A stretch of 34,751 bases of DNA from a virus. The notes under the pieces are model-generated. The model did no database searches. It had not been told where the DNA came from and worked only from the letters and a program-made list of their open reading frames with translations. Below are positions 1 through 34,751 of this stretch, piece after piece; positions within the stretch are counted from its first letter, which is position 1, and each line of letters begins with the position of its first letter. The stretch is from positions 1 through 34,751 of IMG/VR virus record IMGVR_UViG_3300032241_001320. One strand, written 5' to 3'. The translations under genes and the position numbers were made by a program.

Positions 1-1
1 C

Positions 2-655
2 TATTGGTTTCCGAGGCGTGAAGGTGGTGGCGGCACACAAGTCACAACACTTCCCTCAGGTCAAAATCTAGGTGAGATGGCAGACGTAGAATACTTTCAA
101 AAGAAGTTGTATCAATCACTCAATGTGCCTGTCTCACGTTTAAACACAGAGCAGGGATTCAATCTCGGTCGCTCATCAGAAATCACAAGAGATGAATTGA
201 AGTTTCAAAAGTTCATTTTGCGTCTACGCAATAAGTTTAGCAATCTTTTCATGAAGGCGCTTGAAAAGCAACTTGTGCTTACAGGTGTCATTGCAGTTGA
301 AGATTGGGAAAAGATCAAGAATAATATTCACTTTAACTTTCTAGAAGATAACTACTTTGCTGAACTAAAGCAAGAAGAAATTCTTCGTGAGCGTATCAAC
401 ACCTTGTCTATGGTTGATCCGTATGTTGGCAAGTATTATTCAGAGGACTATGTCAAGAAAAATATCCTTCAGTTGACCGATGATGAAATTGAAATGATGA
501 ATGAGCAAATGGATGAAGAGGCAAAGATTAACGCTGAAAAGCAAGCACAATTGATGGCGCAACAGCAAGCTCTCAATCCGCAGGGTCAAGAGGAGCAAGC
601 GCCACAAAGTGAACAGCAGCCAGGGCAGCCTCAAGAGCCCCAACTCAGTCAGTAA
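2..655 (+). CDS. 20: Portal vertex protein gp20, C-terminal part
   Basis: This is the 3' part of the portal gene; the 5' part lies before the window. The reading frame is open from base 2, and an internal ATG at 77 is not the true start. The portal is the dodecameric ring at the unique capsid vertex that DNA passes through and to which the tail joins. The visible part begins with the conserved YWFPRREGG and LPSGQNLGEM stretches typical of T4-like portals, followed by a helical region. The last 50 residues are low in complexity and rich in Gln, Glu and Pro. Prohead core, protease, scaffold and capsid genes follow in the T4 order, which supports the call. Confidence 0.93.
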   Translation, partial: YWFPRREGGGGTQVTTLPSGQNLGEMADVEYFQKKLYQSLNVPVSRLNTEQGFNLGRSSEITRDELKFQKFILRLRNKFSNLFMKALEKQLVLTGVIAVEDWEKIKNNIHFNFLEDNYFAELKQEEILRERINTLSMVDPYVGKYYSEDYVKKNILQLTDDEIEMMNEQMDEEAKINAEKQAQLMAQQQALNPQGQEEQAPQSEQQPGQPQEPQLSQ

Positions 656-669
656 TATAAATATAAATA
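656..669 (+). promoter_or_regulatory. Two overlapping late promoters (TATAAATA)
   Basis: TATAAATA occurs at 656-663 and again at 662-669, sharing two bases. This is the exact T4 late promoter element read by the gp55 sigma factor, which is encoded in this window. It lies directly after the portal stop codon and before the small prohead gene at 692. Confidence 0.75.
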
Positions 670-691
670 GATTATAATCTTGGAGAATTCT

Positions 692-856
692 ATGGAAGAT
701 ACTTACACAGCCGCGGATGTTATTGATTTTACGCTTGATGGCAACATGAATAGCCTTCAGGCTGCTGTAGACAACATTATGAAAGAGCGCGTTGCCGAAC
801 TCCTTGCCGCAAAGAAAATCGAAGTAAGCAAGAATCTATTCAATCAAGAGGTCTGA
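692..856 (+). CDS. Small prohead core protein, gp67-like (54 aa)
   Basis: A 54-residue protein preceded by a GGAG ribosome site six bases before the ATG, and by the two late promoters. It occupies the place of T4 gene 67, between portal and protease, whose product is a small prohead core component. The sequence is acidic at the start and has a helical end (KERVAELLAAKKIEVSKNLF) like small core proteins of marine T4-like phages. The gp67 assignment rests on position, size and general character; I cannot show homology. Its stop is one base before the next ATG. Confidence 0.6.
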   Translation: MEDTYTAADVIDFTLDGNMNSLQAAVDNIMKERVAELLAAKKIEVSKNLFNQEV

Positions 857-857
857 C

Positions 858-2438
858 ATGCCTACAGAAAAAGAAACCAGTTCAGCTATTGGCGTAGGCC
901 AGGCGAAGACCCTTGCAAAGAAGCTTGTTAGCCTTGATAAGGTGCCTGAGTATTTTCTCGGCAAGAACAAGGATGGTATCAAGAAGTTTTCTGCCAAGCA
1001 TCCCACACTAAGACATGATGAGCCTTATGAGCAAGATGAAGTATTCACAGGTAGCAATAAAAAGAAAGATACAACTACCATGAATGCAGATCTTGATCTC
1101 GGCGCAGATGAATATGTGTATGATGTTAAAGAAGCTCATATGAATGCTGCTCAAAAGAAGCGTCGTGAAAAGTTTGTTAAGAAAATGAAGCCTGTTAGCG
1201 ATTGGGAAAAGCGTTATGGTAAGCGTGGCGAAGGTGTCATGTATGCCACAGCGACCAAGATGGCAATGAAGGAAGATCATCATCCTATGATGGAAATGCC
1301 TCTTTCACATGCTGCTCGTGAACTTGTACTGCATAGTGATAATGACTCAAAGCAATACAAGTCAAGCAAAGCTCCTATCGAAAAGAATCTTACAAAGAAG
1401 TGGAAGAAGGGTCAGTATGATCATGCTCTAGCACACAAGCTATGGATGCACCATGCTAATCGTGCTGCACAAGCATACCACAAGGAACATGGAAATAAGA
1501 ATCTTCCTTGGCATCATATGTTCTCAGTTGCTGACCGTAACCAAGCTGCTCATCATTGGGCAAATGGTTGGCACGAAGAGATGAAGGCAGGCAATCTTCA
1601 TGAGTCAACAGATCTTGATGAAGATATGATCAATGAACTTGGTGATCAAATGTCACCTGCACCTGCTACATCAGACAATCCTGCTCCAGGCGGCGTTGAA
1701 CCCATCGGCACGCAAAGTGCAGACAGCAGCACAACAAAAGAAGCTGATGATGGCAGTGATAGCGAAAGCGTGACTGATGCCAAAGAGCATCTTGAAGCAA
1801 TTGCCATGGCTTCTGCAGAAGCATTTGAAAATGTTTCAGGTTCAGAAGAAATTCCTGGTTGGGTTCTTGAAAAGTTAAAGCTTGCTCAGGACTTTGTAGA
1901 ATCAGCTCTCAAGCACATCGGTGACAGCAACGGTGAAGGCGATGAGTCAGAAGAAACACCTGGCAAGTCACAAGAGCCCTCACCCACAACAAAGCCAGAT
2001 GCCAATGAAGCTGGTAAAGCTGCTATGGCAAAGGAAGAAGTCGAATTTGACGAGAGTGTAGGCACCAATATGCGTGCTGCTCGTAAAAGATTCGATGTTG
2101 TCGTATCAAATCCTGAAGGCAAAGAAGTAAAAGTTCATAAGAACGTTGGCGGCGTAAATGACAAGCACGCCAAAAAGCATGTTCTATTAAAATATCCTAT
2201 AGGGCATACCGCTATTGTTTATCCTGTTAATGAAGAAGTCGAGCTTGATGAGTCAAACCCATCAGCAGGTCTTTCTGCAAAAAAGAAATCTGCTGTTGTA
2301 AAGAAAGCAAAGAAGGGTGAAAAGATTGGTCACGGCGGATTTGCTGCACTCGCTGCTAAGGCTGCTAAAGAATATGGTTCAAAAGAATCAGGTAAAAAGG
2401 TAGCAGCTGCAGCCATGTGGAAACATCTTAAGAGGTAA
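858..2438 (+). CDS. Putative prohead core or internal head protein
   Basis: A 526-residue protein of unknown function in the T4 gene 68 region. It is highly charged. The N-terminal third is Lys-rich. Residues 140-250 form a His- and Trp-rich region with several HH and WHH groups. The middle (250-400) is a disordered-looking Asp/Glu/Ser/Pro stretch. The C-terminus is Lys- and Ala-rich. Two similar acidic peptides, EEVEFDES and EEVELDES, occur in the last third, and the second includes LDE-S, which fits the gp21 cleavage rule (Leu/Ile-x-Glu). The composition suits a protein packed in the prohead core and cut during maturation, but this is inferred from context. The start follows an AGAGG site. 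Confidence 0.5.
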   Translation: MPTEKETSSAIGVGQAKTLAKKLVSLDKVPEYFLGKNKDGIKKFSAKHPTLRHDEPYEQDEVFTGSNKKKDTTTMNADLDLGADEYVYDVKEAHMNAAQKKRREKFVKKMKPVSDWEKRYGKRGEGVMYATATKMAMKEDHHPMMEMPLSHAARELVLHSDNDSKQYKSSKAPIEKNLTKKWKKGQYDHALAHKLWMHHANRAAQAYHKEHGNKNLPWHHMFSVADRNQAAHHWANGWHEEMKAGNLHESTDLDEDMINELGDQMSPAPATSDNPAPGGVEPIGTQSADSSTTKEADDGSDSESVTDAKEHLEAIAMASAEAFENVSGSEEIPGWVLEKLKLAQDFVESALKHIGDSNGEGDESEETPGKSQEPSPTTKPDANEAGKAAMAKEEVEFDESVGTNMRAARKRFDVVVSNPEGKEVKVHKNVGGVNDKHAKKHVLLKYPIGHTAIVYPVNEEVELDESNPSAGLSAKKKSAVVKKAKKGEKIGHGGFAALAAKAAKEYGSKESGKKVAAAAMWKHLKR

Positions 2439-2443
2439 TTTAA

Positions 2444-2569
2444 ATGGCGTATCCTCCATATCAAAATAGACTTTATGGGCATGCTTGGTTTTCTGCCACA
2501 GCAAATGCTACAATTGGTCTTGAATTCTTATACAAGTCGCAAAGCAATCATCCGCTAACGGAATGGTAA
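2444..2569 (+). CDS. Small hypothetical protein (41 aa)
   Basis: A 41-residue open frame in the 143-base gap between the core-like protein and the protease. It starts five bases after the previous stop. The sequence is aromatic and polar (MAYPPYQNRLYGHAWFS at the start) with no recognised domain or membrane segment. The AAGAGGTAATTTAA before the ATG includes a possible AGAGG site. It may be a small virion or prohead component, or simply a chance frame. Confidence 0.4.
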   Translation: MAYPPYQNRLYGHAWFSATANATIGLEFLYKSQSNHPLTEW

Positions 2570-2581
2570 ACGGGTACTAAG

Positions 2582-3250
2582 ATGAAACTACTATGCGAAA
2601 TCATGGATCAGAAACTTAATCTGATCAAAGAAACAAAAGAAGATGGGGGCAAGACCCATTACATTCAAGGCGTCTTTCTCATGGGAGAAGATGTCAATCA
2701 AAACGGTCGTCGCTATCGCCTACCTATTCTTGAAAAAGAAGTAGAGCGTTACAACAAGCATTTGATTGAAAATAATCGTGCTTGGGGGGAACTCAATCAT
2801 CCATCAGGTCCTTCAATTAATCTAGATCGTGTTTGCATTCGTACTGTATCATTGCAGCGTGAAGGTAAGGACTTTATTGGTAAGGCAATCATTACAGAAA
2901 CTCCTCATGGAGAGATTGTCAAGGGTCTTCTAAGCAGTGGCGGTAACCTTGGCGTATCATCACGCGGTATGGGTACACTCAAAGAAGTCAATGGTATCAT
3001 GGAAGTACAAGACGATTTCAAGCTTGCTACTTGCGCTGATGTGGTAGCAGATCCTTCTGCACACCGTGCTTTCGTTCGTAGTGTTATGGAAAATGTGGAT
3101 TGGGTTTACGATGCTGTTTCAGATTCCTGGCGTGCTGCTGAGAAGCTTGAAGAGCAAAAGAAAGAAATGAAAAAGATGTCTGTTAAGAAACTAGACGAAA
3201 GTTCACTGCGTCTTTTTCAACGTTATATGAATTCATTGGTTACAAAATAA
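2582..3250 (+). CDS. 21: Prohead core protease gp21
   Basis: The serine protease that degrades the scaffold and trims capsid proteins inside the prohead before DNA packaging. The 222-residue length fits T4 gp21. The family pattern is clear: a GRRYRLPIL region near residue 42, LNHPS with the likely catalytic His73, the GVSSRGMG segment with the nucleophile among Ser126 or Ser127, and a conserved CADVVADPSAHRAF segment around 151-164. A late LDE-S motif (204-207) may be a self-processing site, since T4 gp21 matures itself. It lies directly before the scaffold gene. Confidence 0.93.
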   Translation: MKLLCEIMDQKLNLIKETKEDGGKTHYIQGVFLMGEDVNQNGRRYRLPILEKEVERYNKHLIENNRAWGELNHPSGPSINLDRVCIRTVSLQREGKDFIGKAIITETPHGEIVKGLLSSGGNLGVSSRGMGTLKEVNGIMEVQDDFKLATCADVVADPSAHRAFVRSVMENVDWVYDAVSDSWRAAEKLEEQKKEMKKMSVKKLDESSLRLFQRYMNSLVTK

Positions 3251-3255
3251 GAAAA

Positions 3256-3263
3256 CATAAATA
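3256..3263 (+). promoter_or_regulatory. Late promoter variant (CATAAATA)
   Basis: CATAAATA differs from the consensus TATAAATA only at the first base. It lies six bases after the protease stop and about 25 bases before the scaffold ATG, which has a strong AAGGAG ribosome site. Confidence 0.55.
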
Positions 3264-3288
3264 AAAGCACACCTCAAAGGAGATTGAC

Positions 3289-4572
3289 ATGGCAGAACCA
3301 AATCTATCAAGTGAGCTAAAGAAGGTAGCTGTTAAGGCTGCTCTCGATGCTCATAAGGAAGGCATGAGCGCTGATGAAGCTCACAAGCACATCTATGATG
3401 AAGTGCTAGACGCCAACGATGGCAAGCCACACAAGGCTGCTGTAGCTCACGGTAAGGAGCATCTTGCAAAGCTAAAGGACTCAATGGAAGAAGAAACCAT
3501 TTATGAGTTCACTGCAAGCGATGATCAGGCAATGGTTCCTGATCCTATGGCAAAGGATTCAAAGCGTCCTGCCGACAAGACAACTGGCGGTGAAGATGCC
3601 ATTCCTCAGTTCAAGACAAAGATTGAAGGCCTCAATGCCATCATGACTCATCTTTCTGAGCTACCCAAGCAAAAGATTGCTGATATTTTCAAGGGTCTCA
3701 CAAATGAGATTCCTCATGATGCATCAAAGGCAAAGGCCACACGCCGCATCGGTGGTTCAGCCAAGGATGATATGAGCGATGGCGAAACACTTGCTGCTAC
3801 ACATCGTTCACCAACCAGCGCAAAGGGTTCATCAGCAACTCAGATCGCTGCAGAAGATATGAATGTTATTTTTGCAGGTGCTGATCTTTCAGAAGAAGTT
3901 CGTGAGAAGGCAAAGACAATTTTTGAAGCAGCAGTCAATGCTCGCCTAGTAACAGAAATTGCTCGCCTTGAAGAAGAGTTCGAAACTGCTCTAGTTGAAG
4001 CACTCGAAGAAAAGGTAGAGCAGCTCTCAGAAAATGTAGACAAATATCTCTCATATGCTGTAGAGCAATGGGTTGAAGAAAATGAGATTGCTATCGAGTC
4101 AGGTCTCAAGACAGAAGTCATGGAAGATTTCCTCCATGGCCTCAAGAGTCTCTTCGAAGAAAACTACGTTGAAATTCCAGATGACAAGGTTGATCTTGTT
4201 GCCGAACTATCAGCACACGTTGCTGAACTAGAAGAGAAGATTAACAATGTCGTCAAGGAAAATGTAGACCTTAAGGACTACGTAGACACTCTCGAAGTCA
4301 ATAAGATTTTTGCTGAAGAAGTAGATGCACTTCCTCTCACACAGCAAGAAAAGCTTCGTTCTCTAGTCGAAGGCATCGAATATGCCAGCGTCGAAGAGTT
4401 CACAAAGAAGCTCAACATCATCAAAGAAACATACTTCCCCGTTGAAGGTAAGAAGTCTGCTTCACTAACTGAAGAAGTTGAGTATGATTCTGATGACGAA
4501 GGAGCCCCGAAAGTTGCATCCGGACCAATGGCTCAGTATGTAACTGCAATTTCAAAATCTGCAAAAAAGTAA
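3289..4572 (+). CDS. 22: Prohead scaffold core protein gp22
   Basis: The major scaffold protein on which the prohead shell assembles; it is later degraded by gp21. It has 427 residues, longer than T4 gp22, with about 190 extra N-terminal residues rich in Ala, Lys and Asp. Residues 195-400 are strongly helical and acidic, with repeated LEEEFETALVEALEEK-like stretches expected to form coiled coil, as in scaffold proteins. The C-terminus has EEVEYDSDDEGAP, echoing the EEVExDES peptides of the upstream core-like protein. The many Leu-x-Glu triplets suit digestion by gp21. Position between gp21 and gp23 is decisive. Confidence 0.88.
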   Translation: MAEPNLSSELKKVAVKAALDAHKEGMSADEAHKHIYDEVLDANDGKPHKAAVAHGKEHLAKLKDSMEEETIYEFTASDDQAMVPDPMAKDSKRPADKTTGGEDAIPQFKTKIEGLNAIMTHLSELPKQKIADIFKGLTNEIPHDASKAKATRRIGGSAKDDMSDGETLAATHRSPTSAKGSSATQIAAEDMNVIFAGADLSEEVREKAKTIFEAAVNARLVTEIARLEEEFETALVEALEEKVEQLSENVDKYLSYAVEQWVEENEIAIESGLKTEVMEDFLHGLKSLFEENYVEIPDDKVDLVAELSAHVAELEEKINNVVKENVDLKDYVDTLEVNKIFAEEVDALPLTQQEKLRSLVEGIEYASVEEFTKKLNIIKETYFPVEGKKSASLTEEVEYDSDDEGAPKVASGPMAQYVTAISKSAKK

Positions 4573-4575
4573 TTT

Positions 4576-4583
4576 TATAAATA
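4576..4583 (+). promoter_or_regulatory. Late promoter (TATAAATA)
   Basis: A perfect TATAAATA three bases after the scaffold stop and 33 bases before the major capsid ATG. It would allow high independent late expression of gp23. Confidence 0.75.
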
Positions 4584-4616
4584 ACTATAACCCAATAAGG
4601 TAAAGGGAGAATTTAA

Positions 4617-5996
4617 ATGCTACTCAATGAAGAAATCCAAGCAAAGTGGGCTCCAGTACTAGAGCATTCTGATCTACCAAAGATCAGCGACACACACAAG
4701 CGCTCAGTTGTTGCCCAGCTACTCGAGAACACAGAAACCGCACTACGCGAAGGTTCAGCCTACAGCCCACAATCATTGATTGAAGCTGACGGCGCCGGCC
4801 CAAGCTCAGTGAGCGGTGGTTCACTCAACTACGATCCTGTGCTCATCTCACTCGTTCGTCGTGCAATGCCAAACCTCATTGCTTATGACATCTGCGGCGT
4901 TCAGCCAATGACAGGCCCAACAGGCTTGATCTTTGCTCTACGTCCACAGTACGCAAACCAAGCAGGCAATGATGCATTCTACTACGAGCCAAACACTGGT
5001 TTCTCAGCTTACGGCGGCGTAGGTGCAGCAGCTAACTCAACCCAGGGTAACACACAGCTATTCGGCGGTGCTAACAATGACCTTGGTGGCGTATACGGTC
5101 TAAGCAATACAACAATTGTCTCAGGCAATTCACAGTTGTATAACTTCAGCACAGGTATGGCAACAGCATATGCAGAACAGATTGGTTCAGCAACTAGTGC
5201 CGTTGACTTCCCACAGATGGCATTCAGCATCGACAAGGTTACAGTCACTGCAGTAAGCCGTGCCCTCAAGGCCGAGTACTCAATTGAACTTGCTCAGGAC
5301 CTCAAGGCCATTCACGGTCTTGATGCTGAGACAGAGCTTTCAACGATTCTTTCTGCAGAAATTCTCGCAGAAATCAATCGTGAAGTTGTACGTACAGTCG
5401 TACTTTCAGCCCAGGGCGGTGCAGTTGATACAACCAACCCAGGCGTATTTGACCTAGACGTTGACTCAAATGGTCGCTGGTCAGTTGAAAAGTTCAAGGG
5501 TCTCATGTTCCAGATCGAGCGTGAAGCAAACGCAATTGCCAAGGCAACTCGTCGCGGCAAGGGTAACGTCCTCATCTGCTCTTCAGATGTGGCCTCAGCC
5601 CTTCAGATGGCAGGTGTCCTTGACTATGCTCCTGCTCTAAACAGCAACAATCTACAGGTTGACGATACAGGCAACACCTTCGCTGGTGTGCTCAACGGTC
5701 GCATCCGCGTATATATTGATCCATATGCTGGCGGTAACTATGCAGTAGTCGGCTACAAGGGTGCTAGCGCATTCGATGCCGGTATCTTCTACTGCCCATA
5801 TGTTCCACTCCAGATGGTACGTGCAGTGGGTCAGGATACATTCCAGCCAAAGATCGGGTTCAAGACTCGTTACGGCATGGTTGCAAATCCATTCTCACTC
5901 GGTGCAATCAACGGCGCAGCAAACACAACCTCTGGTGTTCTAACAAGCAACAGCAATGTGTTCTACCGTCGCTTCGTGGTCGCCAACATCATCTAA
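4617..5996 (+). CDS. 23: Major capsid protein gp23
   Basis: The main shell protein, an HK97-fold subunit. It has 459 residues, somewhat shorter than T4 gp23. Conserved blocks include SLNYDPVLISLVRRAMPNLIA (from about 67), the GPTGLIFALRPQY block just after residue 100, and the C-terminal FQPKIGFKTRYGMVANPF block. SLIEADG at 53-59 holds an LIE-A site at Glu56, matching the gp21 cleavage rule, so the mature protein probably starts at Ala57. A GGGAG site precedes the ATG. It has its own late promoter upstream and a strong terminator downstream, as expected for the most abundant virion protein. Confidence 0.97.
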   Translation: MLLNEEIQAKWAPVLEHSDLPKISDTHKRSVVAQLLENTETALREGSAYSPQSLIEADGAGPSSVSGGSLNYDPVLISLVRRAMPNLIAYDICGVQPMTGPTGLIFALRPQYANQAGNDAFYYEPNTGFSAYGGVGAAANSTQGNTQLFGGANNDLGGVYGLSNTTIVSGNSQLYNFSTGMATAYAEQIGSATSAVDFPQMAFSIDKVTVTAVSRALKAEYSIELAQDLKAIHGLDAETELSTILSAEILAEINREVVRTVVLSAQGGAVDTTNPGVFDLDVDSNGRWSVEKFKGLMFQIEREANAIAKATRRGKGNVLICSSDVASALQMAGVLDYAPALNSNNLQVDDTGNTFAGVLNGRIRVYIDPYAGGNYAVVGYKGASAFDAGIFYCPYVPLQMVRAVGQDTFQPKIGFKTRYGMVANPFSLGAINGAANTTSGVLTSNSNVFYRRFVVANII

Positions 5997-6027
5997 TAAT
6001 AATAAGAAGAAAGTTGGTACGATACTG

Positions 6028-6055
6028 GGGGGATCCTTTTGGGTCCCCCTTTTTT
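6028..6055 (+). terminator. Rho-independent terminator after gp23
   Basis: Bases 6028-6036 (GGGGGATCC) pair with 6041-6049 (GGGTCCCCC) around a TTTT loop, followed by six T. It ends the capsid transcript. Confidence 0.9.
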
Positions 6056-6075
6056 ATGTCTAACATTTTAAAATG

Positions 6076-6083
6076 TATAAATA
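6076..6083 (+). promoter_or_regulatory. Late promoter (TATAAATA)
   Basis: A perfect TATAAATA twenty bases after the gp23 terminator and about 47 bases before the next ATG. It restarts late transcription for the virion protein gene at 6131. Confidence 0.78.
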
Positions 6084-6130
6084 GTATATCACTACTTCTG
6101 TGACCTGACTAATGCATTGGAGATAATCAT

Positions 6131-8332
6131 ATGACGTTTAAAACACCTGCCAATAATACTATCATTCAGCCAGTTGCACCTGCAATGGGTGCCAAATTTG
6201 GCTCTATGGATAATTTAGGTCGTCTTCGTACATCACGCCATCAAAACATTTATGAAGCTGACTTTGAATACGGCACACAGCCAATGCGTTGGGAAAACTT
6301 TGTTGTAAGTCCTACAAGTAACTCATACATTCAACAATTGCCAGGTTCTGGTGGTGTTCGTATGCGCTTGGGTACTGCTTCAGGTGATGTTACTATTCGT
6401 CAGACACGTCCATATCATCGTTATCAGCCAGGCAAGACAATGGTCATGTCTACTGCGCTTAACTTTGGTACAGCACAAACAAATCAACGCCAGCGTGTTG
6501 GTTTCTTTGATGATGGCAACGGCATGTTCCTTGAACAAGCGGATCCTGTGTACACAGCATCAACAACTGCTTTCACAGGTAATAGCATCGCTGGTCAACC
6601 ATATATTACCGGGTTGTCAAGCACAGCAACCATGTATGTTGGTATGCCTGTTTCAGGTTCAAACATCAATCCTAGTCTTTCAAAGGCAGATCCTAACGGT
6701 GTTATTGCTATTCCTTATACAACAACAGTAACCAATATTATTAATAGCACTGCTGTTGGGGTTAGCGCAGCTCCGCCAACAACGTCAATTGGGTCAACAT
6801 ACAATTTTACAACACAAGCCAATCCTTTTGGCATGTACGCTGTAGTACGTTCTGACGTTAACTCAGCTGGTATTCAGAATCACGGCACTTCTTCAGGTGT
6901 ACCAACAGATACACGTATCCCGTTGCCGGCATGGAATGGTGATGCTGCAACAATTGCTTCACTAGATTGGTCACGTATTCAAATGATCTGGATGGAATAC
7001 ACATGGTACGGCGCCGGTATGGTGCGCTGGGGTTGTGTTATCAACGGCGAATGGGTTGTTTTAAACTACGTAGGTTATGGCAACAAAGGTCCAGTCAATA
7101 CAACAAACCCACAAACAGGTGTATTTGCTTTCCCTGCTCAAGTTGCTCCATGGGCTCGTACAGGTAATCTTCCTGTTCGCTATGAGCAACGTAATGTTGG
7201 CGTAACAGCTTCTCAAAATGATATGTTCCATTGGGGTGTGTCAGTCGTAGTAGAAGGTGGCCAAGACGACCAACGTGGATTTACCTACGCATATGGTATG
7301 GCAAATAGTGTGCCCCGACGAACGGTCACTTCAGGAACTCGTTATCCTGTTCTTTCAATTGCTGCTCGTCCCATGGCAGTTATTGAACTAAGTGGCAATT
7401 CATCATTCAATGCTGCTAATTCAACTAGTAATACAACAGCTATTCAGCTCACAACAGCAAACACATCATATGACGGCGTTCTAGCGTCATCCTTGACAGT
7501 TAGTTATACGTCAGGTAATTCTATTGTCACTGTAACATCAGGAAGTACTGCTAACGTATTTGTGGGTCAAACAGTAACATCTAATCTAACAGGTATTCCT
7601 ACAGGATCAACTGTACAGTTTGTTAATGCAACTGCATATACATTATCATCAACTGCTACTGTTACACAAGCGTCTGCACAAGCAAATACATACACCAACA
7701 ACACACTAGTTGGTCGTCACATTTACTTCCCTGCTCAAGGCACTTCAAATACAGGTCTAACAGGTCGTATTACAGCTAGTAACTCAACTGTAATCACTTT
7801 CGGTAGCATTGTTACAGGCAGTGCAATTGTTAATACAGCTTCAATGACAGGTACCCCCTATCAAATTGGGTTGATCAATCGTGGTCAGTTGCTACCTAAG
7901 AAGATGTATATTTCTACTGATGCTATCTGTATTGTAGAATTGATTACTTCTACTACAGTCAGCCCAATTCTATTGACAGGTGCAGCATTCTATACATTGG
8001 CAAATACCGTAACAGCATCAACAATTGCAGGTACAGTGACAATCGCTAACGGAATGGTATTCGCTAATGGCGCAACTGTTAACTCAGTAGGTCTTGGATC
8101 TAACTACTCATTCGCCATGCGAGATGTTTCAGCGACTGCAGTGTCGGGTGGTGAAGTTGTATTTGCCTTCACAGCACCTGCAGGCGGATCTGGTCTACAA
8201 GAAATTGATCTATCATACTTCTTCCCATTGTATAATACAGTATCAGGAAACATGACAGACGTTCTAACGGTGGCTATAACAGGTACTGCTAACGTAGGTG
8301 TGCATTTGATTGCTCAAGAAGCAATGTCATAA
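6131..8332 (+). CDS. Large virion or tail-fibre-like structural protein
   Basis: A 733-residue protein of unknown exact role. Residues 1-135 and 230-410 form ordered parts rich in Trp, Tyr and Gly, with WNGDAATIASLDWSRIQMIW and YTWYGAGMVRWGCVINGEW; this DW...MEYTWYG...RWG pattern looks like sugar-binding or jelly-roll modules seen in phage fibres. Two Ser/Thr/Asn-rich, beta-repetitive stretches (about 145-230 and 420-570) look like inserted Ig-like or spacer segments. The C-terminal 110 residues are again ordered. A late promoter and GGAG site precede it. A host-recognition or capsid-decorating role is plausible from composition and position only. Its stop overlaps the next start by one base. 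Confidence 0.6.
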   Translation: MTFKTPANNTIIQPVAPAMGAKFGSMDNLGRLRTSRHQNIYEADFEYGTQPMRWENFVVSPTSNSYIQQLPGSGGVRMRLGTASGDVTIRQTRPYHRYQPGKTMVMSTALNFGTAQTNQRQRVGFFDDGNGMFLEQADPVYTASTTAFTGNSIAGQPYITGLSSTATMYVGMPVSGSNINPSLSKADPNGVIAIPYTTTVTNIINSTAVGVSAAPPTTSIGSTYNFTTQANPFGMYAVVRSDVNSAGIQNHGTSSGVPTDTRIPLPAWNGDAATIASLDWSRIQMIWMEYTWYGAGMVRWGCVINGEWVVLNYVGYGNKGPVNTTNPQTGVFAFPAQVAPWARTGNLPVRYEQRNVGVTASQNDMFHWGVSVVVEGGQDDQRGFTYAYGMANSVPRRTVTSGTRYPVLSIAARPMAVIELSGNSSFNAANSTSNTTAIQLTTANTSYDGVLASSLTVSYTSGNSIVTVTSGSTANVFVGQTVTSNLTGIPTGSTVQFVNATAYTLSSTATVTQASAQANTYTNNTLVGRHIYFPAQGTSNTGLTGRITASNSTVITFGSIVTGSAIVNTASMTGTPYQIGLINRGQLLPKKMYISTDAICIVELITSTTVSPILLTGAAFYTLANTVTASTIAGTVTIANGMVFANGATVNSVGLGSNYSFAMRDVSATAVSGGEVVFAFTAPAGGSGLQEIDLSYFFPLYNTVSGNMTDVLTVAITGTANVGVHLIAQEAMS

Positions 8333-9087
8333 TGACAACTAGGATCTACAATCATAAAAACGATGTTGTAGATCATAGAGATTGGTTATTTAAAGATGTA
8401 CATGCGCCAGAGGCACCCATATCATATCCAGACAAAATAAGTCTGCGTGATAAGTTTACCTTTGGCGTATGGGATCAAGGTGCGTTAGGTAGTTGTAGTG
8501 CTCATGCTATTCTTGCATGTTATACATTTGAGCATGGCGGCGGACCATGGTCTCGCTTAGATCTTTATTATCAAGAACGCTTGCTTGAAGATTCTGTAAA
8601 TGAAGATAGCGGCGCCATGATGAGAGATGGCATTAAGGTCTTGGCTGATTCGGGTGTTGGCTTAGAAGAAGACTGGCCATATGTTATCAGCAAGTTTAAA
8701 GAAGCGCCACCTGAAAAAGAAATACAAGAAGCTTCAGACAATAAAATTATTACCTATTCATCACTGCAGTCAGCAGATGATTATAAAACATGCCTAGCTT
8801 CTGGATATCCATTTGCTATAGGAATTCAAATTTTTGCGACCTTTGAATCTGATCACGTAGCGGCGTTTGGCGTAGTACCCATGCCTACATATGGGGATCA
8901 GCGTCTAGGCGGTCATGCGGTGACTGTGATCGGCTACGACAGTAATTTTAGAGGTTCAGGCAATACGTATTATGAATTACGTAACTCATGGGGAACAGAG
9001 TGGGGTGACGAAGGATACTTCTGGCTACCGCAAGCCTATATAGAAGATCCAGAACTTACTGGCGATGCTTGGACGATTCGCAAGTAA
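8332..9087 (+). CDS. Papain-like (C1A) cysteine peptidase
   Basis: A 251-residue protein with a complete papain-family active site: Gln49 of the oxyanion hole in VWDQGALGSCSAH, nucleophile Cys55, His195 in GGHAVTVIGYD, and Asn218 in RNSWGTEWGDEGYF. Spacing between these matches the family. There is no clear signal peptide and little propeptide: only about 45 residues precede the oxyanion Gln. It is coupled to the fibre-like gene by a TAATG overlap, so both are expressed from the late promoter at 6076. It could process a virion protein, act on host surface protein during entry, or act at lysis; the sequence does not decide. Confidence 0.88.
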   Translation: MTTRIYNHKNDVVDHRDWLFKDVHAPEAPISYPDKISLRDKFTFGVWDQGALGSCSAHAILACYTFEHGGGPWSRLDLYYQERLLEDSVNEDSGAMMRDGIKVLADSGVGLEEDWPYVISKFKEAPPEKEIQEASDNKIITYSSLQSADDYKTCLASGYPFAIGIQIFATFESDHVAAFGVVPMPTYGDQRLGGHAVTVIGYDSNFRGSGNTYYELRNSWGTEWGDEGYFWLPQAYIEDPELTGDAWTIRK

Positions 9088-9090
9088 CAC

Positions 9091-9123
9091 AAAAAGATTA
9101 GGGAGCCGAAGCTCCCTAATCTT
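9091..9123 (-). terminator. Terminator for the minus-strand gene, UUCG loop
   Basis: A perfect 13-bp stem (9094-9106 with 9111-9123). Read on the minus strand, the loop is TTCG closed by a C-G pair, the very stable UUCG tetraloop, and it is followed by five T. On the plus strand there is no T-run, so it mainly ends the minus-strand transcript, though it may also slow plus-strand transcription after the peptidase. Confidence 0.85.
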
Positions 9124-9141
9124 CAACATCAACTCTGTCTA

Positions 9142-9426
9142 CTAGACGAGAGGATTGATGCCCTGCTCAGCAAGAGCAGCAAGACCCGCAGCGACAACGC
9201 TACGTGGCGGCGTACCCAGACGATACTTGTTGGTCACCTGACCCTTCGTATTCTGATGTGAGTTACTGTAGATGCAGAACCCTTCGGTACGGAGCCTAGC
9301 GACAACACCGCGAACGGCATTGGTGCTTGAGAAGCCGAAACGGCTGCGAATCTGACTAGCGCTCATCTCTTCGCCTGCACGAAAAGCTGAAAGCACGCGG
9401 TCGGTCTTAGTTGCAATTGAACTCAT
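9142..9426 (-). CDS. Small winged-helix DNA-binding protein
   Basis: A 94-residue basic protein. Residues 5-55 look like a winged helix-turn-helix: a first helix (TDRVLSAFRAG), then MSASQIRSRFGFSSTNAVRGVVARLRTEG as the helix-turn-helix, then a wing strand (FCIYSN). The remainder is a short Ala-rich tail. Such proteins are often phage regulators. It is the last gene of a minus-strand island, with a consensus sigma70 promoter and an array of AACCGTAT-type repeats directly upstream, which suggests self-regulation. A GGAG site lies in the leader. The precise target is not known. Confidence 0.7.
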   Translation of the reverse strand: MSSIATKTDRVLSAFRAGEEMSASQIRSRFGFSSTNAVRGVVARLRTEGFCIYSNSHQNTKGQVTNKYRLGTPPRSVVAAGLAALAEQGINPLV

Positions 9427-9460
9427 ATAACAATCTCCAATAGTAAATGTTAATCAATCA

Positions 9461-9523
9461 AACCGGTTAATCATTTAACCGTATCATCAATATACGGTAA
9501 ACAGGGTATTCTGTCAACCGTAT
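9461..9523. promoter_or_regulatory. Operator-like repeat array
   Basis: Four related 8-mers: AACCGGTT at 9461-9468, AACCGTAT at 9477-9484, its inverted form ATACGGTA at 9492-9499, and AACCGTAT at 9516-9523. One copy overlaps the -35 box and one the -10 box of the minus-strand promoter. The layout fits a repressor binding several half-sites. The adjacent winged-helix protein is the obvious candidate binder; that is inference. Confidence 0.55.
9489..9517 (-). promoter_or_regulatory. Sigma70-type promoter
   Basis: On the minus strand, TTGACA (9517-9512) is followed after 17 bases by TATATT (9494-9489). This is close to the host consensus and would drive the winged-helix gene early in infection. 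Confidence 0.75.
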
Positions 9524-9563
9524 TTTCAAACTATATTTTTGTATAGTTTAAAAATGGCACCTC

Positions 9564-9746
9564 TTACGCTACAGACTTCTTAGCGTCTCCATCAAGAATA
9601 GATTCTGCCCAATCGAGCCAGTCAAGCTCTTCAGAATCTAGACGGCGACCACTACGATACTTCTGCAGAAGTTCTGCACGCTTGTTCTGAATCGCAGTGA
9701 ATCCATGACTAGTCGTTGGAAGCGAGTAATGCTTAACGGTCATCAT
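9564..9746 (-). CDS. Small hypothetical protein (60 aa)
   Basis: A 60-residue, mainly helical, charged protein with no recognised domain. It includes NKRAELLQKYRSGRRLDSEE and an acidic LDWLDWAES segment. The reading frame could start at 9752, but that ATG directly abuts the AGGAG site; the ATG at 9746 has a normal six-base gap and is preferred. It lies between two other minus-strand genes, within what may be one early transcription unit. Confidence 0.55.
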   Translation of the reverse strand: MMTVKHYSLPTTSHGFTAIQNKRAELLQKYRSGRRLDSEELDWLDWAESILDGDAKKSVA

Positions 9747-9770
9747 TGTCATCTCCTAAATCTATAAAAA

Positions 9771-9778
9771 TATTTATC
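9771..9778 (-). promoter_or_regulatory. Possible late promoter variant (GATAAATA)
   Basis: GATAAATA on the minus strand, one base from the late consensus, overlapping the stop codon of the upstream minus-strand gene and about 25 bases before the start at 9746. The same variant appears twice in the repeat at 10202-10328. Confidence 0.3.
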
Positions 9779-10121
9779 CGGCGGCTCGGCAGGTCTTGAG
9801 GTACTGCTTATAGCCTTCCTGTGTGACTGGATAGCCGCCTTCCTTCAACCACTTCTTGATATGAGGAAGAATATATCCCTTGCTTTCGAGTATCGTCAGT
9901 GGACCCTCTCCAGCATTGAGCCGACCAAAATACTCCTCGACCGTGAAGTTCTTGATCAGGAAGGTCTGGAACGTACCAGCAGCGTCGGGCTGATGCTTGA
10001 AGCGAGCCACGAACTCTCCGCGGTACTTGCTGTGCGGGTTGTACATGCCGTGACTCTCGTCCAGCTTATACATGAGGTGCATTCCATCCTTATGGAAGTT
10101 TTCTTTCTTGAAACTACTCAT
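9774..10121 (-). CDS. Hypothetical protein with a duplicated promoter-leader
   Basis: A 115-residue protein of unknown function, rich in Lys, His, Phe and Tyr, without a recognised motif. Frames starting at 10145 or 10142 are possible, but a promoter with its -10 box at 10152-10157 would start transcription close to these codons, and AAGGCG sits at the right distance before the ATG at 10121, so that start is chosen. The 69 bases up to this start are nearly identical to those before the gene at 33841, but the two proteins differ after the first codons. This suggests that both genes are expressed together early, not that they share a function. Confidence 0.55.
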   Translation of the reverse strand: MSSFKKENFHKDGMHLMYKLDESHGMYNPHSKYRGEFVARFKHQPDAAGTFQTFLIKNFTVEEYFGRLNAGEGPLTILESKGYILPHIKKWLKEGGYPVTQEGYKQYLKTCRAAG

Positions 10122-10186
10122 CTGTTTCGCCTTTATGTTCATCATGTAAACATTATGAGGGATAACGAATTTAATTGCAACAACTA
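10118..10186 (-). repeat. 69-bp promoter-leader cassette, copy 1
   Basis: Read on the minus strand, this matches 33776-33844 on the plus strand at 67 of 69 positions. It contains the promoter, the leader, the ribosome site and the start codon. Divergence begins right after the start codon. Confidence 0.85.
10152..10180 (-). promoter_or_regulatory. Sigma70-type promoter
   Basis: TTGCAA (10180-10175) and CATAAT (10157-10152) on the minus strand are spaced by 17 bases. The same promoter occurs at 33782-33810. Confidence 0.6.
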
Positions 10187-10235
10187 AATTTTCTTTAAAA
10201 ACAATAGGTTACAAAAACCTCGCTAAAGTATCGAT

Positions 10236-10264
10236 ATTGTAGTATTTATCCGAATAAAAATCAA
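10236..10264 (-). promoter_or_regulatory. Promoter-like core, minus strand
   Basis: TTGATT (10264-10259) and TACAAT (10241-10236) are 17 bases apart. A late-like GATAAATA lies between them (10250-10243). It points toward the minus-strand gene at 10121. Confidence 0.5.
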
Positions 10265-10271
10265 GTAGTTA
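10256..10271 (-). repeat. 16-bp intergenic motif, copy 1
   Basis: TAACTACTTGATTTTT on the minus strand. Related copies lie at 10284, 26937, 32759 and 33751, each beside a promoter. Confidence 0.55.
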
Positions 10272-10283
10272 GCGAGGTTTTTG

Positions 10284-10299
10284 TAACCTATTGATTTTT
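10284..10299 (+). repeat. 16-bp intergenic motif, copy 2
   Basis: TAACCTATTGATTTTT, 14 of 16 bases identical to the copies at 32759 and 33751. Its TTGATT is the -35 box of the promoter-like core at 10291. Confidence 0.55.
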
Positions 10300-10319
10300 A
10301 TTTGGATAAATACTACAAT
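10291..10319 (+). promoter_or_regulatory. Promoter-like core before the tail tube gene
   Basis: TTGATT (10291-10296) and TACAAT (10314-10319) are 17 bases apart. A late-like GATAAATA at 10305-10312 lies in the spacer and better suits a structural gene. Either could be the working promoter. Confidence 0.5.
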
Positions 10320-10339
10320 ATCGATACTGAGGTACACTC

Positions 10340-10879
10340 ATGGGAACTCCTGTTACTCAACCGACTGATCTTAATTTCTTATCGCCGCTTGGCTTTAAAT
10401 TTACGATTAAAAAGTTGCCAAACTTCGACTACTTTGTACAAAGTTTCGACTTTCCCAGTTTGAGTCTCAACAGAACGAAAGACATGCAAACACCATTTAA
10501 CAAGGTGATCATTACTGGTGATCACTTGACATTTGGCGATTTTAGTGTCACGTTCAAGATTGATGAAAATATGGCAGGGTACTTTGAGTTGTATAATTGG
10601 ATTGTAGGCATCGGTAAGCCAGACAATTTTAATCAATACGCAGCTCTCGCTAACAATGCACCTACATCAGGTAAAGGTGTGATTGTAGATGCTGACTTGA
10701 TTATTCTTGATAGCGTGATGCGTCCAAATATCAAAGTAACATTCTCAGATGTGATTCCTACATCGCTATCTGGATTTACGTTTGATACAAAGAATGAAGA
10801 TGTCCGTTATGTGACAGCAACTGCAGGATTCAAGTATCGTGAGTATACGTACATACAGTTGCCTGCAGGATCGACTTAA
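10340..10879 (+). CDS. 19: Tail tube protein, gp19-like
   Basis: A 179-residue protein resembling phage tail tube subunits, which stack as hexameric rings to form the inner tube of the contractile tail. The pattern includes FKFTIKKLPNFDYFVQSFDFPSLS near the start, the ITGDHLTFGDFSVTFKIDE block (about 53-75) that matches the conserved GDRTFDDWTVTV-type strand of gp19, and a C-terminal VTATAGFKYREYTYIQL strand. In T4, gene 19 lies before the portal gene; here this gene lies before uvsY, so it may be a relocated gp19 or a second paralogue. The related tube initiator gp54 is an alternative. A GAGG site is seven bases before the ATG. Confidence 0.7.
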   Translation: MGTPVTQPTDLNFLSPLGFKFTIKKLPNFDYFVQSFDFPSLSLNRTKDMQTPFNKVIITGDHLTFGDFSVTFKIDENMAGYFELYNWIVGIGKPDNFNQYAALANNAPTSGKGVIVDADLIILDSVMRPNIKVTFSDVIPTSLSGFTFDTKNEDVRYVTATAGFKYREYTYIQLPAGST

Positions 10880-10897
10880 CAATGAAGGTATTATATT

Positions 10898-11335
10898 ATG
10901 AAGTTGGATGAGATTTTTGATTTGTGGAATGAAGATTCAGAAATTAACACAAACGCCATCGATAAAGAAGCAGTGAAGATACCCAAACTTCACAACAAAT
11001 ATTTTAAAATCTTTTCGCAAGAACGTTTGCTATTACGTAAACTTGAAACAGAATACAAGCAACTGTTGCAATTAAAGTATGATTACTTCATGGGTGTTCT
11101 TGATGAGGAAACTCTAAAAGAGAAAAATTGGTCTCAAAACCAACGAACGATTCTTAAGTCAGATATTCCTATGCATATTGATGCCGACCAAGACATTATC
11201 AATCTAACACTCAAGATTGGATTGCAAAAAGAGAAGTGTTCTGTTCTTGAATCTATCATTAAGAATATTAGTGAGCGTGGGTACATCATCAAGAATTTCA
11301 TTGACTGGCAACGATTCACAAGTGGCGGCACATGA
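10898..11335 (+). CDS. uvsY: Recombination mediator UvsY
   Basis: A 145-residue homologue of T4 UvsY (137 residues), which loads UvsX recombinase on single-stranded DNA coated with gp32. It is helical and charged. The C-terminal half has IDADQDIINLTLKIGLQKEK and SERGYIIKNFIDWQRF, matching the SADKDV...SRGFAIKHIQDMRAF pattern of T4 UvsY. The stop overlaps the uvsW start by four bases (ATGA), so the two are translationally coupled. The ATG sits in a TATATTATG context shared with gp45 and gp44. Confidence 0.92.
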   Translation: MKLDEIFDLWNEDSEINTNAIDKEAVKIPKLHNKYFKIFSQERLLLRKLETEYKQLLQLKYDYFMGVLDEETLKEKNWSQNQRTILKSDIPMHIDADQDIINLTLKIGLQKEKCSVLESIIKNISERGYIIKNFIDWQRFTSGGT

Positions 11336-12777
11336 CAGACATTCTGCGTATCTCTAAAGTAAACGAAACACACATCAAGATTGAATGTGAAGCGTCAGTA
11401 GCTTACGAGCTATCTGACTATTTTACTTTTATGGTGCCTAATGCAAAGTTTCATCCGCTTTATCGTAACAAAATCTGGGATGGGCGGATCAAACTTTACA
11501 ATGTAATGACCAAACTGCTTTATGCAGGATTGCTGATGAATGTTCTTGCATTTGCCAGAAGTCGTGAGTATCACGTAGAATTTTTATCTGAGTTCAATGA
11601 CACAGAATTCTCTTTACAGGAAGCAAAGGAGTTCATCAAAACTCTTGAATTACCTTTTGAAGCGAGAGACTATCAAATAGAAGCACTCGCTCATGCTGTA
11701 AGAAAGAACCGTGCTATGTTGTTATCTCCTACAGCATCCGGCAAATCACTCATCATCTATTCTATCATGCGCTACTTTCAACAGCGCACACTCATCATTG
11801 TACCTACGATCTCTCTTGTCAGTCAAATGGCATCTGACTTCGAGTCATATGGTTATAAAGATCCTGTATATAAGATTTTTTCTGGTGTTGAAAAACCTGT
11901 TGAAGAAGATGTAGTGGTTTCTACTTGGCAATCTATTTACAAAATGCCTAAAGCATGGTTTCAGCAATTCAAAGTGGTCATAGGTGATGAAGCGCATCTC
12001 TTCAAAGCAAAGAGTCTTACTTCAATCATGGAAAAGCTTTCTGCTTGCAAATATCGCTTTGGATTCACGGGTACGCTTGACGGAACTGAAACAAACAAAC
12101 TTGTGCTTGAAGGTCTCTTTGGTCCTGTCAAAAAAGTTGCATCAACATCTGATCTCATCGAACAAAAACATCTTGCTGAACTGAAAATTAAAATACTTTT
12201 GCTCAAGTATCCTGACGACATACGCAAGCAAAACAAAAGTAATGATTATCCTACCGAGATTGACTTCATTGTACGCAACGCTGCACGTAACAAATTCATC
12301 AAAAATTTGTCTTTGAGTTTAACGGGAAATGTGTTATTATTGTTCCAATACGTTGAAAAGCATGGCAAAGAGCTGTACGCCATGATAAACGATTCATCAA
12401 ACGAACGCAAGATATTTTTTATTCACGGCGGTGTTGATGGTGATGAGCGTGAGGAGATTCGTAAACTTGTAGAGACTGAAAAGGATGCGATTATCATTGC
12501 ATCTTCTGGTACATTTTCTACAGGAATAAATATTAAGAACCTTCACAACATTATTTTTGCTTCTCCAAGCAAGTCAAAGATCAAAACTTTACAGTCGATT
12601 GGTCGTGGATTGCGTATATCAGAAACAAAAGATAATGTGACTCTGTTTGACATTGCAGATGATCTATCTTGGAAGAGCTCACGTAACTATACGCTCGAGC
12701 ATTTCAAAGAGCGTATGAAAATATATGCTGAAGAGGGATTTGACTACAAAATTTATAATATTGATCTGAAAGGATGA
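11332..12777 (+). CDS. uvsW: RNA-DNA and DNA-DNA helicase UvsW
   Basis: A 481-residue superfamily 2 helicase. T4 UvsW unwinds R-loops and branched DNA, and moves replication from origin-dependent to recombination-dependent initiation. The N-terminal 100 residues form the small DNA-binding domain. Then follow RDYQ (112-115), the Walker A SPTASGKS (132-139), the Walker B GDEAH (218-222), the GFTGTLD motif (244-250) and the QSIGRGLRIS motif VI. Length fits T4 UvsW (about 500). It lies between uvsY and a small Sm-like protein with close coupling. Confidence 0.95.
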   Translation: MTDILRISKVNETHIKIECEASVAYELSDYFTFMVPNAKFHPLYRNKIWDGRIKLYNVMTKLLYAGLLMNVLAFARSREYHVEFLSEFNDTEFSLQEAKEFIKTLELPFEARDYQIEALAHAVRKNRAMLLSPTASGKSLIIYSIMRYFQQRTLIIVPTISLVSQMASDFESYGYKDPVYKIFSGVEKPVEEDVVVSTWQSIYKMPKAWFQQFKVVIGDEAHLFKAKSLTSIMEKLSACKYRFGFTGTLDGTETNKLVLEGLFGPVKKVASTSDLIEQKHLAELKIKILLLKYPDDIRKQNKSNDYPTEIDFIVRNAARNKFIKNLSLSLTGNVLLLFQYVEKHGKELYAMINDSSNERKIFFIHGGVDGDEREEIRKLVETEKDAIIIASSGTFSTGINIKNLHNIIFASPSKSKIKTLQSIGRGLRISETKDNVTLFDIADDLSWKSSRNYTLEHFKERMKIYAEEGFDYKIYNIDLKG

Positions 12778-12779
12778 CG

Positions 12780-13148
12780 ATGGAAGAACATGAACATATT
12801 TTACTCAAGCTTGTGACCTCAGAAGTCATTGTAGGTCGTCTAGACTCATTGAGTGATGATATTGTTGTTCTTGAATATCCTATGCTGATAAATTTTGTTG
12901 AAAGTCCTATAACAGGTGATACACGAATCTTCTTATCTGCGTATAACCCCTTTTACAGCGAAAGTAACATATTATATCTCAAACGAAAACATATTTTGTT
13001 TGATTCACCTATTGATGCTGATTATTCTGCCTTTTATGAAAGGCATGTTGCTCGATATACTCAAAAGATTAGCACAAAAGATGAAGATGATGAAGTAACT
13101 CAATACTTGCAAGCATTGCAAATCAGTTCAAATACTACGATTAATTGA
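12780..13148 (+). CDS. Conserved phage protein with Sm-like N-terminus
   Basis: A 122-residue protein. The first 60 residues (HILLKLVTSEVIVGRLDSLSDD) show the beta pattern of Sm/LSm-like folds; similar small proteins occur near uvsW in marine T4-like phages. Any RNA-binding role is inference. An ATG at 12774 overlaps the uvsW stop, but it abuts AAAGG; the ATG at 12780 has a six-base gap and is preferred. The C-terminus is acidic and then polar. Confidence 0.55.
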   Translation: MEEHEHILLKLVTSEVIVGRLDSLSDDIVVLEYPMLINFVESPITGDTRIFLSAYNPFYSESNILYLKRKHILFDSPIDADYSAFYERHVARYTQKISTKDEDDEVTQYLQALQISSNTTIN

Positions 13149-13206
13149 AATCCGACAAGTCGATTATACGCACATTTTAAAAATTGTCAACTGGGAAGGT
13201 TATAGT

Positions 13207-13755
13207 ATGTCGCAAGAAAAGCCAAAAAATCATTATGTAGATAACAAAAGTTTTTACGCTGCACTCATTCGTTATAAAAATAAAAAGAAAGAAGCCGAAG
13301 CTCTCGGATTACCTACACCCAAGATTCCAGAGGACATTGGCCTGTGTATTTTTCAAATTGCCACTCGTCTAGCATCTAAAGGCAATTTTGTGAATTATTC
13401 CTATAAAGATGAAATGATTTCTGATGGAATAGAAAATTGTATTAACTATATGCATAATTTTGATCCTGAAAAATCGAATAATCCATTTGCATATTTTACT
13501 CGAATAATCTATAATGCATTCATTCTGCGGATTCAAAAAGAGAAAAAGCAGACGTACATCAAGTATAAGACAATGGAGAATACAATTTTATCTGGCGACT
13601 CATATGAGTATCAAGACACCGACAATCCTATCATGCAAGATGTGAATGTCAATGACAACATGAACGTTTTTGTAAAAGATTACGAAAAGAAATTAAGTGA
13701 GAAAAAGGTGCCAAAGAAAGTTGGTATAGAATTATTTGTAGTGGGTGATGAATGA
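13207..13755 (+). CDS. 55: Late-transcription sigma factor gp55
   Basis: A 182-residue homologue of T4 gp55 (185 residues), the sigma-like factor that replaces host sigma70 and recognises TATAAATA. The region DEMISDGIENCINYMHNFDPEKSNNPFAYFTRIIYNAFILRIQKEKKQ (start near residue 70) matches the sigma region 2-like core of gp55, and T4 gp55 ends in a short gp45-binding tail; here the final residues include the hydrophobic GIELFVVGDE. The many TATAAATA sites in this window are its expected targets. The stop overlaps the gp47 start by four bases. Confidence 0.93.
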   Translation: MSQEKPKNHYVDNKSFYAALIRYKNKKKEAEALGLPTPKIPEDIGLCIFQIATRLASKGNFVNYSYKDEMISDGIENCINYMHNFDPEKSNNPFAYFTRIIYNAFILRIQKEKKQTYIKYKTMENTILSGDSYEYQDTDNPIMQDVNVNDNMNVFVKDYEKKLSEKKVPKKVGIELFVVGDE

Positions 13756-14822
13756 AGATTGCTTTGATAACAGATCAGCATTTTGGTGTTAGATCAGACA
13801 GCCCTGTATTTCACGATTACTTTGAGAAATTTTATAAAGAATATTTCTTTCCGTATCTTGATCTATACGGTATCAATGAGATTATTGATCTTGGCGACAC
13901 GTTCGACCGCAGAAAGTATATAAACTTTTATTCGCTGAGTCGCTGTCGCAAGTATTGGTATGATATCATCAAGGACTCGAGAGGCAAGTATCGTTTGACT
14001 TCGCTGGTCGGCAATCACGTTATTCCATATAAGAATACGTTGTCTATCAACGCGCTTGATCTTCTTTTGAATGAGTATGAAGGGTGTGTACGGAATGTTT
14101 CATCTCCTGAAGTCATAGTATATGATGGATGCGAGATTCTAATGTTGCCGTGGATTTGTGACGACAACTATGAACAGACCATGCAACTCATCAACGAAAC
14201 AACAGCACAAGTCGCATTTGGACATCTTGAACTAGGTGGATTTGAAATGTATAAGGGCACCGTGCTTCATGAAGGTATGGACGCCTCTGTGTTCTCAAAA
14301 TTCGACGTTGTTTGCTCAGGACACTATCATCACCGCTCATCAAGAGGCAACATTCATTACTTGGGATGTCCATATGAAATGACTTGGTCAGATTACAATG
14401 ATCCAAAAGGATTTCATATTTTTGATACAAAAACAAGACAGTTGACATTCATAGAGAATCCGCATAAAATGTTTTACAAGTTTGTCTATGATGATAGTAA
14501 TAAAACCTTGAGTGAAATAATCGATCAGAATTTTTCCAAGTACAAGAATACCTTTGTCAAAGTTATTGTCAAAACAAAAAACAATCCTTATTGGTTTGAT
14601 TTGTTCATTGATAAGTTGGAAAAGTCTGATGTGGTGAACATACAGGTTGTAGATGATAATTTGAATCTCAATCTTGAAACAGACGATAGTATTATTGATG
14701 AGGCCGAGGATACTTTGACGATCTTGCATAAGTACGTAGACAATCTAGAGCTAAATACTGATAAGGCAGCCCTTGATGGATTATTGAGATCGCTATATGA
14801 AGAGGCGCTTAGCGTAGAATGA
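13752..14822 (+). CDS. 47: Recombination nuclease subunit gp47 (Mre11/SbcD-like)
   Basis: A 356-residue metallophosphoesterase that, with gp46, resects DNA ends to feed UvsX-dependent recombination and replication. Metal-binding motifs are present: DQH (8-10), DLGDTFDRR (46-54), LVGNHV (85-90), GHLELGG and CSGHYHHRS. The GNH motif is followed by Val instead of the usual Asp, an uncommon change, although Asn and His are kept. Length fits T4 gp47 (339). Four-base overlaps link it to gp55 before and to gp46 after. Confidence 0.95.
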   Translation: MKIALITDQHFGVRSDSPVFHDYFEKFYKEYFFPYLDLYGINEIIDLGDTFDRRKYINFYSLSRCRKYWYDIIKDSRGKYRLTSLVGNHVIPYKNTLSINALDLLLNEYEGCVRNVSSPEVIVYDGCEILMLPWICDDNYEQTMQLINETTAQVAFGHLELGGFEMYKGTVLHEGMDASVFSKFDVVCSGHYHHRSSRGNIHYLGCPYEMTWSDYNDPKGFHIFDTKTRQLTFIENPHKMFYKFVYDDSNKTLSEIIDQNFSKYKNTFVKVIVKTKNNPYWFDLFIDKLEKSDVVNIQVVDDNLNLNLETDDSIIDEAEDTLTILHKYVDNLELNTDKAALDGLLRSLYEEALSVE

Positions 14823-16555
14823 TTTTATTCAAAAGAATACGTTGGAAAAACTTACTTAGCACGGGAAATAGTTTCACTGAAATAAACCTTACTAAATCAC
14901 CTACTACATTGATAGTGGGTGAAAATGGTAGTGGTAAGTCTACTTTCATTGAAGCAATCTCGTTTGCTTTGTACGGCAAGCCCTTTCGTAAAATTAACAA
15001 ACCGCAGCTCGTTAATGCGATCAACAACAAGAACACTGTTGCAGAAATCGAATTTAGTATTGGCAATAAAAACTATTTGGTTCGCCGCGGATTGAAACCT
15101 GCGCTGTTCGAAATCTATCTTGATGACACAATGCTCAATCAAGAAGCAGCATCAAAGGACTATCAAGAGATTCTAGAAAAGAATATTCTACGTCTCACTC
15201 ACAAGTCCTTTTCTCAGATCATCACGCTGGGATCATCTACGTTCATTCCCTTCATGCAACTACCTGCCCAAGCACGCAGAGAGTTTATTGAAGATCTGCT
15301 TGACATTCAAATCTTCTCAACGATGAATATTCTTTTAAAGAATAGAATTCAAACGAATAAAGATTCTTTGCAAGAATGCACAAGCAATATTGCTTTATGC
15401 CAGCAAAAAATCGAATTGAGTAAAAAGCACATCGATTCTTTAAAGCAAAACAATGATGAGATGATCGAAGTCAAGCAATCGCTTATCAACGAGCAACATC
15501 TTTTGATTGGCGAAGCACAAGAAAAGATTGCAGCGCTCAATACACAAATCACAGAGCTTCTTGTCAATACTGCCGAACAAGAAAAGATTACAAAGAAGTT
15601 AAAAAAGGTTGTACTGATCTCAAACGAATTACAGTATAAGCTTGGCGATATCAATAAGCATATTGAATTCTTTGATAATCACGACAATTGCCCTACATGC
15701 ACACAGCAAATCGACTCAACATTCAAAAGTTCAACGCTGACTCTGAGTAAGAATAAGGTCGATGAGATCAATACGGCACTTGACCAGTTATTGAAAGAGC
15801 AAAACGAATTGTCCGAGAAACTTGACATTATCACAGGCATCAATACAAAGATTGCAGGTCTACACGCCGAAATCACAGATAATAATAACACCATTCGTTC
15901 TTGCACCAAATATATCGAAACAGTACAGAAAGAAATTGAAGTGCTGCAGAATCAAACCAAGCAAATTGATGCCGATACTTCAGAACTCAATACAGCAAAG
16001 GCAGAACTCAAGACTCTCGAAAAAGAACAAGAGGCATTGACTTCTACAAGAACATTGCTTGGTACAGCAGCAACATTATTGAAAGATGGTGGAATCAAAA
16101 CCAAGATCATCAAGCAGTATATTCCTATTATGAATAAACTGATCAATAAATATTTGGCAGCGATGGACTTCTTTGTGCAGTTTGAACTAGATGAAAACTT
16201 TGATGAGAAGATTAAGTCAAGGTTTCGTGATGAATTCACGTATGCATCTTTCTCAGAAGGTGAAAAGATGCGTATTGATCTATCGCTTTTGTTCACATGG
16301 CGCGCAGTATCTAAGCTACGTAACAGCGCAAGCACCAATCTATTAATCATGGACGAGGTATTTGATAGCTCACTTGATGCGTCAGGAACAGAAGAATTCT
16401 TCAAGATCCTCGGCGGAATCACAGCAGATACGAATGTGTTTATCATCTCGCATAAGGGCGCGTCTTTAATCGATAAATTTTCCAACGTCATCAGATTTGT
16501 AAAACAAAAAAACTTTAGTGTTCTAATTAATGAGCATAGTTTTACACCTGTCTAA
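14819..16555 (+). CDS. 46: Recombination nuclease ATPase gp46 (Rad50/SbcC-like)
   Basis: A 578-residue SMC-like ATPase, the partner of gp47. It has a Walker A GENGSGKST at 34-42, long coiled coils from about 165 to 430, a zinc hook CPTC at 291-294 in the middle of these, the ABC signature SFSEGEKMRIDLS from 477, and the Walker B LLIMDEVFDSSLD with Asp512 and Glu513. All parts needed for an active enzyme are present, and length is close to T4 gp46 (560). It ends the recombination block; 63 bases follow before the accessory operon. Confidence 0.96.
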   Translation: MILFKRIRWKNLLSTGNSFTEINLTKSPTTLIVGENGSGKSTFIEAISFALYGKPFRKINKPQLVNAINNKNTVAEIEFSIGNKNYLVRRGLKPALFEIYLDDTMLNQEAASKDYQEILEKNILRLTHKSFSQIITLGSSTFIPFMQLPAQARREFIEDLLDIQIFSTMNILLKNRIQTNKDSLQECTSNIALCQQKIELSKKHIDSLKQNNDEMIEVKQSLINEQHLLIGEAQEKIAALNTQITELLVNTAEQEKITKKLKKVVLISNELQYKLGDINKHIEFFDNHDNCPTCTQQIDSTFKSSTLTLSKNKVDEINTALDQLLKEQNELSEKLDIITGINTKIAGLHAEITDNNNTIRSCTKYIETVQKEIEVLQNQTKQIDADTSELNTAKAELKTLEKEQEALTSTRTLLGTAATLLKDGGIKTKIIKQYIPIMNKLINKYLAAMDFFVQFELDENFDEKIKSRFRDEFTYASFSEGEKMRIDLSLLFTWRAVSKLRNSASTNLLIMDEVFDSSLDASGTEEFFKILGGITADTNVFIISHKGASLIDKFSNVIRFVKQKNFSVLINEHSFTPV

Positions 16556-16618
16556 ATGCCATCTTTTTATATTTCCAGGATTTGCAACTTTTAGCCAAAT
16601 AGCGGCATAGGATACATT

Positions 16619-17200
16619 ATGACAATTTTAAATCTTGTACATTGCGACGATCCCATTCTTAGAGAAGAGATGCCTGAGTTTGACTTTGCAAATCCGCCAA
16701 CTGATCCTATACAGTTGTCAAAAGATTTGACAGAGACTATGATTCAGAATAAGGGTTTGGGTCTTGCTGCAAATCAATGTGGATTGCGATACCGAGTATT
16801 CGTATTGACAGGTGAACAAGTCCTTGCCTGCTTCAATCCTAGAGTCGTATCAGCGTCTGCAGAGACTACCTATCTTGATGAGGGATGTCTAAGCTATCCA
16901 GGCCTTATGGTCAAGATCAAGCGTCCTCAAACAATACGTGTTCGCTTCACTATGCCTAATGGGGATACAACAACCAGAATGTTTGATGGTATCACTGCCC
17001 GATGCTTTTTACATGAACTTGATCATTTGAATGGAAAACTGCATATTTCAAGGGCGAATCCATACCATCTTGAAAAGGCTCTTAAGATGCAAAAGGCGTA
17101 TAACCGCATCATGAAGAAAGATATTAATGGGAAGATCGCAAAAATTGCAGCAGCCTATGAAAAGGCTTTACAGGAAGAAGATAAAAAGAAATCTGCATGA
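16619..17200 (+). CDS. def: Peptide deformylase
   Basis: A 193-residue metalloenzyme that removes the formyl group from new protein N-termini. All three family motifs are intact: GLGLAANQ (46-53), EGCLS (88-92, with metal ligand Cys90) and HELDH (132-136, with ligands His132 and His136 and catalytic Glu133). The C-terminus runs some 55 residues beyond the last motif as a Lys-rich helix, longer than in compact cyanophage deformylases. Phage deformylases are known in marine viruses. The tail after HELDH closely resembles the end of the next gene. An AGGA site precedes the ATG. Confidence 0.95.
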   Translation: MTILNLVHCDDPILREEMPEFDFANPPTDPIQLSKDLTETMIQNKGLGLAANQCGLRYRVFVLTGEQVLACFNPRVVSASAETTYLDEGCLSYPGLMVKIKRPQTIRVRFTMPNGDTTTRMFDGITARCFLHELDHLNGKLHISRANPYHLEKALKMQKAYNRIMKKDINGKIAKIAAAYEKALQEEDKKKSA

Positions 17201-17212
17201 TGGAGCAATAAT

Positions 17213-17728
17213 ATGAAATATTTTTATTATGACTATATTGATCTTTTGAATGGTATTGAAAATTTATCAAAGCAAATTCGAAAGAGTGAATGGATGCCAG
17301 ACTATATTGTTGCTATGGCTCGCGGCGGTGCAGTTGCAGGAGTGTATCTGTCACACGAACTGGATGTTCCTGTGATTATTGTTAATCTAAGCACGAGACA
17401 TCATTGGGCAGATGAAATTAAAGCGGATGCTAAAACTCCGCTTATAAGTAAGATATTAAAAGAAAAGATGAACATACTCGTATTGGATGATATCGTTGAT
17501 ACAGGCAAGACAATCAAAATTTTGCTTGACAAATGGAAGGTAAAATCGTACAATAATGAACAGGTTAAAATTGCATCATTAATTTACAACAATTCTCAAG
17601 CAATCCATGAACTAGATCATCTAAACGGCATTGTTCATATCAATCGCGCTAGTTTGATCCACAAAGAACAGGCTTTCAAGCAACAGAAAGCGTTCAACAA
17701 AATCAATAAGAAACTAGCTATCGCATAA
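17213..17728 (+). CDS. Phosphoribosyltransferase fused to a peptide deformylase tail
   Basis: A 171-residue chimera. Residues 1-128 are a type I phosphoribosyltransferase: AMARGGAVAGVYLSHEL (34-50), and the PRPP-binding loop ILVLDDIVDTGKT (88-100). The usual last core strand and C-terminal segment of purine-type enzymes (often ending FPWE) are missing. Instead, residues 131-171 begin IHELDHLNG and continue HINRA and QKAFNKINKK, matching the deformylase C-terminus encoded just upstream at about 23 of 36 positions. HELDH falls at residues 132-136 in both proteins. The deformylase EGCLS motif is absent, so no deformylase activity is expected. The DNA of the two tails differs at many codons, so the fusion is not recent or came from another phage. 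A GGAG site precedes the ATG; 12 bases separate it from def. Confidence 0.88.
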   Translation: MKYFYYDYIDLLNGIENLSKQIRKSEWMPDYIVAMARGGAVAGVYLSHELDVPVIIVNLSTRHHWADEIKADAKTPLISKILKEKMNILVLDDIVDTGKTIKILLDKWKVKSYNNEQVKIASLIYNNSQAIHELDHLNGIVHINRASLIHKEQAFKQQKAFNKINKKLAIA

Positions 17729-17741
17729 GACGGAGTATATT

Positions 17742-18092
17742 ATGGAAGACAATAAGCCTGTAGTTGATGAATCTACAGAATACGAAAGTCTGATTGACTC
17801 AAAGAACATCTCTTATGGTGTATCTACTCTTGATGCATTCTTGCCTGAAGACGAAACTTTGGAGCAAGATGATGTAAAGTGGAAGAAACATTGGGTAGGA
17901 ATGCCCGAGTTCAAGCAAGATACTAATCCACCATATAAACAGATTTACGTAAGCTTCCGTAACAAAGAAGACTATGAAGAGTTTGCCAAGTTGATCGATC
18001 AGCATCTTACTATCAAAACAAAAAGCATCTGGCATCCAAAGCTAGATCGTGATGCAAATGCACTTCGTAGGTGGATTGAAACTGATGACTAA
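17742..18092 (+). CDS. Conserved protein paired with the glycosyltransferase
   Basis: A 116-residue acidic protein. The C-terminal half has the pattern WVGMPEF....PYKQIYVSF, then EDYEEFAKLIDQ and TIKTKSIWHP, which I recognise as a recurring small domain in phage and bacterial proteins, often near base-modification or ParB-like genes. Its function is unknown. It overlaps the glycosyltransferase start by eight bases, so the two are coupled. The ATG lies in GGAGTATATTATGG, the shared start context. Confidence 0.6.
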   Translation: MEDNKPVVDESTEYESLIDSKNISYGVSTLDAFLPEDETLEQDDVKWKKHWVGMPEFKQDTNPPYKQIYVSFRNKEDYEEFAKLIDQHLTIKTKSIWHPKLDRDANALRRWIETDD

Positions 18093-18999
18093 TCCAAAAT
18101 ATCCTGTCTATATCATTAGTAAAGGTCGGCATGAATCAATGCTGACCTCTCGTTCATTGGCACGAATGAAAGTGCCACATTACATTGCGATTGAACCACA
18201 GGATGAAGCTTTGTATGAACAAGCACTAGACAACTTTGGCATCCGTGAGTATGTCACTCTTCTAGTTGCACCTTTCAGTAATCACGGCGACGGACCAGGT
18301 CGCGCTAGAAACTGGTGCTGGGATCATTCTATCTCTATTGGTGCAACTAGTCACTGGGTAATGGATGACAACATCACAGACTTTTATCGTCTCCATGAAA
18401 ACAGTCGTATTCGCGTTGAATCTGGTGTGATCTTCAAAGTTGCTGAAGACTTTGTTGATCGATATGAGAATGTTCCTATCTCTGGGTTTCAATATCGTTT
18501 CTTTATTGCACCAAATCAGAAGTATCCTGCTTTTGTAACAAACACTCGTATCTATTCCACATTGCTTATCAGAAACGATTGCAAGCATCGCTGGCGTGGT
18601 CGTTATAATGAAGATACTGATATCTGTCTTCGTGTATTGAAAGATGGTGATTGCACTATTCAGTTTAATGCTTTTCTTCAAGGCAAAGCTGCAACACAGA
18701 CTGTCAAAGGTGGTAACACTGCTGAGTTTTATCATGCTGAAGGCACACAAGACAAGGCTCAATGGAGAGATGGCCAGCTTAATCCAGAGGGAACAATCAA
18801 CAAGTCACAAATGCTCGTAGACATGCATCCAGACGTGGCCCGCATGGTATTTCGCTACGGTAGATGGCATCATTACGTTGACTATGGTCCATTCAAGAAG
18901 AACCAGTTGATTATGAAGAAAGACATTGATCTCAAGTCACTACCTAAAGTAGATAACTACGGAATGAAACTAGTCAAACTTGCTAAGGATGCTATATAA
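18085..18999 (+). CDS. TET-associated-type glycosyltransferase
   Basis: A 304-residue GT-A-like glycosyltransferase. YPVYIISKGR at the start, HYIAIEPQDEALYEQAL (from 32), WVMDDNITDFYR (91-102, with the DDN metal site) and GRYNEDTDICLRVLKDG (172-188) match my memory of the family found beside TET/JBP dioxygenases and other genes for hypermodified DNA bases in phages. The likely substrate is a modified pyrimidine in phage DNA, but no dioxygenase or hydroxymethylase is visible in this window, so the acceptor is open. A start at 18049 is possible in frame, but the ATG at 18085 gives the conserved N-terminus. Confidence 0.78.
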   Translation: MTNPKYPVYIISKGRHESMLTSRSLARMKVPHYIAIEPQDEALYEQALDNFGIREYVTLLVAPFSNHGDGPGRARNWCWDHSISIGATSHWVMDDNITDFYRLHENSRIRVESGVIFKVAEDFVDRYENVPISGFQYRFFIAPNQKYPAFVTNTRIYSTLLIRNDCKHRWRGRYNEDTDICLRVLKDGDCTIQFNAFLQGKAATQTVKGGNTAEFYHAEGTQDKAQWRDGQLNPEGTINKSQMLVDMHPDVARMVFRYGRWHHYVDYGPFKKNQLIMKKDIDLKSLPKVDNYGMKLVKLAKDAI

Positions 19000-19469
19000 T
19001 GGTAACTTATCCTGAAATGTATAAATGGACACGCTGTCATTTGGATATGGCTAAGAATATCTCAACTTGGTCTAAAGATCCATCGAAGAAGATTGGTGTT
19101 GTTGCTATTGGAAAAAATCAAAATGTCCTGGGAACTGGATACAATGGCTTTCCGAGAGGTATCAAAGATGATGATCGCTTGAATGATCGTGAAACGAAGT
19201 ATAAGTATGTCGTTCACGGAGAAATGAACTGCATCTATAATGCATGTTTAAATGGAATATCTCTTGACGGAGCCAAACTATACGTGTATGGTTTACCTGT
19301 ATGCTCTGAATGTTGCAAAGGTATCATTCAAGTTGGCATCAGAACTGTTATTGCAGAAGTTCCTAAGAATCTGCCTGAACACTGGAAAGAATCCACAAAA
19401 CTCGCTAAAGACATTCTTGAAGAAGCGGGTGTGATTTATCTGCAATATGAAATGGAAAGTGATGTATGA
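18999..19469 (+). CDS. cd: dCMP deaminase
   Basis: A 156-residue zinc-dependent deaminase, which turns dCMP into dUMP and raises the dTMP supply. The zinc site is VHGEMN (His73, Glu75) with PVCSECC (Cys102 and Cys105). HGE replaces the common HAE, and Pro is separated from the CxxC pair by Val; both differ slightly from typical enzymes, but the ligands are kept. The N-terminal WSKDPSKKIGVV and GTGYNGFPRG are characteristic. It is coupled by TAATG to the glycosyltransferase, and by ATGA to the next gene. Action on a modified cytidylate cannot be excluded. Confidence 0.9.
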   Translation: MVTYPEMYKWTRCHLDMAKNISTWSKDPSKKIGVVAIGKNQNVLGTGYNGFPRGIKDDDRLNDRETKYKYVVHGEMNCIYNACLNGISLDGAKLYVYGLPVCSECCKGIIQVGIRTVIAEVPKNLPEHWKESTKLAKDILEEAGVIYLQYEMESDV

Positions 19470-19819
19470 ATAAACACAGATATTATGATGATGAATGGAA
19501 TCGCGCGGAGTGGCGAGAAATCAAAATGGCACCCGAAAGACCATATAAATACAACGAAGACAAAGCACTTCAAGAAATCACCGATTACATTAATAAGACA
19601 TACGGTGAGCATTACTCCCAGAACAAGTATCAAGCTACAGAGTTCATCATTGATGGCGGTCACGGAACAGGTTTCTGTATCGGCAATGTGTTGAAGTATG
19701 CACAACGATACGGCAACAAAGGAGGATCACAAGATTGGCGTAAAGATTTGATGAAAGTGATCCATTACGCTATTATACAACTACATGTACATGATCTAGA
19801 ATATGGAGAAAATCACTAG
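19466..19819 (+). CDS. DUF3310-like small protein
   Basis: A 117-residue protein. The C-terminal half, FCIGNVLKYAQRYGNKGGSQDWRKDLMKVIHYAIIQLH, has the GN.lKY..RyG.K....DL.K...Y pattern of the DUF3310 family, common in phages and sometimes linked to nucleotide metabolism. Residues 33-60 hold a YINKTYGEHYSQ stretch seen in related marine phage proteins. Function is not established. It directly follows the deaminase with a four-base overlap, so a role in nucleotide supply is plausible. Confidence 0.65.
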   Translation: MNKHRYYDDEWNRAEWREIKMAPERPYKYNEDKALQEITDYINKTYGEHYSQNKYQATEFIIDGGHGTGFCIGNVLKYAQRYGNKGGSQDWRKDLMKVIHYAIIQLHVHDLEYGENH

Positions 19820-19834
19820 TCTAGTCTTTATATA

Positions 19835-19886
19835 AGTAATAGTGTAGGTCGCGGAGACTCCCCAGAATCCCACCTACTCTATTGCT
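19835..19886 (+). other. Imperfect 15-bp hairpin in the leader region
   Basis: AGTAATAGTGTAGGT (19835-19849) pairs with ACCTACTCTATTGCT (19872-19886) with one mismatch and one G-U pair. The 22-base loop is GC-rich and contains GGAG and CTCCCC. There is no T-run, so it is not a terminator, and no tRNA cloverleaf can be drawn. It may be a structured RNA element. The rest of 19820-19954 shows no convincing gene. Confidence 0.5.
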
Positions 19887-19954
19887 AATATGGAGCAACA
19901 GCATGATTACTTATACGCCCTATACATAGCAAAGGATTACCTTGGCAGGATAAA

Positions 19955-20107
19955 GTGAATAAGAACCCAGATAAGATTCGAAAGTCTGCTCTTTCAAATA
20001 CTGGAAAGAAAAGGACTCCAGAACAAAAACAAAGAATGAGTGAAGCAAGAAAGCTTTATTTAATGAAAAGGAAAGAAATAATGACAACTGAAATGGAGAA
20101 TAAATAA
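19955..20107 (+). CDS. NUMOD3-like mini-protein, possible homing endonuclease remnant
   Basis: A 50-residue basic protein starting at GTG after AGGA with a normal gap. The core IRKSALSNTGKKRTPEQKQR, followed by MSEARK, resembles the NUMOD3 motif, a DNA-binding module found in GIY-YIG and HNH homing endonucleases. No nuclease domain is present within the window near it. The frame is open upstream to 19907, so it may be the end of a decayed longer gene. Its stop overlaps the next ATG (TAATG), which suggests it is still translated and coupled. Confidence 0.55.
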   Translation: MNKNPDKIRKSALSNTGKKRTPEQKQRMSEARKLYLMKRKEIMTTEMENK

Positions 20108-21069
20108 TGGACGTCCGTGTACCTATTGAAGAACTACGTAAGCGCAAGCTCTTTGTTGCGACACCTATGTATGGCGGTATGTGTGCAGGCATGTTCTGCC
20201 GAAGCACAAACGATCTATCAGCTCTTGCCGTACATTATGGTGTTGAAGTTCGTTACTACTACTTGTTTAATGAATCACTCATCACTCGCGCTCGTAACTA
20301 TTGCGTAGACGAGTTCATGCGTTCAGACTGCACTCATTTGCTGTTTATAGACAGCGATATTGGCTTTAGTGCAAATGACGTTATGACTATGCTTGCTCTA
20401 CAGTCAGATGAGAGCGAGTACGATGTTCTTTGTGGTCCATATCCCAAGAAGTGCATCTCATGGGAAAAGGTCAAGGCAGCGGTTGATAAGGGCATTGCTG
20501 ACAAGGATCCAAACGTTCTTGAGAAGTTCGTAGGCGACTATGTGTTTAATCCTGCAAACGGCGCCAATCAGATTCTTCTTTCTGAACCAGCAGAAGTCCT
20601 TGAAGCAGGTACAGGCTTCATGATGATTCGTAAAAATGCTATGAAGAAGTTTGTGGAAAAGTATCCGTATCTTACGTATCGTCCTGACCACGTCCGCACT
20701 GCAGCGTTTGATGGTTCGCGTGAGATTCATGCGTTCTTTGATGCGCTCATTGACAACAAGCATGCTCATATCGTACCTGAGTTGGAAGAGTTCTATAACA
20801 GAAATCCAAACGCAACGAAGGAAGATGTGATTGAGTTCGTCAAGGACACTAAGAAGAGTGTATTTGGACACGAGTACTCAAATCGCTATCTGTCAGAAGA
20901 TTATATGTTCTGTCAGTGGGCACGTAAGATCGGCTTGAAGGTTTGGCTTGCTCCATGGATTCAGTTGCAGCACGTAGGCTCTTACGTGTTCGGCGGATCC
21001 TTGGCAGATCTTGCTGCAGTTGGCGCTGCTGCGACTGCTGATCCTGCAAAGCTGGGCAAGAAGGCCTAA
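20107..21069 (+). CDS. GT-A-like glycosyltransferase family protein
   Basis: A 320-residue protein with a nucleotide-sugar transferase pattern: RKLFVATPMYGGMC at the start, NESLITRARNYCVDEFMRSD (from 55), the metal site FIDSDIGF (80-87, with Asp82 and Asp84), EAGTGFMMIRK, and a late SEDYMFCQWARKIG. Similar proteins occur in T4-like cyanophages near the clamp gene. It might modify phage DNA or host surface sugars; the acceptor is not known. With the other glycosyltransferase at 18085, it makes two candidates for base glucosylation in one operon. The C-terminus is Ala-rich. Confidence 0.7.
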   Translation: MDVRVPIEELRKRKLFVATPMYGGMCAGMFCRSTNDLSALAVHYGVEVRYYYLFNESLITRARNYCVDEFMRSDCTHLLFIDSDIGFSANDVMTMLALQSDESEYDVLCGPYPKKCISWEKVKAAVDKGIADKDPNVLEKFVGDYVFNPANGANQILLSEPAEVLEAGTGFMMIRKNAMKKFVEKYPYLTYRPDHVRTAAFDGSREIHAFFDALIDNKHAHIVPELEEFYNRNPNATKEDVIEFVKDTKKSVFGHEYSNRYLSEDYMFCQWARKIGLKVWLAPWIQLQHVGSYVFGGSLADLAAVGAAATADPAKLGKKA

Positions 21070-21076
21070 CAAGCAC

Positions 21077-21105
21077 TTGCACAATAAAACACAGTATGTT
21101 ATCAT
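21077..21105 (+). promoter_or_regulatory. Putative promoter for the gp45 operon
   Basis: TTGCAC (21077-21082) and TATCAT (21100-21105) are 17 bases apart, about 40 bases before the clamp gene. The -10 box lies in the loop of the palindrome at 21089-21116. Confidence 0.5.
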
Positions 21106-21116
21106 GCATACTGTGT
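21089..21116 (+). repeat. 10-bp inverted repeat overlapping the promoter
   Basis: ACACAGTATG (21089-21098) and CATACTGTGT (21107-21116) are perfect complements around eight bases. There is no T-run after it. It may be an operator or an RNA hairpin at the 5' side of the clamp transcript. Confidence 0.65.
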
Positions 21117-21143
21117 GTTAACTTTATATTATAGGAGTATATT

Positions 21144-21797
21144 ATGATTCTAAGTGACAAGACGACAAAGATTCTGCAGAACTTTGCCACAATCAACTCA
21201 GGCATGCTGTTTCGTACAGGTAATGTCATTCGTACAATCTCGCCACAGAAAACGATTATGGCAAAGGCAACAGTCGATGAGACTTTTGACCATGACTTTG
21301 CTATTTTCAATCTGAATCGCTTTTTGGGAGTACTATCACTATTTCAGAATCCTGAGATTGTTGTAGGTGACAAGTCAACAACGATTATGGCAGACAAGCA
21401 GAAGTTGGTATATGTCCATGCTGATCCAACGACATTCATGACTCCTCCTGAGAAGGATGTGACGTTTCCTATTTCTGAAGTCACATTCAAGCTCAAGTCA
21501 TCTGATCTTGATAAGGTAAAGAAGGCAGGCAACGTGATGCAGTTGCCAGAAATTGCTGTGACAGGTGACGGAAGCACGATGACCATTCGCGCTGTTGATA
21601 TGAAGAATCCAACAGCAGATGGATTCAGCATTGATGTAGGTACAACTGATTTAAACTTCAATGCGGTATTCAAAGCAGAGCAGCTTGTGATGCTTCCCAA
21701 TGACTATGATGTTTCTATTTCCTCAAAGGGTATTTCGAAGTTTGAAGCAGCCAATCTGACGTATTGGGTTGCAGTTGAAGCCTCTTCTACATTCTAG
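21144..21797 (+). CDS. 45: Sliding clamp gp45
   Basis: A 217-residue homologue of T4 gp45 (228), the trimeric ring that tethers gp43 polymerase to DNA and also activates late transcription through gp55. The pattern LSDKTTKILQNFATINSGMLFRTGN at the start, the PEKDVTFPISEVTFKLKSSDL segment, and a final FEAANLTYWVAVEASSTF strand match T4-like clamps. It leads the replisome operon gp45-gp44-ORF-gp62-regA. The ATG lies in GGAGTATATTATG, a likely site for RegA, which is known to repress gene 45 in T4. Confidence 0.94.
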   Translation: MILSDKTTKILQNFATINSGMLFRTGNVIRTISPQKTIMAKATVDETFDHDFAIFNLNRFLGVLSLFQNPEIVVGDKSTTIMADKQKLVYVHADPTTFMTPPEKDVTFPISEVTFKLKSSDLDKVKKAGNVMQLPEIAVTGDGSTMTIRAVDMKNPTADGFSIDVGTTDLNFNAVFKAEQLVMLPNDYDVSISSKGISKFEAANLTYWVAVEASSTF

Positions 21798-21827
21798 TGT
21801 ATTGTTCTGTTGACATTCACTAAAATT

Positions 21828-21850
21828 TATATTATGAGGTTTATATTATG
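21828..21850 (+). promoter_or_regulatory. Tandem TATATTATG at the gp44 start, possible RegA site
   Basis: TATATTATG occurs at 21828-21836 and 21842-21850, 14 bases apart, with the GAGG ribosome site between them. The second copy contains the gp44 ATG. T4 RegA binds U-rich sequence around such starts; a doubled site could bind it well. Confidence 0.45.
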
Positions 21851-22789
21851 TCCAGTGAGCAATTTCTATGGGTCGAGAAATATCGACCACGAACGATTGA
21901 GGATTGCATTCTCCCCGATCATCTAAAGAAAGTATTTCAGCAATTTGTAGATCAAAAGAATATTCCTAATCTACTTTTGACAGGTAGTGCGGGAGTAGGT
22001 AAGACGACTGTTGCTCGTGCGATGCTCGAGCAGGTCGGTGCAGATTATATCATCATCAACGGATCGCTCAATGGCAACATTGATACGCTTCGTAATGAGA
22101 TCATGCAGTTTGCATCTTCTGTTTCGTTCAAGGGTGGACGCAAGTACGTGATCCTTGACGAGGCAGATTATCTCAATCCACAAAGTACACAGCCCTCGTT
22201 GCGTAACTTTATGGAGGAGTTCAGTAAGAACTGTGGATTCATTCTCACATGTAATTACAAGAATCGCATCATTCCTCCGCTACACTCACGATGTTCTGTC
22301 GTTGAGTTCAAGATCGCCAAGAAAGATAAACCTACGCTCGCTTCACAGTTCATGAAGAGAGTCTTTGGTATTTTGCAGAAAGAAAACATAAATTTTGACA
22401 AAGAAGTAGTCGTTGAGATAATTACAAGATTCTTTCCTGATTGGAGACGAGTCTTAAATGAAATCCAACGTCATTCTGCTAGCGGCTCTATTGATTCGAG
22501 TATCTTTGGTGGTATCTCTAGCGATTCTTATAAGGATCTTGTTGGGGCACTAAAGAACAAAAACTTCACTGCCATGAGGAAGTGGGTAGGAGAACACTCA
22601 GACACCGATACGACTTCGCTATTCAGAAACTTGTATGATAACGCAGCAGAACTGCTTGTGCCAGGATCTATTCCTAATCTGATCCTAACCATTGCGGACT
22701 ATCAGTATAAGGCAGCATTCGTTGCTGATCAGGAAATAAACGTTGTTGCCTGCATGACTGAGATTATGCGTGACTGTACGTTCAAATGA
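21848..22789 (+). CDS. 44: Clamp loader large subunit gp44
   Basis: A 313-residue AAA+ ATPase; four copies with one gp62 load the gp45 clamp. It has FLWVEKYRPRTIEDCILPDH at the start, a Walker A GSAGVGKT (46-53) with Ser where Pro is usual, a Walker B VILDEAD (101-107), the TCNYKNRII sensor 1 stretch and the LHSRC arginine-finger motif. Length fits T4 gp44 (319). The stop overlaps the next start by four bases. Confidence 0.96.
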   Translation: MSSEQFLWVEKYRPRTIEDCILPDHLKKVFQQFVDQKNIPNLLLTGSAGVGKTTVARAMLEQVGADYIIINGSLNGNIDTLRNEIMQFASSVSFKGGRKYVILDEADYLNPQSTQPSLRNFMEEFSKNCGFILTCNYKNRIIPPLHSRCSVVEFKIAKKDKPTLASQFMKRVFGILQKENINFDKEVVVEIITRFFPDWRRVLNEIQRHSASGSIDSSIFGGISSDSYKDLVGALKNKNFTAMRKWVGEHSDTDTTSLFRNLYDNAAELLVPGSIPNLILTIADYQYKAAFVADQEINVVACMTEIMRDCTFK

Positions 22790-23013
22790 AAACGTACATT
22801 CATGTAAACCAGCATATCATTCGTTCTAACAAAAAGAACGATACGAATGAGGCGGTAATTACAGTCAAGAGAGGAACCAAGAATACTTACTGCAAGAAGG
22901 TGCGTATTCTAGGACCATCTGAAGTCATATATTCAGGTAATGACAAGCCGTTGCTGCCTTGTGGAGCAAGAGTGGCAGTCGTCACCGAGAGTGAAGTGGA
23001 GATCATAGAATGA
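22786..23013 (+). CDS. Small hypothetical protein between gp44 and gp62
   Basis: A 75-residue basic, beta-rich protein with no recognised domain; it includes NEAVITVKRGTKNTYCKKVR and a last strand ARVAVVTESEVEIIE. T4 has no gene between 44 and 62. ATGA overlaps at both ends couple it to the clamp loader genes. It may be a small regulator or partner of replication, but only context suggests this. Confidence 0.65.
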   Translation: MKTYIHVNQHIIRSNKKNDTNEAVITVKRGTKNTYCKKVRILGPSEVIYSGNDKPLLPCGARVAVVTESEVEIIE

Positions 23014-23480
23014 ATATTCTAGAAGTCATGTCTTGTATGCATGAGGATGCTCCTGAGGTCAAGGAGGAGTCATATAAGCTCAAGGCACAGTATAGTCCTT
23101 TTGATTATATAGAGAGTATTAATCACAGCAAAAAGAATTTGCTTGAGATTGCCGAGCATCCAGATTTTGAAGAAACTAAATATAGTCCATGGATCGTCAA
23201 CAAAGGCCTTTCATATTTTCCAGACACAATTGGATATGCGAACTTTATCAATTCCAATTACCATCTGGACAATAAACTTCAATATAATTTTTTGATAAAT
23301 ATTGTTAGCCCGAAGAAACGCTATGCGAAATGGGCTAAGAAACAGGAAAGTGGTGACATTGATATTGTGAAGAAAGTCTACGGATATTCTCAAAAGAAGG
23401 CTGAAGTTGCTTTATCATTGTTATCTGACGATCAACTTGCTACGCTAAAAAAAGAACAACAAACAGGCGGAATCAAATGA
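23010..23480 (+). CDS. 62: Clamp loader small subunit gp62
   Basis: A 156-residue homologue of T4 gp62 (187), the single non-ATPase subunit of the clamp loader. The conserved blocks are YSPFDYIESINHSKKNLL, the YSPWIVNKGLSYFPDTIGYA block (from about 58), HLDNKLQYNFLINIV and KKRYAKWAKK, then a short helical end with YGYSQKKAEVALSLLSDDQL. It overlaps regA by four bases. Confidence 0.92.
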   Translation: MNILEVMSCMHEDAPEVKEESYKLKAQYSPFDYIESINHSKKNLLEIAEHPDFEETKYSPWIVNKGLSYFPDTIGYANFINSNYHLDNKLQYNFLINIVSPKKRYAKWAKKQESGDIDIVKKVYGYSQKKAEVALSLLSDDQLATLKKEQQTGGIK

Positions 23481-23872
23481 GATTATCAGTAGAAGCGTTA
23501 GTCGAGGTTCTTTTAAAGGAACCTGATGATTTCCTTAAGATTAAGGAGACACTTACTCGTATTGGAATTGCGTCCAGGAAGGACAAGACGCTCTATCAGT
23601 CTTGCCACATCCTGCACAAGCAAAAACGATACTACATTGTACACTTCAAGGAATTGTTTGCTCTTGATGGCAAACCAACAGATTTTTCTGAGACAGACGA
23701 AGGTCGTAGAAACACAATCATCAATTTGCTCGCTGAGTGGGGACTTCTATCAATTGTAGATCCTGAGAAGACAAAGAGTCCTATTACGCCATTAAGTCAG
23801 ATCAAGGTCCTTTCTTACAAAGAGAAGGGTGATTGGGCGCTGGTTACTAAGTACAATATTGGTAAAAAATAA
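23477..23872 (+). CDS. regA: Translational repressor RegA
   Basis: A 131-residue homologue of T4 RegA (122), which binds start regions of early mRNAs and blocks ribosome entry. It matches closely: EPDDFLKIKETLTRIGIASR (about 15-34), KTLYQSCHILHKQKRYYIVH (about 37-56), and a DETDEGRRNT-like acidic helix; the end KGDWALVTKYNIGKK matches EWKLVPKYTIGN in T4. As in T4, it closes the clamp loader operon, several of whose members are likely targets. Confidence 0.96.
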   Translation: MRLSVEALVEVLLKEPDDFLKIKETLTRIGIASRKDKTLYQSCHILHKQKRYYIVHFKELFALDGKPTDFSETDEGRRNTIINLLAEWGLLSIVDPEKTKSPITPLSQIKVLSYKEKGDWALVTKYNIGKK

Positions 23873-23898
23873 TTTGAATTTTATATCATGGAGTGATT

Positions 23899-24822
23899 AT
23901 GGACAAAGATCCTAGACGGATAGATGCGGGACTTCCCATTCCTTTTGATGACTACCTCTATGGTCTAGATTGGATTAAAAGGCCTGATATGATTTGGCCT
24001 GATAATGATGTACAGTCTGAAAGAACTCAAAAACTTCTGAGAGTGAAGCATGATAATGCGTCAACTTACTGGCGTGATATGTGCGAAATTCTTGAGCATG
24101 ACTTCAATACATTGCCTTTGGAGCAGTTCAAACATTGGGCTTCTATTCGAAGCATTCCTTTGCTATGTGAAAAAGCCTTTAAAGATTTTATTGGAATTGT
24201 AAAAGAATGTGTAAATGAGCATCCTGCGTACAAGACAGCGCTATATGATCCACTGATTGGATGTTCGAAAGAACTTTATGAGAATGGATTAAAGGTGTTC
24301 AGTGATTTTCAAACATCTATGAATAAGGTGTGTGCTATTGCTCATCTAAGACAGGGTGAATATAATCCTGAACTCTTAGCAAATGTCGAAAGTATTGTAG
24401 AGCTGGGTGGCGGCATTGGTGATATGGCAAATGTTGTTTATGATCTTGGATTCAAAGGCACATACACAATCTATGACTTCGACGTTGTAGGAAAAATTCA
24501 AAAATGGTATAATGAGGCATCAGGGCATCCCGGCATTAGATATGTTTCAAAAGTCGAAGATCTAAAGCCAGCGCAGTTGTGTATTTCAACATTTGGGTTT
24601 ACTGAGATGCCTTTTGATCTTAGAGAAAAGATTTTGAATAAGCTCGGAACTGACGGCGATTGGTTACTAGCATATTCACAACACTTGCTAGGACTTGATA
24701 ATGCTGCGTATATAAAAGATGTCTTTCTACCAAAATTTAAAAGGCACTTTGTCAGAAAACTAGACATTCCGTGCATGAATTGGGATGGAGGATCACGGCA
24801 TCTTTATTGCAAAGCGCTGTAA
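23899..24822 (+). CDS. Putative SAM-dependent methyltransferase
   Basis: A 307-residue protein. IVELGGGIGDMANVVYDLGF (166-185) is a clear motif I for S-adenosylmethionine, followed by YTIYDF, the usual acidic end of the second strand. It resembles putative sugar O-methyltransferases. The N-terminal 150 residues are helical and unassigned. A GTG at 23893 lies in frame, but the ATG at 23899 has GGAG at a five-base gap and is preferred. The substrate may be a sugar on DNA, lipopolysaccharide or a phage protein; the sequence does not tell. Confidence 0.65.
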   Translation: MDKDPRRIDAGLPIPFDDYLYGLDWIKRPDMIWPDNDVQSERTQKLLRVKHDNASTYWRDMCEILEHDFNTLPLEQFKHWASIRSIPLLCEKAFKDFIGIVKECVNEHPAYKTALYDPLIGCSKELYENGLKVFSDFQTSMNKVCAIAHLRQGEYNPELLANVESIVELGGGIGDMANVVYDLGFKGTYTIYDFDVVGKIQKWYNEASGHPGIRYVSKVEDLKPAQLCISTFGFTEMPFDLREKILNKLGTDGDWLLAYSQHLLGLDNAAYIKDVFLPKFKRHFVRKLDIPCMNWDGGSRHLYCKAL

Positions 24823-24840
24823 TTATTGTGAGGTATTATA

Positions 24841-25014
24841 ATGGCAAATCCGTGGGATCCTGTCTGGGCACAAAAGGCGCCGCCTAAGCCTTTATGGCGC
24901 TGGGATGTTTGGGGAGATAACAGTATGGTTATCAATATTCCTCATAATATTTCTTTCATTAAAAGAATCAAATCAAAATTATTTTTGGGGAGTAGGTGGA
25001 CTCCTTATAAATAA
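24841..25014 (+). CDS. Small Trp-rich hypothetical protein (57 aa)
   Basis: A 57-residue protein with six Trp, starting MANPWDPVWAQKAPPKPLWR. GAGG lies seven bases before the ATG. A basic, hydrophobic C-terminal half (ISFIKRIKSKLFLG) could touch membranes or nucleic acid. No family is recognised. The stop codon lies within a TATAAATA late promoter for the next gene. Confidence 0.5.
   Translation: MANPWDPVWAQKAPPKPLWRWDVWGDNSMVINIPHNISFIKRIKSKLFLGSRWTPYK
25006..25013 (+). promoter_or_regulatory. Late promoter (TATAAATA) before Hsp20
   Basis: A perfect TATAAATA overlapping the stop of the small Trp-rich gene, 61 bases before the Hsp20 ATG. Confidence 0.7.
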
Positions 25015-25018
25015 TATC

Positions 25019-25039
25019 GCTGATGCCTTAGGGGTCAGC
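25019..25039 (+). other. Short hairpin at the expected 5' end of the Hsp20 mRNA
   Basis: GCTGA (25019-25023) pairs with TCAGC (25035-25039), with further partial pairing inside and TTTT just after. It starts about six bases after the late promoter, near the expected transcription start. It could be a weak terminator for the upstream gene and a 5' cap hairpin for the Hsp20 transcript. Confidence 0.45.
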
Positions 25040-25074
25040 ATTTTCAATAACCTTGCTTTAACTAGGAGGCAAAT

Positions 25075-25545
25075 ATGAATACATCGTTCTATTCTGTTGG
25101 TTTTGATCACTTCTTTGATCACTTGGATGCGGTCCACGCACAGTTCTCCAAGACTCTAACGACCAACTATCCCCCACACAACATTAGCAAACTCACAGAT
25201 GAGAAGTATCTCATTGAGTTGGCAGTTGCTGGGTTCTCAAAAGATGATATCGACATGCATCTTCAAGATAACATTCTAACCATCAAGGGCAAGCACCAAT
25301 CTATGGGCAAGGTCCTAGACGATGGTGTAGAAAAGACATACTTGCACAAGGGCATCTCTGACCGAGAGTTCGAGCGTAAGTTTGTGCTTGCAGAGCATGT
25401 TGAAGTGACAGATGCTTCTTTGCGTGATGGTATGCTCAAGATTCATGTTGAGCGTATTATTCCAGAGCACAAGAAGCCCAAGAAGATTGCTATTAATCAT
25501 GAAGCAGAGTTTCTAGCAGAAGGATATAAGTTTTCCTCACGCTAG
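25075..25545 (+). CDS. Small heat shock protein Hsp20
   Basis: A 156-residue alpha-crystallin family chaperone. The domain spans about residues 30-135: EKYLIELAVAGFSKDDIDMH, then DNILTIKGKHQ, and a late DGMLKIHVERIIPEHKKPKKI that fits the conserved G.L.I...r..PE.kkPk.I pattern. Such genes are frequent in T4-like cyanophages. A strong AGGAGG site lies five bases before the ATG. The late promoter suggests a role during virion assembly or in protecting proteins late in infection. Confidence 0.93.
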   Translation: MNTSFYSVGFDHFFDHLDAVHAQFSKTLTTNYPPHNISKLTDEKYLIELAVAGFSKDDIDMHLQDNILTIKGKHQSMGKVLDDGVEKTYLHKGISDREFERKFVLAEHVEVTDASLRDGMLKIHVERIIPEHKKPKKIAINHEAEFLAEGYKFSSR

Positions 25546-25553
25546 TATAAATA
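25546..25553 (+). promoter_or_regulatory. Late promoter (TATAAATA) before the endolysin
   Basis: A perfect TATAAATA starting right after the Hsp20 stop. The terminator hairpin begins about seven bases later, near the expected start of this promoter's transcript. Confidence 0.65.
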
Positions 25554-25559
25554 CTCTGG

Positions 25560-25581
25560 GGGGGAGGCAACTCCCCCTTTT
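25560..25581 (+). terminator. Terminator after Hsp20 with GCAA loop
   Basis: GGGGGAG (25560-25566) pairs with CTCCCCC (25571-25577) around GCAA, a stable GNRA tetraloop, then four T. It would end transcripts from upstream, while the overlapping late promoter restarts transcription. Confidence 0.85.
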
Positions 25582-25595
25582 GTATAGGGGGATTT

Positions 25596-26207
25596 ATGCT
25601 GACGTTGACTACATTACAAAAAATTTGCACACCCCCAGCCCCGCTTTCTCTGCAATACTTTGTAGATCCTCTCAATAAAACATTCACCAAATACGAGATT
25701 AACAGCAAACAACGTATTGCTGCATTTCTCTCTCAAGTTCTTGTTGAGTCAGGTGAGTTCAAGTTTCTCAAAGAAAATCTAAACTACTCAGTACAAGGGT
25801 TACTGACAACCTTTCCCAAATACTTTACAGCACAATCAGCTATTGAATACGCACACAATCAACAAGCTATTGCCAGTAAAGTTTACGCCAATCGCCTGGG
25901 AAATGGCGATGAGGCATCTCATGACGGATACACATATCGCGGACGTGGATTGATTCAAATTACAGGCAAGGCAGCTTATGTAGCTCTTGCTCATGATTTG
26001 GGTATGACACTAGAAAATATAATTACATACATGGAAACCGTTGAAGGCGCAACTATATCTGCAGGCTGGTTCTGGAATAGAAACAATTTAAATGCTCTTG
26101 CTGATGCAGGAGATATTACTGCAGTATCCAAGAAAGTGAATGGCGGCACGAACGGACTACAAGATAGAATCAAGTACTATAATAAAGCTCTGTCCGTTTT
26201 GGAGTAG
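25596..26207 (+). CDS. GH19 chitinase-like endolysin
   Basis: A 203-residue glycoside hydrolase family 19 enzyme, likely the endolysin that cuts host peptidoglycan at lysis. Motifs: QVLVESGEFKFLKENLNYS (47-65, with the likely catalytic Glu51), ANRLGNGDEAS, YRGRGLIQITGKAAY, and WFWNRNNLNALAD with KKVNGGTNGLQDR near the end. There is no signal peptide or membrane segment, so release would need a holin, which is not obvious nearby. GGGGG lies before the ATG as ribosome site. Confidence 0.93.
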   Translation: MLTLTTLQKICTPPAPLSLQYFVDPLNKTFTKYEINSKQRIAAFLSQVLVESGEFKFLKENLNYSVQGLLTTFPKYFTAQSAIEYAHNQQAIASKVYANRLGNGDEASHDGYTYRGRGLIQITGKAAYVALAHDLGMTLENIITYMETVEGATISAGWFWNRNNLNALADAGDITAVSKKVNGGTNGLQDRIKYYNKALSVLE

Positions 26208-26209
26208 TC

Positions 26210-26947
26210 ATGCAGGCATTCACAGGATACATTCACGAAGGTATTAATCTTACCCTTGAATATCACGATGAACTCAATCCTCTTATTTGGGAAGATGAGG
26301 ATATGAAGTCGAAGGTCCGCGAGCGCCTTTTACAGATTGGTAGAATGTGGGCAGATTTTGCTAAGATTCCGCAAGATGCCATTCGTGATATTGTTTTAAC
26401 TGGCGGCAACGCTAACTACAATTATACTCCGTATTCTGATCTTGATGTACATTTGCTTGTCAATCTTTCAAAGATTCCGGGTGATAAAGAAACATTGACT
26501 GATCGTCTTTATGATAAGAAAGTTCTTTGGACATACAAGCATCCGCATCTAACAGTCATGGGATATCCTGTCGAACTATATGCTCAGGATTATCGCCAAG
26601 CAGTCGCCACAGAACAGGGTGAATATTCTCTAATGAAAGGTAGATGGCTTACTAAGCCTAATATTCTAAGTCATCCTGACTTTGACAACGACAAGGCCTT
26701 GCTTGATAAAATTGAAGAATACAAAGAAATGATTGAGCGTATTCTATCTGAGCCTGGCGATCATACAGGTGAAATTAAAAAGTTAAAAGAAAAGTTTCAC
26801 AATATGCGTTCTGCAGGCATTCAGCGTGCAGGCGAGTTCTCCATGGAAAACTTAATGTATAAAGAATTAAGAAATCGTGGATACATTGATCGACTAAATG
26901 ATTATCTTCAGAAAAAGCACGACGAGTTGCTATCACTAACTGCTTGA
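26210..26947 (+). CDS. Nucleotidyltransferase-fold protein
   Basis: A 245-residue protein. GGNANYNYTPYSDLDVHLLV (65-84) holds the GG and SDLD signature of the polymerase-beta-like nucleotidyltransferase fold, with metal ligands Asp77 and Asp79. A helical C-terminal half includes ERILSEPGDHTGEIKKLKEK and a final KELRNRGYIDRLNDYL. Similar proteins appear in T4-like cyanophages; their substrate is unknown. The start lies two bases after the endolysin stop, with GGAG upstream. Confidence 0.72.
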   Translation: MQAFTGYIHEGINLTLEYHDELNPLIWEDEDMKSKVRERLLQIGRMWADFAKIPQDAIRDIVLTGGNANYNYTPYSDLDVHLLVNLSKIPGDKETLTDRLYDKKVLWTYKHPHLTVMGYPVELYAQDYRQAVATEQGEYSLMKGRWLTKPNILSHPDFDNDKALLDKIEEYKEMIERILSEPGDHTGEIKKLKEKFHNMRSAGIQRAGEFSMENLMYKELRNRGYIDRLNDYLQKKHDELLSLTA

Positions 26948-26952
26948 TTTTT
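26937..26952 (+). repeat. 16-bp intergenic motif, copy 3
   Basis: TAACTGCTTGATTTTT, overlapping the end of the nucleotidyltransferase gene. It differs from the minus-strand copy at 10256-10271 at one base. Its TTGATT is the -35 box of the promoter at 26944. Confidence 0.55.
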
Positions 26953-26972
26953 TCTGGGGCTTGTGTTATGAT
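26944..26972 (+). promoter_or_regulatory. Sigma70-type promoter before DNA polymerase
   Basis: TTGATT (26944-26949) and TATGAT (26967-26972) are 17 bases apart, with TG one base before the -10 box (an extended -10). The polymerase start follows after 23 bases. Confidence 0.65.
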
Positions 26973-26995
26973 GAAGCATAACTGTGAGGAACATG

Positions 26996-29500
26996 ATGAA
27001 CTTCTACATACACGCCCTTCAACGTGGCAGCAACATATATCTGAGAGGTATCGAGAACGGCAAGCGCTTCAAGGTGAAGGTGCCGTACAAGCCGTACCTA
27101 TTCATCCCTGGAAAGCAAAATACAAACTCGTCGTACAGGACACTTGCTGGTCACACGGTAGATCGAATCGATTTTGCGAACATCTACGAAGCAAAGGACT
27201 TCCTTAAGCAATACGAAGGTGTCTCCAATATGGAGATATACGGCCTGGATAAGTTCCTTTATACCTATTTGAATGATGAATATCCAGGTGAAATTGTATA
27301 TGACAAGGACCTGATCAATATTTGTAATATAGATATTGAGGTCGAATCTGATTCTGGATTTCCAAGCATTCGTGACGCTGACAAGGCAATCACTGCCATC
27401 ACAATGAAGGTTGGCAAGAACATCTTCGTATTTGGATGCGGCGACTACACACCATCAAGAGAAAACGTACACTATGCTAGATGTAAGAATGAAGCGGCAA
27501 TGCTTCTTAAGTTTCTCGAGATCTGGCAACATTTGGACATTGATGTGATCACAGGATGGAACGTTGAGTTTTTTGATATTCCTTATTTGGTCAATCGCAT
27601 CACCAAAGTACATGACGAGACATTTGCCAAGAAGCTGTCTCCATGGGGCATGCTTGATGAAAAGAAAATCGAGATCAATGGCAAGGAACAACAGGCATAC
27701 AGTCCCGTAGGAATCTCAGTCCTCGACTATCTACAACTATACAAGAAGTATACCTACAGTAATCAAGAGTCCTATCGCCTTGACCATATTTGCTCAGTCG
27801 AGTTGGGTGAAGGCAAGGTTGACTATTCAGAATTCGATAGTCTCTTTGCCTTGTACAAGGAAGATTATCAGAAGTTCATCGACTATAACGTAAATGACGT
27901 TCTTCTGGTTGAGAAACTAGATGAGAAAATGAATTTCCTTGATCAGGCATTCACAATTGCCTATGACGCTAAAACAAACTTCGAAGATGTCTTTACATCA
28001 GTTCGCTTGTGGGATGTGATCATTCACAATTATCTGATCAATCAAAACATCGTCATTCCTCAGTTCAAACATACCGCCAAGTATGCACAGTTCGCAGGGG
28101 CGTTTGTCAAAGATCCTCTGATTGGATTACACAACTGGGTTGCGTCTTTTGATGTGACTTCACTGTATCCGTCGCTGATCGTGCAGTATAACATCTCACC
28201 CGAGACATACATGGGTAAGATTCGTCAGAACTTCACGATAGATCAACTTCTGGGCGGCGCATTTGGTGACGATGAAATACAAGAGCAATTAAGAGAAATG
28301 AATTGCGCTTTGACTGCGAACAGTTGCTTGTGGAGTAAAAGTCGAAAGGGTGCGTTTCCTGCTCTTGTCGAAAAGATGATGGAAGATCGTAAACTATACA
28401 AGAACAAAATGCTCGCAGCAAAGAAAGAATATGAGAAGAATCCGTCCAAGCAACTGAGTAATGATATTGCACGCTATACAAATATGCAGATGGCTCGTAA
28501 GATTCAACTCAACTCATTGTATGGAACGCTGGGCAATCAGTGGTCGCGTTGGTTTCAGATTGAGTTTGCAGAGGCGATTACGCTATCAGGACAGTTTGTA
28601 ATTCGTTGGATCGAAACAAATCTCAATGAATACTTCAACAAATTGCTTAAGACAAACAAGAAGGACTATGTTATCGCAGTCGATACTGATTCAAACTATT
28701 TGAATCTGGGTCCATTGGTCGAGAAGTTCTTTGCCGACAAGACACCCAATGAGATTGTGTCCGCAGTGGATAAGATCTGTAAAGATAAACTTGAACCATA
28801 CATTGATTCTTGCTTTGCTGATCTTGCCGATCATACCAATGCCTATACGAACTTCATGAAGATGAAGCGTGAGTCAATTGCCAACAAAGGCATCTGGACA
28901 GCAAAGAAGCGATACATTCTCAATGTCTATGACAATGAAGGTGTGCGTTATGCAGAGCCCAAGTTGAAGATGAACGGCATCGAAGCAGTCAAGTCATCAA
29001 CTCCTGCCTCTTGTCGAGAAAAGATTAAACAGGCTCTGAAGTTGATCATGGAGACTGATGAGGTGACATTGCAGCAGTTCGTTGAGAAGTTTCGTGCAGA
29101 ATTTCAGCGAATGTCTTTTGAGGAAGTCGCTTTTCCTAGAGGATGTCGTGGCATGACAGAATATCGTAGTCATGAAAACATTTATCAGAAAGGCACACCG
29201 ATTCATGTACGAGGTGCGCTACTGTATAATGCCCTGTTAAATAAACACAAGCTCACCACAAAGTATCCTCTTATTCAAGAAGGTGAGAAGATCAAATTTT
29301 GTTATATGAAAATTCCTAATCCAATGAAAGAGAACGTGCTTGCGGTATCGACTGTTCTGCCCAAGCAGTTTGGATTAGCGCAGTACATCGATTACGAAAC
29401 ACAATTTGAAAAGGCGTTTCTGGATCCTATGCGTATCATTCTGAACGTGATTAACTGGACACCAGAAAAGGTAGCAACACTAGAAGGATTTTTCTCATGA
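26996..29500 (+). CDS. 43: DNA polymerase gp43
   Basis: The 834-residue family B replicative polymerase with proofreading nuclease. Exonuclease motifs: NIDIEVES (Asp113, Glu115), ITGWNVEFFDIPYL, and YNVNDVLLVEKLD. Polymerase motifs: FDVTSLYPSLIVQYN with Asp386, RKIQLNSLYGTLGN, and AVDTDSNYLNL with DTDS at 563-566. Val before DTDS and Asn after it are less usual than in most family B enzymes. Length is near T4 gp43 (898). In-frame starts at 26984 (GTG) and 26993 exist, but the ATG at 26996 has the best gap to GAGG. The stop overlaps the next start by four bases. Confidence 0.96.
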   Translation: MNFYIHALQRGSNIYLRGIENGKRFKVKVPYKPYLFIPGKQNTNSSYRTLAGHTVDRIDFANIYEAKDFLKQYEGVSNMEIYGLDKFLYTYLNDEYPGEIVYDKDLINICNIDIEVESDSGFPSIRDADKAITAITMKVGKNIFVFGCGDYTPSRENVHYARCKNEAAMLLKFLEIWQHLDIDVITGWNVEFFDIPYLVNRITKVHDETFAKKLSPWGMLDEKKIEINGKEQQAYSPVGISVLDYLQLYKKYTYSNQESYRLDHICSVELGEGKVDYSEFDSLFALYKEDYQKFIDYNVNDVLLVEKLDEKMNFLDQAFTIAYDAKTNFEDVFTSVRLWDVIIHNYLINQNIVIPQFKHTAKYAQFAGAFVKDPLIGLHNWVASFDVTSLYPSLIVQYNISPETYMGKIRQNFTIDQLLGGAFGDDEIQEQLREMNCALTANSCLWSKSRKGAFPALVEKMMEDRKLYKNKMLAAKKEYEKNPSKQLSNDIARYTNMQMARKIQLNSLYGTLGNQWSRWFQIEFAEAITLSGQFVIRWIETNLNEYFNKLLKTNKKDYVIAVDTDSNYLNLGPLVEKFFADKTPNEIVSAVDKICKDKLEPYIDSCFADLADHTNAYTNFMKMKRESIANKGIWTAKKRYILNVYDNEGVRYAEPKLKMNGIEAVKSSTPASCREKIKQALKLIMETDEVTLQQFVEKFRAEFQRMSFEEVAFPRGCRGMTEYRSHENIYQKGTPIHVRGALLYNALLNKHKLTTKYPLIQEGEKIKFCYMKIPNPMKENVLAVSTVLPKQFGLAQYIDYETQFEKAFLDPMRIILNVINWTPEKVATLEGFFS

Positions 29501-29784
29501 GTAAGCCCACAACAGACATTCCTGATGACTATGACTTTGGATTTACAACACACTCAGCAGATGAAGTCGAAGCACCTGCAGCAGAAGTTGTACAATCCAA
29601 GACAAGCGAAGTCGAGCAAAAGTATCAGGCGATTATTGATAATCTACTAAAGTTGATCACACCTCTTCTTAATAATTTACAAAAAGACGCAGACACCAAT
29701 GAATATATCAAGTGGCCTGATCGTAAGAAGAAGATTGATGACTTCAAAAAGAAACTGGCGGATGTTGCTGCTGGAAAGATTTGA
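29497..29784 (+). CDS. Conserved small protein after gp43
   Basis: A 95-residue protein of unknown function. The N-terminal 40 residues are acidic and probably disordered (IPDDYDFGFTTHSADEVE). The helical second half includes YQAIIDNLLKLITPLLNNLQ and YIKWPDRKKKIDDFKKKL, a pattern I recall from a gene found between gp43 and uvsX in marine T4-like phages. It may assist replication or recombination, judging by position only. Its TGA overlaps the -35 box of the uvsX promoter. Confidence 0.7.
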   Translation: MSKPTTDIPDDYDFGFTTHSADEVEAPAAEVVQSKTSEVEQKYQAIIDNLLKLITPLLNNLQKDADTNEYIKWPDRKKKIDDFKKKLADVAAGKI

Positions 29785-29809
29785 CAATTCGTATATTATA
29801 TGATACATT
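29781..29809 (+). promoter_or_regulatory. Putative promoter for uvsX
   Basis: TTGACA (29781-29786) and TACATT (29804-29809) are 17 bases apart. The -35 box overlaps the stop of the preceding gene, and the -10 box lies in the first copy of a tandem repeat. Confidence 0.55.
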
Positions 29810-29853
29810 ACATATCACTATAATATATTATGTGATACATTAATGTCACTATG
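29792..29853 (+). repeat. Tandem 32-bp repeat in the uvsX leader
   Basis: 29792-29821 and 29824-29853 are related copies 32 bases apart, sharing TATATTAT, TGATACATTA and TCACTAT. The second copy contains the near-palindrome GTGATACATTAATGTCAC. It may be an operator pair or an RNA element controlling uvsX. Confidence 0.6.
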
Positions 29854-29870
29854 ACACACTGGGAGATAGT

Positions 29871-30935
29871 ATGAGCATTTTGGAAAAGTTGAAAAAGACA
29901 TCTACGATCAAAGAAACTGATATTCTTGCTGATTCAAAGTTTTTTGAAAAGAAAGATATGATTCCAACGTCTGTGCCGATGCTCAATGTAGCATTGTCAG
30001 GACGATTGGATGGAGGATTGGTTCCTGGTATGACAATGTTTGCAGGACCATCCAAGCACTTCAAGACAGCATTCTCGTTGATGATGGTCAAGGCGTACAT
30101 GGACAAGTATCCTGACGCTGCTCTTCTGTTTTATGATTCAGAATTTGGTGCACCTCAGGCATATTTCAATACGTTCAAGATTGATACTAAGCGCGTGCTT
30201 CACACACCTATCACAGACATTGAACAGATTAAGCATGATCTTACCAATCAAATCAATTCTATTGAGCGGGGCGACCACGTTATTATCGTCATTGACTCTA
30301 TTGGCAATCTTGCCTCTAAGAAAGAAGCAGAGGACGCTCTAGAAGGCAAGAGTGCTGCTGATATGACTCGAGCAAAACAGATCAAGTCGCTATTTCGTAT
30401 TGTGACTCCGCACTTGACAATTAAGGACATTCCGCTTATTGTTGTCAATCATACCTATATGGAAATGGGTCTATATCCTAAAGCCATTGTAGGCGGCGGC
30501 ACAGGTCCTTACTATTCTGCAGACAACATCTTTATTATTGGTCGGCAGCAAGAGAAGGACGGAACTGAAACAGTTGGATATAACTTTATTCTTAATGTTG
30601 AAAAATCACGCTTTGTTCGTGAGCGATCAAAGATTCCTTTGAGTGTTTCATTTGAAGGCGGCATTAGTCCTTGGTCAGGATTGCTTGAGGTTGCTCTTGA
30701 ATCTGGACACGTTGTAAAGCCTAAGGTAGGTTGGTATCAGCGTGTCAATGTAGAGACTGGTGAGGTTGATGAAAAGAACTATCGTGCTGCTGATACAGAT
30801 AATAAAGATTTTTGGTTACCTGTACTGAAGTCAAAGTCATTCAGAGCATTTATTGAAAGCAAGTATCTGATGACTTCAGAAAGTATCATGCAGGATTCTG
30901 AGATTGATGGCATATATGGAGAAGACGATGCATAA
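29871..30935 (+). CDS. uvsX: RecA-like recombinase UvsX
   Basis: A 354-residue recombinase that coats single-stranded DNA and drives strand exchange, the centre of T4-type recombination-dependent replication. Signs are GGLVPGMTMFAGPSKHFKT (48-66, with the Walker A GPSKHFKT at 59-66 typical of UvsX), LLFYDSEFGAP, the Walker B HVIIVIDSIGNLAS and a C-terminal core with PLIVVNHTYMEMG. Length is close to T4 UvsX (391). Its partner genes uvsY and uvsW are at 10898-12777. A GGGAG site precedes the ATG. Confidence 0.96.
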   Translation: MSILEKLKKTSTIKETDILADSKFFEKKDMIPTSVPMLNVALSGRLDGGLVPGMTMFAGPSKHFKTAFSLMMVKAYMDKYPDAALLFYDSEFGAPQAYFNTFKIDTKRVLHTPITDIEQIKHDLTNQINSIERGDHVIIVIDSIGNLASKKEAEDALEGKSAADMTRAKQIKSLFRIVTPHLTIKDIPLIVVNHTYMEMGLYPKAIVGGGTGPYYSADNIFIIGRQQEKDGTETVGYNFILNVEKSRFVRERSKIPLSVSFEGGISPWSGLLEVALESGHVVKPKVGWYQRVNVETGEVDEKNYRAADTDNKDFWLPVLKSKSFRAFIESKYLMTSESIMQDSEIDGIYGEDDA

Positions 30936-31047
30936 ATTTTTCAATCATGTAGGTGTCGCACTACTATCACTGTGGCTTATATTCTGTGCGATGATGCTTG
31001 TTATTACGCCATTCGTTGTATGGCATTTTCTTTTGAAGTATTGGTAA
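30928..31047 (+). CDS. Small membrane protein (39 aa)
   Basis: A 39-residue protein with one clear membrane segment (residues 9-33: ALLSLWLIFCAMMLVITPFV and on), short basic ends, and no recognised family. GGAG lies six bases before the ATG, and it overlaps the uvsX end by eight bases. Its stop is directly followed by the next ATG. The tight packing and ribosome site make it a credible gene. A holin-like role is possible in size but not supported by position. Confidence 0.6.
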   Translation: MHKFFNHVGVALLSLWLIFCAMMLVITPFVVWHFLLKYW

Positions 31048-31365
31048 ATGACTGAGAAAGAATTATATGAAAGAATTTCTGCTATTATGACAGCAGAGAG
31101 TTCCCGGTATGAGAAGGAATGTGATACCTGGTGGAATAATCTTTCGCTAGATGATAAAATGAAAGCATTCTACTCTGTATGCAGACGCATCTATAAAGGT
31201 GATGTAGAGGATCGCAGGAGTTATCGTGGAGTAATCTACGATGTCTTTAATCTCGGATCTGATGCATATGTGATAGGAATGGATTGTGGATATATGGATC
31301 TTCATAATTTGATTTGGGCAGGAATAGAAGCAGACAAGAAGGAGAAGGACACAAATGGCAATTGA
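31048..31365 (+). CDS. Conserved hypothetical protein
   Basis: A 105-residue acidic protein without a recognised domain. It has helices at the start (ELYERISAIMTAESSRYEKE), a WWNNLSLDDKMKAFYSVCRRIYKG segment in the middle, and a GMDCGYMDLHNLIWAG end. It overlaps the gp41 start by eleven bases, so it may be coupled with the helicase. Function unknown. Confidence 0.65.
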   Translation: MTEKELYERISAIMTAESSRYEKECDTWWNNLSLDDKMKAFYSVCRRIYKGDVEDRRSYRGVIYDVFNLGSDAYVIGMDCGYMDLHNLIWAGIEADKKEKDTNGN

Positions 31366-32761
31366 AGATATCATCTTTTCGCATCTTCTAGAAAACGAAA
31401 CATATGGACGAAAGGTTATACCATTTCTCAAGAACGAATACTTCCAAACAAGAACGAACAAAATTCTATTTGAGTTGATCGACAACTATATAAAGACCTA
31501 TCACAAGATTCCTACGAAGGAAGCTCTCACAGCAAAACTACAAGGACTTGATAATCTCACCGAGGACGAGTTTAAAAGTTGTACAGAATATCTGCAGACA
31601 CTTAAGGCGGATTTGACGACCAGCATTGACTGGCTTGCTGATGAGACAGAAAAGTTTTGTCAGGAACGCGCTGTATACAATGCGATCATGGATTCTATCA
31701 AGATCATTGACAACAAGGATCCTAGGCGCGGTAAGGGATCGATTCCCGATATTCTGTCAGAAGCTCTTAGCGTATCCTTTGATACTAACATTGGGCATGA
31801 CTTTATTGAGGATTCCAACTCTCGTTATGACTTCTATCATACTCGAGAAGAGAAGATTCAATTTGATCTTGAATACTTCAACAAGATCACAAAGGGCGGA
31901 TTAAGTAAGAAGACATTGAATATTATTCTGGCATCTACAGGTGTCGGTAAGACAATGTTCATGACTCACTGCGCTGCTCATCATTTGACCTTGGGCAAGA
32001 ATGTTCTCTATATCACAATGGAAATGTCTGAAGAACGTATCGCAGAACGTATCGACGCAAATCTAATGGATGTGACTATTGATGAGTTGAAAGAACTACC
32101 AAGAGATTCTTTCGATAAGAAAATTAATCGTATCAAAGGCAAGACACAAGGTAAACTGATTGTCAAGGAATATCCGACAGCTGCTGCAGGATCATCACAC
32201 TTTCGGCATCTTCTGCAGGAACTGCGTATCAAGAAGGCATTCAAGCCAGATATCATCTATGTTGATTATTTGAACATTTGCTCGTCTGCACGAATGAAAA
32301 TGGGGGGCTCTGTTAATAGCTATATGTACGTAAAGGCAATAGCAGAAGAGCTAAGAGGATTAGCAGTCGAGTTCGATGTACCCATCATCTCTGCAACACA
32401 AAGCAACAGAGACGCTTATAACTCGTCAGATGTGGGGTTGGATAATACATCAGAATCCTTTGCTTTGCCGGCAACTGCTGACTTTATGTTTGCTTTGATT
32501 TCTACAGAAGAACTGCAAGATCTCAATCAAATTATGGTAAAACAATTGAAGAATCGGTATGATGATCCTTCAAGCAATCGTCGGTTTGTTATTGGAGTCA
32601 ATCGATCTAAGATGAGATTCTATGATGTAGAGCAATCTGCTCAGAACGATATTCTAGACGGACCAGGGCAACATAAATACTCGGGCAGCACCTTCTCAGA
32701 AGGGGGCTTTACCACAAAGAAAGCCAGAAAAGGGGATTTCTCTGAGTTAAGGCTCGACTAA
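31355..32761 (+). CDS. 41: Replicative DNA helicase gp41
   Basis: A 468-residue DnaB-like hexameric helicase that opens the replication fork and partners the primase. An N-terminal helical domain (1-150) is followed by the RecA-like core with a Walker A ASTGVGKT (193-200), the TMEMSEERIAERIDANLMDV motif typical of DnaB-like enzymes, DIIYVDYLNIC as Walker B, and SATQSNRDAYNSSD. Length fits T4 gp41 (475). An AAGGA site lies five bases before the ATG. The stop codon is the first part of the 16-bp motif at 32759. Confidence 0.95.
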   Translation: MAIEDIIFSHLLENETYGRKVIPFLKNEYFQTRTNKILFELIDNYIKTYHKIPTKEALTAKLQGLDNLTEDEFKSCTEYLQTLKADLTTSIDWLADETEKFCQERAVYNAIMDSIKIIDNKDPRRGKGSIPDILSEALSVSFDTNIGHDFIEDSNSRYDFYHTREEKIQFDLEYFNKITKGGLSKKTLNIILASTGVGKTMFMTHCAAHHLTLGKNVLYITMEMSEERIAERIDANLMDVTIDELKELPRDSFDKKINRIKGKTQGKLIVKEYPTAAAGSSHFRHLLQELRIKKAFKPDIIYVDYLNICSSARMKMGGSVNSYMYVKAIAEELRGLAVEFDVPIISATQSNRDAYNSSDVGLDNTSESFALPATADFMFALISTEELQDLNQIMVKQLKNRYDDPSSNRRFVIGVNRSKMRFYDVEQSAQNDILDGPGQHKYSGSTFSEGGFTTKKARKGDFSELRLD

Positions 32762-32774
32762 CTCATTGATTTTT
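32759..32774 (+). repeat. 16-bp intergenic motif, copy 4
   Basis: TAACTCATTGATTTTT, identical to 33751-33766 (17 bases if the C before each is counted). It begins with the stop codon of gp41 and lies 18 bases before the next -35 box. Confidence 0.6.
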
Positions 32775-32792
32775 CTTATGAAATAAAAATAC

Positions 32793-32821
32793 TTGACATT
32801 AATTCACAGCTAATCTAGTAT
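32793..32821 (+). promoter_or_regulatory. Sigma70-type promoter
   Basis: TTGACA (32793-32798) and TAGTAT (32816-32821) are 17 bases apart, ending 23 bases before the metallopeptidase ATG. Confidence 0.7.
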
Positions 32822-32844
32822 TGCAATAACCTCGGGAGTTGTAA

Positions 32845-33318
32845 ATGCGAATAGAGATCGACTGTAAAGTGTCAAAGAAGGGAGAGGCAGAGCTAGTCCG
32901 CGCTGCCAAATTCTTTGGAAAGATACTACTGACTAAAGAAGAGTTCGAAGACGTCCAACTAGAAATCGCCGTGGTCAAGCGCTTAAACTGCAAGGGCTAT
33001 TGTGAAGTTCTTGATGATGGGCGCGATCCACGACTATTTCGTATCGAGATGAAGAATGATATTGCTAGTGAGCTAATTTCTACATTCGCCCATGAGATGG
33101 TTCATTTAAAGCAGTATGTCAAGAATGAACTATATGACTGCACCAACGGAGTCACAACCAAGTGGCACGGAAAGCTTCTCAATGTTAAGGATGAAGATTA
33201 CTTTGACTTCCCCTGGGAGATCGAAGCATACGGTAAAGAGGTTGGTCTAGTTCACAAGTATTTTCGTAAGTACAAGAAACTAATGGTTGGTCGTAAGAGT
33301 CTTTTTCCCATCAAGTAA
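32845..33318 (+). CDS. SprT-like zinc metallopeptidase
   Basis: A 157-residue protein with HEMVH (83-87) as the HExxH zinc site, in the context ISTFAHEMVHLKQY, and a downstream PWEIEAYG (123-130) whose Glu could be the third ligand. This matches SprT-like phage proteins, related in fold to proteases that clear DNA-protein crosslinks. The target is unknown. GGGAG lies six bases before the ATG. It begins a set of small genes with host-type promoters, so early expression is likely. Confidence 0.75.
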   Translation: MRIEIDCKVSKKGEAELVRAAKFFGKILLTKEEFEDVQLEIAVVKRLNCKGYCEVLDDGRDPRLFRIEMKNDIASELISTFAHEMVHLKQYVKNELYDCTNGVTTKWHGKLLNVKDEDYFDFPWEIEAYGKEVGLVHKYFRKYKKLMVGRKSLFPIK

Positions 33319-33332
33319 TTTTTAATTTTATT

Positions 33333-33749
33333 ATGACAATGCATCTTGAAGGTCCTTGGTTGACCTCTACTTCTACTCGGCGCCGTGTAACCAAAATGAC
33401 TAAGGCACGGCGCGCTAGACTCGAATCAGATCTGATCGAGCACAATAAATTTCTAAAAAGCATTCATCAGCCTAAGATGACTTTCGACCAATACGTTGAC
33501 TATGTAGAAGGACGAAACAAGCGACCGCAGGTGTCTATGCCTGTCAAGAAGGTCGAACCTTATCGCCGTGAGACCAAAGCGATTCCCAGTTTAAACACTT
33601 ACGGTACGCAAGATTCTTGTAGTAAGAAACCTGTCACCATGTACACCGGCGACAAGCTCTTGGGTATCGCTATCATGCACAAGAGCAATCTGGTGCCTAT
33701 TTTCAGCGCAGAAGAGGCCTCAGAAGTCTCGAGAATGCGGCGAGGATAG
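33333..33749 (+). CDS. Conserved phage protein with MHKSN motif
   Basis: A 138-residue basic protein. MHLEGPWLTSTSTRRRVTKM at the start and YTGDKLLGIAIMHKSNLVPI near the end are patterns that recur in uncharacterised proteins of many phages of aquatic bacteria. Function unknown. There is no good ribosome site before the ATG at 33333; the second ATG at 33339 is equally possible. It follows the metallopeptidase by 14 bases and may be coupled to it. Confidence 0.7.
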   Translation: MTMHLEGPWLTSTSTRRRVTKMTKARRARLESDLIEHNKFLKSIHQPKMTFDQYVDYVEGRNKRPQVSMPVKKVEPYRRETKAIPSLNTYGTQDSCSKKPVTMYTGDKLLGIAIMHKSNLVPIFSAEEASEVSRMRRG

Positions 33750-33750
33750 C

Positions 33751-33766
33751 TAACTCATTGATTTTT
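33751..33766 (+). repeat. 16-bp intergenic motif, copy 5
   Basis: TAACTCATTGATTTTT directly after the stop of the preceding gene, 15 bases before the -35 box at 33782. Identical to the copy at 32759. Confidence 0.6.
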
Positions 33767-33775
33767 AAATGATTA

Positions 33776-33844
33776 TAGTTCTTGCAATTAAATTCGTTAT
33801 CCCTCATAATGTTTACATGATGAACAAAAAGGCGAAACAGATGA
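33776..33844 (+). repeat. 69-bp promoter-leader cassette, copy 2
   Basis: Matches 10186-10118 (minus strand) at 67 of 69 positions. The copy holds promoter, leader, AAGGCG ribosome site and start codon. Confidence 0.85.
33782..33810 (+). promoter_or_regulatory. Sigma70-type promoter
   Basis: TTGCAA (33782-33787) and CATAAT (33805-33810) are 17 bases apart, with the gene start 30 bases downstream. Identical to the minus-strand promoter at 10152-10180. Confidence 0.65.
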
Positions 33845-34623
33845 AGTTGCTAACGATCCAGGCTGATTCGAAGACTGTCAAGGGTGAGTCCAAGGGCTAC
33901 TTGACCGCTATTATGTATCTCGCTCCGTGGAAGCTCTCTGGGTATCAGGTCTGCCCGATGGCTGAGATCGCTGGTTGTGTCGGCGACTGCTTGAATACGG
34001 CGGGTCGTGGTGGCATGGCTCGCGCTGATGCCGATACCATTGAGATCGATGGGCATGTGGTCAAACTAAATGCTATTCAGAAAGCACGTATCGCTCGCAC
34101 TCGTTTCTTCTTTGAAGACCGCGCAGGCTTCATGGCGCAGCTGATCAAAGAGATTTCTGCTGCTCGCAAGAAGGCAACCAAGATGGGTCTGACGCTGGTA
34201 GTGCGTTTGAATGGCACCTCCGACATCCGTTGGGAGAGTGTCTCTGCGTATCAGCAGAAAGCAGATCGCATTGGTTATGCGACGATCTTTGATGTGTTCA
34301 GCGACATTCAGTTCTATGACTACACAAAGATTGCCAACCGTGATATCAAGCACGTTCCCAACTACCACCTGACGTTCTCCGTGTCTGCTCGCAAGGAATT
34401 CTATCCTTTCTGGCTGAAGGCGCAGGAGAATTATGGTCGCCGCATGAACTATGCCGTGGTGTTCAAGGGCAAGACGCTGCCTACTGGTTATGCTGGCTAT
34501 CCTGTGATCAATGGGGATGAGTCTGACCTGCGTTTTCTTGACCGCAAGGGTGTTGTGGTTGGCTTGAAGGCAAAAGGTCAGGCTAAGAAGTCAAACAGTG
34601 GTTTTGCGGTGGAAGCAGCATGA
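33841..34623 (+). CDS. GP88/DUF7227-like phage protein
   Basis: A 260-residue protein. YLTAIMYLAPWKLSGYQVCP with Cys38, Cys46 and Cys50, then LNTAGRGGM and a helical KARIARTRFFFEDRAGFMAQ region match uncharacterised proteins of the phage GP88 type. VVRLNGTSDIRWE and VVFKGKTLPTGYAGYPVINGDESDLRFLD-like strands follow. The Cys set could bind metal or an iron-sulphur cluster, but this is a guess. An upstream in-frame start exists at 33769, but it lies before the promoter and is not used; the ATG at 33841 has AAGGCG at the right distance. The stop overlaps the next start. Confidence 0.72.
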   Translation: MKLLTIQADSKTVKGESKGYLTAIMYLAPWKLSGYQVCPMAEIAGCVGDCLNTAGRGGMARADADTIEIDGHVVKLNAIQKARIARTRFFFEDRAGFMAQLIKEISAARKKATKMGLTLVVRLNGTSDIRWESVSAYQQKADRIGYATIFDVFSDIQFYDYTKIANRDIKHVPNYHLTFSVSARKEFYPFWLKAQENYGRRMNYAVVFKGKTLPTGYAGYPVINGDESDLRFLDRKGVVVGLKAKGQAKKSNSGFAVEAA

Positions 34624-34742
34624 TCTTCCTAGAACTAGTTCTGCTCAACCTCATTATCAATGCAATCGTTACTGGTATTGGTCAATGGATACTGAATCGT
34701 CATTTTGATAACATTGATAGAATGTGGAAGGGAGAGAAGTGA
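34620..34742 (+). CDS. Small membrane protein (40 aa)
   Basis: A 40-residue protein with one N-terminal membrane segment (residues 2-24: IFLELVLLNLIINAIVTGIG and on) and a basic, polar end. It overlaps the preceding stop by four bases (ATGA). No family is recognised. AGGGAG near its end may serve the next gene, which could start at the GTG at 34739 and run out of the window. Confidence 0.55.
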   Translation: MIFLELVLLNLIINAIVTGIGQWILNRHFDNIDRMWKGEK

Positions 34743-34751
34743 TAGATAAGA

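Follow-up and report, generated by a model that had tools for sequence, protein, structure and literature searches.

An inverted and rotated promoter repeat in a T4-like phage, probably the product of one template switch

Inverted repeats separate a leftward small-gene cluster (first start codon at 10145) from a rightward tail-tube gene (start codon at 10340) in IMG/VR virus record IMGVR_UViG_3300032241_001320, of which positions 1 to 34,751, referred to here as the window, were analysed. One copy of the repeated unit is inverted and, in addition, rotated relative to the other, raising the questions of how this order arose and what it means for the promoters it contains. Judged by its predicted genes, the window comes from a T4-like phage that encodes a gp55-type late sigma factor of its own. 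The T4-like set comprises a head protease, the major head protein, the tail tube, UvsY and helicases; SbcC/SbcD (gp46/gp47-like) subunits, a sliding clamp (phrog_223, E 7.9e-69) and clamp loaders are likewise encoded. Other predicted genes include one for a papain-family cysteine protease (8332–9087; PF00112, E 2.1e-14), which lies among the structural genes and is followed by a terminator-like hairpin (9093–9124), a peptide deformylase-like gene (16619–17200; phrog_2890), and a glucosyl-HMC glucosyltransferase-like gene (18049–18999; phrog_842) that hints at modified phage DNA.

Table 1. Features of the repeat region and neighbouring genes, in coordinates of the window
Feature	Position	Strand	Remarks
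A	10202–10226	+	left inverted copy of 10269–10293; 25/25 to the reverse complement
B	10227–10264	+	left inverted copy of 10291–10328; 37/38 to the reverse complement
GTAG	10265–10268	.	reverse complement of the CTAC joining A to B' in the inferred ancestor; four-point reconstruction
A', right copy	10269–10293	+	
B', right copy	10291–10328	+	holds the predicted tail-tube gene promoter
IHF-like box AAACAATAGGTTA	10199–10211	+	one mismatch to AATCAANNNGTTA
IHF-like box AATCAAGTAGTTA	10259–10271	+	
IHF-like box AATCAATAGGTTA	10284–10296	-	
T4-type late promoter box ATAAATA (GGATAAATACT)	10306–10312	+	34 nt before the tail-tube start codon
Duplicated T4-type late promoter box	10243–10249	-	leftward
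Sigma-70-like core TTGATT-17-TACAAT	10291–10319	+	overlaps the late promoter
Sigma-70-like core TTGATT-17-TACAAT	10236–10264	-	identical core in the inverted copy
Early promoter TTGCAA-17-CATAAT	10152–10180	-	predicted for the leftward gene
Leftward small gene	9774–10145	-	phrog_22119, E 3e-12; function unassigned, probably early; early-type promoter upstream
Tail tube gene	10340–10879	+	phrog_45, E 4.8e-26
gp55-type late sigma factor gene	13207–13755	+	phrog_234, E 3.8e-59

The repeat itself consists of four segments in the order A B A' B', in which each pair is inverted and the two pairs interleave (Table 1). The longest exact inverted arm within 10100–10420 measured 25 nt, compared to a mean of 9.6 and a maximum of 16 in 100 dinucleotide-preserving shuffles, and a repeat search recovered both inverted pairs (45 nt at 91% and 30 nt at 97%). 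Read on the minus strand, the left copy runs B'A' and the right copy A'B', so that the inverted pairing and the rotated order described in an earlier sequence-only reading of this DNA are both borne out. The right unit is 60 bp long because A' and B' share a three-base overlap (TTG, 10291–10293), and the left copy spans 63 bp because CAA is present at both of its ends. The TTG overlap, located in the inverted IHF-like boxes, would be the site of the return join in the mechanism discussed below, and the other join (10226/10227) shows zero overlap and no microhomology. As the two copies are identical at 62 of 63 positions, the duplication event was apparently recent. We regard the locus as carrying a genuine mutation of a phage promoter region, which is apparently recent and for the most part explained.

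Each copy presents an outward-facing promoter-like core, as had also been read from the sequence, and this core can now be specified as a T4-type late box overlapping a sigma-70-like element. ATAAATA occurs 16 times in the window (7.3 expected) and the longer ATAAATACT four times (0.39 expected), with ATAAATA boxes situated 32–54 nt ahead of several structural genes. Together with the encoded gp55-type sigma factor and sliding clamp, this enrichment before structural genes supports the assignment of the 60-bp unit as a putative T4-type late promoter with a sigma-70-like core, and the right copy is the predicted promoter of the tail-tube gene. Late promoters read TATAAATA in T4 and KVP40, and NATAAATA has been reported for the T4-like cyanophage S-PM2 (PMC2984593). 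The window resembles these systems in its ATAAATA box before structural genes and its gp55-type sigma gene, but differs in the G preceding the box (GGATAAATACT), in the overlap with a sigma-70-like core and in the presence of two back-to-back copies. For middle-type genes of RB49 and S-PM2, it has been proposed that early and late promoters overlap (PMC2984593); here, too, the sigma-70-like and late boxes share bases, whereas the overlap concerns the tail-tube gene and, by duplication, the leftward early cluster.

The leftward gene faced by the left copy already possesses its own predicted early promoter and IHF-like box. That early promoter belongs to a 94-bp module, repeated at 33751–33844 with 88% identity; the two copies (10118–10211 and 33751–33844) are mutually inverted, and each extends into the opening codons of a different gene. 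Another leftward late-type box (GGATAAATA) was noticed at 9771–9777 on the minus strand, before the second leftward gene (9564–9752). A terminator scan called none at A or A'.

The early module opens with TAACNNNTTGATT, the reverse complement of AATCAANNNGTTA, and this sequence meets the consensus of integration host factor-type (IHF) binding sites, WATCAANNNNTTR (PMC8942017). In the window, WATCAANNNNTTR is matched at 10 candidate sites, as opposed to 3.1 expected; these include 10259–10271, 10284–10296, 26937, 32759 and 33751. The boxes differ from the general IHF site in following a tighter motif (AATCAANNNGTTA) in a fixed orientation, and are thus termed IHF-like. Indeed, the AATCAANNNGTTA motif recurs at 26937, 32759 and 33751, always oriented alike relative to the gene downstream. 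These three boxes (26937–26949, 32759–32771 and 33751–33763) all lie upstream of rightward genes. The first of them contains TTGATT, followed after 17 bases by TATGAT, and may double as a –35 element.

A single relative that has this junction turned up, the contig L004, whose tail-tube protein shares 82% amino acid identity with that of the window. Its junction consists of a leftward early promoter, two inverted boxes separated by a 12-base spacer, then AATAAATACT and the tail-tube gene; there is no duplication, and the repeat search reported no long inverted pair. L004 further carries five IHF-like boxes with this orientation relative to the gene downstream and several additional copies of the 94-bp early-promoter module. 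In the more distant relatives L005–L012, a short gap with an ATAAATA-type promoter was seen by eye, with no such duplication. As L004 has the same divergent promoters in unduplicated form, the window is longer here by about 60 bases. The comparison thus supports an insertion, not a prior direction of the spacer. The sequence-only reading had called for the 60-bp unit to be traced in related phages: its exact 25-base A segment had no other match in viral contigs, leaving the structure in a single record, yet L004 supplied the unduplicated layout. The same contig also stands in place of the relative with two plainly unrelated halves that had been sought as evidence against a duplication. A megablast of 9200–11300 against phages returned no match, and a search for tail-tube relatives in genome contigs yielded none that was confirmed.

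In our preferred reading, which we consider probable, a short template switch during DNA copying created the duplication. In the ancestor, a leftward early promoter would have stood back to back with a rightward late promoter, joined by two inverted IHF-like boxes. On reaching the end of A, the polymerase would have jumped to the end of B' on the opposite strand and copied back through B' and A; its return to the first strand would have taken place within the boxes, at the shared TTG. The product would be A, followed by the reverse complement of A-CTACTTG-B', followed by B', a net gain of 60 bases, with the switch points ordered 3-1-4-2 on the ancestor. The rotated order then follows because the copied segment of the switch overlaps both flanks.

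This reading was evaluated by composing the descendant from one ancestor as L to point 1, the reverse complement of points 3 to 2, and point 4 to R. Two ancestors were considered, which differ in the orientation of the 12-base spacer between the boxes. Ancestor (i), A-CTACTTG-B', is partly inferred from the window itself and has a spacer reading CAAAAACCTCGC; ancestor (ii), whose spacer reads GCGAGGTTTTTG, is the best-scoring simple deletion (10197–10254), its coordinates being chosen as the best of many. In an exhaustive four-point search, ancestor (i) reproduced the window with one mismatch once one T had been restored to the left box; without the restored T, the same four-point solution gave 60 matched bases and one mismatch. 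When aligned to L004, the reconstructed ancestor needed no gaps across the early promoter, the two boxes and the late promoter box, whereas the observed window required about 60 bases of gaps (scores of 169.5–184 for the ancestors vs. 147 for the window). It is from these comparisons that we infer the event and its direction.

Template switching between inverted repeats, including inversion of the spacer, is established (PMC8604942, PMC7954356). As point 2 lies ahead of point 1, the event would be an inter-strand switch under the rule set out in PMC7954356. It is akin to short-range template-switch or quasipalindrome mutation in that an inverted copy of nearby sequence was produced, inverted-repeat arms lie at the return join and one event accounts for a complex change, with arm-to-arm spacer inversion a known outcome (PMC8604942, PMC7954356). 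The majority of described switches, however, follow the patterns 1-4-3-2 and 3-2-1-4 and leave single inverted repeats (PMC7954356), whereas the window shows the order 3-1-4-2, two interleaved inverted pairs and the copying of a whole promoter. As an individual case the locus is new, but the mutation belongs to a known kind and no new kind of element is involved. An inverted repeat that looks complex and rotated can be traced to a single mutational step of a known type, and a relative shows the insert-free layout.

Ancestor (ii) aligns slightly better to L004 than ancestor (i) (184 vs. 175), which speaks for a different route: a multi-jump switch through the AAAAATCAA arms of the boxes with one jump on the opposite strand, in which two of three jumps would have nine bases of homology, or inversion of the spacer, which template switching is known to cause (PMC8604942), followed by a single switch. 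Against this stand the cost of one more jump and the failure of single four-point events from (ii), the best of which still left 14 mismatches, and we judge the route unlikely. Either way, the routes from (i) and (ii) both amount to template switching, and the box arms involved are the same.

Inverted chimeras of this type are also made by whole-genome amplification. Since the structure was found in a single record by the exact A-unit search, a chimera that the polymerase introduced during amplification, or that arose when an inverted repeat was assembled across, has to be weighed. The mismatch between the copies, the clean joins at both ends and the intact flanks point away from an artefact, none of them conclusively, and overall we hold one to be quite improbable.

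The sequence-only reading had itself offered two origins, a tandem duplication followed by inversion and copying from a small circle. An A'B'A'B' array would supply the exact B'/A' join, and inversions between the boxes are plausible in that these share AAAAATCAA as inverted arms. Nevertheless, this route takes three steps when traced by hand (a duplication and two inversions), and the tandem form was not found in the exact A-unit search of viral contigs, rendering it very unlikely. A small circle is not needed either, because it requires re-insertion, as compared to one four-point switch that gives the exact order.

What might the template switch have changed? The inserted piece lacks a start codon but contains an entire promoter in which sigma-70-like and T4-type late elements overlap; it has therefore probably provided the leftward cluster with one more promoter, located about 100 bases ahead of that cluster's first start codon. 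Transcripts should start near 10320 rightward and near 10230 leftward, as predicted from the promoter cores. The former would begin downstream of all of A, B and A', the latter inside B. Neither predicted transcript would thus include the two arms of a pair, which makes an RNA hairpin switch unlikely, and such a switch was set aside on this ground. The predicted leftward leader fold is unremarkable (z –1.4), and an Rfam search returned no match. Of the earlier idea that the interleaved pairings could alternate between two hairpins, the DNA part stands as base-pairing potential, with the B/B' hairpin in single-stranded DNA reaching –39.8 kcal/mol (z –11.4), and the RNA part is not supported. 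A working device kept by selection, be it an invertible promoter or a hairpin (cruciform) switch, is highly improbable: inverted repeats flank the segment and B can pair with B' in single-stranded DNA, but no recombinase adjoins among the genes scanned, L004 is without the duplicate, and the transcript predictions and the empty Rfam search likewise count against it.

Returning to the template switch, we suggest only tentatively that this one event gave the divergent cluster a complete early/late promoter and thereby changed its expression timing, and that inverted IHF-like boxes lying between phage promoters are hot spots at which switches of this kind occur. Provided that the left copy is active, the locus would illustrate how a single step can equip a neighbouring phage gene cluster with a full promoter.

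Inverted box pairs of this type are found elsewhere. The same pair with a 12-base spacer precedes sigma-70-like sequences in the phage contigs L030 (557–596), L031 (3208–3247), L032 (3875–3914), L034 (4952–4991) and L035 (12038–12077), and the L034 spacer (GCGTAGTTCTTG) resembles GCGAGGTTTTTG of the window. Spacings between inverted IHF-like boxes cluster at 0, 12–13, 21–22 and 25–26, but many of these loci may be related, so that a preferred spacing is not proposed. Nor is a general rule placing an IHF-like box before late promoters, with only 10 loci in IMG/VR, several of which look by eye like coding or tRNA neighbourhoods. In other contigs, the IHF-like motif also occurs near apparent tRNA genes.
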